From the NCBI RefSeq assembly GCF_964019385.1, contig NC_088645.1, positions 27,075,363 to 27,139,362 of the forward strand: 64,000 nucleotides of DNA, written 5' to 3'. Positions 1 to 64,000 of the stretch are shown here, piece by piece. This DNA is from Sycon ciliatum. Lineage: Eukaryota; Porifera; Calcarea; Leucosolenida; Sycettidae. The stretch's first letter is position 1. Each line of letters begins with the position of its first letter. The notes under the pieces are model-generated. The model saw nothing but the letters and a program-made list of their open reading frames with translations, did not search any database and had not been told where the DNA came from. Made by a program: the position numbers and the translations under genes.

Positions 1-262
1 AAATGGCAATTGACAACAATAATCTCAGGAGAGGAAAATCAGTTCGAAAACTGTTCATTGTTGACTTCAGCATGGATAAATGGTGTACAGCATGCTTTTA
101 AAATATACTTCTTGCGTCTTATTGCAACCAATAGTGCCGCAACTCGTCTGATACATTGCTTGCGTCATATGCAACTTCGTGCTCATGGAGGAGGCTTTCT
201 GTTGCTCGGGCGCCTGGTACAACTTGCATGCATTAGAATGAAAGAAGGAGGTTTGTACTTAC

Positions 263-583
263 CTACAATGTTGAGTTGATATGTCTGGGTGGAGTTGTGT
301 GTAGCTGTTCTACAATGGTACAGTCCAGTGTATGACGGGTCCAGTATAGGATGTATTGCGAAGTTCATTTGTGTAAAACTAAGTCCTGAGAAGGCACCTG
401 TCTCAGCCAACACTAGACTACCATCAGTCTTCACTAGTCGAATGAATGGTCCTGATCCCCTGAGCACAACACACGTAGGTAAGTAACCGGAAACATCAGC
501 TGAAGGTTGTCCATCACCAAATGTCACTGTGAATGCTGCTGTTGTTTGTCCTGTATCACTAGCACCTAGAATGACAACTTGAC
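263..583 (-). CDS. Ig-like domain exon (receptor paralogue 1)
   Basis: This 321-bp exon encodes one extracellular immunoglobulin-like domain of about 107 residues. On the minus strand it opens after a CAG acceptor (AG at 585-584) and closes before a GTAAGT donor (262-257). Both introns fall in phase 1, the usual state for shuffled Ig modules. The strand B cysteine is in PTCVV and the strand F cysteine in the YTGLYHC motif; the usual core Trp is not evident. It is closely related to the exon at 62202-62525, and the adjacent intron sequence (about 1-262 and 584-660) is also conserved there, so the two are segmental paralogues. The remaining exons of this copy lie outside the window. Ligand unknown. 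Confidence 0.8.
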
Positions 584-1189
584 CTGCATGAGCACACACA
601 ACAGTACAGTGTCACAATACTAGCTCATTACATCACTAACACTGGGACTAGGTACCGGGAAAACAATACTTGATGTGCAGCTATACAATCACTGGGAAAG
701 GAAATGAAAGATACTTAGTCTTTATAAACAAAAAGCTGAGATCTGGTACTTAAACCACACCTGACTGTCGAAACGGCGTATACGCGTATACACCCTCCTA
801 GAAACCATTCTCAGAGAGCGGAAATTTAGGAAAACAGATTGATTTTTCATTCACCATGTGTATGTATCTGCGCATGGCTCATAGCCGATGTACGCCAGGC
901 GATATCGATAATATAGCCATTTAGTATATAAGTTAGTGCCTGGCACATAGGCTATGCCACAGCGACTGTTCTCATCATCATATTTCCACTGTCTGTGATG
1001 CTGCTCTGGACCTTTTACATCATCAACACATCTTTGAGGTTCTTAAGAACCTGAAGAGTATATTCCTTCTTAGTGAGTGAATAGTTTGTGTTACAATTCA
1101 TATGTTTTCTTTTAGGTATAAGGGAGATTCCACCATCCTATCAAGTACATTGCCAGAGGCGCAATAGCCACATTTGCTCCATTTAATCA
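584..1189. other. Intergenic or intronic stretch without a recognised gene
   Basis: About 75 bases next to the Ig exon (to about 660) match the intron beside the exon at 62202-62525. A 14-base palindrome, gtatacgcgtatac, lies near 778-791. I see no supported coding exon in the rest. Confidence 0.5.
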
Positions 1190-1800
1190 CCTTACTGCAA
1201 CGCCGCTGCTATGAGGGAAACGACAAACATTGGCGTTCCTGGAGACAATACCTGGACAAATTTCAGCACGCCATCAACAAAGTCTGTCCTGTGCGCTCTG
1301 CCCTAGGTACTTCTCACCCTCCGCCTCCACTATGATTTGGGCTCGCTCTGACAAACCGGATTAGAAGGAAAGCCCATTTGCACCGAAACTGGCTCAAAGA
1401 CCGTACAAATGAGTCTGCACATCAAGCCTTCCGCGCAGCCCGCCGTGAGTATTCCCTTCTGAATCATCGGTTGAAGGAAACCCACTTTGTTCACCAATTT
1501 GCTGCATGTCGACATGATGTCCGTGCTCAGCTGAGGATCATTTGAAAACCGTCTTCTTGGCCACCAGAAGCCAACTGGCACCCTGCCAGTGGACGTGCCT
1601 GGTCTGACGTAACTTTTAAAGGCCAAGTCTTTGAAATATCGTCTGCCCTTGCTTCAACATACCAAGTCCCGAGTGGACCATGTAGGGAATCTGCAGTAGT
1701 CACATTCCGACCCGTCACAGTGATTGTGCAGGAGCTCCTGGAAAGAGTCAATGTTTGGAAGGCAACAGGCTCAGATGGCGTACCATCTGCTATCAAAAAA
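1190..1800 (+). mobile_element. LINE ORF2 relic (linker to start of RT)
   Basis: Broken plus-strand reading frames give a LINE ORF2 linker (RNWLKDRTNESAHQAFRAAR near 1390-1445) followed by KATGSDGVPSA at about 1758-1790, the conserved start of a CR1/Jockey-type reverse transcriptase domain. Stops and a shift interrupt it, and an A-run at 1795-1806 ends it. This is a dead fragment; no RT catalytic motif remains. Confidence 0.65.
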
Positions 1801-1937
1801 AAAAAAAGACGTACTGAGCTCGTACTTGGGTGGATGCAAATCTGCGAGCTCCTGACCTTTACTTCTTTTTCGGTTTCCCGGGGCACTAGGCCCTTGGAAC
1901 ACCAGTAAAAATAATAGTCATATAAATAATTATTATA

Positions 1938-2474
1938 ATGGCAGGGAAACTCGACCACAATACGGAAATCGCCGTGCTTACTGATGACGAGCTCAAGGAG
2001 CTCATCCAGCAACTGGGACTGGAGTTCCCCAGAAAGGCGAACAGGCCAATGCTGATTGCCCTACTGAAAGGATCCAAGGACTCGGCTCCCGTAAGTCATG
2101 CTAACCCTGATGTAGCTAGCCTTTGCGCCGCACTCTCCGAACTTACCAGGGTAGTAAGGGAATTGAAATCAGAGCTAAAGACGATGAAAGGTGTGAATGT
2201 ACAGCTGAGAGATTCCGACAGGAAAATTCAGGCGTTGAAGGACAACGTGCAAAAGCTCCCACGTGAACTGGATGCTGAACAAGATCACCAATCCCGTTTG
2301 ACCCCCGTCCACGCTGACCCTGGGGATACAACCCATCTCAGAACTACTACAAGTAGTACTCTTCCCATGCACTTTAGTATGAGTACCGACGCTACCCCAG
2401 ACCTGTCACACACATCACCACGTGCACCGGTATGTATGTATGTATGTATGTATGTATGTATGTACGCAGATTGA
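1938..2474 (+). mobile_element. LINE-like ORF1, truncated
   Basis: A 178-codon frame starts at ATG 1938 after about 130 bases of possible 5' leader. Residues about 10-45 (LTDDELKELIQQLGLEFPRK) look like a SAP-type helix-turn-helix, and residues about 60-115 are a predicted coiled coil (ALSELTRVVRELKSELKTMK). This fits the nucleic-acid-binding ORF1 of some non-LTR retrotransposons, but no ORF2 follows. The frame ends inside a (TATG)n microsatellite, which adds a CMYVCMYV tail that is probably not real. The family assignment is inference; a small host nuclear protein is the alternative. Confidence 0.45.
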
Positions 2475-2497
2475 GTATGTATGTATGTATGTAAAAC
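2430..2497. repeat. (TATG)n microsatellite
   Basis: Tetranucleotide TATG/ATGT repeats run from about 2430 to 2463 and again from 2474 to 2493. They lie between the LINE ORF1 fragment and the ribozyme-bearing repeat. Confidence 0.9.
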
Positions 2498-2516
2498 AAT
2501 AGGAGGACAGAGGAAG

Positions 2517-2561
2517 TGTTTTTACTCAGAGTTTCACGCACTAAGCGATCATCAGAAAACA
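2517..2561 (-). ncRNA. Hammerhead ribozyme fold, family 2 copy a
   Basis: Read on the minus strand this folds as a type I hammerhead. Stem I is TGTTTT (5') with AAAACA (3'), 6 bp. The core is CTGATGA. Stem II is CGC-TTAGT-GCG, flanked by a U-U pair. The GAA box is followed by stem III ACT-CTG-AGT. The scissile base is A, with cleavage predicted just before AAAACA. The copy at 35825-35867 has the same layout with different but still complementary stem I and stem II sequences. The U-U at the base of stem II is unusual and may weaken activity. No PLE coding sequence is attached here, so this is a solo remnant. Confidence 0.7.
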
Positions 2562-3051
2562 GTTTGAACCAGCTCTACCACTCGGTATTGAGCACTCTCT
2601 TGGAGAGCCTGGAACCTCTCTGTTTTATATGTATGTATGTATATTTTTATTTGAATTCGCAAGTACACACGGGCTACAAGCCCAATTACATGGAAGCGAA
2701 TGCCATAATGAGGCCAATTTAGAAAAAAAGGTGGAGGAAGGAGAAGGACGGTAGCAAAGCAACAGGGAGGACAAATCAGGACCAAAATCAACAATTGCAC
2801 AAATGTGAGAGCACCTGAGACCGAGGGTACCTGTGGAGCGATAAAATGCCAAGCAAACAGAAGAAAGGAAATCACAAGCCAATACACGCTAAACTGCACT
2901 TGAGTTAGAATGAAGGGGAAAACCGGAGCTCAACAAAATTATAACGTACAAAGTCATAATAAGAAGTCAACTGGATGAGAAGTAGCACAAGCAAACATTT
3001 CCTGACAACGAGAGGGGCTGTAACTACAGCCACAGCGGTAGCTGCTGTAGC

Positions 3052-3262
<211 letters not shown>

Positions 3263-3389
3263 ACAGCAGCAGCAGCGCCGTGCAGACTACTCCAAGTGGA
3301 GTATGAGACTGTGAACACAGAAGACGGGAGAATTCATGGAGTTTGCAGATCTAGCCCGCCAGCGTGAAGGGCAGTGCAGCTACGGAGAA

Positions 3390-5320
3390 TTAACTGGGAC
3401 GATTGAGTAGGCGAACTTCGCTGGGGAGGGTGTTCCAGAGGATGGCACCACAGTGCGATGGACGGGATGTCCCTGCTGCTGACCGGGCTAGCGGCAGGCG
3501 CAAACCCTGTCCTTGCTGGAGGCGGGTGGTGTTTCCATGAGCACTTCGAAACTTGTCCTGGAGGGCTGGGCTGGCTCGATTGTGCTGGCAACGCCACACA
3601 AACCTCAGCATATTCTGCTTGTGCAGCTCCTGAATGCCGTAGAGCTGCAAGCTGGTCAGGAGGGGTTGAGCATGAGAGCGGGGTGGCTGGCCAAACACTG
3701 CCCTGGCAGCTCGGTTCTGGAGAACTTGCAAGGGAGAGAATTGCTCCTGTCGCAGGCAGGCGAAAAATGCTGTCGACCCGTACAGCAGATCACGCATGAT
3801 GATGGACTTCATGAACTGTGTACGAGCCTTCAGACTTAATGCTCGCCTAGATCGCCAGAGCGCCCCGATCTTCTGAGATACTTTCTTGGCGATGCTGTCC
3901 ACGTGTTTCTGCCAGTTGAGGGAGCTGTACAGCAGAACTCCGAGGTACTTCGCAGTGCTTGCTGCTGGCAAACTAGTCCCATTGCAATTTACAGGAATGG
4001 CTTCACTGTGCATGCTCAGGACTTGGCTCTTCGTGGAGTTCAGGATGAGGTTGCGATCCTCTAGCCAGTCAGCCACTGCAGATACTGCCCGGGTAAGCAC
4101 CGCGGAGCATTCAGTCGGCAGACGGTGGCTGAAGTACAAGCCAATATCATCCGCAAACTGTACTGTGGGCACGTCACCAGCAACCTCTGGTATGCTGCGC
4201 GTGTATACACTGAACAAGATTGGTCCTAAAACGGATCCCTGTGGAACACCGCATGTGCATGCATTACAGGGTCCGTCCTGGGTTCCAATGCGCACTTGCT
4301 GGGTTCGATGGCTGAGATAGCTGGCAAACCAACTAAATGCCGTTCCAGAAACGCCAATGTCGAACAAGTCCTGCAGCAGCGTAGGGTGACTGACTTTGTC
4401 AAACGCCTTTGACATGTCAAGTAGGCAGATGCAGCAAGGCAATGCAGAGTCTTTTGCAGTGAGAACACCATCCGTTAGTAGCACAAGTGCATCTTCAGTG
4501 GAGTTATCCTTCCTGAAGGCAAATTGGGTCGGTGGTAGAACATTGTGTTCATCGAGGAATGCCACAAGCTGCCGCTGCACGAGCTTCTCTAGCAGCTTTG
4601 AGGCAATCGGCAGCAGGGATACTGGACGATAGTTCCCGGGGGATGTTGGGTCTCCAGACTTGTACAGAGGCCGGACCAGGGCCTTCTTGAAGGCAGAAGA
4701 TACAATGCCCGTTTCAAGAGACTCATTGAAGATCCGTGTGAGGGATGGCGTGAGGATATCACTGCAGGATTTGAGAAGCAGCCCAGGTATTCCATCACTG
4801 CCAGTTGCCTTCACCGGAATTATCGCTTGCAGAAGCTTATTCACAGCAGCATAAGATGCTGTTCCCAGACAGCTGAGTGAGTGTTCAGCTGGGGGTCCAT
4901 TTGGTAACGGCAAGTGGGCTGGCCGATCAGGGTCAGTTACAATGCTGCTAAATGCCACGCTGACCTTGTTCACATCACATGCGGGGTCTTGCTTGCTTCC
5001 TCCTCTGCCAGTGATGGAGTTTACAGGGACCACATCTTCCTTGGATTGCGATTGTTGACAACACATTCATCACTGAAGTACTGGTTTTTCCTCCGTCAGA
5101 CAAGTTTTGCTGGCGCCGTTCGAGCACGTTTGTACTGGTGGAATAATGCTATGTTAGCCCGGTCTCGCAGCAATCTTCGGTGCAGCCTGTTCTTTGCCAT
5201 CGTTAGCTGGTAAGTGTCTCTGTTAAGCAATGGCCTTCGTCTGGAATGCTTCTTAACTGGGGTCATCGGGGCATGATGGTCCAGTACACGCATTATGCTA
5301 GTGTGCCAAGTGGACCACAT
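3390..5320 (-). pseudogene. LINE-A ORF2: linker, reverse transcriptase and C-terminus
   Basis: This is the RT half of LINE-A ORF2. The long uninterrupted stretch (3390-5066) shows KATGSDGIPGLLLKS, then YRPVSLLPIASKLLEKL, the motif A aspartate in LLDMSKAFDKVSH, motif B GVPQGSVLGPILFSVY and the catalytic FADD in VQFADDIGLYF. A thumb region and the C-terminal WNTLPSEVRLL motif follow. The part at 5096-5320 carries the linker after the endonuclease and is separated by a stop. The last codons read through in another frame (3334-3597). The enzyme would make cDNA by target-primed reverse transcription, but this copy is broken. Confidence 0.85.
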
Positions 5321-5372
5321 ATCGTCGACGCTCGCATGTGGAGGAAAAATGTGACGGTCTGCTGCAAGCAGG

Positions 5373-6257
5373 TCAGCGCGTAGAGCTGCTATCCACTCTG
5401 TGCAGCTGCCTAGTGAGGAGCGAACTCGCTGGCTGGCCTACTTCAGTAGCACAGCTGAGTGAAGCACTCACAGCAAAGTGATCGCTGATGTCACATGGTA
5501 CGATGTTCCAGGATGTTAAGCTGGCATGGTTGACCAAGACTAGATATAGTATGGTTCCACGCACACATTGGGGCAGAACACGAGTTGGTGCTGTCACGAC
5601 GTTCTGCAGTCCATAGCTTCCACACGTGTCATGCATGTGGCGCAATTGTGGACCAGGAGAAACTGGGTCAGCATTTACATTGAAGTCGCCCATCATAGTG
5701 AAAGATCCGGTGTTGTTGGTGGCTGCCTGTAAGACAGTCTCTAGTCTGGGCCAGAACGCAACTGTTTCACTTGGCGGCCGGTACACACACCCTAAGAGAT
5801 GAGGCGCCCGGGCACCTTTAAGCTCAATCAAGGTGCACTCTACATCATCCGCCGTCAAATCCGGGCGAGGCTTCACGGGGAGGGTCGACCTGAAGTAGAT
5901 ACATGTTCCACCTCCTCTTCCACCGGCACGGTCCTGACGGGCAATACTGAAGTTTGGGATCCGGATTTCTCCATCAGACACTGTGCCATCAAGCCATGTT
6001 TCAGCAACACCGACTATGTCCCAGCACTGGTCCGCGATCAGCTGCTCCAGGGCGTCGACTTTGTGCCGAAGGCTACAAATGTTGATAAAGCCAAAGCGTA
6101 CCCAGGAATTTGCTGGGGCGCCTTGATGGGACCGTGGTGTAAATGGTATGGCATTAGGGTTGAGATGTCTACTGAAAAGACCCGGAATAGATGGGGCGGC
6201 ATTAGGATTAGGTTCGAGTCCTGTTGGAGAATTAGGGTCACGCAGTGCTGCCATCAT
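5373..6257 (-). CDS. LINE-A ORF2 N-terminus: AP-like endonuclease
   Basis: A 294-codon frame carries an exonuclease-endonuclease-phosphatase domain that would nick target DNA. Visible motifs, in order: FINICSLRHK (metal-binding Asn), AETWLDG (Glu), GGGTCIYFR, GCVYRPP, MMGDFNVN (Asp/Asn) and DISDHFAVSA (catalytic Asp-His). The start codon (6257-6255) overlaps the ORF1 stop in the sequence ATGA, suggesting translation by termination-reinitiation. The frame ends early near 5373, cutting it off from the RT. Confidence 0.85.
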   Translation of the reverse strand: MMAALRDPNSPTGLEPNPNAAPSIPGLFSRHLNPNAIPFTPRSHQGAPANSWVRFGFINICSLRHKVDALEQLIADQCWDIVGVAETWLDGTVSDGEIRIPNFSIARQDRAGGRGGGTCIYFRSTLPVKPRPDLTADDVECTLIELKGARAPHLLGCVYRPPSETVAFWPRLETVLQAATNNTGSFTMMGDFNVNADPVSPGPQLRHMHDTCGSYGLQNVVTAPTRVLPQCVRGTILYLVLVNHASLTSWNIVPCDISDHFAVSASLSCATEVGQPASSLLTRQLHRVDSSSTR

Positions 6258-7150
6258 TCTTTATCACTGGTCGGACCTGTGGTGGAATGTTTACCATTGC
6301 TGCTGCCAAGATTGTCTTGTGATGCTGCATTCTGATGTTGGTCACGGTCTTTAAACTGCCATGGTCTGGCGTACAGAGGTCTTGGCCAGAAGTTTGGGGA
6401 TACAACAAGCAAGAGGGCACTTGATTCAACCATTAGTCGTGCTGACACCTTTCCATTTTCTGCTCTGTGCATGCTGCAGTCATGCACAGTGGTCTCTGCT
6501 CCAGCCTTGGCTGACCTTTGTTTCACGAAAGCTGCTAGACTCTCCTCAGTGCAGGACTCGCTCAGATTCCCAACGTACAACATGGCTTTCTTTGGCCTGG
6601 GTGGCTCCGCTGACACCAACTGCCAACTGTCATCTGCAATAACATCCAGGATGGCTTTACTTCTTCCATCATTGCGCTTGGCCTGCTGGAGCTTGGAGCC
6701 TTTACCTGCTGCAGGGTGTGTAGCTTCCTGATCACTGCTTTCAGTGTCGTCAGTGTCACTGACGCTGTCACAGACGCTACGGTGTGCAGTTGTAGTACTC
6801 ATACAGTTACTGGGGTCAGTGGTGCCCGTAGCTGCACGGCCAGCTTTCCTGGCTGAGCGTCTACGGGATGTCCTGCTTGTACGCTGGCACTGGGCCTGGG
6901 GAGAGACACTCGCCGAAACAATGGGGGCTTCTTTCAGTGAAACAACATCCTCACTGAGTGCATTCACTTGCTTCGTCAACAGGTCGATCTTGTTCAGCAG
7001 GCGTGTCTCCCGGTCGGCCGACTGTGACACGAGGGAGAACAGTGTTGTGACTAGTTCTACGACAGAAGTCTCAATTCCTGGGAGGGAACTCAACAGTTTG
7101 ATCTCCGACTCGGTCATCCCGCGAATGGGGGTTTTTCCAGATCGGAACAT
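6254..7150 (-). CDS. LINE-A ORF1: coiled coil plus RRM-like domain
   Basis: A 298-codon ORF with a good ATG at 7150. Residues about 25-80 form a coiled coil (heptads through LLNKIDLLTKQVNALSEDV). A basic Ser/Thr/Arg-rich stretch and an acidic Ser/Asp stretch follow. Residues about 195-275 are an RRM-like fold (AMLYVGNLSESCTEESL) ending in NFWPRPLYARPWQF. The same C-terminal signature recurs in LINE-B and LINE-C. By analogy it binds element RNA and forms particles. It overlaps ORF2 by 4 bases. Confidence 0.8.
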   Translation of the reverse strand: MFRSGKTPIRGMTESEIKLLSSLPGIETSVVELVTTLFSLVSQSADRETRLLNKIDLLTKQVNALSEDVVSLKEAPIVSASVSPQAQCQRTSRTSRRRSARKAGRAATGTTDPSNCMSTTTAHRSVCDSVSDTDDTESSDQEATHPAAGKGSKLQQAKRNDGRSKAILDVIADDSWQLVSAEPPRPKKAMLYVGNLSESCTEESLAAFVKQRSAKAGAETTVHDCSMHRAENGKVSARLMVESSALLLVVSPNFWPRPLYARPWQFKDRDQHQNAASQDNLGSSNGKHSTTGPTSDKE

Positions 7151-7204
7151 CTCGGCCCACTAAATGCTACTGCTAGGCTGCTACCTTATGAACTATCTAT
7201 TACT

Positions 7205-7785
7205 AATTAACTATCCAGTACCTACCCTTCTCCAGACCGGCCTACTGCCGGCTGGCTACTGCAAAACCTGCGAAAACTGCGGAGCTCAAAAAAGCTAACT
7301 GCATTCGCACAGTAGAACGATTCGGTCAAACACAAGGCCCAGCTGCACAGCACATTGTAAAAAATTCGTACGCAGACTCCGCAAGGCAGCCACCAAGGCC
7401 GCATGCACCTGGCCACGACAAACGTCCGCAAAAGCCGAACCACCGTAGGGAGGAGACATCGCGGTACACAGCACCGAAAACACCCAAGAGTGCACCTGGA
7501 CTCGTAGGACGACCCCGCGTGACGGTGTACTACGTTGGAAATGTTGACCCGGACTGCGATGCGGATTCAATAGCTGAACACTGCAAGGCACAAGATGTAT
7601 CTGTAGTACAAAGCGTAGCGTACACCTCCGTGCACTTTACAATAGCCTCTGCTCGTATTACAGTCTTGATCACGGACGCCAAGAAGGTCGCGGAAGAATC
7701 GTTCTGGCCTGACGAAGTTGGCCGTACTGTAAGAGAGTGGCGATTTGGTACAGAGGCCTGGGCCACCAAACCCGTTAAAGCATAA
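7205..7785 (+). pseudogene. LINE-B ORF1 remnant (RRM-like)
   Basis: An open frame without an ATG runs from about 7205. A basic, Pro-rich linker (RPHAPGHDKRPQKPNHRREE) leads into an RRM-like segment, VTVYYVGNVDPDCDADSI, ending near VREWRFGTEAW. The N-terminal coiled coil is missing, so the copy is 5'-truncated. The stop TAA (7783-7785) overlaps the ORF2 ATG by one base (TAATG). Confidence 0.65.
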
Positions 7786-10700
7786 TGGCCCAAACCACCG
7801 ACCCTTCCCCCTTGAACCCGCATTGTCAACACACCAATCGGATCAGCCTGCAGCTTTATCCACACGCCGCTCCGTTTCACCCACACACCCACTACCTCAC
7901 CCAGCACAGTAGTACACTTAACAGTGGCCACATCAATATACGCAGTCTACGCCACAAACTGGGTGAAGTTGAAAGTATAATGATAGAACAGCAGCTGCAT
8001 ATACTAGCCGTATCCGAGACCTGGCTAGATAACAGTGTCTCTGACCTGGAAGTGCATATCCGTGGAACCATCCTTTACCGTAGAGATGGACCATGCATGA
8101 CAAGCTGCTCGTGTCTCACGGCATGCGGCCCCTGCAAGAAAGGTGGCGGTGTGTGCCTTTATGTGAAAGAAACCCTCAGAGTTTCCCTGGACGAACGTTA
8201 ATCACATGAAGCCCTAGAGCTTTTTTGCATACGATGTACGCCACAAAGAGGATCCGAGATATTGATCGGCTGCATCTATCGCCCGCCAGGTCAGTCCATT
8301 GACCACTGGGACAGTCTTGCTGCAGCTGTAGACTGCGCCGATTGCGAAGAGCTGTACTTGTTGGGAGACCTCAATGTGAACTTCCTGGACAAGCAATTAA
8401 GTACGTATAAGCCCGATACCACACCATCCTCCTGCCCCTTAATCTCTCCAACTTAGTAAACGCCCGTACACGCATTACACGGCAAACCCAAACCTCTATT
8501 GACTGTATCCTCACGCATTCGTATGACGCCACAACCGCTTCAGTTTTTGACTGTGAATTCTCTGACCATCGCATCATCACGACCTCCATGCCTATCACTT
8601 CCCTGCGGCCTGACACTCCAGACCACAAGCCAAGGCAACCCAGTCGAGACTATAGTTGGTTTTGTATGCAGGAATTCCACAAGTTGCTGAAATCGGTGTC
8701 CCTACACTGTTTTTCATCCACGAACCCCCACCAAATGGCCGCTGAGTGGGTGAAAAAGTTCAACTGTGCACTGGATGAACTCGCGCCAATAGTCTCACGA
8801 AGAGCGGGGAGGCCTACCTCTAAAGTAAGATGCCATTTCATGACTGAGGAGCTACTGCACATTATACGACAACGCAAAAGTGCCTTCCGCCGATTAAAAG
8901 CCTCAGCTTTCCAAGGTCCAGTTACTGCACTCCAATTCAGACAACTGTGCACCCGATCCAACAACCTGTATCGCCAGCTCCGCAACAAATATTTTTCGGA
9001 TCTCTGCCAAGACTATGAACAATCTCCTCGGAAGTTCTGGTCAGCGATCAATGGCGTAACAAAACGTAAACCAGCTAAACCCAAAACCTCAGTCGAAGCA
9101 GAGACGCTGAATACATATTTCCATTCAATCATTCACGACCCCGAGGCCTCCTACAACATACCGCTCGGGCCGGTCTCCTCCACCGATTTGGAGTCGTTCG
9201 CATCTGTCACCATTGCGGAAGTAGAACTTTTTCTACTAGACCTGAAGCCCCGCAAAGCCCCGGGTCCAGACAATATACTGCCCTGTCTTGTGAAGTCTGC
9301 CGCTTACATTCTTGCCCCATCACTAGCAATCCTGTTTAATGCCTCCTTTTCTTCTGGTATACTCCCGTCCACGTTCAAAGAAGCGAACATTTGCCCAGTG
9401 TTAAAGTCCCAACGCAGTGACAGATCAGACCCGTCCCAGTACAGACCCATATCCCTTAGTAGTGTCATTGCCAAAGCCCTGGAGAAAGTCGTTCTTAGAC
9501 AGCTCCATCAGCTATTTGACTACAAGTGCCCATACCATCAAGACTAGTATGGCTTCCGACGCCATCGTTCTACTGCCCAACTCGTCACCAAGGCTGTAAG
9601 CCAGTGGACGGCGCGCCGGGATACTGGACACACTACCATGATTGTGTTTTTAGACCTAAGTAAGGCATGCGATCGGGTGAACCACCAGTGCCTCCTCATT
9701 TCACTGCAAGCCAAGGGTATTGGAGGGACCGCACTAGCATGGTTCGCCTCATACCTGTGTGATCGTCGGAAGAAAGTCACCCTGCCACATGCTACATCCA
9801 AAGTCCTCCCCGTTTCGCGTGGAGTCCCGCAAGGTACTGTTCTGGGTCCTGTACTCTTTAATGTCTATATAAGCCACCTCCCTACCATAGCATATTCCTT
9901 CGCCTGTTCCCTTCCCATGTTCGCAGATGATATGACCCTCTACCGAAGTGCCCCCTCACTCGAACTGTGTATTGCCTCCGTCATTCCCTGCCTGAATGTA
10001 CTATGTGACGAGCTACAAAAGCTCCACATGATGATTAATGTTAAAAAGTCAGGTGTTATGATCATTTCCCCCGGCCGAAACCCCACGACGCACCCAAGTG
10101 TCATTAGCCTTCAAGGTGAGCCACTTAATGTTGTGACCGAAACTCGTCTCCTTGGTATCCAATTTGACAACTGCCTGTCATGGACCAAGCATATCGATGT
10201 AATTGTTAGAAAAGTACCCCAGAAGGTGGGTGTCTTACGACGCACCTTCCGGCAACTGAGCAAACTTGCATGCCGCCAGTACATCCTGTCTGTCGTTCTT
10301 CCTGACGTTCTGTACTGCATCTGTTCCTTCGTCACACTCATTACTGCGAAGGATCACAATCGTCTAGTAAGCGTGTACAATAGAGCTATCCGAGCGGGTT
10401 GTGGGGCTTCGAGCCGGGACAGTATTTCTGATCTTCTGAAAAACCTTGATGTTAAGCCCCTGGACTACTATTTTCTGGTGTAAACTGGGAAATTCATTTT
10501 CATTAATAATATTCTTCGCCCTTTGCCTGTATTTGCATCGTTATTCCCAGCCCCTCAATCTACCCGGAGCACGCGCAGTCGCGACACACATGGTATCCCT
10601 TATTTAAAATGCAGAACAACACTCGGTCAAAAATCCTTTGTGCTTCGTCCTGCTCTAATTTTTAATGCTCTACCTAATGACTTGAAATCCTCTTTGTTTA

Positions 10701-10798
10701 CCTCTCAGTTCGATCGTGGTTTTAAGCGCTTAATGGATGATCCAGGTTGGTTTGAACGATATCGTGCAATTTTGTTTGACAACGTTGGCAACGTTTAG
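7785..10798 (+). pseudogene. LINE-B ORF2: endonuclease and reverse transcriptase
   Basis: Pieces in order: endonuclease (HINIRSLRHKLGEVE, VSETWLDNSVSD, then past a TAA, IGCIYRPPGQS and LLGDLNVNFLD; the FSDHRI box near 8560); linker; RT from RKAPGPDNILPCLVKS (about 9250) with YRPISLSSVIAKALEKV; a TAG stop at 9545-9547 just before YGFRRHRSTAQL; VFLDLSKACDRVNHQ, GVPQGTVLGPVLFNVY and FADDMTLY (about 9920); C-terminal part 10523-10798 with FNALPNDLKSS. The in-frame stops make it a pseudogene. Confidence 0.85.
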
Positions 10799-11028
10799 TC
10801 TCTCACCAGCTACAGTGTACATGTATATATTGCCCAGGTTCATTCAGCATACGTTTTTCTTCTTTTCCCTTTATGGTCACCACTCATCCCCCTTTTTATT
10901 TCCTAAACATTTACACTGATTGTTTTTTTAATTTTTTTATTGTTATTATTTTTGGTCCCATCGGCCTCTTCATATTTGTGCAGCTGCACTGTTGAGCTTC
11001 CGATGCAAAACAAATAATAATAATAATA

Positions 11029-12110
11029 ATTTAAAAATTCGACGAGGAGACAATATGTCCGTTATCCTAAATGACACATTAAAGTTCTGTACATTTGGTC
11101 CGGTCAAGACCTGTGATCGAACTGAAAAAGTAGAAAAGGATCTTGTAACTTATCTTAAGAAGCTAAAGAATGAAGAACAAATATCAAAACATGAATTCGA
11201 TCGCATCAAACCGACTGGTACCCTTCGTCCTAGACTCTATGGCCTTCCTAAAATCCATAAACCTACATGCCCTGTTAGACCAATAGTATCCATGACCGCC
11301 TCCCCTCAATACTCTATCTCGAAGTGGCTGTGCATCTACCTACAGCCTGTTCAAGATTACTATTGCAAACGCACTGCGAAGGATAGCTTCGACTTTGTTG
11401 CGAGGCTTCGTGATAGTCCGGTCCCTGTCAATGCACACATGTGTTCCTTCGATGTTGTAAGGCTCTTTACGAATGTTCCTATTGATGAGACTGATGACAT
11501 CTGTATGGATGTATTGTACCGTAACGATGATGTTGATACTCCATGGGTATCGGAAGCGGCGTTTCGTCATTTGATGCTGTCAGTTACAACTGGTGTCGAA
11601 TTTTCGTTCAACGATGTGATGTACAAGCAAGTGGATGGTGTGGCGATGGGATCTCCTCTTGGTCCCGTCCTCGCCAATATATTCGTTGGTTATTGTGAGT
11701 GCAAGATTGATGAGTCGCTTTGGCCCGCGTTCTACGTGCGTTTTGTTGACGATTCGTTCACGCATTTCGACAGTGTTGAGAGCAGTGAATTGTTTCTCGA
11801 TGTGCTCAACAGCCTACATCCTTCCCTCCGCTTTACTTGTGAGCACGAGCAGTCTAGTAAGTTGGCATTTCTAGACGTACTTGTAGAGAAGATTGGCTGT
11901 GAAATGTTGACTTCTGTGTATCGTAAGCCTACGTTCACCGGTCAGTACATTGCCTTCGATTCATATTGTTCGTCTAAATACAAGGTCAACTTAGTTCGTA
12001 ACCACGTGGACCGTGCGAAACGTATTTGTTCGCCCAGTAAGCTGCAGGCCGAGCTCGATTTTCTTCGATCTGTTTTCTTGAAGAATGGCCTCCCCTGACC
12101 CTCCTCCTGC
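11029..12110 (+). mobile_element. Penelope-like element fragment: reverse transcriptase
   Basis: An unbroken frame of about 350 codons encodes a PLE reverse transcriptase. The hallmark RPRLYGLPKIHKP lies near 11225-11265, followed by FDVVRLFTNVPIDE, motif B DGVAMGSPLGPVLANIF and catalytic YVRFVDDSF near 11735-11760. The C-terminal part has SVYRKPTFTGQYIAFDSY. The GIY-YIG endonuclease that normally follows is missing; the sequence runs into an unrelated LINE fragment near 12110. Its 5' side abuts the (AAT)n tail of LINE-B. Confidence 0.85.
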
Positions 12111-12975
12111 AGGACACCTCGTGCTAACAATGAGCAATTCGTGTACCGTCAATCGCACTCATGTGAAGACGCACTGGCTGTTTGCATTGACAGTTCGCAA
12201 CATTCTCTAGACAATGGTAATGTTGTAACAGTGGCGATGCTGGACCTCAGTAAAGCTGTTGACTGTGTTCATCATGACAAACTTCTTCTCGAGCTCCATG
12301 CGTGTGGTGTAGGTGGTAAAGCCCTGGCCTGGCTCTGCAGCGTCCTGTCTAGTCGTCAACAGCAAGTTGTATGTCGTCGCAACCCCCGGGAGAACAGCAT
12401 CCTGCCAACCGTGGTGTCCCTCAGGGTTCTGCTCTTGGTTTGCTTCAGTTCTGTACGCACGATCTCTTCCAACATGCTTGGTTTTCTCCACCAGCCAACT
12501 CTATGCCGATGGCAGAAATGTTTATGGTGCAGACAAGACTGCCGAGGCAGCAATTGAGAAAGAACTGAACCTAATCAGCGAGTTTCCGCACTCCAGGGAA
12601 CTCAAATTAAACACGCCAAAGACTCAGTTTCTTGCCCTGCGGAGGCCCATGGTGCAGCGTCCCGTCAGTTGTAATTCTGTAGCACTGTGGTTGAAAAATC
12701 ATCTTGTGCTAAGTATCTTGACATCATGATTTATAATAGATTGACATTCCATCAGCAAGTTGTTTGATGCACTTCGAAGGTAGGTCAGTGCAAAAGTGAA
12801 TGCATTTCGGCGTAGCCGCACCATGTTGACCAATGCAGCAGTCTACACTGGAATATGCAAGCAATGCTTAGGTACACAGTCTGCGACAACATGAAACGGC
12901 AGTGGTGGTGAGGCCTGGGCAGATCGACCGACTGTGGGTCTCGGAGTCAGCACTGGGCAGACGCAACGGAAGGGA
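12111..12975 (+). mobile_element. LINE RT fragment with frameshifts
   Basis: Motif A is seen in VTVAMLDLSKAVDCVHHDKL (about 12228-12287). Motif B appears only in a shifted frame (NRGVPQGSALGL, about 12405-12440). Thumb-like sequence follows. The 3' part near 12910-12960 (accgactgtgggtctcgg) resembles the 3' UTRs of the LINE parts near 19290 and 57610. A G-rich run follows at 12975-12997. Confidence 0.7.
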
Positions 12976-12997
12976 GGGGGTGGGGGTGGGGGTGGTA

Positions 12998-13947
12998 GCT
13001 TAGGAATTAGTGGATGTAGCTAGTACGATCATAGTATGTACATCTTAAACAATAGTGCGGTGCACCTGTGCAGAGGAAAGGCATCAAGGACACGATCTAT
13101 GTGCATAACTTATAATTATGTGAGCTAGGGCACATCATACACACACATATGCGCAGGTTCAAATAGGAGATCCCCTGATAAGCGTTTGCTGGCGTTGGGT
13201 GATCCTGAAATAAAGATTAAATAGATTCTTAGTCAGAGGGAAACATATTAGCACACGAAGAGACTACAACAACGCCAATTTGCACGGACACCGACCAGTA
13301 GCCCATCGGATCTTGTAGCGCAGGCTAACCCTATCCCGAGTACTAGTAAGTGTGAACCCAACCAGCGTGATTTACACAACCCATCAGCTGTGAAAAATGA
13401 TTCTGCAATAACTACACATCTGATCATGTCCCCTTCTGGCCTGAAGGGGACATGATCAGATTTTCAACTAGCTTCGTTTCTTCGTGTGCTAATAATATTA
13501 CTGAAGAGATTATTATCATACGCTCACATAAACGCCACATAACAACCACGCCTACACACAATTTGACCATTTGACGCCCATCGCCGGAGTTAATGATAGC
13601 TATGCTACAGCAGACGCCATGGCAGCTTGTGCTGGTATTGCACCATTCAACAGCCAGCAGGGCTGAAGAAATGACCGCCACTAATCCGCCTGGTCTACAC
13701 CCCACAGCTATACAGTGGTTCTTTCTGGCCAGTGAATCCCTACTTTTTGGTCTTTTTCATTTTTTACCCGCATACACATCACACCACATTCTTCGGCATG
13801 CACTAGCTGTTGGTAACCGCCCAGGAGAATGAAAGTAAAGTCAGGAGGAGTCTGAGAAAGAGAAGAAAGACGTGTGTGATCATAATCGTCGGGAATCAAA
13901 TCCGAAACCTTTAGATTGGAAATCGCTGCACATACCACTGCACCATA
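12998..13947. other. Region without a recognised gene; perfect hairpin and tRNA-like traces
   Basis: No supportable gene. A perfect 17-bp inverted repeat with a 6-base loop lies at 13420-13459. A short repeat (cttcgtttcttcgtgtgct) at about 13472-13492 has an inverted relative near 13245-13266 and a direct relative near 52124. On the minus strand, 13875-13940 resembles a decayed tRNA-derived SINE head. Confidence 0.4.
13420..13459. repeat. Perfect inverted repeat (17-bp arms)
   Basis: Arms 13420-13436 and 13443-13459 (ctgatcatgtccccttc and its exact complement) enclose tggcct. No downstream T-run or gene explains it. It could be a transposon terminus or a cruciform-prone site. Confidence 0.8.
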
Positions 13948-14290
13948 TTTGTATTTGAATTCAATTATATTTAAGGATTTCCCAAAGGCTTTGGGCCTGT
14001 CGAGGGGATCTAATGCTAAAAGAATGAAATGACAACTTTATGTAGAGGGAGAAGTTAATCGAGGATAGGCTAAGGAAATAGATCGAGGCATACAAAATCT
14101 GGTAATTAAGGAGTTGGGATACCGTCAGTGTAATGAATATATCGGCGAAAATGCTGATAGAGAGAATGCTTGAATTCGGGAAGGCTGGTTATGGAGGTAA
14201 GAGGAGGCGGCAGGCAATTCCATAGCATTGCAGCTTTGTTGGAAAAGAGGGAAGAAAAACGCACACCGTGATAATTGATGTTAAGTTTGT
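13948..14290 (-). mobile_element. LINE 3' end (ORF2 C-terminus plus 3' UTR)
   Basis: Minus-strand codons at 14106-14285 give FSNKAAMLWNCLPPPLTS and EFKHSLYQHF, the C-terminal signature of CR1-like ORF2. A 3' UTR follows, ending at about 13950 in attgaattcaaatac, like LINE-A and LINE-D. A (TG)n tract interrupts it on the 5' side. Confidence 0.65.
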
Positions 14291-14304
14291 TTGGTATATG
14301 GCAC

Positions 14305-14325
14305 ACACACGCACACACAAACACG

Positions 14326-14359
<34 letters not shown>

Positions 14360-14410
14360 AACACACACAAACACATACACACTCACCCGTGTGCGCATGC
14401 ACACAGACGC
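14305..14410. repeat. (CA)n microsatellite
   Basis: CA-rich tract with interspersed CG and AA. Translations through it are low-complexity artefacts. Confidence 0.9.
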
Positions 14411-14482
14411 ATACTCATACATAATACTTGCGCGCGAACTCATTCTCTCACATTAACGTCCACAAACAACCACGCCGAATCC

Positions 14483-15235
14483 TTACAGCTGGTCGGTCGC
14501 CCCACCCCAGTGGCTCGAGTGGACGCTGCACTTAAAGGACTGCAATTCTTTGTGGTTGGGCTGACCCAGGAGGTATTGGCAAGGTAACTGGTTCCAGGTG
14601 TCCAACACTCCTTCAGGGAACGACCGGCGGATGTTGTTGCGTGAATTGGCTGTGATAACAGACTGCAGCTGGTAGTGGTGGCCGGCCGCCACGTGCGCCT
14701 GCTGCCTGGTGTTGGCAGGATGCTGGTCGTGGTCTAGTACGGCTTGGGAGGGGGGGGGGGCATTCGGGTTAGCATCAGTGGGCCTCTAAGGTAATAGATT
14801 TTATAAAGATAGCAGAGACCATTCACTTTGCGCAGGAGTTCGAGGCTTGGCAGATATGCGCCTTCGCCGATAAGATGCAGGGCTCTCCGCTGTACAGCAT
14901 CGAGTTGGACCAGCACCGTCTGAGAAGCACCTATCCAGATTAGCATGCCATGCTCTAAGATTCTAACATTGGGCGAACAAAGCCGTTGTAGACCGTGCGT
15001 CAGCAGCCAGGGTCAGGCACTGCTGAGGCCTTCTTCAGGAAGCCCAGTCGTTGTGTAGCGCGCCGGGTTGACTGTTAAATTTGCTGGCAGAATGTCAGTT
15101 GTCTGTCGAAGGCTATATCGGGTAGCTTCAGGCACTGAGTTTCAGGAACCGTTTTACTACACAGGAATGTAACCGGAGGGAAATCCCAGGACCGACGGTG
15201 GTGGCTGACGTGGAATATGAAGTGCTGTGTGTTTT
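14483..15235 (-). mobile_element. LINE ORF2 C-terminal fragment
   Basis: Three broken frames give DIAFDRQLTFCQQ (about 15090-15125), RLGFLKKASAVPDPG, then LVQLDAVQRRALHLIGEGAY (about 14850-14905) and WNQLPCQYLLGQ (14570-14600). These match, in order, the thumb and C-terminus of LINE-C (FDAKLSF, RVQKRAMAIIG, WNSLPSEI). It is a 5'-truncated, decayed copy. Confidence 0.7.
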
Positions 15236-16270
15236 ATAATCAGTGCGCTCAGGGGCGGAACAGTTCTACCACCTTAACGGCTAGCACAATGCCAGCATTC
15301 AACATAGTATGCAAGATTACTGAGTTGGTTGGTTGGTAGAACGTCCTTCGGCACCGTGAACGCACGCATCGTTGTGTAGACGGGGCTGAAGTTTACTGCA
15401 CAGAAGTTTTGTTTTACAACTGAGGAGATTTCACGCCACACGTTGATTGACTCCTTTCCTTTCCATGGCAAACATAAACAATACCGGACATCGAGTAGGT
15501 CCGATCTTTACTTCGTTAGGTGTTGGAGTTGTTCACCAATACTTGTGCAAAGTATGGTCCGTGTAGCCTTTCTTAGTAAACACCGAGCTGAAAAATACAA
15601 GGTCATCCGCAAGTTTGCTAGGGGAGCAAATGCGATTGGTTCGTTCGGAGAGATTCAGGAATATGTTTACTTTGTACTGCGAAGGGCAATACGAGTCGAA
15701 TGCGATATACTGTCCAGTGAACGTGGGTTTTCGATAAACAGAAGTCACCGTTTCACAGTCAGTTTTCTCGACAAGTAATAGTAATAATAATAATAACACA
15801 ATTGCGCGTAATTGAACATTAATATTTTGCAACACTAATGTTCGGTCCGCTGCTGTCTCTTGATGAATCTTTCCCTTGTTCTAGTTCAGTATCATTAGTT
15901 GTACCAGTACCTCACGAAATGACAATTGATTGGACTGCTCATGTTTGCAAGTGAACAGTATAGAAGGATGGAGATTATTCAACATGTCGAGAAAGACTTC
16001 ACTATCATGCTTGGTTATGAAATATGTAAACGAGTCATCAACAAAACGAACATAGAGATCTGGCAACATCGATGCACCCATTTTGGCTTAACAAAAGCCA
16101 TCCAAAATATTCGCCAGTACAGGACCGAGCGGGAAACCCATAGCGACACCTTCCGTCTCCTTGTACATAATGTTGTTGAATGAGACCTCGACGCTTGTAG
16201 TAATCTACTGGTGATCAGTAGAATGTTGTGTTAGTCTTGTCTTCTCGGGCCAGAAGTTTTGTCACTAGCG
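15236..16270 (-). mobile_element. Penelope-like element fragment: RT C-terminus and start of GIY-YIG
   Basis: Minus-strand pieces: MYKETEGVAMGFPLGPVLAN (16110-16170), LYVRFVDDSFTYF (catalytic FVDD, about 16040), LHPSILFTCKHEQ, then VTSVYRKPTFTGQYIAFDSY (about 15690-15750) and a link to the endonuclease (TMRAFTVPKDVLPTNQLS, CWHCASR about 15275-15365). About 110 bases of unrelated AT-rich sequence with (TAA)n near 15778-15890 interrupt it. It resembles the copies at 11029 and 39282. Confidence 0.75.
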
Positions 16271-16284
16271 TTGTTTCATACTTG

Positions 16285-17087
16285 AATTTTGTCCCCTGGA
16301 AGTATTTCATTGTCATCGGCATATACACCCGCTATTCTCTGCGTCCCTCCTCGTCCCAATAGTAACTGGTCTGTATTAAGTCCCTCGCCTTTCACGTTCC
16401 CTGATGGCCGTACCTGTCTCGCAATAGTCGATCAGCACGAACCCCTTGGGATTATCCTGGATCAGCATCTGTCCTTTGATCCCCATATTACGTTCCTGGA
16501 GAAACGTGCAAGTACTATTGTTGGCTTCCTCTCCTCTCACTTATCTCATTTCCCCGTGATCGACGTTTTATGCTGTATAAATGCTATGTTCTGCCTGTAT
16601 TTTTACTACTGTTCCTCCATTTGGGCTGGCATCAGGACATCGCTCACGATTCGTCTCGAAGTTACACATCGTCGCTTAATTCGCGCTGTCTTTGCTATTC
16701 CCCGTTCGACGCCCTCTCATACTGTCTATGCTATCGCATCCAGGTGCCCTCTCTCTAACAGGCTCAGACTTTCGTCATGTAAACTTATTCAAAAAATCCT
16801 TCTTGGTCTTGCCCCACCTCATGTTTTATCCAATCTCAACTTGTTTCATCAGTCCTCAGCTACCCGAAACTCTCTCTGCTTCCCTAACTCTCTTACAGCC
16901 ACTCTTCTGATGTCCCGTCTATTTTTGGCATAATTATACCCATTGGTCGTTGCTGTCACAAGACCTCAAGATTTGCCAAAGACTTTGCATCTTCTTTCTT
17001 ATACATGTATGTCTACACCCTTTCTTTTGTTAATTTGGCCGTGGTTGGATATGATGCAATAATAATAATAATAATAATAATAATAAT
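16285..17087 (+). mobile_element. LINE ORF2 C-terminus with (AAT)n tail
   Basis: The frame at 16289-16933 encodes a thumb and C-terminal region (LGIILDQHLSFDPHI, FYYCSSIWAGI, LTIRLEVTHRRLIRAVF, SRCPLSNRLRL). A short 3' UTR ends in AAT repeats at 17060-17087, the same tail type as LINE-B. Only the 3' quarter of the element is present. Confidence 0.7.
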
Positions 17088-17139
17088 CTTTCACGCACAT
17101 GGTATCCTGCAATAATGCACTGTGGTACTTATTTGCGCT

Positions 17140-17400
17140 TTGGTTAGGTGTTATTTATCACTATACTGATCCTTTATCGTTGTCTGTGGTGCATGTATTG
17201 TATGTTAATTAGTAGAACGATGCTTCCTGATGATCGTTGTGTGAAATCTAGTTCGATGCATTTTTCATCGTTCCTATTTTTGTTCTTCATATTCCATTTC
17301 CTTCATAGTTATTTCTTCGTCTATCACCACTTTCTCCAGAATCCGTTTGTAACATATCAATAGAGCCGTCGTAATATGAAACTTCAGCTGATTCTGTTTC
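17140..17400 (+). mobile_element. PLE terminal repeat (solo pLTR), diverged
   Basis: Aligns by eye with the right terminal repeat of the PLE at 40610-41035: the hammerhead region, then ttgttcttca and the atcaccactttctc segment near 17325-17336. No PLE coding sequence is attached. Confidence 0.6.
17222..17259 (+). ncRNA. Hammerhead ribozyme fold, family 1, decayed
   Basis: Stem I GCTTC/GATGC (one mismatch), core CTGATGA, a 9-base stem-loop II (tcgttgtgt, only the inner C-G pair formed), GAA, stem III ATC-TA-GTT (one mismatch) and a scissile C. The layout and spacing equal those at 40735-40772. The mismatches suggest little or no activity. Confidence 0.5.
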
Positions 17401-17829
17401 TTGCCATCCTTAAACCTTTGTCACCTCGCCGAGTGTTCAAATTACCAGCTGGGTTTTGTGATTAATAGTAAAAGAATAAAATTAATGAATAAGTTATTAC
17501 CTTCCACAGCTTGGTTCTCCAACCAGATACATACTGCCATGAGCCAGCACGCTGTACAGGGAGTAAATCGAAAATAAGGAACATTCAAAAGTAATTAGTA
17601 ATATTCAGTATTCCATGCTATATGTCTTGCAGTCACGTGACCGCGAGCCTTGAATGCCTGAACTTATTGTTATACATGTATAGTATAAACAGGTGGGAAA
17701 GATGTGACACACAGCGTCTAGGTCCTAGTAGTACTTCGAAGTAGGACAAACTACTTCCAGGGCGGTATTATGACAATGTAAACGTGTCTTCGGCCCATCA
17801 CTCAGGTTATCTACCTGTGTCTGTGTAAA
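17401..17829. other. No recognised gene
   Basis: AT-rich stretch with no exon, repeat unit or RNA gene that I can support. Confidence 0.4.
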
Positions 17830-18005
17830 GGTATTTGTATTGTATTGTATTATTTTACTTGGGCATTCCCAACAGACCCTTACGTCTTCTTACAGGGTGC
17901 CCAAGATGAATGAATTTGTTAAGTTTCTGGCGAAATGAATTGGGGATATGACTTGTGCGAAGGGATTCGGGAAGCGCATTGAAGCGGCCAGCACCAAAGA
18001 ATGAA
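17830..18005 (-). mobile_element. LINE 3' end
   Basis: Minus-strand codons give FFGAGRFNALPESLRTSHIP and a stop, the C-terminus of a CR1-like ORF2. A short tail of ATACA repeats ends near 17830. Severely truncated copy. Confidence 0.5.
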
Positions 18006-18009
18006 ATTA

Positions 18010-18247
18010 AAGTAATCAATACTAATCAAAAATGTCGATACATCTTGTTCTTCTGACACGCAGAACTCACTGGCTTGTCTGTTTGAGCACTCCAGCTAGT
18101 TAGATTCAGACCTATTATAAATCTGGGCGTGGAAACATTATTTTCAATGTCATTGTTATCAAGTTTGGCCTCATTGTCTCTGTGATGCTCTGATCGATGT
18201 GTCCGTGAATCATTCTTTTAATTACTGTATGTGCGAGTATACCGGTA
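18010..18247. mobile_element. DNA-transposon-like repeat, left half (split by a LINE)
   Basis: 18010-18125 matches the reverse complement of about 30690-30800, and 18115-18250 matches the reverse complement of about 22040-22190. The match resumes at 20675-20780 after the LINE insertion. The shared family is the one linked to the frames at 22409 and 30482. Confidence 0.55.
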
Positions 18248-19002
18248 CTATTATTGGAAATGTGCTGAAGAGGATACAGCCAGCGGTTGATCAGTACCTG
18301 GCTACATCCCAAAGTGCTTTTCGCCGTGGCCGCAACAAAAGTGATGTGGTGTGGTGCCATAGATGGCTATGCAGTATGCCGCAGCGATTCAATACGTCCA
18401 TCCACATATTGGGAATTGACACTATCCGCCGCGATGTCCTAATGAGGATCCTTGAATCCTTCCTCCAAGAAAGTGAGCTCCGAATGATCCGAATACTGTT
18501 GACTGAAACCTGGCTTGAACCTCGTGTGAAAGGTGCATCGAAAAGCTCCTTCAAGACAAATATCGGAGCCCCTCAAGGGGACAGTCTCTCTCCAGTGCTT
18601 TTCACCATTTACCTGGAGGCTGCTCTCCGGGACCTACGACAGGAGCTGCCATCTCGCCCTGCTGTGGACAATGACCTGCCGCTGGATATCGCATATGCGG
18701 ACGATGTTGATTTTGTGAGCCGGGTTGAGACGTTTCTCAGTGAAGTTGAACAACAAGCTCCAGCATGTCTTGCGAGATGGAACCTGAACGTTAATCCCTC
18801 CAAGACAGAGCATACCACCGTCGCCCGATTTCCCGATAGGAACCAAGAAACGTGGCGTACTGTCCGCAAACTATGCTCCCTCCTGGGTGACGCCGAAGAT
18901 GCTGCTCGGAGGCGTCAACTGGCCGCCGCCGCCTTCAAATCACTCCTCAAGATCTGGACCCGGAGGCGCCACATCAGAGAAGGTCTTCGGCTGAGGCTTT
19001 AA
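18199..19002 (+). pseudogene. Reverse transcriptase domain of the 18.2-20.7 kb element
   Basis: A 267-codon frame; the codons before about 18248 belong to the host repeat. It has the finger/palm elements SAFRRGRNKS, GAPQGDSLSP and YADD, and WNLNVNPSKTEHT after the active site. The coding sense continues beyond the stop (FNCGTWGLPMSELARMD near 19035) to about 19183, where another LINE is inserted, and resumes at about 19967. A deletion removed the usual motif A aspartate, so this copy cannot be active. Confidence 0.7.
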
Positions 19003-19184
19003 AACGCCTACGTCATCCCAGTCCTTACCTTCAACTGCGGCACTTGGGGCCTACCGATGTCCGAGCTCGCGCGAATGGATTCGTTCCACTGGACCCAGCT
19101 GAGGAGCATCATCGACATTCGGTACCCTAAACGAATTAGCAATGACACTCTGTATAAGCACTGCGGAGCTGCCCCCATCAGCGA

Positions 19185-19736
19185 GATTTTTTTAATTTAT
19201 TTTTTTACAAGATAACCACAAACCATCATGGTGCAAACGCCGGCAAAAACGCACAGAGATGCACATAGCGATGGCAGCCGAAGCAGTGGAGGCGGGGCAA
19301 GAGCAGCTAAACCGACCAGGGGTCTCGGCCTCAGCACTGCTCATGCGCGCCAAACAGAAAAATACGAAAATAGAAAAATGAGCAGGAACACTACAGAGCA
19401 AATGTGAAATAAGGGTGGCAGCACGGTCACGGAATGTTGTTTAATGGAAGGAAAAAAGTTGAGGTTCAGGTACACCTTACATTGACTGCATACGCCCAGC
19501 AGCAGGTATCCGAAATCATACACACACGCACAGCCACACACACACACACGGAAGTATTAAACACACACAGACACACGTACTATACACACACACACTGTGA
19601 CACATACAATTACTATACACACAAACACACACACAGACGCACACTCACACACACACACACAAACAAACTATACACACACGCACGCACCCACACACGCATG
19701 CATCCGAATGCATGCACACACACACACACACACCCC

Positions 19737-19770
<34 letters not shown>

Positions 19771-19967
19771 CACACACACACACAGATCAAAGGTGCGTAG
19801 AGGCCCAATGCCAGTCAGCAGATCGCAGATACTTATGAACGCCTTCTTTGAACTGCTGGAGGTGAGGTAGAGTAGGTGGTGCTGTGATGAGCTCTGGAGG
19901 AAGGCGATTCCACTCCTCAATGATGGCGGACGGAAATGATCGCTGTACGCTGTTGCGTGAGGTGATC
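19185..19967 (-). mobile_element. Nested LINE 3' end with (CA)n tract
   Basis: Inserted in the older RT element: the host reading frame breaks at about 19183 and resumes at about 19967. On minus, 19787-19967 encodes a LINE ORF2 C-terminus (VQRSFPSAIIEEWNRLPPEL). A 3' UTR follows with a long TG/CA tract and a segment (about 19310-19340) like the LINE-C 3' UTR. It ends in an A-rich tail (plus strand T-rich, 19187-19206). Confidence 0.7.
19520..19790. repeat. (CA)n-rich microsatellite
   Basis: About 270 bases of CA repeats with interspersed variants, inside the nested LINE 3' UTR. Long His/Thr or Val/Cys frames here are artefacts. Confidence 0.9.
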
Positions 19968-20674
19968 ACAAGGCAGCGCTACAGTCTCGCTGGCCATATC
20001 TTTCGTTTGGCCCCAACTGCTCCTCCACAGTTGGCAGTGGATATGTATCTTCGCCTGGCCAACGAAGAGGGCACTGAACGCTTCAAGGGTCGACCTCGGA
20101 CGACTTTGGTAACGGTCTTTCAGTCGGAACTGTTATCATGGCATGGACTTACCCTCCACCAGCCGCTAGATGTTGACGCAGTCCGCACAATGGCAGCGGA
20201 CTGACAGGCATGGCGTAGAGCCCGCCCCACCTAATAGGACTGACCAGACATGTTGTATGCATATTCTATTTTATTAATTTTTATACTTTGGATGAAGTTT
20301 TCCATTAGTCATATTGGTGTTGTTGTTAACGGCTTTTGTTGACGTCCCTTCTGTCATTTTATTGTATCGTATTACTCTTCAGACGTCAATCCTGAATGGC
20401 ATAAGCGATAGTGGCACCACGCCACCTACGCGGACATGCTTTTAATAATAATTATTATTATTGGAAACTCGTGGCCTGGCACGAGTAGAACATGGATGCA
20501 GTGAATGGGATTTTTGGTCTTTGACCACTTTCTGGTCAGTTGATCTATTCACCTCCCACCGCTTTAGGAGCTGCATCTGCACCTAGATCCTTGATGGGTG
20601 GTGGCGTTCCTACGGATGCGGATAACTTGGTTTCCAGCCGAGACACACGCGAACAGTGAATTTTTTATATCTTT

Positions 20675-20780
20675 TATACCGGTATTATTTTTTCGATTCT
20701 CGAAACAAATTCTATCCCTTCACCTAATGTACATGCAGGAGGGCATGCTCATATGATGTCACATATCCTGAGGCATATCT
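20675..20780. mobile_element. DNA-transposon-like repeat, right half
   Basis: Resumes the repeat interrupted at 18247. It matches the reverse complement of about 21960-22045 (for example the cttcacctaat and catgctcat segments). The first ten bases are the target duplication. Confidence 0.5.
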
Positions 20781-21949
20781 CATCACACGAATATGGCCCA
20801 TAATGGTTTTTGATGAGACCAGGATAGGTAAGTTAGCAAAATGCATTGTTCACCTCCCCACTCCATGCCCGTCAGTTGTTCAGCGGCATCCAACAAATCG
20901 TCCAATCCCACCCACAGGAAATAATGACTCACCTCTAAAACCCGTATGCACGCCAATGGCTTTGCGTCTCCATTCCATTCTGTACGCACTATATACAACA
21001 AAGCTAATACGAGTTACAAGCAGCTGCAAGTCATCACAGAAACATGGTTCTTACTAAACTTCATTATCCGGCAACGCATTTCTTTCCAAGGCGTCCAGGA
21101 ACAGTCGGGTGATTTGCCAAACACATCGAACGCCAGTCAAAGTCTACCTGAGCACAGTGTCTGCTCATGTCAGCTGGTTAGCACCTGGATTCCATCTGTC
21201 ACTGACAGCCCAGGTGTCTACTAGGATTCTGCCTGACAGTTTTGTACCAGGCACGAGCAGCCGCGCAGGTACATTCCAAACAAATCTTCTATAGTATAGA
21301 GATAGTACTATTAGTACAGAAGGAGTTTGAAAGCTGTCCAGCACTACTGTTGTAATTGAGTATATATTGGATATGAAAAGGAGTAGTATACACCACTTGG
21401 ATGATGGGAGTAGCTCAATAGGACGCTCGTGCTGATTACCCATACATGGCGACAGTCACAGCAGCGATCAAGTCTGCTGTGGCGAACAGTAGTGCCCCGA
21501 TTGAATCAAAACTCTGAATGGCAGATCGCTAGCCACAGGGAAGTCCATATGTATAATTATACTTTCGTAAGATGTTCATGATCCTTAGCTCACTCCACTG
21601 AGTACACTTCACTCAGATTACCTGATGAGTCTGTATATTGACGACGTAGTTGGCTGTCCGCACATTGCACATGAACATTTAGATTTTCGTGTAATGTTGC
21701 TAGCATTTACGCATACCTGGATCGTGTCTAATGGCAGATACTCAACGCTGACGGCAGGTCTAGAACTCAACTTTTTTCAAGTCTAGACTTACATGTAGAT
21801 TTGAGCAGCCAGATGATGCAGCTGGTGGAACCACATGACAGATAGTTCCCACCCCTGCTGTCAGTTGTTCACACACAAGTCGGGAACAACTACGATTCCA
21901 TCCCGCGACAGCGCGTGCACTACAGCGCGAGGCATTTCAGCGCGACCAC
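20781..21949. other. No recognised gene
   Basis: Short frames only, without family motifs. A CTGATGA at 21621-21627 lacks the GAA box and is not called as a ribozyme. Confidence 0.4.
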
Positions 21950-22800
21950 TTCAGCATACCACTTCACCATGAGCATGCGAGCCTGCACGTAGATTAGGTG
22001 AAGAGACGGAATGTGTTTCGAGAGTCGAAAAAATAATGAGGATACCGGTATATACTCGCATATAATTAAAAAAAAATGATTCACGAACACATTGATTAGA
22101 GCATCACACAGACGATGCGGCCGAATTTGATATCAATGACATTGACAATAATGGTTCCAAACCCAGATTTATATACACTCATTGCCGAAGATGCGTTGCC
22201 ATGGTGCAAAAATGGCGTTGGATGGCTACGCCTGAGCGCTCGCGCTGTCATCATGGTCATCGCAGTCCACGACATGTCTTCCTGCTGTGCTTTCTTGACA
22301 ATTATTTATTTTGTTTTGCTTTGTCCTTGTTGCTGGAGGGTTTGAGTCTTTGAGATACTGACTCTGTAGAGCGATTTGGAGTTGGTGAGCGGAGAGAAGT
22401 TGTGAGAAATGGATAAAGAATGTGAGAGAACCTGGACTGCGGATCAAGTCGCTCTGTTCCAGCGGAGGCGAGCAGAGGGTTACGATCTCAGTGCCCAGGC
22501 ACGTTGCTCCTGATTATTTCAAATGGCTCGATGTGCAAGTGGCACTCGAAACGGTTAACCAGCGCTACGCAGAGTGCCGATGTTCCTGCCAGTGTAGCTG
22601 CTTCAGCCAGGCTGGCGCTGGTGTCTCCAGTGCAAGCAGTATACCTAGTAGCTGAAACCACTCCTGAACCTGCTGTAAAACCCGCCGCTCAGGGCCAGTG
22701 CAAACAGCAGGTATTGCTGCTACTGAAGGGGCCACACATTCACTTCTGTCCAGCTCTGTCCTGGGGGCTCCCACCTCTTTAGGGGATGTCATGCGCTTAC
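21950..22800 (+). mobile_element. DNA-transposon-like repeat with start of an ORF
   Basis: Homologous to the minus-strand block at about 30150-30690. Both carry gatgcgtt, ggcgttggatggctacgcctg and a frame starting at ATG 22409 here with ERTWTADQVALFQRRRAEG. Here the frame is broken after about 35 codons; later codons (CRCSCQCSCFSQAGAG) are out of frame with the 30482 copy. Its 5' part (21960-22180) is the inverted partner of 18115-18250 plus 20675-20760. The encoded domain is unidentified. Confidence 0.55.
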
Positions 22801-22849
22801 GCATGCAAGGGCTGCGCCAACTTTGCAAAGACTTCAGTATTACCTACCA

Positions 22850-23410
22850 GGGGCGTACATAGGGCGGTTCCCGGGATGCCCGGGAACCAGTAAAACAAAT
22901 TCGATATGGGTACAGAGAGTTTTTTGATCCAGGCCCAGCGCTCACAGACTCACAGTGCAAGTGCATGCAGTGCATGTCTGGAGTCCGCCTGCCGGTCCGA
23001 GGACGGTGACTAGCCCAGGTGGGAAAGTGGTGCTGGGAGTGGGACACAGCGTAGATCTACTGAACTGGGCCATGCCTGAACCCATCATGGGTTCAACAAA
23101 GTCTCTAGTCTAGTTACATCGCCGGATTCCTCGATCTCAGAGTCAAATTTTCTTTTGGAGTTTGTTTTGACAAAGTTGGTCGTGTTTTGACGATGCTTTC
23201 GAAAAATGAAGAGTCGACATCCAGAGGGCCAGCGCTCTATTCAGAGCTATTTTGAGCTGCAGGCAAAGTGTGTAGCCAGTGCTAGTGGCAAAGGTCAAGC
23301 GATAGATGAGAATGCAGACGCACCTGACGTGCAAGTGAAGTATGCATGCAACGAGCAGCGCTGAGGAAGAAATCGTCGGCGAAGCTGTAGAGCGACCGTT
23401 GTTGGAAGCT
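22850..23410 (+). mobile_element. hAT-like DNA transposon 5' end
   Basis: Begins caggggcgtacat at about 22850, like hAT terminal inverted repeats, followed by a cccggg-containing hairpin near 22870-22886. The ATG at 23204 opens a frame (MKSRHPEGQRSIQSYFELQ), similar in style to the N-terminus of hAT transposases with a serine/phenylalanine box. It stops after about 50 codons. No hAT catalytic domain or 3' terminus was identified. Confidence 0.4.
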
Positions 23411-23979
23411 GCTGGATCATCCAAAACTTACTTCAATGACATGGGAGTGTGTTGGAAGGGATATTCTGAAAGTCGACGTCCACAGTGGAATCCAGTCCCC
23501 CGAAATTTGCTGGACACGGAAAAGATTTCCGTCATCGACAATCATTGTGCGCCACCGCAGGCGAAGGATTTCATTTCCTGTGCGTATCCAGATGGATGGC
23601 AAACAGCGCCGCTTTCAACTATCCTTGTTGGAGGAGTTACCCTGGATAGTCTTTTGACAGGCATGCAATGGTGGCTTCTGCTTGCCCTGTGTGATGTTTG
23701 CTCCAGATGATTCGAAACTTAGGCAGCTTTCAAGACTGCATGCAATCGTCATACTGAACAAAACATCCATAAAACGGGGAAACGTTCAGTCTTTTAAAAC
23801 CATAAATGCGTAGCAATGACATCGTCCAGCAGCTTGTGGATGTCACCCAGTCTGAGGAGAATATGCAGAAACTCTGTGGGGTACGAAAAACAGCATTTCA
23901 ATTGTGTGTAATGGTGGTTCATCAGTTGGCATGGGAACCACTCCTGGAGGCGAGCGGCGTACGCCCCTGACCTACCAAG

Positions 23980-24540
23980 GGTGTGTATCCAGACTTGATC
24001 TTTACCTTCTCATCTGTGATCATTTGCACTTGAGTACTGCTGGCGAAGGTGTTCGAGACGAGGAGGCAGACAAGCCTGCATTACCAAAGCCAGTAATGGC
24101 AGCGTTCAAGAAGCTACCAAGCTTTTCACACATAACATCTGGCTGGTGTGTATGTCGCCTAACTAAAATCCCTTTCTTCATTACTGAGGCTGTCAAGAAC
24201 TATCTGTTAAATTCCCCGGACAAAGATTATGACAAGGAGAACTTGCAGTGCTACAAGCAACTTCGTGCGTACCAATTATTTGATGAGCACCACCTTCACA
24301 ATTCGGAGGGAAACCTGTTTGCATGTGGAACAAACTTTAATTCCGTCCATCACAAGATACATCACAGCAAGCCTACACGTGTATCGTCTGCATCAGCAGG
24401 GACGATCCAGTGTGCTACGGAGGATACTGCCAGTGTATTTCCGGATAAGGAGAGTGCTGTTCACATGTCGCGGCTTTGCTGTTTGCACTGGATGAGTTTT
24501 GCAGCCGTGGCATGCGGAGTTTGTCTGGACGTTCCGTAAC
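23980..24540 (+). pseudogene. Fragment resembling YqaJ-associated recombinase/transposon proteins
   Basis: The frame at 23904-24539 contains FITEAVKNYLLNSPDKDY followed by ENLQCYKQLRAYQLFDE (about 24180-24290). This resembles the N-terminal segment of invertebrate proteins that also carry SWIM and YqaJ exonuclease domains. Neither a SWIM zinc knuckle nor a YqaJ catalytic core is visible. It may belong to the preceding DNA transposon. The assignment rests on memory of one motif only. Confidence 0.3.
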
Positions 24541-25039
24541 AGACATATTGGATGCATGCAAGCCCGTGCTTCTGACTGTTTTTCTAGATCATGGCTTCTC
24601 TTCTGATCTTTCCTCGTCATGTCTGTTGACTTTTGTGAATTATATCATCTTGTCAAACATAATAACATTACACTGTGAACGAAAGCAACATTTCATTCCG
24701 CGCCACCTGTCAACCCCTCACAAACACCCAAAAACTCGTCATCGATTGCAGTTATTTTTTAACGACTTTCTTGATCAATGATCATCATTTTTATGTGTTC
24801 AAACCAGAAATTGGCAGAGATGAAAGTGGTCTGTCACAGTAAAACATTGACTTACGAGACATTTCTGAATAATACCTTCGGACTGATGTTAGATTATTAG
24901 TGGAACAAATCATTTCTGAATGCACAGATTGAGCGAAGTGGACTACTTGGTTGGTTGATAGAACTTGTATTTCCGGTGGAATATACGTAACAATCTTTTT
25001 CACATTCACGCAGTATTTATTGGAACAAATTCATATTCT

Positions 25040-25040
25040 G

Positions 25041-25071
<31 letters not shown>

Positions 25072-25088
25072 TTTTTGATGATGATGAA
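25040..25088. repeat. (GAT)n microsatellite block 1
   Basis: TGATGATGA repeats with an internal T-run. It is the 3' boundary of the minus-strand RT element and the first of five (GAT)n blocks in the same orientation up to 29.4 kb. Confidence 0.9.
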
Positions 25089-27134
25089 GCCACTTCTTTG
25101 GGCAAACAAAACACAATTTCCCAAGATGAAGGAGTGGAACCCTACACAAATAATAGTTTAAATGAATCCAACGCAAAGATCGTTTTTCCATGAAATACAA
25201 CAATTGAACACAATTACATGCTTAAAGGCATGAAAGCAACAAAACAGCAACAAAAGGGTAAGCGCCATACCAATCCCACATGCACAGTCAGGACACAGCA
25301 CGATACTTAACAAACTAGACCTGACTCGGCCACGGCAATCGAGACATCATGAAAACATCTCGCCGGATGGTGGTACCGTGACCGAGCCCCACGTATGCAC
25401 AACACAGCAGCACGCAGCAAAGCAAAAGACAGCCGACAGCGGAGTAAACCAATGACCTGGGAATAGTGAGATCCCGATGACTCGGCCTGCATCTGGCACA
25501 GTCTCTTGAGGAACACATTGCACAGCCTCCCACAACCACCATGCACAGAGAACACGAGAGGTGTGAAAGCGGCTCTTTCTACATTTGTGACTCTTGGCCC
25601 ATATTCGTTCCACTTACGCCGCTCGTGCTGCTGGTACAATGCAGGAAGGGTTCTGGACCCGTAGGAAGGAGCATCTGGGCAAAATACCCTTACATCAAAA
25701 AAAGCTTCCTCCCCACGGGTCCAAAACCCTCGAGCGGCTATGTCCAGGCGCGCATCCTCTCGGCGGTTCGTTGACCGAAGAGGAAACCTCTCACCAGAAA
25801 GAGGTTGCAGCGCTGGTTCTGTCGAAACGGCAGTGCAGACTTCAGTCAATTCCCTCGCCAGCAGGTCACGTATCTCGTTATGACGAAGTGTCGGGAAGCC
25901 GCCCCTGGCGCAACATAGCTGATGCTCAACTGAGAACAGCTCACCACACACACAGGTTGCTGGTGTATTGGCTAGCGGCCATGCATATCTCAATGCCAGA
26001 GCATCCCGGAAGTCACGCTTGGTGAGACGAAAGCCATGCTCCGCCAGGGGCAGCACGCTCAGCCATGAGGATGATCCTTTCTCCGTGTGTTCTTCTATTC
26101 GTCGCTTCGTCATCTCATCGCTCGTGTCCACTATTTTGTTCCTGGCTGCCTTTGCGCGCTCCCGGTTTTCGGTGTGGACGACACGCTTTTTGTGACGCAT
26201 TTCATCGATCATCCTCTGAAAGGGGGTACCAGCACCAGCAACATCAGCAGCCACATCCGGTCCAGGGTTTGAGTTGCCAGCGACCTCCCGCGGCTGCACC
26301 TCCGTTGCCGTCATCGTGGGAGTGGGAGACGCTCCACCACGGTCAGCAGTATCTGCAGAAGCCGGCACATCTCCAGCGAGAGAAATTGGATCGCTATCCT
26401 TAGCGAAATCGCCCAGAACCTCCTTCACCATAGGTCCGGACACTTGCTTGGAGCCCTGGTGCTCAAACCGTGGTCGAGTCGTGAGGTCCGGAAGGGCCAT
26501 CCCACCATCCCGTGTCGGGAGCTTTAGAATATCAATGTCTTTCAGAGGCACGCTCGGTTGTCCCGCGAGCTCCGGTAGAAGTGAGGAGTGAAGCTCCCGC
26601 TCCAACGGCGCCAAGTCCTCCGCAGAAACAGCCATAGTTCGAAACACATAGTTCCATCTGTTGACTAAGCCATGGGTCAACGCAGAGTATGCTGCATGCG
26701 GCTCTGATGCGGCATAATTTGCTAAAATCTCTGTATGTTTCGCCCACTCTTCTACTTTTGTCTCTTTGAATTCTCCGAGGAATGCCTCAGTCCCGATAGC
26801 AGCGCCCAGATACTGTACGCCACGAGACTTGACGTGGATAGTTGTGTCACCAAAAGTCTCGGCAGCCAAGGACTCAAAGCCAGGCTTGACGAGTAGTTGC
26901 GTTTTTGTTTCGTTGATGTTGTAGCCGTATTTTTGGCCCTCTTCCTTAAGGAGGTTGTACCACTTTCGCAATGGGGAGAGCCCTCCGGCAGCTGCCGAGT
27001 CATCTGCAAACCATAACTGGCACACATCTGCAACATTGGTTCCGACTGACTTGACGAGAGGGGTGAGAGCCGTGGCATAAATGGCCATCGCAAGAGGGTC
27101 ACCCTGGGTTGTGCCCTCCTGTGACAATAAAGAC

Positions 27135-27136
<2 letters not shown>
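25089..27136 (-). mobile_element. RT plus restriction-like endonuclease retroelement, minus copy
   Basis: A 609-codon frame (25307-27136), 5'-truncated exactly at a (CAT)n block. It holds RT motif B (EGTTQGDPLAMAIYA) and catalytic FADD (CQLWFADDSAAAG), then a thumb and an Asp/Ser-rich linker. The C-terminal part has a CCHC-type knuckle (CVCGELFSVEHQLCC), RHNEIRDLL and a PD-(D/E)XK-like core (RLDIAARGFW then FFDVRVF). RT followed by a CCHC and a restriction-like endonuclease is the layout of R2/NeSL-type LINEs; the exact clade is not assigned. A 3' UTR (25089-25306) ends with gcccaaagaagtggctt and the (GAT)n block. Confidence 0.75.
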
Positions 27137-27174
<38 letters not shown>

Positions 27175-27175
27175 G
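27131..27175. repeat. (ATG)n microsatellite block 2
   Basis: Pure ATG/GAT repeats between the minus-strand RT element and a plus-strand 3' end of the same family. Confidence 0.9.
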
Positions 27176-27432
27176 TAGTTTTTATGACCTGATGTTTGTT
27201 TTTTATATTTGTAGTTCTATTGTTGACATCTTTTGTCTTTTCTTTGGGTTAAAAGGTTAACTTCATCCTCGTTTTCCTATTGCCTTGTATTGGAATTTGC
27301 CCATAAAAGTGGCTACGGTGTGATAATGCATTTTTATATTTCGTGTTTTAACATTATTTTCAGAAAATTGCTCTTACAATACCTTGCGTTTCATATTCAT
27401 AATATTGTTGCCCGTAAAAGCGGCTTGGTCAC

Positions 27433-27462
<30 letters not shown>
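27172..27462 (+). mobile_element. 3' UTR of the RT/RLE element (copy A)
   Basis: Nearly identical to 29080-29375. It holds two copies of a short hairpin-like motif, gcccataaaagtggc (27298) and gcccgtaaaagcggc (27409), before the (GAT)n block at 27434-27465. Coding sequence is absent: truncated to the UTR. Confidence 0.7.
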
Positions 27463-27465
<3 letters not shown>

Positions 27466-27930
27466 TTCTCGACGTACGGCTTTAGTGGCCCAGAAACTAC
27501 TCAATTCCTGAAATCATTGGCCTCCCTGTTTGTTGAGCGCCATACTGAACTGAAGTACCCACTAGTAATGGGCATACTACGCACCCGTTTGTCTTTCTGC
27601 TAGCTGCGATGGGCAGTCACCTGCTTCCGCGGTTGCCGCGGTTCGTACGGCAAGAGGCGACAGCCGAACTCATTTCTGGCCCAGTGCCGCCAGGCGGAGT
27701 AGGGTGCTGCCTTTGGCCTCAACTTAATATAATGCTATTTGGTTTTTCCCCTTTTATTACTCTGTGTTCATTGCTTGTTTTTGTATTGATTTACTTCCTT
27801 GACTGCTTTTGTGTTTCATCATTTTCCGGTTGGTTTTGTGTTGATTTCCCCTGTTCACTTTACATATTGTAATGATATACATTTGCTTTGCCCGTAAAAG
27901 AGGCTTTTCTCATGATCATGATGATGATGC
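27463..27930 (+). mobile_element. 3' end of the RT/RLE element (copy B)
   Basis: Begins directly after (GAT)n. Codons near 27505-27700 give ASLFVERHTELKYPLVMGIL and LRWAVTCFRGCRGSYGKR, matching the C-terminus of copy C. A 3' UTR follows with gcccgtaaaagaggc (27887), ending in catgatgatgatg at 27914-27929. Confidence 0.65.
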
Positions 27931-29341
27931 CGGATCGTTCTCTGCGCTGCGTGCGGAGCCTGTTGCCGTGGGATTAGTCGTCGAAGAGCCTGGCGAGACT
28001 AATCCTAGTGGTCCGTGTGGTGTCGCTGAGGCTGTTGCTGCGGTGCGTGCTGGGCTGCGCCGGGTGAGAGCACAGCGGGACCAGATTTCGCGTGGTGTGC
28101 AGGCAGAGATTGGCCCTGGACTGTCTCCGTGCCAGCGGCTACTGTTAGAAACAGCGGGTGAGAAAGGCACCTCCAGCTGGCTGACCGCCCAACCGTCATA
28201 CAATCAGCCAGTAACAATACTCAATAAATCTGATTTCCGGGATGCTCTCTGCTTCCGATACGGTTTGGAGCTGGATGGCCTCCCTGAGACTTGTGTTTGT
28301 GGAGCAACTCTAACCACTGAGCATGCAATGGCTTGTCCTACTGGCGGCTACACCATCGCACGCCATAATGATGTTCGCGATTTGCTGGCGGGTGTACTGT
28401 CGGAGGTATTGCCTGACGTGGAGGTGGAGCCGGTGCTAGCGCCATTTGATGGGGAGGATCTTCCCCATCGTACAGCCAACAGGAAATCCGAAGCTCGCCT
28501 CGATGTGAGGGCGCGGGGTTTCTGGTCCAGGCAGCAGGAGGCTTTTTTTGATGTTCGGGTGACTCACTCAAAGCCAAACCTGCTGTCGCGTCCAGAAGTC
28601 CAGCGCCATCTCCAAAAGCATGAAGGCATGAAAAAGCGGAAATACGGAGCGCGTGTTGTGAATATAGACCGAGGCACATTCACCCCGTTGGTTTTCGCCA
28701 CGAATGGCATGTGTGGCCGGGAGGCAGACCGCTTTCTCAAGTGTCTTGCAGCCCAGTATGTCGATAAACACAGTGACTTGGCCTACTCGCTGGTTATGGG
28801 TCGATTGCGGTGCCTGCTCTCGTTCACTTTACTCCGTTGGGCAGTGACCTGTTTTCGCGGCTGCCGTAGCTCCTACCAGAAAAAGTCAGTCAAGAATTTC
28901 AGGAGTTATTGTTTGATGGGTCGTTAGATAGAGGCCGGTGTTTGTGAGACTGCAATCATTTAATGTTTCTTCCTTAGTGGTGTAGGTAGATTCTGTTTTG
29001 TAAGCTTAGTAGGACTACTTTTGTTTTGTAAGTCAATCTCATTCTCCACGCTTTGCTGTCATTTGGTTATGTTTTAAAGTAGTTTTTATGACCTGATGTT
29101 TGTTTTGTATATTTGTAGTTCTATTGTTGACATCTTTTGTCTTTTCTTTGGGTTAAAAGGTTAACTTCATCCTCGTGTTCCTATTGCCTTGTATTGGAAT
29201 TTGCCCATAAAAGTGGCTACGGTGTGATAGTGCATTTCTATAAATTATTTCGTGTTTTAACATTATTTTCAGAAAATTGCTCTTACAATACCTTGCGTTT
29301 TATATTCATAATATTGTTGCCCGTAAAAGCGGCTTGGTCAC

Positions 29342-29376
<35 letters not shown>
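27931..29376 (+). mobile_element. RT/RLE element, C-terminal part (copy C)
   Basis: The frame at 27872-28927 encodes the C-terminal module. It has CVCGATLTTEHAMACP (CCHC knuckle), ARHNDVRDLL, then EARLDVRARGFW and AFFDVRVTHSKP (endonuclease-like), and LRWAVTCFRGCRSSYQKK near the end. A 3' UTR follows to the (ATG)n block at 29341-29376. It starts right after a (GAT)n block, so the 5' truncation point is again in the microsatellite. Diverged from the minus copy. Confidence 0.75.
29341..29376. repeat. (ATG)n microsatellite block 5
   Basis: Twelve ATG units, the 3' tail of RT/RLE copy C. The THAP transposase remnant begins immediately after. Confidence 0.9.
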
Positions 29377-29377
<1 letters not shown>

Positions 29378-30085
29378 GCCAGTGTCGGTGAAACGTCTGA
29401 TGACCATCGATGAGGACCAGTCGCATGCAATTGTCTAAGGGCAGATAGGCTGCGACAAGTTTGCATCCTCTTGGCTTTGGGTTCGAGGTATTTGAGCAGG
29501 ACAGAGAACACTGCGTAGTTAGGCAGCCCGGTGAAGAGCCTGAACTTGTCCGGATTGTTTCTGATGCTGGCTAAATCGATCGTACGACACTTCAGGCTCT
29601 CGTACTCTTTTTTAATTTCACTGAAGTCTTTTTCTAGGCCAGCCATGTGATCATCAACTTCACTCGGGTCACTTACACTGATATAATATCGGTGATCAAA
29701 TGGCAAACCCTGCACAGCACCAGGGGTCGGTGCTGGGTCAATAGCCGAACAGACACCACCAGAAACGACCCCGGCATTATCAATATATTGTGGCTCCTCA
29801 GACTCTTGATGTTTTCTCTTCAGAACTCGTCTCGCTGGTTTAGGAGTTGCCGTCCACTGGAACTGGGTGGGCACAGCGGTGGGGTTGAGCCATTTTCTTT
29901 CTGGCTCCTCACCAGACAGGAGCTTGCCGACGCAATCATCTTGTTTGAAATGAGAGCTGCATACTCTGGTGTTTGATGTGATCTTGAAATTTGATCCCAC
30001 GTCCCTCTTAATTTCAAATTGTCATAACTTGCACCTTTCTGCATCACTGGGAAAACGATCTAAAGACCGATTACTGCAGAGCGGA
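29378..30085 (-). pseudogene. THAP-domain transposase, N-terminal part, with nonsense change
   Basis: Minus-strand codons show a THAP zinc finger: C-x4-C (CAVPLC, about 30069-30086), then after a TGA the rest, VCSSHF (C-x2-H), and the signature tail AVPTQF. The TGA (in TTA TGA CAA, about 30018) sits where THAP domains have an invariant Trp (TGG), a one-base nonsense change. A coiled coil follows (LEKDFSEIKKEYESLK), then FTGLPNYAVFSVLLKYLEPK, typical of the helix-turn-helix ahead of a DDE_Tnp_4 nuclease. The nuclease is absent: the frame is cut off at the (ATG)n block. Confidence 0.7.
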
Positions 30086-30800
30086 ACAGCACAGTGGTGG
30101 CCCCCTGCCTGAAGTTTTTCCGCTTCTTGGCAGGTTGGCTGTCAGTGCCAGATTACACTGTGGCTGACCCCATGGACACTGAAGGCGAAGAAGCAACACC
30201 AACACTAGCTGCAGCGACAGTTTGTTCCACTGGAACCGGTTCAGGAATGGTTTCAGCCACTGCGGCTTGCACTGGAGACGCCAGCGCCAGCCCGGCTGAA
30301 GCAGCGACACTGGCAGGAACATCGGCACTCTGCACAGCGCTGGTTTCGAGTGCCAATTGCACATCGAGCCACTCGAAATAATCAGGAGCGACGTGCCTGG
30401 GCAGATCGTTACCCTCTGCTCGCCTCCGCTGGAACAGTGCGACTTGATCCGCAGTCCAGGTTCTCTCACGTTCTTTCTCCATTTCTCACGACTACTCTCG
30501 GCTGACCAACTCCAAATCGCTCTACAGTATCTCAAAGATTCAAACCCTCCAGCAACAAAGACAAAGCGAAACAAAATAATTAAATTGTCAAAAAAGCACA
30601 GCAGGAAGACGTGTCATGGGCTGCGATGACAGCACGAGCGCTCAGGCGTAGCCATCCAACGCCATTTTTGCACCATGGGAACGCATCTTCGGCAATGAGT
30701 GTATTAGGCCTGAATCTTACTTGCTAGAGTGCTCAAACAGACAGGCCAGTGAGTTCTGCGTGTCAGAAGAACAAGATGTATAGACATTTTTATTAGTATT
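30086..30800 (-). mobile_element. 5' part of the THAP-type DNA transposon
   Basis: Holds a 109-codon frame (30153-30482; ERTWTADQVALFQRRRAEG, then an Ala/Val/Pro-rich tail), conserved in the copy at 22409. Upstream sequence to about 30800 matches 18010-18125. It lies directly upstream of the THAP part on the same strand, so the two may be exons of one gene; splicing is not proven. A first exon or a separate small ORF are both possible. Confidence 0.5.
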
Positions 30801-31420
30801 GATTACCTTTTCACAGACACGGCATTTCAGCTCGAGGAGGTGTGTCACTATCGCTATATAATGCGTTTTGCCAAACACGAAAATCAGCACCATCTGACAA
30901 CGATGGAGAAGGAATCATGAAATATGGATCTCCGTGCCACTAGGTTTCATGTGCATGTACTTACAGGTGGGAAGGTTTTGAAAAAAAGCATGTCCCCTGG
31001 GCCAAACACATCAAATACAGCTCCAGATAATGAGCGCTTGACGTGAACAGAGTAAGCAATCCAATAATGCAAGAGTGTACTGTTTTGTCGGGGACTATCT
31101 CTTACTACTGTGCATGCTTGAATCAAAGTGAGAGTTCTATCCGGTTTAGCGTTACGCCCAGAAAACGCTCCACAAACTCTTCCAGCACAATGTTTAATAG
31201 CATCTCCTGCTTTTTCTCAACTCGAAGACTTATTACTTTATTTTTAGCTGTTAAAGGGGAAGTTCACCCTAAAGTCAAAATCAGATAATCATTATTATGT
31301 TATTGAGGAAAAATCAGCCGAGTCAAATGGTGTATGCCTCGTCTTCATACTGTGACTATAACCGGAGAAGTACGCAGCTGAAAGATCACTTAGATCCCCT
31401 GTTTTTGGCGCCACCATGGC
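30801..31420. other. No recognised gene
   Basis: No supportable exon or repeat. Short frames lack family motifs. Confidence 0.4.
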
Positions 31421-31429
31421 GTCACGGAA

Positions 31430-32090
31430 CCGTGACATCAAAGAGATAGAGGAGCTCCTGGAGCTCGGAAGTTTTACATGGAGTTGGACAGAGAAAAAAG
31501 TGAAGACGTGAATGTCCAAGGCAGAAACAGTATGAGCGGAGACGATTCAGGGTCGGTCTAGCTCCTTGTCAGGAGATGACAGTGAATCCTAGGAGAGCGA
31601 GTTGGAAGCCAGTGATATCCTCCCATACGCGAAGGAACCTGAATATACCGAGGATGAGATCATGGAGATGGTGAGTGCGGAGAAAGTTGGTGTAAATGCT
31701 GACGAAGCTTCAGCGGCTGCTGCCGACACTGACCTTGCTGTTTGCTTAGAGGAATGCTGGCCAACTGCCGATCGCGTTGGTACTATGTCCTGGTGTCAAT
31801 GTGGCAAATGCGTCGTTCAGTGATTGCGGAACGACTGCATTTGCTGCAAAGATGTTCAGGAATCGGCAGCGATTGGTGAGTGTGGCTGCAGTACTTGCAT
31901 CTCACAGTTCGAGGAAGACTGCAGCAACCAGCACGCATAGTATACTGTGCTGCGCGGCTATTTGGACACGATCCATCAGCCGGCTGGATCGAAGCCATCC
32001 GAATTTGAAAACCGGTACGTGCTAATAGTTAAATACTGTCAAGAATGTTGCATTGCAGAAATATATTTTCTCATCAACAAATATGCTGTT
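31430..32090 (+). pseudogene. P2X7-type cysteine-rich (ballast) domain relic
   Basis: One frame, broken by several stops, gives an acidic stretch (EPEYTEDEIMEMVSAEK), then MSWCQCGKC, a TGA, CICCKDVQES, CGCSTC and VLRGYLDTIHQ after a TAG. The order WCQCGxC, CxCCK, CxTCI and VL resembles the zinc-binding cytoplasmic 'ballast' domain of P2X7 receptors. That domain also occurs, without the channel, in many invertebrate and transposon-linked proteins. No channel segment is present. Two in-frame stops within the domain make it a pseudogene; it may have been captured by a mobile element. Confidence 0.5.
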
Positions 32091-32099
32091 CCCTAGGGC

Positions 32100-33240
32100 A
32101 AAGATATAGCCGGGTTATTTTTTGTCAAAAATAATTGTGTTGTAGTTTTCTGCTGTTGCACTGAAATTACGCTGACATGTGAGACTAACAACAGGAAGTT
32201 CTACTCTCTTGTTCCCCACTGCAGCTCGTACCGTTATGCAGCATACTGACAATACATATGGCTGGTATTCGGGAAACTTGGCCGAGGTGTCCGATACTGA
32301 ACACCATCATGTGCAGTTTCAGCTATAAGGCAGAAGTACCCTAATGCTGAATGAATTCCCTTCGTACATGTAATTGGTTATTGTGTGCAAATAACTTCAA
32401 ATTTAGCCGGAAATGGTGTACATCTTTTCTAAGAATTTGTATATTATCTTGTCATAATACAAATAGTAAAAAAATAACAGTTAAGCACACGGAGAAGCAC
32501 TATCAGATAACAACTGCAAGACAAAAGTTCCTTCAAATCCTGAATTTCGTACATCGAGTCATTTCATATTTTAATATGGCCAGGGTTGTTATTGAATTAT
32601 TATACAGATGCCATGCAAATTACATCGGCGAAAGCTCATTGCTACAAATCTCAGTGGGTTTATATTTTCCGGTGAACCATACCATGGATTGGCAGAAGCA
32701 ACAGATGATGGCCAGACACACTGGCCTGAATAAGTGATGCAGCAGATGAGAGACAAGAACGTACCAAAATCATACTCCTACCGTACTTTATTATATACAT
32801 ATACTTGAAGTAGTCTTTCTGTCAAATAATGATAAATTCAGTCAAACTGCGCCATATGCGTTGAAAACAGGGGGCTTTCCCATCGTGGTGTTCGTGTGGA
32901 TTTTTCTTTGTGCTCAATGCAGGCTTGTGTTCCGCATTCTGCCGTGGAAATGCAGCTACTGGCAGTTTGCGCGTTCCCGGTTCAGCCGTTAAAGGCTCCA
33001 ATAAAGACTGAGGCGTTTGCGTGCTTGAGGCCATCCATCCATACGACCAAGGTCTATGTGCATGCATTAGGATATGTCATGCCATCGTGTGGACTCACTG
33101 CGCAGGCAACTGGAGACCGAAATGCTGCGGCGTACGGCTCAGCATAGGCTTAAGCTAGGATCTTACTCGCAGAATACACACAGCCCACGGTGACAATGCA
33201 ATACAATAAAGACCCTCTTGGAATTGAATCTTACCAAGCG
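32100..33240. other. No recognised gene
   Basis: AT-rich, no supportable exon, RNA gene or repeat. Confidence 0.4.
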
Positions 33241-33282
33241 TAGAACAGTAGTAGTAACATGTAAAGAGAAAAGGGCCTATAA

Positions 33283-34052
33283 GTTACTAGTTATGACTAA
33301 TAGTCCACCAAGGTAACGAGAAAACGTACAGTCAGATAGCGCGACAACAAGGCTTGGAGGAAAGCCGGGAAACACTAACCAAAATATTCTCCAGAACTGC
33401 TAATAGGGCCCTATGCAAAAAAGGTGAAGAAGTGACGACAGTTAAAGGATTGCAAAAAGCAGAACCAGCTGAAGCATTATTTCACGAAGGTTTTATTGAA
33501 ATGTCAGGAACAAAGAAATACCTGTGATGAAAATGCAATGTGAATAACAATAGCAGGAACATGTAAAGGTTTTTAAAAGTCACTCTTAGTCACTAAGTTG
33601 ATTGTTCCAACTAGGAACACACGCTTCTTGCCGAACTTGACAATTGACTGACTCACGACTGCCATCCGGAGCACACGAGGAGCACTTCGCACCTTCCACT
33701 CGGCAAACCTGCAAGAAAGCACCACTCCCTGCTCAATACACAGTGTTTCGGGGAATTCACCCTCATCAGTTGAGCTTGAGTAGGCTGAGGAAGATTGTGC
33801 CTGAAAAGCACCACTTATATACTGCTCTCCAGGCCAAACCAACACCAGGGATACAAACTTACAGAGACGCTTTGTTTCCAGCGCGACAAACACCTCGTGA
33901 AGTTCCAGGTAGCAGCGTGAGTCGGAGTCGCTCATGGAGTTGTGATAAACAGACGTTGAGAGCATTCTAAGTTCTTAGTCACTAGTTATGACTAACAGTT
34001 CACCAAGGTAACGAGGTAATATACAGTCAGATAGTGTGACAACAAGGCACAC
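33283..34052 (-). mobile_element. Short non-coding hammerhead element flanked by 75-bp direct repeats
   Basis: A direct repeat of about 75 bases (starting actagttatgacta, with ccaaggtaacgag) occurs at 33283-33358 and 33972-34052. Between them, 33620-33950 matches the tandem unit at 47.9-48.7 kb, including its hammerhead. It has no ORF for a retroelement protein. The layout fits a non-autonomous PLE-derived or retrozyme-like unit. Confidence 0.6.
33732..33774 (-). ncRNA. Hammerhead ribozyme fold, family 3 copy a
   Basis: On minus: stem I CTCAA/TTGAG, core CTGATGA, stem II GGG-TGAATT-CCC (with one extra C), GAA, stem III ACA-CTG-TGT, scissile A. One G is missing relative to the copies at 48020 and 48497, leaving stem II with an unpaired C. 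Otherwise the fold is complete. Confidence 0.7.
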
Positions 34053-34192
34053 AACTGACAAGGATATTGAAACATTCGACGACCTGACACCTAGCTCCAA
34101 CACATCTACGAATCTACATCACATTACATCACAATAATTATACTGTGTCGCCGCTAGGTGTCCGGTCGTCGAATGTTTCCACATCCTTGTCA
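34053..34192. repeat. Inverted repeat
   Basis: 34053-34095 (acaaggatattgaaacattc and on) is the reverse complement, with few changes, of 34150-34192. Spacer about 55 bases. It sits next to the hammerhead element and may be its snap-back end. Confidence 0.7.
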
Positions 34193-34280
34193 GTCATAAG
34201 TTCTCAATAGTAGTAACGCATAGGACCTTTTCTCTTTAAAAAATGATACTCAAAGTAGGAGCGATGAGAAATATAAGAAT

Positions 34281-34318
34281 GCATCGAACAAGCCTTCGCA
34301 CGACGCTCTTCAGGAAGC
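34281..34318 (-). ncRNA. Hammerhead ribozyme fold, family 1, diverged
   Basis: On minus: stem I GCTTC/GATGC (one mismatch), core CTGAAGA (allowed, position 7 is free), stem II GC-GTCGT-GC, GAA, stem III GGC-TT-GTT (two G-U pairs), scissile C. Stem II is GC/GC here and GT/AC at 40735, so the paired positions covary. Probably weak because of the stem I mismatch and wobble pairs. Confidence 0.55.
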
Positions 34319-34579
34319 AACGTTGTACTGATTAAAAAATTGCAAAACTGACCATTATATAAAATGTATAGCAAAAATTACAAATGAACAATACCAAAAA
34401 AGGATCACAACGTATTCTTGCGAGATACTTCTATACGTCTGTTATATAATTCTTATATAGATACGATAGACTTGGGTGGAGAGCCATGGACTAATTTATA
34501 AGACGAAAAGAGGACCCAAGAGCTACATATAACGCTATAATATCCACCACCACCACCAGTTACTTTACAATCAGATCGA

Positions 34580-35170
34580 AAACATTGCACGACACTGATC
34601 AACGATACTGACTATCAGCTCTCGTATGTCTTGGATGCGCCCTCCAACAGTCTTTCTGTTTGAAAGTTTCTAAGTAATAATAAAGTTTGGACGTCCGTGT
34701 TACCACTGGCAATACAATTTCGTTCAGAAACACAACCACTGTCAACCAGCTTAGGAATTTTTGCATGTGCCAGGCCACCACCATGCCTGTGATACCAGGG
34801 TGGTAGATGCAGCGCCTAACGGCGAGGTTGAGGTGGTAAGTCTCACAACCAATGCCCGACAAGGGGGCTAACCTCGTTAGCTGCATCTATATTACCCTCA
34901 CTCCGAGTAATGAGTACCCAGTTGACCGTGGGTGTCGGCGCAGTTGACTGCATGTAAAGTGGTTCGCGAATGCATCAGCGCATTTGCTAGCACAGTACAC
35001 GCTTCTTGCTCCCAGCGCGGGTCTCTAACTTGGGACCTTGTGATTCGCAGGCAAGCCCACAACCACTCGGCCAAAGCGCTGGTTTGAAAGGGTATAAGTC
35101 ATGGAAAGAACATAAGGAGAGGAAGGTGACGCCAACCAAGACAAGCACATGCTGAAAGTCTCAGCTGTGA
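34580..35170. repeat. Interspersed repeat, homologous to 46645-46816
   Basis: 34585-34680 matches 46640-46750 (tttgcacgaca-like start, ctccaacag), and 35100-35165 matches 46762-46820 (ataaggagaggaag, ctgtgaaggac). About 400 bases with a tRNA-like head interrupt this copy. Confidence 0.55.
35014..35080 (-). repeat. tRNA-derived SINE head
   Basis: On minus: AGCGC at the 5' end pairs with GCGCT at the 3' end. An A-box-like TGGCCGAGTGG follows position 7, and a degenerate B box, AGTTAGAGACC, lies at the right distance. No CCA and poor anticodon arm, so this is a SINE head or tRNA pseudogene, with about 320 bases of tail to about 34690. Confidence 0.5.
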
Positions 35171-35824
35171 AGGATCTATCTTTGAATCTTTAGAGCCAGA
35201 CAAGTTGTGTGGTATGTTGCTATGCGTCCTTGAATTGTGATTTGACCGTTTTTGTCTGATGGTCTTTCCAGCATCGTTTTCAACCTACATGTACATCCGC
35301 CAATGTCTTAGGGGTCTTATTGGATGTAATAGCGTAACTTGTAGGTCTTAAATCCTGTTTTCTCCTTACATAGACCAAATACATAAGATGAAGAGAAAAC
35401 TACAAACTCAAGCTATTCCTCGCCATCATCATGCATAAGGATTATGAAATTCATGAACCAGTTCTCGGGCATTCTCTACAAATCAATTACAAGCAACCAG
35501 ACCAAATGAAACATACGGAGCATCACAGGGGTGATAATCATTACACCTAGGTGACGAACTAAGCGAAGACTGTATTCCCAAGAGCAGAAAAGGAAGAGTG
35601 AAATAGAAAAAGAGAACGTAAGAAGTGAGACAAGAAGACCACACACTGTGTAAAAAAACACCAAATGGACTCTACATTAACTAGTTGGGTCAGGAGTGTT
35701 AGTAAACAACTAACTTGAGAGATACACACACGGAAAGCTGGGTGTGGTCCTCGAAAGAGTGCTCAATGCGCAGGGGTGCAGAGCTTCATACAAAAGAGTA
35801 GAATGGGATACGGAGCTTGGGTTG
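35171..35824. other. No recognised gene
   Basis: No exon or coding domain seen. It probably belongs to the terminal repeat of the PLE at 36.0-36.3 kb. Confidence 0.35.
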
Positions 35825-35867
35825 GCTGTGACTCAGAGCTTCACGCCTGCGGCGATCATCAGACAGC
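35825..35867 (-). ncRNA. Hammerhead ribozyme fold, family 2 copy b
   Basis: On minus: stem I GCTGT/ACAGC (5 bp), core CTGATGA, stem II CGCC-GCA-GGCG flanked by U-U, GAA, stem III GCT-CTG-AGT (G-U closing pair), scissile C. Compared with 2517-2561, stem I and stem II have changed on both sides with pairing kept. It lies about 150 bases downstream of the stop of a PLE endonuclease C-terminus on the same strand, the expected place for a PLE terminal-repeat hammerhead. Confidence 0.75.
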
Positions 35868-36013
35868 AAAGATTACAAAAACTCATTGAATGTTCTTGAT
35901 ATAGTGTGGTCAGGTGCTAGTGGTATCAGAGAACTTAAGGGCAAATAAAGTCAAGCGGTGATTCTATGCAAATACTTGCAAGATCCACGCCAGACATCAG
36001 GTGTTATCCTGGT

Positions 36014-36298
36014 TTATGTAACTGGAGGTGTGAAGTTAGATAGGTAGAATTTGTTCTCATGTCTGCACTTGGCTACTAGCTCCGATCGCTTGTTGATGTT
36101 CACCCTTCTGTCAGCATGCAGGATCTCCAGCTTCTCACGCAGACAGAGAAGGCAGCGCTTGGTGGCATTGGAGTATGCTGGGGCTTGGGCGACAACTGAA
36201 CAACTGATGCTGTACCCGGCATTCCTGCGCTTCATGTCCCAGATGTGCTTCGACAACTCGGTACTCTTCTCCATTCGCTCATGCCTCATTGACGTCAT
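36014..36298 (-). mobile_element. PLE endonuclease C-terminal fragment
   Basis: A 94-codon frame with STELSKHIWDMKRR, ATKRCLLCLREKLEIL and NKRSELVAKCRHENKF. The E-L-S-K-x-I-W, C-x2-C-x2-EK and N-K-R-x-E-L-V-x-x-C-R-H motifs are typical of the end of the GIY-YIG region in a cnidarian/fish-type PLE branch, different from the copies at 11, 15 and 39 kb. 5'-truncated. Confidence 0.65.
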
Positions 36299-36347
36299 GT
36301 GTCCGTCGTATCGCTTAGGCCGATGTACTCTTTTCTAACTTGAGATA

Positions 36348-36668
36348 CCGTACTGGCAATATATATGGTCGCAGTGAGGCCATGAAGCGTTACATTGGCA
36401 CATGTTTACCGCACGCCGGGCGTTACATGCAAAGTCGCACAGGAGCCGTTCCACAGGTTTCTATATTGCCGCAGTCCTTTTTTTGACACGCGTACACGTG
36501 CTTTCACAGTTTTCAGCCTATGCAGTGCAAACTGCAATGAAAAGATCGCCGCACCCCGCCGGACGCGCGTTACGAACGCAACGAAAATTTGTCGCACTAG
36601 CCTGGTCGCGCGTTACGCCGCACCCCCCTGCGCTACGCGTTACGCGGCAACATATATTGCCAGTACGG
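36348..36668. mobile_element. MITE-like element with 17-bp terminal inverted repeats
   Basis: ccgtactggcaatatat at 36348-36364 is the exact reverse complement of 36652-36668. The 321-bp interior is CpG-rich (cgcgttacg motifs) and has no transposase, so it is non-autonomous. Family not recognised. Confidence 0.7.
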
Positions 36669-36669
36669 A

Positions 36670-37348
36670 ATATTATATTTTTCTCGCTCCACATACACCG
36701 ACATAACGACATGGACCCAGACACCAGAGGCAGGAGCACACAGAGTGAGGGTAGTAGGCCGCAGCCAGATGGGAACCGGAATGCAGAAGAAAACTAGGAG
36801 CAATAACAGGGGACAGACCCCAGGAGGAAGGAATTAGTACATTCATCTAACATAAAAAAAGCCAGGACATGCACCACTTGGGACCGTCAGATTAATTTCT
36901 CTGGACCGATCCCGCCGGAAAAAACCCTCGCGCCGACGGACGCACGAATGAGGGAAAAAACCGGGTGTATAACCCCAAGTGGCAAGATGCCAGCATAAAA
37001 ACAGGCACAACATATCTACAGCCAAGAAAGAAATGGAAAAGATGGGCAGACATGAAGGGTGGGAGAGTGGGGACACTCTTGAGACACAAAAAACTGACTT
37101 AGGGAGTCAAGCAAAAAGAACAGCAACAAAAAGAGAAAACATCAGATTCTATATTCGCAAGAAAAATAATTTTGTTGCGCGAGAAATCATTTCTCGCCTC
37201 ACTCGCTCCACTCGGCCGGCGAGAAATAAAACTTCTTTTGTTTACGCAAAGGTGGCTGGGTAGTTTAAAAATTATAAATAGCTTCAAACACATTCAGAAG
37301 GAAGAGACCTCGAGAACGGTCTCGTCCATAGCTTGAGATATGTAGTTT
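36670..37348. other. No recognised gene
   Basis: Basic short frames only. No domain, splice-supported exon or clear repeat. Confidence 0.4.
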
Positions 37349-38091
37349 AAGCCTAGTTCACATTCGACGCAACGCCGACGGTACGGGACGTAAGGGTTTG
37401 TCGGGAGGGCTGGGGTGAGCTGTAAAATCCTGTACGATTCGTACGACACGACATGCAGCAGACGTTGCGACGTTCAACGTCGAACGGCGCGAGTCATAAG
37501 GCACGGTCCGTGACGGGGTGACTTTCGGACATAATTTCTCGCTTTTCGGGACTTCTCTTCAATTCTTTCTCCTTGAAAAAAGCGGAATCAAGTTCACAAT
37601 ACCAGTTTTTCATGAAGACCAAAAAATTAGCCCTGAAAGTTGTGGCATTCAAATAATAGCCCCAGGAAATGATAGAATAGTTCGTCTGTCACGCTTCTGA
37701 ACTATCCCTAAATACAATAGGTGACATGAGATCTTATGTTGCTAAAATTCAACTCAAGTCGTGCTAGCCATTCTGTGACTTATCATGGGAAGCGCAGTGT
37801 TCGAAATGCTAACAAATTCCAAGTACGAATCGGGAGTAGTCGGCGCACGACGCCGTCTCCTGTTCACACTCGAATTGCAGCCGTTTTGTACGCTTGCGTC
37901 CCCGTCTACGCCCGGCTACGGTATGAAAAGTTGGATCGATCCAACTCTTCCCGTCGCTTCCCGATCTGTACGGTAGTACGGTTGCGTTCCCGTTCCTGGT
38001 GTTCACATTGGACGCCATCAGTCCGTCCCGTCGCTTCCCGTCGATCCTTACGTCGCGTCCCGTCGCGCCCCGTCGAATGTGAACTAGGCTT
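37349..38091. mobile_element. Non-autonomous DNA element with 21-bp terminal inverted repeats
   Basis: aagcctagttcacattcgac (plus one more base, 37349-37369) is the exact reverse complement of 38071-38091. The interior is rich in cgtcccg motifs and contains related sub-terminal sequence near 38000 (gtgttcacattgg). No transposase. Length 743 bp. Confidence 0.7.
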
Positions 38092-38215
38092 CATATTTCC
38101 CTCGTAAGTTTCCTGCCTCCAAGAAAGTTGTACTGTATATGTGATATATACCGTATTCGCCTGAATACTACCCATGGGGCACAATGTGTTCAATTTGCAT
38201 CACAGATTGTGCTCT

Positions 38216-38412
38216 ACGTGAGGACACTATTCAAGAGAGGGCACTGTTCAAGAGAGGGCACTATTCAAGAGAGGGTAAAATTCAAGAGAGGGTACAATTC
38301 AACAGAGGGCACTATTCAAGAGAGGGCACTTTTCAAGAGTGGGTACAATTCAAGAGAGGGCACTATTCAAGAGAGGACACTATTCAAGAGAGGGAACAAT
38401 TCAAAAGATGGC
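38216..38412. repeat. 18-bp minisatellite (about 11 units)
   Basis: Units of the type cactattcaagagaggg run head to tail. Because 18 is a multiple of 3, frames stay open and produce a repetitive EGTIQER/FKRGYNS-like translation that I do not regard as a gene. Confidence 0.9.
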
Positions 38413-38617
38413 ATTTTTTCAATGCTGGTGAATGTGGGTCATCCAGCATCAAAACAAAGACAGGAAAGAAATAAACGAGCCCAACGTTTACTATACACTA
38501 TCCCGACTCTCATCGTTCCTATTATTGTAGCTACGAATAAGATGAAGACCGAAGACATCAAACAACTACGTTACTTGTTCGACATGTACGTGTATTTTTA
38601 TGACAATAATATTGAAA

Positions 38618-38653
38618 CCCAGAATCGATCTTCTCGTTCCTATCATCAGTGGG
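38618..38653 (-). ncRNA. Hammerhead ribozyme fold, family 1b (left arm)
   Basis: On minus: stem I CCCA/TGGG, core CTGATGA, 9-base loop II region (taggaacga, one T-A pair), GAA, stem III GAT-CG-ATT (one G-U), scissile C. Mirror image of 38815-38850, with a single A-to-G change at the base of stem III. Confidence 0.5.
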
Positions 38654-38814
38654 GAAAACACGGAACTAAAAGATACAAACCAATGAAACTGAAGTTAAGT
38701 AGTGGAAAGGTGATAGAAATACCACATAACATCGTGAAACAAGTGCAGTTAAGCCACCTTTCCACGACTAAATTTCAGTTTCATTGTTTTATATCCTTTT
38801 GTTATTTATTTTTC

Positions 38815-38850
38815 CCCACTGATGATAGGAACGAGAAAATCGATTCTGGG
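38815..38850 (+). ncRNA. Hammerhead ribozyme fold, family 1b (right arm)
   Basis: Stem I CCCA/TGGG (4 bp), core CTGATGA, stem-loop II taggaacga (only T-A closes), GAA, stem III AAT-CG-ATT (3 bp, 2-base loop), scissile C. Stem III geometry equals that of 40735-40772 while the sequence differs (AAC-TT-GTT there). The weak stem II leaves activity in doubt. Confidence 0.55.
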
Positions 38851-39117
38851 TTTCAATATTATTGTCATAAAAATACACATACATGTGGAACAAGTAACGT
38901 AGTTGTGTGATGTCTGTCGCCATCATCCTATTCATAGCTATATTAAAAATATTAGCTCCTCGTTGATTATTTGTATGTTCCTATTTTTGTTAACCGCAAT
39001 CAGTAATACAAGCTGGATCGACATTTGTGTACACTGTATTCATGTATTGTAAAACTGTGGAGACAATGTGCAATAAAACGATGAAAAATGTGAAGAAATT
39101 GTGTAGAGAAAGAAAGG

Positions 39118-39155
39118 GATTCAAACAAGTTTTCGTACAACACTCATCAGGAATC
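39118..39155 (-). ncRNA. Hammerhead ribozyme, family 1 (left repeat)
   Basis: Exact inverted copy of 40735-40772. On minus: GATTC, CTGATGA, GT-GTTGT-AC, GAA, AAC-TT-GTT, T, GAATC. All stems are paired. Confidence 0.8.
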
Positions 39156-39281
39156 GTCGTTGTACTAAAGGACACTGAAACAAAAATTGAACTATTATAG
39201 AAAATCTAAGTTAGAGAAATAACACTAAGAGCAACAACAGTGAAATTTACAAGTGTGAATTTTAACAATCAAAGCGAGAAA

Positions 39282-40504
39282 GTCCTGCTCGTTGTCCCGT
39301 CTATTTATGTTTGCCTTGGAAAGGACAGGAGTCGACTAAAGTTTGTAGTGCAGTCAAGTCCGTTGTTCGTCGAACATACTATGCAGTACACTTTGTGCCA
39401 GTTTTTGCGACGATGCGTGCGTTTACGGTGCGGAAGGATGTCCTACCAGCCCTTCACCTTAGTCATCTTATTTACAACTTTAAATGCCGACAATGCGCTA
39501 GTCGGTATGTTGGTAGGACTGTTCAGCACCTGAACGCACGCATCAAACAACACACACCACGTCACATACTTCCACCTTGCGCACAACAACAAAGACCGAA
39601 GCGAGGGCGACCTAGAAAACAACCATTAACCACACAGCCTTTGCCTACACAACCCGCGGATCCTGGCTCTCAGACTGTGCTTGCTCCGCCGTCGTTGGTG
39701 GCGGTGGTGGAGGAGAATGGGCGTGGTGGCTCATCGGGTCGGCTTGTGTCGCCGCCTTTGCTCCGGCCGTCGGTGGTTCCCTCGTCAGTGCCCCCGGCGG
39801 CTTTGGCTGAGGCGGTGCCGCTTGCGGTCCCATTCCCACTGCCTCCTCCTGATCCTCCGCCATCGGTTCTTGCGGCGGTGGAGCTTGCCAGTGGCAGACC
39901 GCGAGCAACACTGACAGCTGCATTAACACTACAAATGCCGACTCAAAAAGACCCACCTTGCATATCAGTAACTCCCACACCAACACCAACAACGCAATCT
40001 ACAGCAACCACAACTAATCCACCATCCAAGCCCATAATTGAAAGACCAAGACGATCAACAGCCAACTACAACAGAAGCTACGCACTCAGCGGACGAGGGC
40101 GAAAGGAGGGACGTGATAGCAGGGGGACGGCCGAGTTGAGTTCAATGGACCCGGTCAGGCAGGATGGACGAGACAGAGAGAGTACAGAGGAAGCGGAGGA
40201 TGGAACGGACGGCGGAGGGAGCAGTGAGTCGGAGAGCAGTGATGGGAGTGATGGTGAGAGTGCCGGTGAGAGTGTTAGTGTTGTGCGTAGGTTTCGTGGC
40301 AGCAAGTCTTCAGTGTACAATCATCTGCTGGCTAGTCCTGATTGTTGCGGTGCGTATTCCGACTCTTCGTTCACTGTATTGTGCCGTGGTCGTCATGGTT
40401 ATGGACTACAGTTAAAAGTGTTGGAAGCTATATATCAGCGTCTGTACAAGCCTAATTTGTGTGTACAGAAAGATAGTATAATTGGGTTGAAATTGTTCAA
40501 GTAA
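39282..40504 (+). CDS. PLE GIY-YIG endonuclease with a long AT-hook insert
   Basis: The frame at 39311-40504 (397 codons, open upstream to about the repeat edge) carries the C-terminal endonuclease of a PLE polyprotein. TMRAFTVRKDVLPALHLSHL and CRQCASRYVGRTVQHLNARI form the zinc-knuckle-like Cys pair and the GIY-YIG strand, with Arg in the helix. About 270 residues later come LEAIYQRLYKPNLCVQKDS with the conserved Glu and Asn/Gln region. The insert between them starts with an AT-hook (KRGRPRK), then is rich in Pro, Thr and acidic/Ser. The RT is missing; stop at 40502-40504. Confidence 0.75.
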
Positions 40505-40734
40505 CGTGTCGTGTTTAGTGCGGCCAAGCTTGGCCGTTAATGTTCTAGGTGTAATGTACTGCTGTTATGTGTTATCACGTTGTCTTTCCTACCTTTCTCC
40601 TTTGTTCATTTCTCGCTTTGATTGTTAAAATTCACACTTGTAAATTTCACTGTTGTTGCTCTTAGTGTTATTTCTCTAACTTAGATTTTCTATAATAGTT
40701 CAATTTTTGTTTCAGTGTCCTTTAGTACAACGAC

Positions 40735-40772
40735 GATTCCTGATGAGTGTTGTACGAAAACTTGTTTGAATC
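40735..40772 (+). ncRNA. Hammerhead ribozyme, family 1 (right repeat)
   Basis: Stem I GATTC/GAATC (5 bp), core CTGATGA (40740-40746), stem II GT-GTTGT-AC, GAA (40756-40758), stem III AAC-TT-GTT, scissile T at 40767, cleavage predicted before GAATC. Position 231 after the PLE stop codon, inside the 3' terminal repeat. This matches the short-stem-III hammerheads known from PLEs; those may need dimeric forms for efficient cleavage. Confidence 0.8.
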
Positions 40773-41035
40773 CCTTTCTTTCTCTACACAATTTCTTCAC
40801 ATTTTTCATCGTTTCATTGCACATTGTCTCCACAGTTTTACAATACATGAATACAGTGTACACAAATGTCGATCCAGCTTGTATTACTGATTGCGGTTAT
40901 CAAATTATTGTCTCCTCGCCGTTTGTTCACCTGTTTTTGTTCTTCACATTACATTCCCATCACATTCGTTTTATTTCTTTGTCCATCATCACTTTCTCAA
41001 AACTATGTTCAGGATATCTCAATAAAACATTCATG

Positions 41036-41839
41036 CGATTGCGCTTGAGCTTGTTCTGTTTATTGCAATCCCAAAAGCCCTATGCATCAATCATATTCTT
41101 TTTTACGTGTATTTGGAAAAACACATCTGAAAAAAGGATAGAATTATGAACCAGTTGTACACGAGAAAAGTGAGAAATAATTGCGGGATAAAAATTGAGA
41201 GGAAAGGACGAGGTGAAGTGTGTGTATGCATATGAAGTAGATCTGAGAATATTGGAAAAGAAGAAACAACATTACAAGTTACTTGATGGAGAACAATCTA
41301 CATTATAAGTACCGCTAATAACCCTGGAAAAGTGCTAACGCGATTAATGGTTAATTTTGTTTGGGGATAGTTGTGGGAGTGTGATGAGCCTAGCTCTGCA
41401 TGAGTTGTGCGCTGCGCTGAGCACAACGTGAATTGAAGGCAAACATTAGAAAGTAACGCGTTTGAGCAACAAGGAAAAAGCCACGGTTGAAAGTAAATCC
41501 CTGAATTCGTTGGGATCACGCTCCCAGAGGAACATAACACAAAGATAGAATGAGAATAAAGGAGGCGTTGGAGAGTACGTTGTGATTATAAACACCCTGC
41601 AATCGCCACGCAAAGTGGTCATTGGCTACCCCGGCCATGTTTTGCTTGGAATAAAACTATCAAAAACTAAAATACCAAACTGAGGAATTGCAAAAAAACT
41701 GATTGAAAAATCGTTGCGACGGGGTAGAAATGCAAGAATGTATGCTGAGATGAATTGTGCTGAGGCAAAACAATAGGCAAAGACCACAGAGAAGCACACC
41801 CAACTACAGAAAATGTTGAAAATGCGCAAAATCAGTGAG
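41036..41839. other. Probable 3' untranslated or flanking sequence of the receptor gene
   Basis: Downstream (minus sense) of the receptor stop codon at 41840. I find no AATAAA on minus close to the stop. No other gene visible. Confidence 0.35.
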
Positions 41840-42114
41840 TTACTGTGGGCAAACCAATTCATACTGTGGTTGCGGGGAGGATTCTACCACACCATAAGCA
41901 TCACTTTTAGTGAGGGAACTCTCCGCAATGTCAGCGTCTTCATATGCTGTATTTTGTGTCTGACCTGGAACTTCGGTATTCACCGGTTTGCTTTGTATCT
42001 TCCGATAGACTATTATAGCAACCAACGTTGTTGCTATTATCCCGAAAAACATTCCGCCGACAACACCGCCGATCACAGTCCCAAGTGTGTATGACGTCTG
42101 TGCTTGATTCTCCG
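41840..42114 (-). CDS. Receptor terminal exon: transmembrane helix and cytoplasmic tail
   Basis: On minus the exon begins after CTACAG (AG 42116-42115) in phase 1 and runs 275 bases to a TAA at 41842-41840. It encodes a short stalk (ENQAQTSYT), one hydrophobic helix of about 24 residues (VIGGVVGGMFFGIIATTLVA), a basic stop-transfer YRK, and a tail of about 50 residues with three tyrosines: NTAYEDAD, SDAYGVVES and PQYELVCPQ (two of YxxV type). This is a type I membrane end. It lies downstream of EGF, CCP and Ig exons of the same phase and strand, so it probably closes that gene. Tail signalling through SH2 proteins is inference. Confidence 0.8.
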
Positions 42115-42519
42115 CTGTAGGTGAGAGAACACAGCACATTGTACGTTCCAACATCTACAGATACTGTACGTGCATTCTAACGTCATATTTTGTTTGCCTG
42201 GACACAGTTCTACGATCTATGGTTTTGCATTACAAAGTATATCTTTCGAAATGAAAAACATGTCATGGGAACTGGATAGAAGATCTGAACATGCTGCGTT
42301 CATGTTTTGTGCTCGAATTGTAGAGAACACACCTAGTAAAATGGTGATGCATACACGCCTTCCGCCAACTTATTAACTTAATGTAGTACTCTATATTTCC
42401 ACGTTGACCCAAGGCCAATAAGGAAGATAATATTATTACGATCGGTTCCTCGGGATGTTCACCGATATCTGTTAACCACACAAAAAAATGGCAGTGGATG
42501 CGCTTTGCCTGATGTTGAA

Positions 42520-43450
42520 TGTCCCCGACTGCCTCTGTGTTTTGACTTCGCGCACAGTTAAGGTTATGGTAAAATGGACATTTTACCGAGCTCCTCGACG
42601 AGAGCGAAACGATCCAGCGCGGCTTAAAGGGCAGAACTGGTCATAGGGTTCGCTTTGATGAGGGTCGACCACGCCAGTTTGGTAAACATAATGTCTGAGA
42701 GCAGAGTTACAGAAGCCGTTCAAATGCTCAGCTTGTAACCCTTGCGCACGCACAGAATGACAGTGTCAGATTCGACATTTTTCTCAGAACAAAAAATGTT
42801 TTTTGTAGATGAATTGCGCGCAGGCTGTAAGCATAATAACAGTGATACAGCGCTCGCACACACACTGTTACACCATACCCATCTCCCATAGCATGGTCAC
42901 TTACACGTACTTGAAGTACATGTATCTGACAATATATCAGAAAACTCTAACTGCAGCAAAAAGTGTAAACCTGCCAAATTATGCTCCAAATTTGCAACCA
43001 ACATATTCCGTCATTAATTGTGCGGCATCCTCCGCCTCAGCCTAGGTGTCACATACAGTATCCACTGAGCTCTCGTTCTGTAGGCTGTCCGAGCGTACAA
43101 CGTCATTAGCTGTTTCCTCACGTTTCATTCCATGTACGTCGCATCGTTACGTTGCTCTACTTCTGCCCGTCTTGGGTCACCTCCGTTGCTGGTCTTTGTT
43201 ACCCAGCTTGAGGCTCTTCACTTCTGGTGATTCGTGACGCGTTAGGTGGTTGGAGCTGCGGAGGTCAAACCATCCTCTGCTACCAGTGTAACCGTTCAGC
43301 ATGCACAGAAGAATGGTGTTGTTGCATTTGACATTGTTCTTGGAACAAAAAATGTTATTAATTTTGTAGATGTATTGCGCTGACAGTCCGAAGTCTAACA
43401 GTAAGCGGGCGCATAACAGCTGTGACGCAGCACTCGCAGTCCCACTGTTG
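42520..43450. repeat. Diverged direct repeat, about 550-bp period
   Basis: 42765-42880 (gaacaaaaaatgttttttgt, then attgcgc, cgctcgca and cactgttaca) resembles 43318-43450 (gaacaaaaaatgttattaat, attgcgc, cactcgcag, cactgttgca). Two copies of an unidentified repeat; no gene. Confidence 0.5.
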
Positions 43451-43890
43451 CACAGCTATTGAGGGCAGGAGCAGTCTGGTACGCCAGTGAGCGGCACTGA
43501 TTAAGTGGTTGGTGATATTCTGCGTCAGACACACACTGCGCCTGCTGTGCCAAGTCTGGATGTGTTGCTTGCAGGACTTGATAAAGTAAACAGTCCTGGC
43601 GGGCCGCGGATCGGCTGGCCGTCTAGTTTGGACTCTGGCGCATGTCGCAGAATGTGTACTTGCTATGAAGGTGCTTAGACCCACTTACATATATGTGCCG
43701 TTACCTCCAGCGAGATCCAGTTGTGGTGGTCGTTGCGGAGACACGTCCACACACTTCACTTACAAACTAAGACGGGGGGGAGCCCCAAGTTAAAGTGAGG
43801 GCTTCATCCCACCGGCATGTGTGGATAAACAGGAAGTGTGAGTTACGAAGTCAGAAGAAAGTGTTCAACCGTGTCTCCTGGGATGACTGC

Positions 43891-43963
43891 TACACCTTAG
43901 CTCAGTGGTTAGAGCATGGCTGGCCTGAAGCGAAGATCCCTGGTTCGAGTCCTGGTAGCGAGT
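43891..43963 (+). repeat. tRNA-like sequence (SINE head or tRNA pseudogene)
   Basis: A box tagctcagtggttagagc (43898-43915) and B box ggttcgagtcc (43942-43952) are close to consensus. The D arm pairs. The acceptor ends do not pair, the anticodon loop lacks U33 and the T stem has a mismatch. So it is not a functional tRNA; it could still be an internal RNA polymerase III promoter. Confidence 0.65.
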
Positions 43964-44249
43964 CTGGTTACAGTTAATGTTTTCTTCAGACTTTTCTCAT
44001 TTGTGTCTTTCCCACAAAACATTGAATACTAGTAGTTGATTTTCAATACTTGTTTTCATTTCAATACTACGGTTTTTGTCTCCTCCACGATATTTTAAAA
44101 TAATTGAGTACTACTTCTACAACTTGCTTTCCTCAACTCATTTGAGATTGTACATACCACTAGTTGTCGCGCAGGATTCACGTGTTATTCCAGGTGTTGA
44201 TCTAGGTATTGATTCAGGTGTTGAATTGACTGAAAAAATAATAATAAAC

Positions 44250-44910
44250 GACCATGTACAGTAGCACACGCCAATGGCATAAAAATAAGATCTTCAGAGA
44301 AATAATCACCGTCCACAACAGAGTCAGAGAGACTAACAGGTCCACCAGTGGTTTTAAAGCTGTTCATAAGTCCTTCAGTACGCATGTCCATGAAATAGCC
44401 TTCCGAACCATCGACAAAGTTACTGGCCGGTCAAAGTCGTATCAAGAACCTCAGGCATCGCTTCACCACCTCAGTAAAACGTTAGGCTAAGTCGTGCCAG
44501 ACGTTTGGCGTCCACATGACCGCTTACCTCCTCACGGGCTAAACACCGAGTCAGGTCTTCTCGGCTTCCAACTTTTTACTCCAGCCGAAGTGACGAAGCT
44601 GCTCTCCAGGTTGACGCAAACAAAGCTACGGGGACTGACGGTGTACCATAATTGGTCCTTATGATGACCTCCTCCACACTTGCCCCTTCCTTGAGTGACT
44701 TATTTGACGAGTCCTTGCGATCGGTGAAAGTGGCAGCTGAATTCAAGCACTGTTATGTTTCTCCCCTTTTCAAAGTGGGGACATCGACCATCGCCAGTAC
44801 TTATAGTCCGATACCTCTCCTAACGATCGTGTCCCGCCTGTTAAGCCTACAGTCCATTCAGAAAAGATGTACTTGTAGCTTTTGGCGCGATGCAAGGATC
44901 TACGGGAATT
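44250..44910 (+). mobile_element. LINE ORF2 fragment (linker and RT start)
   Basis: KIFREIITVHNRVRETNRST is ORF2-linker-like. ANKATGTDGVP (about 44618-44650) and SSTLAPSLSDLFDESLRS plus EFKHCYVSPLFKVG are the first RT blocks. It is interrupted by a stop and shifts and ends before motif A. Confidence 0.6.
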
Positions 44911-45536
44911 AACAGGACAATCTGACGGCGTCAAATGTGAACACCATGAATTTTACTACTGTGTGAATTGGAATGCGAATATAGCGTTAGGCGCTCTGAA
45001 TACCTTGCTTCAGAATCCCACTGTTGTCGACTATGCCACACCCTAGCCGCCTTTAATTCACCTACCGCTGGCTGGATATTCATTTTTCGAGGGTCGTGAA
45101 GTATTTGTCTTGCTTACTTAGCAGTTTTCATACAATATCGTTGGACGTCCATGAGGATTTGTCGGCTTTCACTTGACTTCTACTTTTTACCTTATTTGTC
45201 ACCACCCAGTACTCTTTGTGACGTGTTAACTTAAGCAACCTCCTCCTGTGTACCTCTCCTTCTCATTGTGATCAACTTGTGATAGTTGTGTCTGGTAGGG
45301 TTCATTCTGCACCTCCATTATACACTATGCCCTTTGTTTTGATTTATCACATAATGTGAGTTCGTTGAGTGTTCACTCCTTGCGCCAGTATCTTACCAAT
45401 ATAGTGAAGGCAACGGAAGACGACAATGACTTTCTGACTGGGAAGCTGTTTCCCGCTTCTCGATTTGTGTTGATTTGTCACATTATGTAAGTAAGTGGAG
45501 AGTTGACAGGAAGAGGGATGGATCACTAAGCCAGTC
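44911..45536. other. No recognised gene
   Basis: No supported exon. It may include upstream parts of the PLE relic that follows. Confidence 0.35.
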
Positions 45537-46220
45537 GTGTGTGCCTTCCTCAACGGAATCACCACCAGTACAGTTGACATGGGATTGGGGTGGAGTCGGC
45601 AGCAACGACAATACTGCCAATCACATAAACTGAACCCGCTTCTTGGTACAGGGTTGTGCAGGCACCGCAGCTCACCGCAGCTCTTGAGCTGTTGGAACAG
45701 AGACAGCGGAGGTCCACTGCAAACAACTCAACGGAGATATATTCAAGGAATGGTCAAAACCGATACACAGCAGCGAAGAAAAACATTAACCAGAAGCAAA
45801 ACGAAACATGGAGACGCTGATGAGCTACGGACAGAGACACGGGGAAGTCGTGGCAGGGAGAACACGGATGGTATGAGACTGACTGGCGGTGAACATGAGT
45901 TGGATGACAATACGGCGGAAGAGGACTAGGTGGATGATGACAAGGCGGCGGATGACGAGGCGGCGGATGACGATGAGACAGTTGGTGGTGATTGCGAAGA
46001 AACGGACGTTATAAGAAGTCAGGTGGCTTGGAAGGTGATGAAGTTGATAAGGGTTGTTAGCACGTCTGGATTGTTAGGCTGTGTATGACGATACCCACTT
46101 CTTTGTACTATGTCGTGCTCATCATGTACAGCAGTTGGAGGTACTTGAAGCTGTTTGTATTCGTAAGCATAAGCCTGATCTTTGTAATCAAAAAGAACAT
46201 TTTGTAGCACTTACGTTATT
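45537..46220 (+). mobile_element. PLE endonuclease C-terminal relic
   Basis: An acidic Asp/Glu-rich segment (DDDKAADDEAADDDE near 45930-45980, after a TAG) and then FVLCRAHHVQQLEVLEAVCI and KHKPDLCNQKEHF (about 46105-46200), ending TTTTCGTGA. This matches the end of the PLE protein at 40350-40504 (TVLCRGRHGYGLQLKVLEAI, KPNLCVQKDS). Diverged copy with stops; the GIY-YIG start is not visible. Confidence 0.6.
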
Positions 46221-46422
46221 TTCGTGAGTCTACACGGCTTGTTCATGAGTTTATTTCTGCACATTTCATGCCCATTTGTCACACTTACGTTCTAACTATA
46301 GTTTAGACCTCACTTTGATATTACTTACGCCTTTTCTTGTGAGACTAACTTGTATTTTAAGCCTTAGTTTTTTTCGCTTCATCACTTTAGTTGCTACCAG
46401 GTTCGGCCTCGTGTTCTCTGTA

Positions 46423-46465
46423 CTGCGCTGATGAGTCCTCAAGCACGGGACAGTTCTGTCCGCAG
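46423..46465 (+). ncRNA. Hammerhead-like remnant downstream of a PLE
   Basis: CTGCG pairs with CGCAG (stem I), core CTGATGA, stem II GTCC/GGAC, and GTC ahead of the cleavage point. The essential GAA box is replaced (AGTT). A diverged tandem relative lies about 107 bases downstream (46530-46575). About 200 bases after the PLE stop. Judged inactive. Confidence 0.4.
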
Positions 46466-46644
46466 AATGAGAATATTCCGATATTAATAATTTCTCAACC
46501 TCTATCAGGTTTGGCATAAATTCTCTGTGTTGGGTTGACGAGTCCAGAAATGATGAGACAGTGCTGTTCGGAGATTGAATGCCGGTACTTCTAACATAAA
46601 TAGCGCTATGGCTCTTGTCAAATTATTTTTGTTATTTTCAGTTT

Positions 46645-46816
46645 TTGCACGACATTGACCAATGGTACTGACGTTCTAGACCTAACTTGCAATAAGCTCT
46701 AACACATCTCTGAAGCAAACTCCAACAGCCTTCCAACTTGGAAGGTTCTAAGCTACTGAAACAAAATAAGGAGAGGAAGTTGAGCCCAACTAAGATAAGC
46801 ACGACCTAAAAGTCTC
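46645..46816. repeat. Interspersed repeat, second copy
   Basis: Homologous to the two halves of 34580-35170 (see there); here it is uninterrupted, which supports the reading that the other copy was split by a SINE-like insertion. Confidence 0.5.
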
Positions 46817-47040
46817 ACCTGTGAAGGACGTTGGCGGATGTACATGTACGTCGACTACTATAGTGGCCAGACCTTGGACAATACGGTCAAACCAGGATTC
46901 AAGGACGGAAAGCAACTTTCCACACAACTTGTATGGCGCAAAGATGCGAAGATCAATTAAAGGGGAAGCTATGCGAACAGGGATCATGCAAAACCAAACG
47001 CCTTAATGAAACCTTGATCTTTGGTTCCTTGGTTCTTCTT

Positions 47041-47285
47041 CGTTTCTATAAAACTATCTTTGGCTCTCCATCCGAGTCAATTCTTGCACACCTGATGAGC
47101 CGTCCTTATCCATACGGCAAAACACTCATCGTGTGAAACTGCTGCATGTTGTTCCTGCTTATTGTGCTTCTAAATTGTCATGGTCGACGTACAGTGCTGT
47201 TGTATTGAGGCGCTCGGTTTTCCTTTGTCCTTTTTCTTTCTATAACTTTATCCTTGGCTCTCCATCTGAGTGCATAGTGTGTTTT
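47041..47285 (+). repeat. Tandem repeat (about 187-bp period) with hammerhead-like core
   Basis: tttctataaaactatctttg with ggctctccatccgagt (47043-47077) recurs as ctttctataactttatcctt with ggctctccatctgagt (47227-47272). The first unit holds a hammerhead-like fold at 47087-47135; the second is interrupted before it. Confidence 0.5.
47087..47135 (+). ncRNA. Hammerhead-like fold, probably decayed
   Basis: Stem I CACAC/GTGTG, core CTGATGA, a strong stem II GCCGT/ACGGC with a 10-base loop, then AAAACACTCATC where GAAAC...GTC is expected. Two G-to-A changes (G12 of the GAA box, and the stem III G) would explain the difference. Likely inactive. Confidence 0.45.
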
Positions 47286-47717
47286 CAAAAATTAATGATT
47301 TGGTGCATTCAGTGCAGGTGCAGGGTAAGACAAAAAAAAACAGAATAGAACGTACCCGTAGTAGTAGCCAGATCCGTAGGAATAACTGCAAAATATAACG
47401 GAAAAATGCACACACGCACATATACCAGCACACAGATACCAGCACCCAAAGGACATGCGTTATATACAGAAATACATAAGATTACTTTGTCTTTCTGTTT
47501 AATATTAGAGGGTGCGACAGAGCTCTCGCTCTCGACCGATGAATAAAATGTTGATATCACCTCCACCATTACACTGCGCTCGAAACCAAATTAGCGCTAA
47601 CTGTCACAGGATAAATCTAAAACATCAACAACATGGATAAGTGAGAAAATATCTGCCCAGGGCTGACCAAACAAACCACGTTATACTACTTGAGCAATTG
47701 TAAATGAAGGAACTTAC

Positions 47718-47834
47718 GTTGACATTTGCCCATGGTCCACTGGAGGTTTTGTCCACAAATACAGTTGACAGCTGCCATTCTCCCTACATGATTACATTCC
47801 ACCACGTGAGTGTCATTGCATTCCAAAATGCACC
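47718..47834 (-). CDS. Receptor exon: EGF-like domain
   Basis: A 117-bp exon (39 codons) on minus, between CTCCAG (AG 47836-47835) and GTAAGT (47717-47712), phase 1 at both ends. There is no stop in frame. The cysteine spacing is C-x3-C-x7-C-x10-C-x-C-x10-C, with CNDTHVVEC and VNCICGQNLQW visible, which fits an EGF-like fold; a short CCP-like variant is the alternative. It sits between the CCP exon (49510-49695) and the TM exon on the same strand, all phase 1. Confidence 0.75.
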
Positions 47835-48019
47835 CTGGAGGGGAGAAATGATATATATTATAATATTAATAATAGGAAAGGTTTTCTCCCCACACCGGAG
47901 CTCGCGCTATTCCGCCGACTTTACTTGACACTTGACTGACTCACGACTGCCATCCAGAGCACACGAGAAGTCCATCGAACCTTCGACTCGGCAAACCTGC
48001 AAGGAAGCACCACTCCCTG

Positions 48020-48063
48020 CTCAATACACAGTGTTTCGGGGAATTCACCCCTCATCAGTTGAG
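48020..48063 (-). ncRNA. Hammerhead ribozyme, family 3 copy b
   Basis: On minus: stem I CTCAA/TTGAG, core CTGATGA, stem II GGGG-TGAATT-CCCC, GAA, stem III ACA-CTG-TGT, scissile A with cleavage before TTGAG. Every helix is fully paired and all core residues match the consensus. Confidence 0.85.
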
Positions 48064-48496
48064 CTTGAGTAGGCTGGAGAAGATTGTGCCTGAAGAGCAC
48101 CACTTTTATAGTGCTCTCCAGGCACAAACATCACCAGGGATACAAATTTACAATGACGCTCCGCTTCCAGCGCGACAAACACCTCGTGAACACCAGATAG
48201 CAGCGTGAGTCAGTGTCGCTCCTGGACGGCGAGACAGACGTCGAGGACCCTCGGTCTTTCGCAACGCTGTCACCTTCAAACCAACTAGTCGCAAGCCCGC
48301 GCTTGGCACAACAGTACGAAGTAGTGGTTGCGACTTCGGCGATGATTTGTAAGAAAGGTTTGCTCCCCACACCGGAGCTCGCGCTATTCCGCCGACTTTG
48401 CTTGACACTTGACTGACTCACAACTGCCATCCAGAGCACACGAGAAGTCCATCGAACCTTCGACTCGGCAAACCTGCAAGAAAGCACCACTCCCTG

Positions 48497-48540
48497 CTCA
48501 ATACACAGTGTTTCGGGGAATTCACCCCTCATCAGTTGAG
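48497..48540 (-). ncRNA. Hammerhead ribozyme, family 3 copy c
   Basis: Identical fold to 48020-48063, 477 bases away. Cleavage at both sites of a transcript across the dimer would release a unit-length RNA with the ends needed for circularisation (inference from known hammerhead biology). Confidence 0.85.
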
Positions 48541-48959
48541 CTTGAGTAGGCTGAGGAAGATTGTGCCTGAAGAGCACCACTTATATAGTGCTCTCCAGGC
48601 ACAAACATCACCAGGGATACAAACTTACAGAGACGCTCCGCTTCCAGCGCGACAAACACCTCGTGAACACCAGATAGCAGCGTGAGTCAGTGTAGAAACC
48701 TTTCTTACAAATCATCGCCGAAGTCGCAACCACTACTTCGTATTATCACTCCCTTAGTATTGACTCGCATAGATTTTTGCCATGCAAAAGCAGTCAAATA
48801 TTCCTGCATATTTCACTCCTTAGGGCTATATTGACTGCTTATATTTGACTGCTTAGGGGTTGCGCAGTTGAACGGTGCCTAGTGCAGTATTGTCACTGCA
48901 TGAGTAGGTGGTGGTGCAACGGTTGTGCAATCATAAAACCGGGGTTCATGAGGTTATCG

Positions 48960-49290
48960 TTCTGGAATTTGAAATACGGACTGTTTGTCGTGATAAATCT
49001 AATGTTGACTTTGTACTTGGTCAGTATAGGAAGTAAAAACCTCGTAAAAGACCTCGGCTTCGCCTCGGTCTTTTACTCGGCTTTTATTTCCTATATTGAC
49101 CTCGTACTCAGTCAATAGTAGATACATATTAATAATGCAATGAATATAACTAAAGGCGCACTCATATAACAACCATGGGGACGAATCATGTATTCCAGAA
49201 CGTTTTCTTGTCACAATTTCGTCCCAATGGTTGTGATATGAGTGCGCATTTAGTTATATTCATTGCATTATTAAGATTATTGTATCCAGC
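48960..49290. mobile_element. Foldback element with nested palindromes
   Basis: 49012-49105 is a near-perfect hairpin (gtcagtataggaagtaaaa against its complement, centred on ggcttcgcc). 49128-49187 pairs with 49218-49274 (taataatgcaatgaatata against its complement). cgttctggaat at 48958 has an inverted partner at 49193. No ORF. Confidence 0.65.
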
Positions 49291-49352
49291 TCCGCCATGA
49301 CTTGAACCCGAGACCTTGTTTGTCCCGAGCAATACTCTAACAGTGTAATCCA
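49287..49352 (-). repeat. tRNA-derived sequence (SINE head)
   Basis: On minus: gttagagtattgctcgggac, then ctcgggttcaagtcatgg, a near-consensus B box. The A-box region is disrupted (ttacactg). A tRNA-like remnant, not a functional tRNA. Confidence 0.5.
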
Positions 49353-49509
49353 TGGGACAAGGGCGAACTTAGAAGGCGCGGACAGGATTTCACCCCAACG
49401 GCCAAATGTGAATGTTTGTTTGCTTGGAAGAGATATTTGAAGCACTTGATATTCCTTAAATATTTTGTTTGTAATTGCATAACTGGTGTACTTCGAGGTA
49501 AAGACTTAC

Positions 49510-49695
49510 TTTCACATAAAGGTTGCCTTGGTTGCCACCTTCCATTGCCCTGGCATGTAGACTGGGTTATTTCCATACTATTGTTAGACAAAAAACCTGT
49601 TATGCATTCGATGGATACTGTGGTACCTGGTAGTGTGTTGAAACTGGCAACAGGTTTGTAATTGAACTTGGTGTCAGTGAGAGTAGGACATTGCA
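49510..49695 (-). CDS. Receptor exon: CCP/sushi domain
   Basis: A 186-bp exon (62 codons), phase 1 at both ends, between TTCCCAG (AG 49697-49696) and GTAAGT (49509-49504). It encodes a complete complement-control-protein module with four cysteines: QCPTL, SIECITGF, QSTCQGNGRW and QPLCE. The Gly-Arg-Trp before the last cysteine is the family hallmark. The C1-C3/C2-C4 disulfide pattern is expected. It lies between the Ig exon (52943-53332) and the EGF-like exon on the same strand. Confidence 0.85.
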
Positions 49696-49699
49696 CTGG

Positions 49700-52335
49700 G
49701 AAGAAAGAGACAACATTCAATGCAGTTACTCACAATAAGTGAACAGCCCGCAACTAAAACCATTACTGTGATGGTCCATAGAGATAGAAGCAGACAATAT
49801 TTTGCTAATTACACGGAACATGGGTGTACCCAGACCTGCTGCACTTGTCCATGTTCTGTTGAAAACTAATTATTCACAGATTTCAATAGGACAAGTATAG
49901 GTGACAATTTGATGAAACCTGGAAAGCGAATAACAACCCGTGTTAACATGACAGGAAAACAACAACTTTGGAATGGGAGAGCACGCACGGTTTTGTAAGA
50001 AGTGTGCTCGGTGTGCGTGGCTAATTTTCATGGAGAGATTACCATCAGTACATTCACCCTAATGGTTATTGCATGGCTGAAGAAATTGTTGCTAGTTCAG
50101 TTATCCGACATGTTGAAGAAGGAGAAGGTGATGGAAGGTAAGGATTCTGAATAGCTTCAAGTGCAATGCCAGCAACCGAACAGCAGCAACAATTAGCAGC
50201 TAGTGCAGTGCCAGAGGCTGCCTCACTTTGTTCAGTTCGTCCCTTGATGAATCCCCCTTGGCCACGCTCGTACGTGGCACAGGTGATAAACAATATCTCG
50301 GTATGCCTGGAAAGTGGCCAGATGTTGTGTATTTCCCTTAGCACTCTCAACCATGTCAATTACTAGCTCTATACTCAACATACAATACGTGTGCACATCA
50401 GAACTGTGCATTGTGATCTGCATGCATATATGACATGTACATTTGGCTTCATGTTCAAATTAATATTTTCCAAATTTGCTCTTGAAGTTTGATAACAGTC
50501 TACTTGAGGAACTTCAGCAAGCGAGATATAGATCATGATCGATGTCTCATGTTTGTACAAACCCAAAACACGACGGCATCAGTGAATCAGATGCGCAGGT
50601 CATGACGTATACATGCATGTATATTCTGTCCTCAGACTCCTCACATACAACGGAGGCGAACGGTTGTGTAGCCCTTACAGCAAGTTTCACGCATTTCATC
50701 GATCACCAGACTGCAGTATTTGGCATTCACCCTGAATGCCATATGCTACTATTTGATGATCGCTCAATTGCGTGCAACTTGGAGTTACAGCTACACACTG
50801 TGTGACATCATTTCGCCTCCGTTGTATGCTGCTCTGCCTCGAGCTGCCTCAACTGGCCTTGTTGGCTTATGTGCTAGACCAATAACAACACATTGTAAAT
50901 ATACCATGCGTGCCTGAATTCAGTATTTCACAATATTGCAGAGCACTTCAAGATTCACGCGCGGACGCGCAGCAAATGCCACGTAGATGAGCTAAAGGCT
51001 GTTTACATTGCCAAAACCACAGCCTAAACTTTGTAGACAGCAGGAATTTGTAACGAAACGAGTGCTATTTTGACCTCCCGCCTCTCTGTAATAATTTTTG
51101 TACTTTTTCGTGCAACTCACACAATCAATCATAATTTCTCCACCGATATGCTGTATTTAGGAAAATTCACTTTTCAACTCCAAACTCCAAAAACTCCGAT
51201 TCAAATTCAAATTTACATTGCACCAAATTTTCGGGCCTGGCCAATCCTCAGGGTAATGAATGACAAAATGTCAATTGCATAGGTACTTATTGAACTATAT
51301 GTATGAAGACAACAACTAATGACACTGAGAATCTGAGAACGTTAACTTGTTGGTGTGAATATGCTTGGTGACGATTATGAAGGAAATAATTGTAGGTGAT
51401 GTATGTCTCAGCAGTAACGTGTGTTTGTATTAGGGGGGGGGGGGGGGAGCTTCAATTAATCTCATTGGACAGATGCAAATACAGAGGGATAAATTGTCTA
51501 CCCACATTTACGACATGCCTTGGCAACAGATATACATATACAAGGGTAGAATATTACTAACCCATAATTCTTCCTTGAATTGATGGTGTGTGTGTGTGTA
51601 CGTGTGTGTCTGTGTGGGTATCTGTGGATATCTGTGTGCGCGCGCGTGTGTGTGTGTGTGTGTGCGTGTGTGTACGCAATCGCCATCGCTGTTCAACGCA
51701 CTGCCACCGTCCAACGGCTAGATAACGGGACAAGTTCCCGCATATTTGTATCTGCTCTCGCCTTTTGCGATTCGTCTCGCATCTGGAGCGTGATTGGGTA
51801 GCGTAATCTTTCTCTCTCTCTCTGCTGCCCCTCTGGGGCCCACGTGACCCTAGTGGTAGTGGCTCTACTGGACGGGACAGGTGCGTGTGTGTGTGTTTGT
51901 GTGTGCATTGGCTACTAATGGTAGTCGGCTAAGTGCGCTCGGAGGATTATAAGGGGAGGAGAGATTGTTGATATGTTGTATAAACTATAAGTGGACAGCG
52001 TTGTGCTTCGTCACATTATCACCATGTACAGATTTGAGAAATAAAGTTTGATCCGTTCTTTCTTTTATTTGAATTCGTTTACTTGAGTAATGGTACGGAA
52101 GGCCTAATCATAGGCAACTGGCTTCGTCTCTTCGTGTGCCAATATATCTCCATTGTTAAAGAAATATAACCTTAACCCTTTGGGCCTACCCTGAAGTGAC
52201 CGCAAGCCGAAATGTCCTGCATATTGTGTGTGCATTGTTCATTTTTCATCGCAGCAGTGATTCCACTTTACCAATTGTGACATTACTCTGCTTTTGCTTT
52301 GGCTCATTACTTAGTTAACGAAAAGGCGGCGAGGA
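49700..52335. other. Receptor intron; simple repeats and remnants
   Basis: No further exon recognised. Contents: a decayed family 2 hammerhead relative near 50688-50710 on minus (core CTGGTGA, stems unpaired), a G13 run at about 51434-51447, a TG/GT tract at 51584-51672, and caaataaa-like LINE tail sequence near 52065-52080. Confidence 0.5.
51584..51672. repeat. (TG)n microsatellite
   Basis: Imperfect TG repeat with CG interruptions. Confidence 0.9.
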
Positions 52336-52341
52336 GACAAT

Positions 52342-52765
52342 AACTTAATTAATGCGATTAAGAGTAAAAGTGAAGCGAACATTACGAAATGATGAATGAG
52401 AATACATGTATTAAAATTGATGTTTCTAATCGATTTTCTTGAGACTATCATCAGGGAAAAATCGTCTCACAATGGAGGCTATACGGAGAAACAAACTACT
52501 TATAGGTCTATAGGATAGCGGGAAGTATACTAGGTGAGGTGTGAAAAAAACACTAAATTGGGAGAGAAGAAGAAAGAAATTTGAAGAAAAGATGTGAGAG
52601 TGTTCCGACGGTGTGAGCTACTACAAAAGGTGGGTGAAATGAAGGCGTGGAAGCAGGTGAATGTAATAGTCTTAAGAAAATCGATTAGGAGCATCAGTTT
52701 TAATACATGTATTTTCATTCATCATTTCGTAATGTCCGCTTCACTTTTACTATTAATCGCATTAA
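52342..52765. mobile_element. Inverted-repeat PLE remnant
   Basis: About 100-base arms (52342-52445 and 52665-52765) are reverse complements (aatacatgtattaaaattga and on). The left arm carries a decayed hammerhead (52422-52459, minus), and the right arm a further decayed copy near 52670-52700. The spacer is A-rich. No coding sequence. Confidence 0.6.
52422..52459 (-). ncRNA. Hammerhead fold, family 1b, decayed
   Basis: On minus: core CTGATGA, 9-base loop II tagtctcaa, GAA, stem III AAT-CG-ATT, then A. Stem I (TTTCC/GAAAC) has two mismatches. Stem III equals that of 38815-38850. Confidence 0.45.
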
Positions 52766-52942
52766 TATTTAGTAAACGTTCGCTCTAATTCCGGAACGTC
52801 TTGGAGTGCATGATTGGGCTTTCTACTGCAGCCAACAGTGGCGGTGAAAGGTTTAACGTGACTGATTTTTTAGTTGTCATCGCCCTCATCACACCAGTTA
52901 GTGGCTAAAAACAAGTAATTCTGAGCAAATATCGTTACCAAC

Positions 52943-53332
52943 CTTGAATAGTGACAGAGACAGTGGTAGATAGTGCCTTGGCGGAATTCACACATCTGTC
53001 AATCGCACTTTGTGGCCGTTGAGGACTTGATCCCATTCCAATACAATCAAAGTTTGTAGTATACGATGTTGTACAGATTACATTAAAGGTAACACCTGAT
53101 GTATCACTTTCTGTAAACATAATCTGGGAATCATTCCTCCGGAAGCTGAACATAGAATCCACCATATTCGTATATGTCAGCGTCTGTATCTTCTGTGAGT
53201 CCAGAGATAATGTTAAGCTCCAAGATACGTTGAGAGGAAAGTTTCCACTTGACATGCATGGTATGGTGTACGAAACACCAGAGTAGGGCAATGTCAGTGA
53301 TGTAGGTGATAGTCCAGACTGAACTTGTTCAG
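52943..53332 (-). CDS. Receptor exon: second Ig-like domain
   Basis: A 390-bp exon (130 codons) on minus after TCGTACAG (AG 53334-53333), phase 1. The end is placed at CAAG before GTTGGT (donor 52942-52941), which keeps phase 1; a donor 4 bases later (GTAACG) is possible. Ig features: strand B Cys in YTIPCMSS, Trp in LNVSWSLT, strand F Cys in FNVICTTS. Two further cysteines (FDCIG, DRCVN) may make an extra disulfide. NVS and NDS are potential N-glycosylation sites. It lies between the Ig exon at 62 kb and the CCP exon. Confidence 0.75.
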
Positions 53333-53412
53333 CTGTACGAGAAAGACACACGGGTACAGCACTGAAATACATGATACAACTGACCAGGCGAAAACAGTCT
53401 TCACAGCACCTT

Positions 53413-54270
53413 AAGAGAGCATGCCTGAGAAAACCAGAAAATATGTGCAAGTCGATCTCTCAGATTTCGCCCAAATTTTGCAGGTAGGTTTGCTTTGGGG
53501 TGTAGATCGACATTCCAAAGCCCGCGCAAAATCTTTTGTAGTGAACTATGAAATTGGTATACCCCTCAATATTGGCCAAATATTGGCATGATTTATGGGT
53601 CTACAAACGAGCCACGGCACAACGTACAAGAACAAGCTACGAACAAAACTTCATCAAGCCAACATTACCTCACCTTAGAAGAGTTCTTGGGGCAGCAGCA
53701 CTTAGCCACGCCAGCATCCCAGAAGACGAGGGCAATCACCTCAAACACTATACACTATTCAAAATTGTTTACTTCAAGAAAACCCAAAAAGGATGATGGG
53801 GGACATGTCCTCAGTGCTAGAAGAGGTGTTCTACTATCTGCCGGTGTATAGTGTTTGCTAATTGAGGACGTAGCTCGCTGTTTTATCAGCGCTTGTAATT
53901 TGGCTATTCTCAAGACGATCATTTCTGGCGTCAAGAGATGATTGCCCTCGTCTTCTGGGATGCTGGCGTGGCTAAATGCTGCTGCCCCAAGAACTCTTCT
54001 AAGGTGAGGTAATGCTGGCTTGATAGCGTTTTGTTAGTAGCTTGTTCTTGTTCTTGTACGCTGTGCTTTGTCTCGTTTGTAGACCCATAAATCGTGCCAA
54101 TATTGGGCCAATATTGAGGGGTATGCCAATTTCATGGTTCCCTTCAAAAGATTTTGCGCGGGGTTTGGTGTGTCAATCTACATCCAAAAGCAAACCTACC
54201 TGCAAATGTTAGCGAAATCTGAGAGATCGACTTGCACATATGTTCTGGTTTTCTCATACATGCTCTCTTA
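53413..54270. mobile_element. Foldback element with long inverted repeats
   Basis: Arms of about 330 bases (53413-53745 and 53930-54270) are reverse complements at high identity, for example agagagcatg at the left outer edge against catgctctct at the right, and tgcaggtaggtttgct against its complement. The spacer is about 185 bases. No transposase. It starts about 80 bases upstream of the Ig exon, in the intron. Confidence 0.75.
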
Positions 54271-54654
54271 AAATACCAATGCAGAACTGGGCGTGCATTG
54301 ACGGCAAAACCATTCTTGTAGCATGAATGAATGTTTGCAGAAATAGTTACAGACAATGGCGTGTACAAATGGTGGTGCGAGGGCGAGACCAATCCTATAG
54401 CGACTAGAAAATGACCCTCTGAGACAAAGTTCTTTTGAAGGCAGACGCCTGGATCAGTGAAAAGTCTACGAGGTTATTGCCAGTAAAATCGAACAGATTT
54501 TCTTTTCGAACTCAGAGTTTCTCGCTTACGTGATCATCGGGAAGAATTCTGCTATCAATAATGCACAGGAAAGTAACTGGCGAATCTTTGCGCGAGGAAG
54601 ACAGTGGGAATCATGCGTATACATCCTCTCCCACCCACTACCACTCTCCCACAG

Positions 54655-55685
54655 TGTGTGACACACACGCACATACACATACATACATACATACATGCAC
54701 ACGCGCATGACATAACAACAACAAACAAACATAATTATATCCACACTCATTTCAATACACGACCACACGCCCACACTCATGCACACATGTGCACACGCTC
54801 TCACACATACGCAAACACTCCGCCTCACACACACGCACACGCGCGTGCGCGCACACACACATACAAGTGCACAAACTCACACCTGCATTGAACACCTTCA
54901 CACTGCCCACTGGGAGACTCAAGCACCATACATTCACACTCATCCATACATATGAAACACATGACGTCTGCTCATATTCACGCTAGCATCCACTTTGAAC
55001 TCATGCTATCTCTCATAGACACAATCTACAGGCGAACATTCCCACAATACACCCACGTGCACACTAGTACATGTACATACTGTACCCTCCACAGAATCCT
55101 CACCTTTGCACCCAGGATACTCATTCATGCACACCACACACTTACCTACACCCACTGAACGCTCACCTACACACGAACACACCGGCACATCCACGCACAC
55201 GCTTCACCACGCCCACACACGTATGCATATGCATACCAAAAGCACACATACACACACACACGCACACGCGTACACACCCAAATATGGCACGGTAGAGACG
55301 TGCTCTGCCAGCATGCGTTTAGTTTCACTGCTATGTGACTAGTTCGTCAGCGTGAATGTGAGCAGGCATCATGTGCATGTATGGATGAGTGTCACTGTGA
55401 ATGTGTTGTGTCTGAGTCACCCAGTGTTCGGCGTGAAGTTTTTCGTACACAAGCGTGTGTGTGTGGGACGGGGTGGGGGGAGGATGAGTGTGCGAGTACA
55501 TTTATGTGTGTGAGGGGGGGGGGGGGGGCGGGGGAGGGTGTGTGAGACTGTGTACGTTTGTGCGTGATTGTGTAGGTGTGGGTGTTGGAGAAAGTGTAGG
55601 TATATACATGTATTTGTGTGTTGCTGCTTATTGCTCGCGCACGCGCGCGTGTGTGTATGTGCATGTGAGAGTGGGTGTGAGTGCA
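54655..55685. repeat. CA/TG-rich low-complexity region
   Basis: CA-rich at 54655-54880 and 55130-55280, TG- and G-rich at 55450-55680 with a G13 run near 55514. Long open frames in it are artefacts. Confidence 0.85.
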
Positions 55686-55689
55686 TATG

Positions 55690-56379
55690 CGTGGTTCCCA
55701 ATGATTCTTCAGTTTCTTTCCTGTGCATTTACATGTTTGTAAAAATATATTATTCCCGTTTCAGACCAGAATAAGTATAGCCTGATGACCTGTGAAACTC
55801 TGAGTTGACATAAATGTTCCACCTCACTTGTAAGGAAGCTGTACCCTTCCGTTTACTTTGTGTTCTATAACCAGGCGATCTAACTGTTCTCCGTTGTTGT
55901 CTAAGGACTAGTCTAAAGTAACCTTGCCGTCACTAGGGGTCATTGCAATGAGGGTTCCTTCGAATTGCAGTCTTTGCATTTTTGTGTCTATGAAAAAGTC
56001 ACGTCTTCAGCATATGCATTATATACATTGAACAAGATCTCCCGTGGCTCACATATTCAGCACATCTTTCCTATGGTTTGTATCTGGACACACCATTATG
56101 TCTGTCGCTGCACTGCCTAAGTACTCGAACGAGGACCAAGATTGCTAATACAATCATGTGAATGACTCTACAGACATCAACAGAATAGGACTTTCGGAAA
56201 CGGTGCCAGGCATTTGTAGTATGTCGCTCACACTATCCGCCCATGGTTATATAATCAGCAATTGGTAGGTCACGCTTTTCATGAGAACTTGAATCCTTAC
56301 TTGACATACAACATCCAGCGTACCAGAGAATTCTTTCGAACCTTCCACTCAACAAACCTGCACGAAAGTACCACTCCTG
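55690..56379. other. No recognised gene
   Basis: A hammerhead core-like string (CTGATGACCTGTGAAAC, 55780-55796) lacks stem II and is not called. Nothing else supported. Confidence 0.4.
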
Positions 56380-56423
56380 CTCAACACGCAGTGTTTCGGG
56401 GACCTAACCCCTCATCAGCTGAG
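56380..56423 (-). ncRNA. Hammerhead fold, family 3, decayed copy d
   Basis: On minus: stem I CTCAG/TTGAG (one G-U), core CTGATGA, stem II GGGG-TTAGGT-CCCC, GAA, stem III ACA-CTG-CGT (mismatch), and G at the cleavage position, which does not support cleavage. Flanking sequence also matches the 477-bp unit. Confidence 0.55.
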
Positions 56424-56429
56424 TTTTAG

Positions 56430-57490
56430 TACGCTAATGGTATGTGTCCTCCGACAGCACAGCAATATCAGGACTGTAAGGCTCAATGAGCCTTAACATC
56501 TTAAAAGAGTATTATTTTTAGAGTGTTGTGACTTTGGTTTGTTGTTATTCTATGAATTTACAGCACATTTAATGCTTGTTTTGAATGTATGTTGTCGAGT
56601 TGGAACATATTTGTACTTCCTATTCTTACCGCTGCCAGCTGCTGTCGTCTGCGTTGTTTCTGACTATCTGGCCCTCTCTTCCTTTGATTATTGTTGCTAG
56701 TTGCTCGTTTGACATGTTCTCTCTAATCCTTGGTGGGTACGTCGATTGTTCAATCATTCTTTTACTTGTTTTTTAAGGAGTTTGCGGTTCACTTTTTTTC
56801 CAATTTCGAACGTGAGACCTCAAGGTCAAATTGGAGCATCTCACGTTGCAACGTCAGATTTCAACGCGACAGAGGGCCGACTCATGGTGCAAAATGCGAT
56901 TCAACTCAGGTTTTTTCTCATGTTCGAAATTGTACCACGTGAAGCATAAACGTTCTAATGTCGATCTCTTCGCCGAACTACTTTGCGCTCTGCGCCTGTT
57001 GTTAGTTTTTAGAATAATCGGATATTTCGAACAATCCTTGCATAACATGCGATAGTTGTTGAAAATGGCAATTGAAAAAAATGATCTCAGGAAAGGGAAA
57101 TCAGTTCTAAAACTTATACAAAAGAGAAAGACCAAGGAAATACAAGTTACGCTGTACTGTAGTTCCTTGGTCAAGCCGTTTGGAAAGCTGTGCGAGGTCA
57201 GGAGGCCGGAGTACTATTGTACGGTGAAAGGCTCCAGAATATTCTTCATGCTTTGTTTCTTCGTGATTGTACAGTGCTAAAACTAGTCATGGTTGTCTTT
57301 AGCATGGAGAATTGTAATTTAACGGCATGCTCATGACTCAAGCCAAGAAATACAATGTCATGTAATCGTAGAGGGGGGGCAGAGGAAACATACATTTCAC
57401 CCCTTTTTCCATGTTCCACTATTTCCTTGTCACACAAAATGCAACTTGCAAGTGCGCAGAGCATCCGAAACAACCGATCTGTGGCAGCAC
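56430..57490. other. Receptor intron, partly paralogous to the window start
   Basis: 57063-57112 (aatggcaattgaaaaaaatg and on) matches bases 2-50 of the window. In copy 1 this sequence lies about 210 bases past the Ig exon; here it is displaced by the LINE-C insertion. No exon seen. Confidence 0.5.
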
Positions 57491-58015
57491 TTTTTTTTTT
57501 TTTTTTTTTTCACTATTGACACAGCCCTACTGGAAAACAGGTGGAGAACAAAAGAAACGAGGAAAAGGACAAAACATAGGGGATGTAGGGACGACGTGCT
57601 GATGTGCTGGGAGCAACTCAACCGACCAGAGGTCTCGGCGTCAGCGTTGCAACTAGGCATCGAAAAAAGTGTGTGTGTGGGGGGGGGGTGCACAAGAACA
57701 ACTGCAAAACAAACAGAAGCTAGAGAATACCACAAATAATAACTTGGTGCGAAATAATGAGAAGAAAATAATGACGCCCAAAAGCGCTAAATACGAAATT
57801 AAGAAAAAGGAAATAATAAACCACATAGCGCTAAAGCTGCACCAAATAATAATTTAAATTATAACTAAACCGGGTGGAAAACCAAGAAATCATAACAAAC
57901 AAAACAAACTAAGTAAAAAATTAATAATAAAAATTTAAATAATAAAAGGTAAATGAAGCCCAATATCATCAGCATAGCCGAACCAAGGAACATGACCGGT
58001 GCCACAGTCAGAAGT

Positions 58016-60884
58016 TCATCCGTAGAAGTCGGTAGCCATCAGCCAGTGTTGGTGCGTGAGGTACTTATGGACATCTTCTTTGAACGTGTGGAGCCGCTTC
58101 AAGCTGAGTGGAGCCCTTACAATTTCGCTTGGCAAGCTGTTCCATACTGAGACTACAGAAAACGGGAAGGAGCGAGAAGCATAGGCAGGTGCTCTCCTGT
58201 CCAGGACTTGCTGCAGCTGCACATGGTGCTGCTGGCCAAGAGGGGGTTGACTCCGGGTGCGCCGAGCTTCTACATGGTTGGCTGGAGGGGGGATCATGGC
58301 GGTGAGCTGGGGTGGTCCTGGGAAGCTTGTACAGATATACAAGCCCAGATACAATCCGGCGGTGGCACAGGCTTTGGAGAAGGGCACCAGGGCCAATAAT
58401 GGCCATTGCACGTTTCTGTACACGGTCGAGTCGGGCGAGGTGGCTGGATGCAGCTCCCATCCACACAAGGGGAGCATACTCGAGGATGGGTCGCACAAAT
58501 CCCTTGTACGCACAAAGCCGGCCATGGTAATCTAACACCCGGCAAGCCCGACGGAGAACACCCAGTCTCTGGCAGCCACGTGTCGCAATTGAGTGCAAGT
58601 GATCCCGGAATGACAGCTTGGCGTCAAATGTCACTCCAAGAAGCTTGATGGTGTTGGCTTCCGGAACCGCGATACCTCCAAACTTGATGTCAGGGACAGC
58701 AGGGTGTGTGGCTTTCGTAGTCATCAGCAGCTGTTGCGATTTAGAGGGCTCGAATCTGATGCGCCAGCGTTCTCCCCACTCTTCAAGACGCTTGAGGCTG
58801 GATTGCAAGGCGGCAGTCATGTCATGCATATTGTCCTGCGTGCGGATGAGGCTGTAGAGTGTTGTGTCGTCTGCAAAGGAACTTAGTCGCGTCTCGGGAG
58901 ACAGGCACTGATCCAGGTCAGACACATACAAGAGGAAAAGTGTCGGGCCAAGGATACTACCTTGGGGCACACCTGCTGTTATGGGCGCCGGAGAGGATGA
59001 GTCGCCGTGGACCAGGACTGATAATTTGCGGTTCAGGAGGTAATCCTGCAGCCAGTGCAGCAGGCAGCCACCAATGCCAACGTTCTTGGCTTTGAAAATC
59101 AGTCCAGAGTGTGATGCCCGATCAAATGCTCCTGCTATGTCCACCGCCACCATGTGAGCGTACCCTCCATCGCTGACAGTCTTGACCCACTCAGTGTGCA
59201 AAGCAGTGAGGATGTCGCACGTGCCTCTTCCTTGCCGAAAGCCATATTGACTGTCGGGCAGAATATTGAAACGCTCCAGATAATTCACGAGCTGCTTGTT
59301 TACTATGCTCTCCATTACTTTTGACAGGATGGATAGTAGTGAGACTGGTCGGTAATTCTTGGGATCCGAGCGGGGGCTCTTCTTGAAGACTGGAACCACA
59401 TGGGCCAGCTTCCATTTGGTAGGTTGAACACCGTGGCGAAAGCAGAGTGAGAACAGTTTGGTGACTGGTTCTGCAAGCTCACTGGAACACTGAGCTAGGA
59501 CTCTTGCTGGAATATTGTCAGGTCCTGTTGCCTTCGATGTATTCAGCTTGGCTAGACGGCGGCGTACATCAGCAAGCCGGAAATGGATGCGGTCAAGACC
59601 ATGGCGGTCCAAATGCTGCATTTCTGGCAGATCGTCTGGAGAGATGTCATCATCTGCAAGGCTACACTTCTGGGAGTAGTACCTGGCGAGGCAATTGGCC
59701 TTGGCTTGGCGAGTTGGATACTCTGTGCCGTCGGTGTCCTTCAGCAGAGGTATCTCAGAGGCACGTTCCATCCCAGCAGCTCTCTTCATGTTGGACCACC
59801 ATTGCTTGTCGTTAAGTGAGCCTGAGCTGAGCTTAGCTTTGACACGAGCATCATGTGATGATTGGGCGCGCAGCAGAATAGCAGCTGTTTGGGTCACTAG
59901 GTCGATGAATGAAGCTCGCAAATCTCCATCATCGGGGTGCTGACGCCACCGTTTCCATGCACGAGTCTTTGCTTGAACTACAGTGCTGCACTCAGGTGTC
60001 CACCAACAAGGGTCTGTTGTCCGTATTGTCAGGGTCTTAGATGGTATAAACGTGTCCATTCCATCCAGAATTACAGTTGTGAGTTGTTCACATGCAAGTT
60101 CGGGGACATCGCAGACGACAGCAGCCCAGTCAAAGCTGCGGAAATGTGCCCTCAGTCTGCCCCAGTCTGCTTGGCCATAACGCCATACTTTCCTGCTTGT
60201 TGGCCGCTCCAGTACAGGAGTGATTTCCTGAAAGTTAGACAATACTACACAGTGGTCAGAGCGCCCGATGGGAGATGATACTGCTGTGTGGACAGTGCCA
60301 GGAAAGTCGGACAAGACGAGATCCAATGTGTTTGGCCCACGGGTTGGCTGGGTCACGTGCTGGACAAGACAGTGTGTTGCACTGATTTCTTCCAAGAACT
60401 CCCCTGCGATTGTTGTTCGAGAGCTGCCAAGCCAGGACGTGCTGTGAACATTAAAATCTCCAGCCAGAATCATGTGCTTACCATGCTGCCGCATGGTATC
60501 TATGTTTTGGTCTAAGTGCTCGAGTAGAGCCAGATCATTGTCAGCGCAGGAACCAGGGCGATAGACTGCACCTATGACAGTTTTGCTGTTGCACTGGCCA
60601 ACTGTGAGCCAGGCTGTTTCGAATTCAGCAGACTGGTACTGATCCAGATGCTGGTACGCGATGCCGGCTTTGATCCAGACTCCAATGCCACCTCCGTGTT
60701 CTGTTCGGTCTCGGCGAATCGGGCCACAGTATCCCGGGATCATAGATGCACTGTGAGAGCATTTATCCACTGTTAGTTTCGTCTCAGTCACTATGGCAAT
60801 ATCCGCACCGGAGAGCAACAGGGTGTGCTGAAACTCTCCGAATTTGGACAGCAGCCCGCCTGCATTGGTCAGGAGGAGCTTCAT
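58016..60884 (-). CDS. LINE-C ORF2: endonuclease and reverse transcriptase (one frameshift)
   Basis: A 939-codon frame (58065-60884). AP-like endonuclease, residues 1-220: TNAGGLLSKF, VTETKLTVD, GGGIGVWIK, GAVYRPGSC, LAGDFNVHS and GRSDHCVV. RT, residues about 450-700: TGPDNIPARVL, YRPVSLLSILSKVME, YGFRQGRG, VDIAGAFDRAS, GVPQGSILGPTLF (639) and SSFADDTTLYS (catalytic, 670-673). After about residue 860 the conserved C-terminus (VWNSLPSEIVRAPLSL, stop at 58016) is in another frame. The shift falls near a G6 run at about 58286-58292, so a one-base indel or sequencing error is likely. The start overlaps the ORF1 stop (ATGA, 60884-60881). Confidence 0.9.
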
Positions 60885-61925
60885 GATTGCTGGCTGTCTG
60901 CATTCAGTTGTTGTTGCTCGGCAGACTCTTGCTGCTGGTGGTCTTCGTCCAGTTTCTTGAGCAGTGGGCTGCCGGAGTCAGGTGAATCCCCATGCCGCCG
61001 CTTGCGGTCGGGAGGCAATGGTGTCAGGTCGGAGCTGTGAGTGGCTGAGTCCTTGCCTGACTTCTTCGACAGCACAGACTGTCCATTTCCCTTTCCTGGC
61101 ACTGGCCCATGACGTTTTTCATGGAATGTCCACTCCCTCGCATACAGTGGTCTAGGCCAAAAGTTTACAGAGGTGACTGTGGGGAGGGCGTCAGCATCAA
61201 CAGTTACTCTTCCTGTCATCATTCCCTTCTTGTTTTCACGGACACTGCAATCATGAACTGCAACTGTCTGGTGTACTGCGGTGGAGCGTGTTGTGATGAA
61301 CTCGCTTAGCCGTTGGTCATTGCACTGGGAACTAAGATTGCCAATAAAGACAACTACTCGCTTCTTGCGGTGAGGCTCTTGAGCCACCAACTGCCAAGAA
61401 TCATCCTGGATGGCCTCCAAGTCCAATGCAGGGGTTGCGTTGGGCACAGGCTTGGCTGGCATGTATCCGGATCGACATCCTCCATGCTGCTGAAAGTCCT
61501 CTGCGTCCGAGCACTCCGTGCCTGAGGGCCCACTGTCCTCGATCACTTTTTCGAAAGTGCCGCTACGGGATACGGCCTCCACGTGCGCTCCAGTTGTTTC
61601 CTGATCCTGCAGATCCTGCTGCTGCTGCTTGCTTTTGCCTTTGGTACGGGTACGGCGTGTACGCTGGCTGTTGAGAGTATGGGTACTGCCGGGCAGCTCC
61701 GAGGAGGAATCCACGGCTGTAATGGCGGACTTCTTTTCAAGGGAGACACGAACCTCCGCCTTCAACTCCACGATTTGTGCAGAGAGCTCATCTAAGCGTC
61801 GTAGGAGGCACCTCTCCCGGTCTCTAGACTCGCTGACAAAAGTTGTCAAAGTCTGCAGCAAGCTAACCACATTTTGCTCAATACTTTCGAGGTTTGTACT
61901 AAAAACTCGAAAAATGACTAGGGAT
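60881..61925 (-). CDS. LINE-C ORF1 (coiled coil, RRM-like), 5'-truncated
   Basis: An open frame from about 61930 without ATG; the first possible non-ATG start is at 61870. Coiled coil (RCLLRRLDELSAQIVELKAE), basic linker (RRTRTKGKSKQQQ), acidic Ser segment, then an RRM-like domain (RVVVFIGNLSSQCNDQRLSE) ending NFWPRPLYAREWTF, the signature shared with LINE-A. The C-terminus is Gln/Ser-rich. The missing N-terminal part (about 20 codons relative to LINE-A) reflects 5' truncation at insertion. Confidence 0.8.
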
Positions 61926-62201
61926 GTGCCCCCTTAATCTGCTCTGGCTAGAACCTTGAAGTTTTAATATACTCCGGGCGCCTTAGAGCAACCAAGACAA
62001 GAGTTCGCCAACTCGCCTGTTATATTGCTTGCGTCATACGCGACGTCATGCACCTGGAGGAGGCTTCCTTTTCCTCGGGTGGCTCTTAGTAAGCCACTGC
62101 TCTATTTCTCTTCACCTTGCATGCATCAGTAGCCATACTGTAGGGTATAGAGTCAAAGCTGGACATTATTCCACAGGATGAAAAAGTCGGTTTGTACTTA
62201 C

Positions 62202-62525
62202 CTACAATATTGAGTTGATATGTTTGTGAAGAGTTGTGTGTAGCTGTTCTGCAATGGTACAGTCCAGTGTATGAAGTGTCCAATATAGGATGTGCTGCGC
62301 TGTTCACCGATGCACCGTTGAAACTCCCTGAGAAAGCACCTGTCTCAGCCAACACTAGACTACCATCAGTCTTCTCTAGTCGAATGAATGGTCCTGATCC
62401 ACTGATCACAACACACGTAGGTAAGTAACTGGTAACATTGGCTGTAGGTTGTCCATCACCAAATGTCACTGTGAATGGTGATATTGATTGTCCTGTACCA
62501 GCGGCACTGAGACCGACAGATTGAC
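62202..62525 (-). CDS. Receptor exon: first Ig-like domain (paralogue 2)
   Basis: A 324-bp exon (108 codons), phase 1 at both ends, between CATGCAG (AG 62527-62526) and GTAAGT (62201-62196). It encodes an Ig-like domain with YLPTCVVISG (strand B Cys) and DTSYTGLYHC (strand F Cys). The middle (FIRLEKTDGSLVLAETGAF) is almost identical to the exon at 263-583. The N-terminal segment after GQ and a block after GAFSG (SFNGASVNSA here, LSFTQMNFA there) differ. Most 5' exon of the putative receptor in the window; a signal peptide exon would lie upstream. Confidence 0.8.
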
Positions 62526-62659
62526 CTGCATGAGCATACACAACACTACAGTGTCACAATACTAGATCATTACATCACTAACACTGGGACTTGGTACTGG
62601 GAAAACAATACCGTTCATGTGCCGCTCGACCAACGCATATGGCCGATTGGTTTGTTTGT

Positions 62660-64000
62660 TTTTTGTTTGTTTCCTTTATTTGAATTCGTTTAGAGCACAG
62701 GCAATTCTGCCTTCTCACCAGAGGAAAAACCTCCGGTTTCTGCTAAGAACGAATATAATATTATGAGAGAAGGAAATATTAAAAAGAATCATAACAATCA
62801 TGATAATTCCAAAGCACAAAGTTTGTATATAATTCAAATGGGTGTGTGTATGTGTAAGCATGCAGTGAAGAAAACACCGAGAAAACATGCAGTAATGTGT
62901 AGGGATGCCGAGCAAGGTGGTTACAAATTACAATTAATTCTGTTCAGAGCCAGTTTAAAGGCAACCGCCCCACTGTGGAGGCGAATATCGCTGGGAAGGG
63001 AATTCCAAAGAGTGCTTCCCACAAATGTCAATGACTGACGACCGGAAGGTCCAGGAAGGAAAGGCACTTGCAGTAGCTGCTGCTCCTGTCCTCGAGTAAT
63101 TCGGCGATCATCCCGGGATGCTTGGCCTGTGTTAGCCATCAACTGAAAGTAGGTGCAGAAAAGAGGACTTGCAAGATCATGTAGGCAACGGAAAACAAAA
63201 AATAAAACCTTGTAGTTAAAAATGTGAGTTAGGGATCGAATAGATAAGCGCACGAGGAGGGGGGCTGTGGATGCACGGCTGGAGAGTCGGAAAATTGCAC
63301 GAATTCCGGATTTGCTGGATTTGATTAAACGACTCTGCAGCTGCTGTGTCAGCGACGGGAAGAATGCATTGGATGCGTACGTTAGTCGTGCTTGCACAAT
63401 GCCAATGTACCAAAGTCTGCGGGCTCTTATGGGCAGAGATCGCCCATGGCGCCATAGCTGGCTGATGGCGACTGACGCCTTCTGCACAACACTGGAGACA
63501 TGGGGCTGCCAGGATAGCTGGTCATCAATGGTTACGCCAAGGTATTTGGCAGTGGAGGTAACAGTTAAGGCTTGATCCTTACATTTCACGACTGGTATGT
63601 CGCCAGTGAGTCCCCGAGGTTGAATTACCATGACTTGGGTTTTGCCGGTATTCAGCAGAAGCCCAATTTCGGAGAGCCAGTCAGACAGACGTGCCACAGC
63701 CGTAGTCAACGTCTTGCAAACAGTGTCCAGATCTGAATCAGAATAATCTAGGATGATGTCGTCCGCGAACTCCTGATGAACAACAATGCAAGGTATGACG
63801 TTGGAAATGTCACTCGTGTAAAGGACAAAGAGAAGCGGCCCAAGAACACTGCCTTGGGGCACACCTCTTGAGCATGGGACTGCATCAGAAAGAGCCTCAC
63901 ACACCTTGACACGTTGAGTACGACCAGACAGATAGCTAGCCAACCATAACAATACTCTGCCATTGACTCCCAGGGTGAATAGTTTATCAATCAGACGTTG
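62660..64000 (-). mobile_element. LINE-D, 3' part, running off the right edge
   Basis: A minus-strand LINE whose 5' part lies outside the window. The 3' UTR (62660-62920) ends in acgaattcaaataaagg, like LINE-A. It lies about 140 bases upstream of the Ig exon. Confidence 0.8.
62921..64000 (-). CDS. LINE-D ORF2, reverse transcriptase C-terminal half (partial)
   Basis: Open over 62921-63952 (343 codons), with upstream codons in another frame at 63748-63990. Motif B is CSRGVPQGSVLGPLLFVLY, catalytic FADD in HQEFADDIILDYS (about 63760), then LLNTGKTQVMVIQ, thumb AKYLGVTIDDQLSWQPHV, YASNAFFPSLTQQLQSRL and the C-terminal STLWNSLPSDIRLHSG. Motif A and the endonuclease are out of view. A frame change near 63950 suggests decay. 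Confidence 0.8.
   Translation of the reverse strand, partial: QRLIDKLFTLGVNGRVLLWLASYLSGRTQRVKVCEALSDAVPCSRGVPQGSVLGPLLFVLYTSDISNVIPCIVVHQEFADDIILDYSDSDLDTVCKTLTTAVARLSDWLSEIGLLLNTGKTQVMVIQPRGLTGDIPVVKCKDQALTVTSTAKYLGVTIDDQLSWQPHVSSVVQKASVAISQLWRHGRSLPIRARRLWYIGIVQARLTYASNAFFPSLTQQLQSRLIKSSKSGIRAIFRLSSRASTAPLLVRLSIRSLTHIFNYKVLFFVFRCLHDLASPLFCTYFQLMANTGQASRDDRRITRGQEQQLLQVPFLPGPSGRQSLTFVGSTLWNSLPSDIRLHSGAVAFKLALNRINCNL

What the first reader, a model, noticed from the sequence alone, without database searches (positions are those of the whole stretch)
47873..48740. Tandem 477-bp non-coding hammerhead units: retrozyme-like element in a receptor intron
Two head-to-tail copies each contain a perfect family 3 hammerhead (stem II GGGG/CCCC) exactly 477 bases apart, with an inverted 49-base end. 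No retroelement ORF is present. Cleavage at both sites would free a 477-nt RNA that could circularise. Retrozymes with tandem hammerheads are known in plants and some animals; a further copy with 75-bp flanking direct repeats lies at 33283-34052 and a dead one at 56380.
Basis: partly seen in the sequence, partly recalled or inferred. Interest (0 to 1): 0.85.

Follow-up and report, generated by a model that had tools for sequence, protein, structure and literature searches.

The report
Hammerhead retrozyme moved by Penelope elements
A short non-coding repeat with a self-cutting RNA motif lies in many mirror-image arrays in this animal-like genome, and their layout suggests that the enzymes of Penelope-like retrotransposons copied one RNA, perhaps a circle, into both sides of a DNA break.

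Summary
Window 47873-48742 has two head-to-tail copies (477 + 344 bp), each with a perfect hammerhead on the minus strand, plus a 47-nt inverted end. The hammerhead is type I, not "family 3". A genome search (40 of 1073 candidates scored) lists 207 matches. The unit is not the terminal repeat of the Penelope-like element (PLE) family tested.

29 of 31 inserts examined are palindromes: two 5'-truncated runs of 0.1-7 units meet head-to-head, transcript 3' ends outward. They sit in (TAA)n or carry target duplications of 11-15 bp. Arms start at two RNA sites about 35 nt apart, A and B, flanking an AC-rich hairpin. 26 of 28 classifiable inserts use one A and one B; a second sample gives 9 of 9; PLEs of this genome give 7 of 7. 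This matches the twin internal start sites shown in vitro for a lizard PLE, and explains the inverted "tail".

Arms of a locus share variants, and 45 of 56 arms read through the ribozyme cleavage site, so the template was not a cleaved linear monomer; a circle fits best but is inferred.

Reading: a PLE-mobilised metazoan-type retrozyme, inserted by two-sided target-primed reverse transcription.

The parts
47873..48742 (-). Whole retrozyme insertion (two arms, head-to-head)
47873..48349 (-). Full 477-nt unit of the long arm; outer end at start site A (unit position q477)
48350..48693 (-). 5'-truncated second unit (344 nt) of the long arm
48019..48064 (-). Type I hammerhead; predicted cleavage between 48025 and 48024
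48496..48541 (-). Type I hammerhead; predicted cleavage between 48502 and 48501
48315..48349 (-). Start-site region q1-35 (the PLE-type 'tail'), with hairpin q12-33 (48317-48338) and AC-rich loop
   Evidence: comparison with PMC11167929
48696..48742 (+). Short inverted arm (47 nt), outer end at start site B (q35)
33587..33963 (-). Fragment of retrozyme subfamily B, hammerhead at 33731-33775 (stem II 3 bp)
56312..56435 (-). Decayed retrozyme remnant (82%)
38986..40904 (+). Fragment of another PLE: ORF 39266-40504 with a weak GIY-YIG match, between inverted 296-bp 3' ends (38986-39281, 40609-40904; 99.3%), each with an outward hammerhead
   Evidence: GIY-YIG E 0.029, below the curated cut-off
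10932..12098 (+). PLE-like reverse transcriptase ORF; relatives of up to 97% identity in the genome
   Evidence: (RVT_1 E 2e-5, below the curated cut-off)

Best explanation
It is a non-autonomous hammerhead retrotransposon (metazoan-type retrozyme) that parasitises the enzymes of Penelope-like elements. Proposed cycle. (1) An array is transcribed; the type I hammerhead can cut the RNA into 477-nt monomers that are closed into circles (inferred). (2) A PLE protein, perhaps that of the abundant 1085-aa family of this genome, binds the start-site hairpin of the RNA (inferred from shared architecture). (3) It cuts both strands of an AT-rich target, mostly (TAA)n, with a stagger of about 11-15 bp (from the target duplications). 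(4) Each target 3' end primes reverse transcription on the same RNA sequence, one at site A and the other at site B on the two sides of the hairpin (shown as an end pattern, inferred as an event). (5) Each polymerase runs round the template 0.1 to 7 times, giving head-to-tail arms (arm structure shown; circle inferred). (6) The two antisense cDNAs are joined head-to-head by microhomology or short-insert end joining (join sequences shown; polymerase theta inferred). The window copy went 1.7 turns on side A and 47 nt on side B.
For: Palindromic arrays with transcript 3' ends outward. Ends: 26 of 28 two-armed classifiable inserts have one A and one B (binomial P 1.5e-6). Without L001-L010, whose selection favoured that layout, 16 of 18 (P 7e-4). 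In a second sample taken in list order from a genome pattern scan for B ends, 9 of 9 determinable inserts have A at the far side (11 places fetched, one cut off, one a duplicate). Seven PLE inserts of the same genome with both ends read show the same rule, 7 of 7. The inserts are independent: of 38 centre joins printed only L079 and L081 are identical. Target: 18 of 30 inserts in TAA/TTA microsatellites; of the other 12, 10 have duplications of 11-15 bp (one, L026, is itself an AAT repeat) against at most 8 in mismatched pairs. One template: arms of a locus differ by 0.305% on average, randomly re-paired arms by 0.720%, 0 of 20000 re-pairings as low (16 loci); 35 of 37 within-locus variant states are singletons, 30 of 37 seen in no other locus, and 8 states are fixed in one locus but in 10% or less of fragments elsewhere. 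45 of 56 arms cross the ribozyme bond, 22 at least twice. Joins: 9 of 22 overlap by 1-5 nt, 12 have inserts of 1-30 nt, some visibly repeated copies. Biochemistry: a purified lizard PLE cuts and extends both strands, prefers ATT and starts at two internal sites in an AC-rich stem-loop whose spacing equals the genomic tail (PMC11167929, main text).
Against: No RNA data: no circle, cleavage or expression shown. An uncleaved linear multimer would also read through the ribozyme site. Exceptions to the end rule: L026 (A/A), L028 (B/B), L013 (one arm), L024 (left end at neither site). L020 mixes two template types. In single loci the own partner arm is not always the closest (ranks 1 to 14 of 16), and gene conversion could in part explain alike arms. 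The window copy itself was left out of that test as older, and has only a possible 5-bp duplication. PLE and retrozyme tail sequences differ; only a short A-site motif resembles, untested. The PLE label rests on weak domain matches (RVT_1 E 7e-5 and GIY-YIG E 0.018, both under the curated cut-offs; no telomerase match in the PDB) plus order of domains, hammerhead and layout. In vitro the lizard PLE showed no start-site difference between strands and needed no hammerhead cleavage. No chance expectation was computed for the join overlaps.
Confidence: 0.75

Rival explanations
1. Same two-sided PLE insertion, but the template is a long uncleaved linear multimer transcribed from an existing array, not a circle.
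For: Crossing of the cleavage site needs only uncut RNA; the lizard PLE worked without ribozyme cleavage; arm 5' ends are somewhat frequent at q99-139, which could be an RNA 5' end, though part of that set was selected for it.
Against: 92 of 96 long fragments (chosen at 90% identity or more) keep a perfect hammerhead; units of one locus were mostly alike at insertion (35 of 37 variants singletons), whereas a diverging array would pass on shared differences, as seen clearly only in L020; arms up to 3306 nt would need transcripts of about 7 units.
Confidence: 0.25
2. Palindromes come from self-priming (snap-back) of one cDNA, as proposed for rotifer Penelope elements on an antisense template.
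For: Proposed in PMC3846280 for head-to-head Penelope copies (passages seen).
Against: The two arms differ in length and, in 26 of 28, in outer end (A against B), and the outer flank is the target duplication, not a copy of the other flank; a copied strand would carry the same end. Centre joins bring together different unit positions in nearly all loci; L029 (q223 on both sides, complex centre) is the one that could look like a snap-back.
Confidence: 0.05
3. The unit is the pseudo-LTR of an autonomous PLE and the arrays are PLE remnants.
For: PLEs here have similar layout, own hammerheads and the same targets.
Against: Matches of the unit in 3 of 30 PLE loci are nested insertions with 13-bp duplications, and the other 27 loci have none.
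Confidence: 0.08
4. Ordinary satellite array made by unequal crossing-over, or an assembly artefact.
For: Tandem repeats with high identity are typical of satellites.
Against: Short dispersed arrays with target duplications, fixed outer ends and unequal inverted arms.
Confidence: 0.02

Closest known systems
Metazoan non-LTR retrozymes (Cervera and de la Pena 2020, PMC7229834)
   Same: Type I hammerhead, non-coding tandem units of a few hundred bp, many copies, target duplications longer than 4 bp, proposed dependence on PLEs
   Different: Unit 477 nt (170-400 reported) and 53.5% GC (under 50% reported); inserts are two-armed palindromes with PLE-type twin start sites, which I did not meet in the parts of that paper I saw; the words inverted, microsatellite and sponge have no occurrence in its held main text
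Penelope-like elements, pLTR plus tail (PMC3846280, passages; PMC11167929, main text)
   Same: Inverted outward ends, a tail of about 30 nt on one of the inverted ends, short target duplications (8-10 bp in the rotifer passages, 11-15 here), AT-rich targets, two internal start sites around a stem-loop, hammerhead upstream
   Different: No ORF in the retrozyme; different start-site sequence; hammerhead with 4-bp stem II and 3-bp stem III, against 3 and 2 bp in the PLE of this genome
Plant LTR retrozymes
   Same: Tandem hammerheads flanking a non-coding unit
   Different: Type III hammerhead, LTRs with primer site and 4-bp duplications (as described in PMC7229834 and PMC7761336, passages)

Membership tests
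Metazoan retrozyme | Type I hammerhead in each unit | tested here: met
   92 of 96 long fragments perfect
Metazoan retrozyme | Short non-coding tandem units in many copies | tested here: met
   ORF lists show only short frames there (up to 149 aa stop to stop), none resembling a retroelement by eye; not searched against families
Metazoan retrozyme | Unit size 170-400 nt and GC below 50% | tested here: not met
   477 nt, GC 53.5%; these are descriptive ranges in PMC7229834, not strict criteria
Metazoan retrozyme | Target duplication longer than 4 bp | tested here: met
   11-15 bp in 10 of 12 inserts outside microsatellites by my cut-off, one of them an AAT repeat
Metazoan retrozyme | Accumulates as circular RNA | not testable with these tools
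   no RNA data
Metazoan retrozyme | Lacks primer binding site and polypurine tract | not tested
   not searched for
Penelope-like element (autonomous) | ORF with RT and GIY-YIG endonuclease | tested here: not met
   no such ORF in the insertion; the PLE L042 has weak matches to both (RVT_1 E 7e-5, GIY-YIG E 0.018)
Penelope-type insertion | Inverted outward ends with a tail on one end | tested here: met
   26 of 28 plus 9 of 9 inserts; PLE 7 of 7
Penelope-type insertion | Start sites on both sides of an AC-rich stem-loop | tested here: inconclusive
   A and B lie on both sides of CGAAGT..ACTTCG with an AC-rich loop, but the fold of the region is no more stable than shuffles (z -0.4) and the PLE of this genome shows no clear hairpin there
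Plant LTR retrozyme | Type III hammerhead and 4-bp duplication | tested here: not met
   type I, 11-15 bp

The most novel reading that the evidence does not exclude
PLEs and their retrozymes insert by two-sided target-primed reverse transcription from one RNA circle: a single ribonucleoprotein feeds the two target strands into two start sites on either side of one hairpin, both polymerases run round the circle, and polymerase-theta-type joining seals the two antisense cDNAs head-to-head. This would give one mechanism for tandem copies, inverted ends and tails, and a reason for hammerheads in PLEs.
Probability: 0.5. Interest if true: 0.82.

Novelty: new variant of a known kind. Interest (0 to 1): 0.68.

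Why it matters
How animal retrozymes move is an open question; PLEs were named as candidates because both carry type I hammerheads and co-occur (PMC7229834, PMC7761336). Here the insertion scars of a retrozyme match the start-site pattern, target choice and two-armed layout of PLEs in the same genome. The scars also offer an explanation for the inverted ends and tails of PLEs and make a circle-templated, two-sided mechanism testable with a purified PLE and one 477-nt RNA.

Tried and rejected
Rfam scan of the window at gathering score: no hit. Rfam with E up to 1 on the 1-kb stretch: only two weak mir-550 matches, both at the internal hairpin 48068-48144. Rfam with E up to 1 on the window PLE: none. 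My first hammerhead script missed the window motifs because of a lazy match and was corrected.

Snap-back, PLE-terminal-repeat and satellite readings were considered and disfavoured (see rivals). Arm 5' ends cluster at q99-139 in the first set; L002-L010 were partly selected for it by the query, so I do not build on it. I checked whether L001-L010 share one centre join, which would have made them copies of one event; they do not. Fold of the A-B region alone gave z -0.4, so no claim of unusual stability there; the 477-nt circle folds at -203.1 kcal/mol against -159.7 +/- 10.5 for 60 shuffles (z -4.1), suggestive only. PDB and NCBIfam searches with the PLE ORF gave only weak group II intron-like RT matches.

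Genome-wide pattern counts for site A, site B31 and the hammerhead did not complete (server busy). Organism not identified. Craig et al. 2021 is not held.

Full report
What is there. Window 47873-48742 is one insertion. Read on the minus strand it has a 47-nt inverted end, a truncated unit of 344 nt and a full unit of 477 nt. Each unit has the hammerhead GCUCAA-CUGAUGA-GGGG(UGAAUU)CCCC-GAA-ACA(CUG)UGU-A/UUGAGC, with stem I open, so type I. My scan found no such motif in 40 simulated windows. No retroelement ORF is seen in the unit.

Genome context. The window lies in an unnamed 538-Mb genome. A search with the right half of the element scored 40 of 1073 candidates and counted 207 matches, fragments included; most of the listed long ones are 95-99% identical. 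A pattern for one type of outer end next to AATAAT gave 508 matches (327 forward, 181 reverse), many places matching twice, and none for the reversed control; 54 are distinct on contig C1. The organism is animal-like by gene content (sushi exon); I did not identify it.

Layout. I mapped the unit, in transcript orientation (q1-q477), on L001-L030. L008 is the same place as L028 and was dropped; one group in L003 runs off the locus. Of 31 inserts recognised, 29 have two arms, and 28 of these have both outer ends at one of two places: A (q473 to about q5) or B (q31-41). The arms point outward and meet head-to-head. 26 of 28 are A with B, one is A/A (L026), one B/B (L028). L024 has a left end at neither site; L013 and the second L029 fragment have one arm. 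Because the query itself has A and B ends, I also count only L011-L030: 16 of 18. I chose L011-L030 from the list for having several units. Of 38 centre joins printed, only L079 and L081 are identical, so the others are separate events.

Second sample. From the list of B ends I took the first eight distinct places and then three more in list order. One runs off the locus (L072), one is a duplicate of another insertion (L081 of L079). The 9 others have A at the far side. This sample is conditioned on a B end at (TAA)n.

Target. 18 of 30 inserts lie in TAA/TTA microsatellites. Of the other 12, 10 have duplications of 11-15 bp, one of which (L026) is itself an AAT repeat, and two (the window copy and L024) only 5 bp; mismatched left-right pairs reach at most 8. 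Lengths may be a base or two long where element and target share letters. The duplication encloses the whole palindrome, so both arms belong to one event.

One template. Long fragments were compared after dropping 7: the two of the window copy, which is older, and five of separate copies or a complex centre. Mean distances are 0.251% within arms, 0.309% between arms of a locus and 0.744% between loci. Re-pairing the arms of the 16 two-armed loci at random never reached the observed value in 20000 trials; yet in single loci the own partner is not always the closest (ranks 1 to 14 of 16). Within loci, 35 of 37 variant states are singletons and 30 occur in no other locus, as expected for mutations after insertion; 8 states are fixed in one locus and rare elsewhere, 5 of them covered by both arms (L011, L016 three times, L022). 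L020 carries states of two template types. Gene conversion after insertion is not excluded.

Circle or not. 45 of 56 arms cross the predicted ribozyme cleavage bond and 22 cross it at least twice; the longest arm has 3306 nt, about 6.9 turns. So the template was not a cleaved linear monomer. A circle and an uncleaved multimer both remain; I prefer the circle because the hammerhead is kept (92 of 96 long fragments) and because units of a locus were mostly alike when inserted.

Centre joins. In 22 inserts examined, 9 joins overlap by 1-5 nt, one is blunt and 12 contain 1-30 nt, some being short repeated copies of nearby sequence (L022, L023, L027, L071). Diverged bases can look like inserts in that script, and I computed no chance level for the overlaps. 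This is the look of polymerase-theta end joining (recalled, not from a call).

The partner. The window holds pieces of PLE-like elements. The RT at 10932-12098 gave 123 matches from 122 scored of 2548 candidates, several in open frames of about 1085 aa, in tandem at about 3.65 kb and in opposite orientation. The ORF of L042 matches RVT_1 (E 7e-5) and GIY-YIG (E 0.018), both below the curated cut-offs, so the PLE label leans on domain order, hammerhead and layout as well. The outer ends of this PLE fall at two places, ref 627-632 and 650-657, in (TAA)n or A-rich DNA. In the 7 PLE inserts for which I read both ends (picked because one end was already visible), one end is of each kind. The start sites lie about 39-69 nt inside the ORF; in the lizard PLE they lie near 111-118 nt. 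Two retrozyme arrays are nested in PLEs at the same PLE site with 13-bp duplications.

Published background. PMC11167929 (main text) shows that a purified lizard PLE cuts and extends both strands, prefers ATT, and starts at two internal sites in an AC-rich stem-loop; the genomic tail is the piece between. It saw no start-site difference between strands and no need for ribozyme cleavage. PMC3846280 (passages) describes head-to-head inverted pLTRs, with a tail on one, and explains them by self-priming on an antisense template. PMC7229834 (abstract, Results part 1 of 3, Discussion and a term search), PMC7761336 (passages), PMC11722881 (passages) and PMC8969392 (passages) describe metazoan retrozymes and name PLEs as likely or possible helpers. 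In my searches of open papers I met no report of retrozyme inserts as palindromes with twin PLE start sites; most hits were seen as listings only and subscription papers are mostly not covered.

Verdict. Shown: sequence, layout, ends, duplications, sharing of variants, parallel with PLEs. Inferred: PLE protein as the agent, the circle, simultaneous use of both starts on one RNA, and polymerase theta.

Noticed in passing
C8:29744841-29746901 and C11:2316587-2317659 (L003, L035, L036, L051, L061, L062): Two retrozyme arrays of different subfamilies sit in the same TTA-rich site of a PLE, each with a 13-bp duplication.
   Followed up: partly
window 33282-33353 and 33977-34048: 72-bp direct repeats (88%) around but not touching the subfamily B fragment; origin unknown.
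   Followed up: partly
window 38986-40904: A second PLE family with 99.3% identical inverted 3' ends, each with a small hammerhead; probably a recent insertion.
   Followed up: partly
window 48074-48137 and 48551-48614: A strong internal hairpin (27-nt arms, 81-85% complementary) in each unit; the one at 48068-48144 gives weak mir-550-like Rfam matches; could be a protein-binding or small-RNA feature.
   Followed up: no
C1:7510630-7547480 (L079-L081): The same PLE and microsatellite target seems repeated; L079 and L081 carry the same retrozyme insertion and L080 a different one.
   Followed up: no
L001-L030, unit positions q99-139 and q378-433: Arm 5' ends seem frequent in these two zones, sometimes paired with each other; partly a selection effect, otherwise unexplained.
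   Followed up: partly
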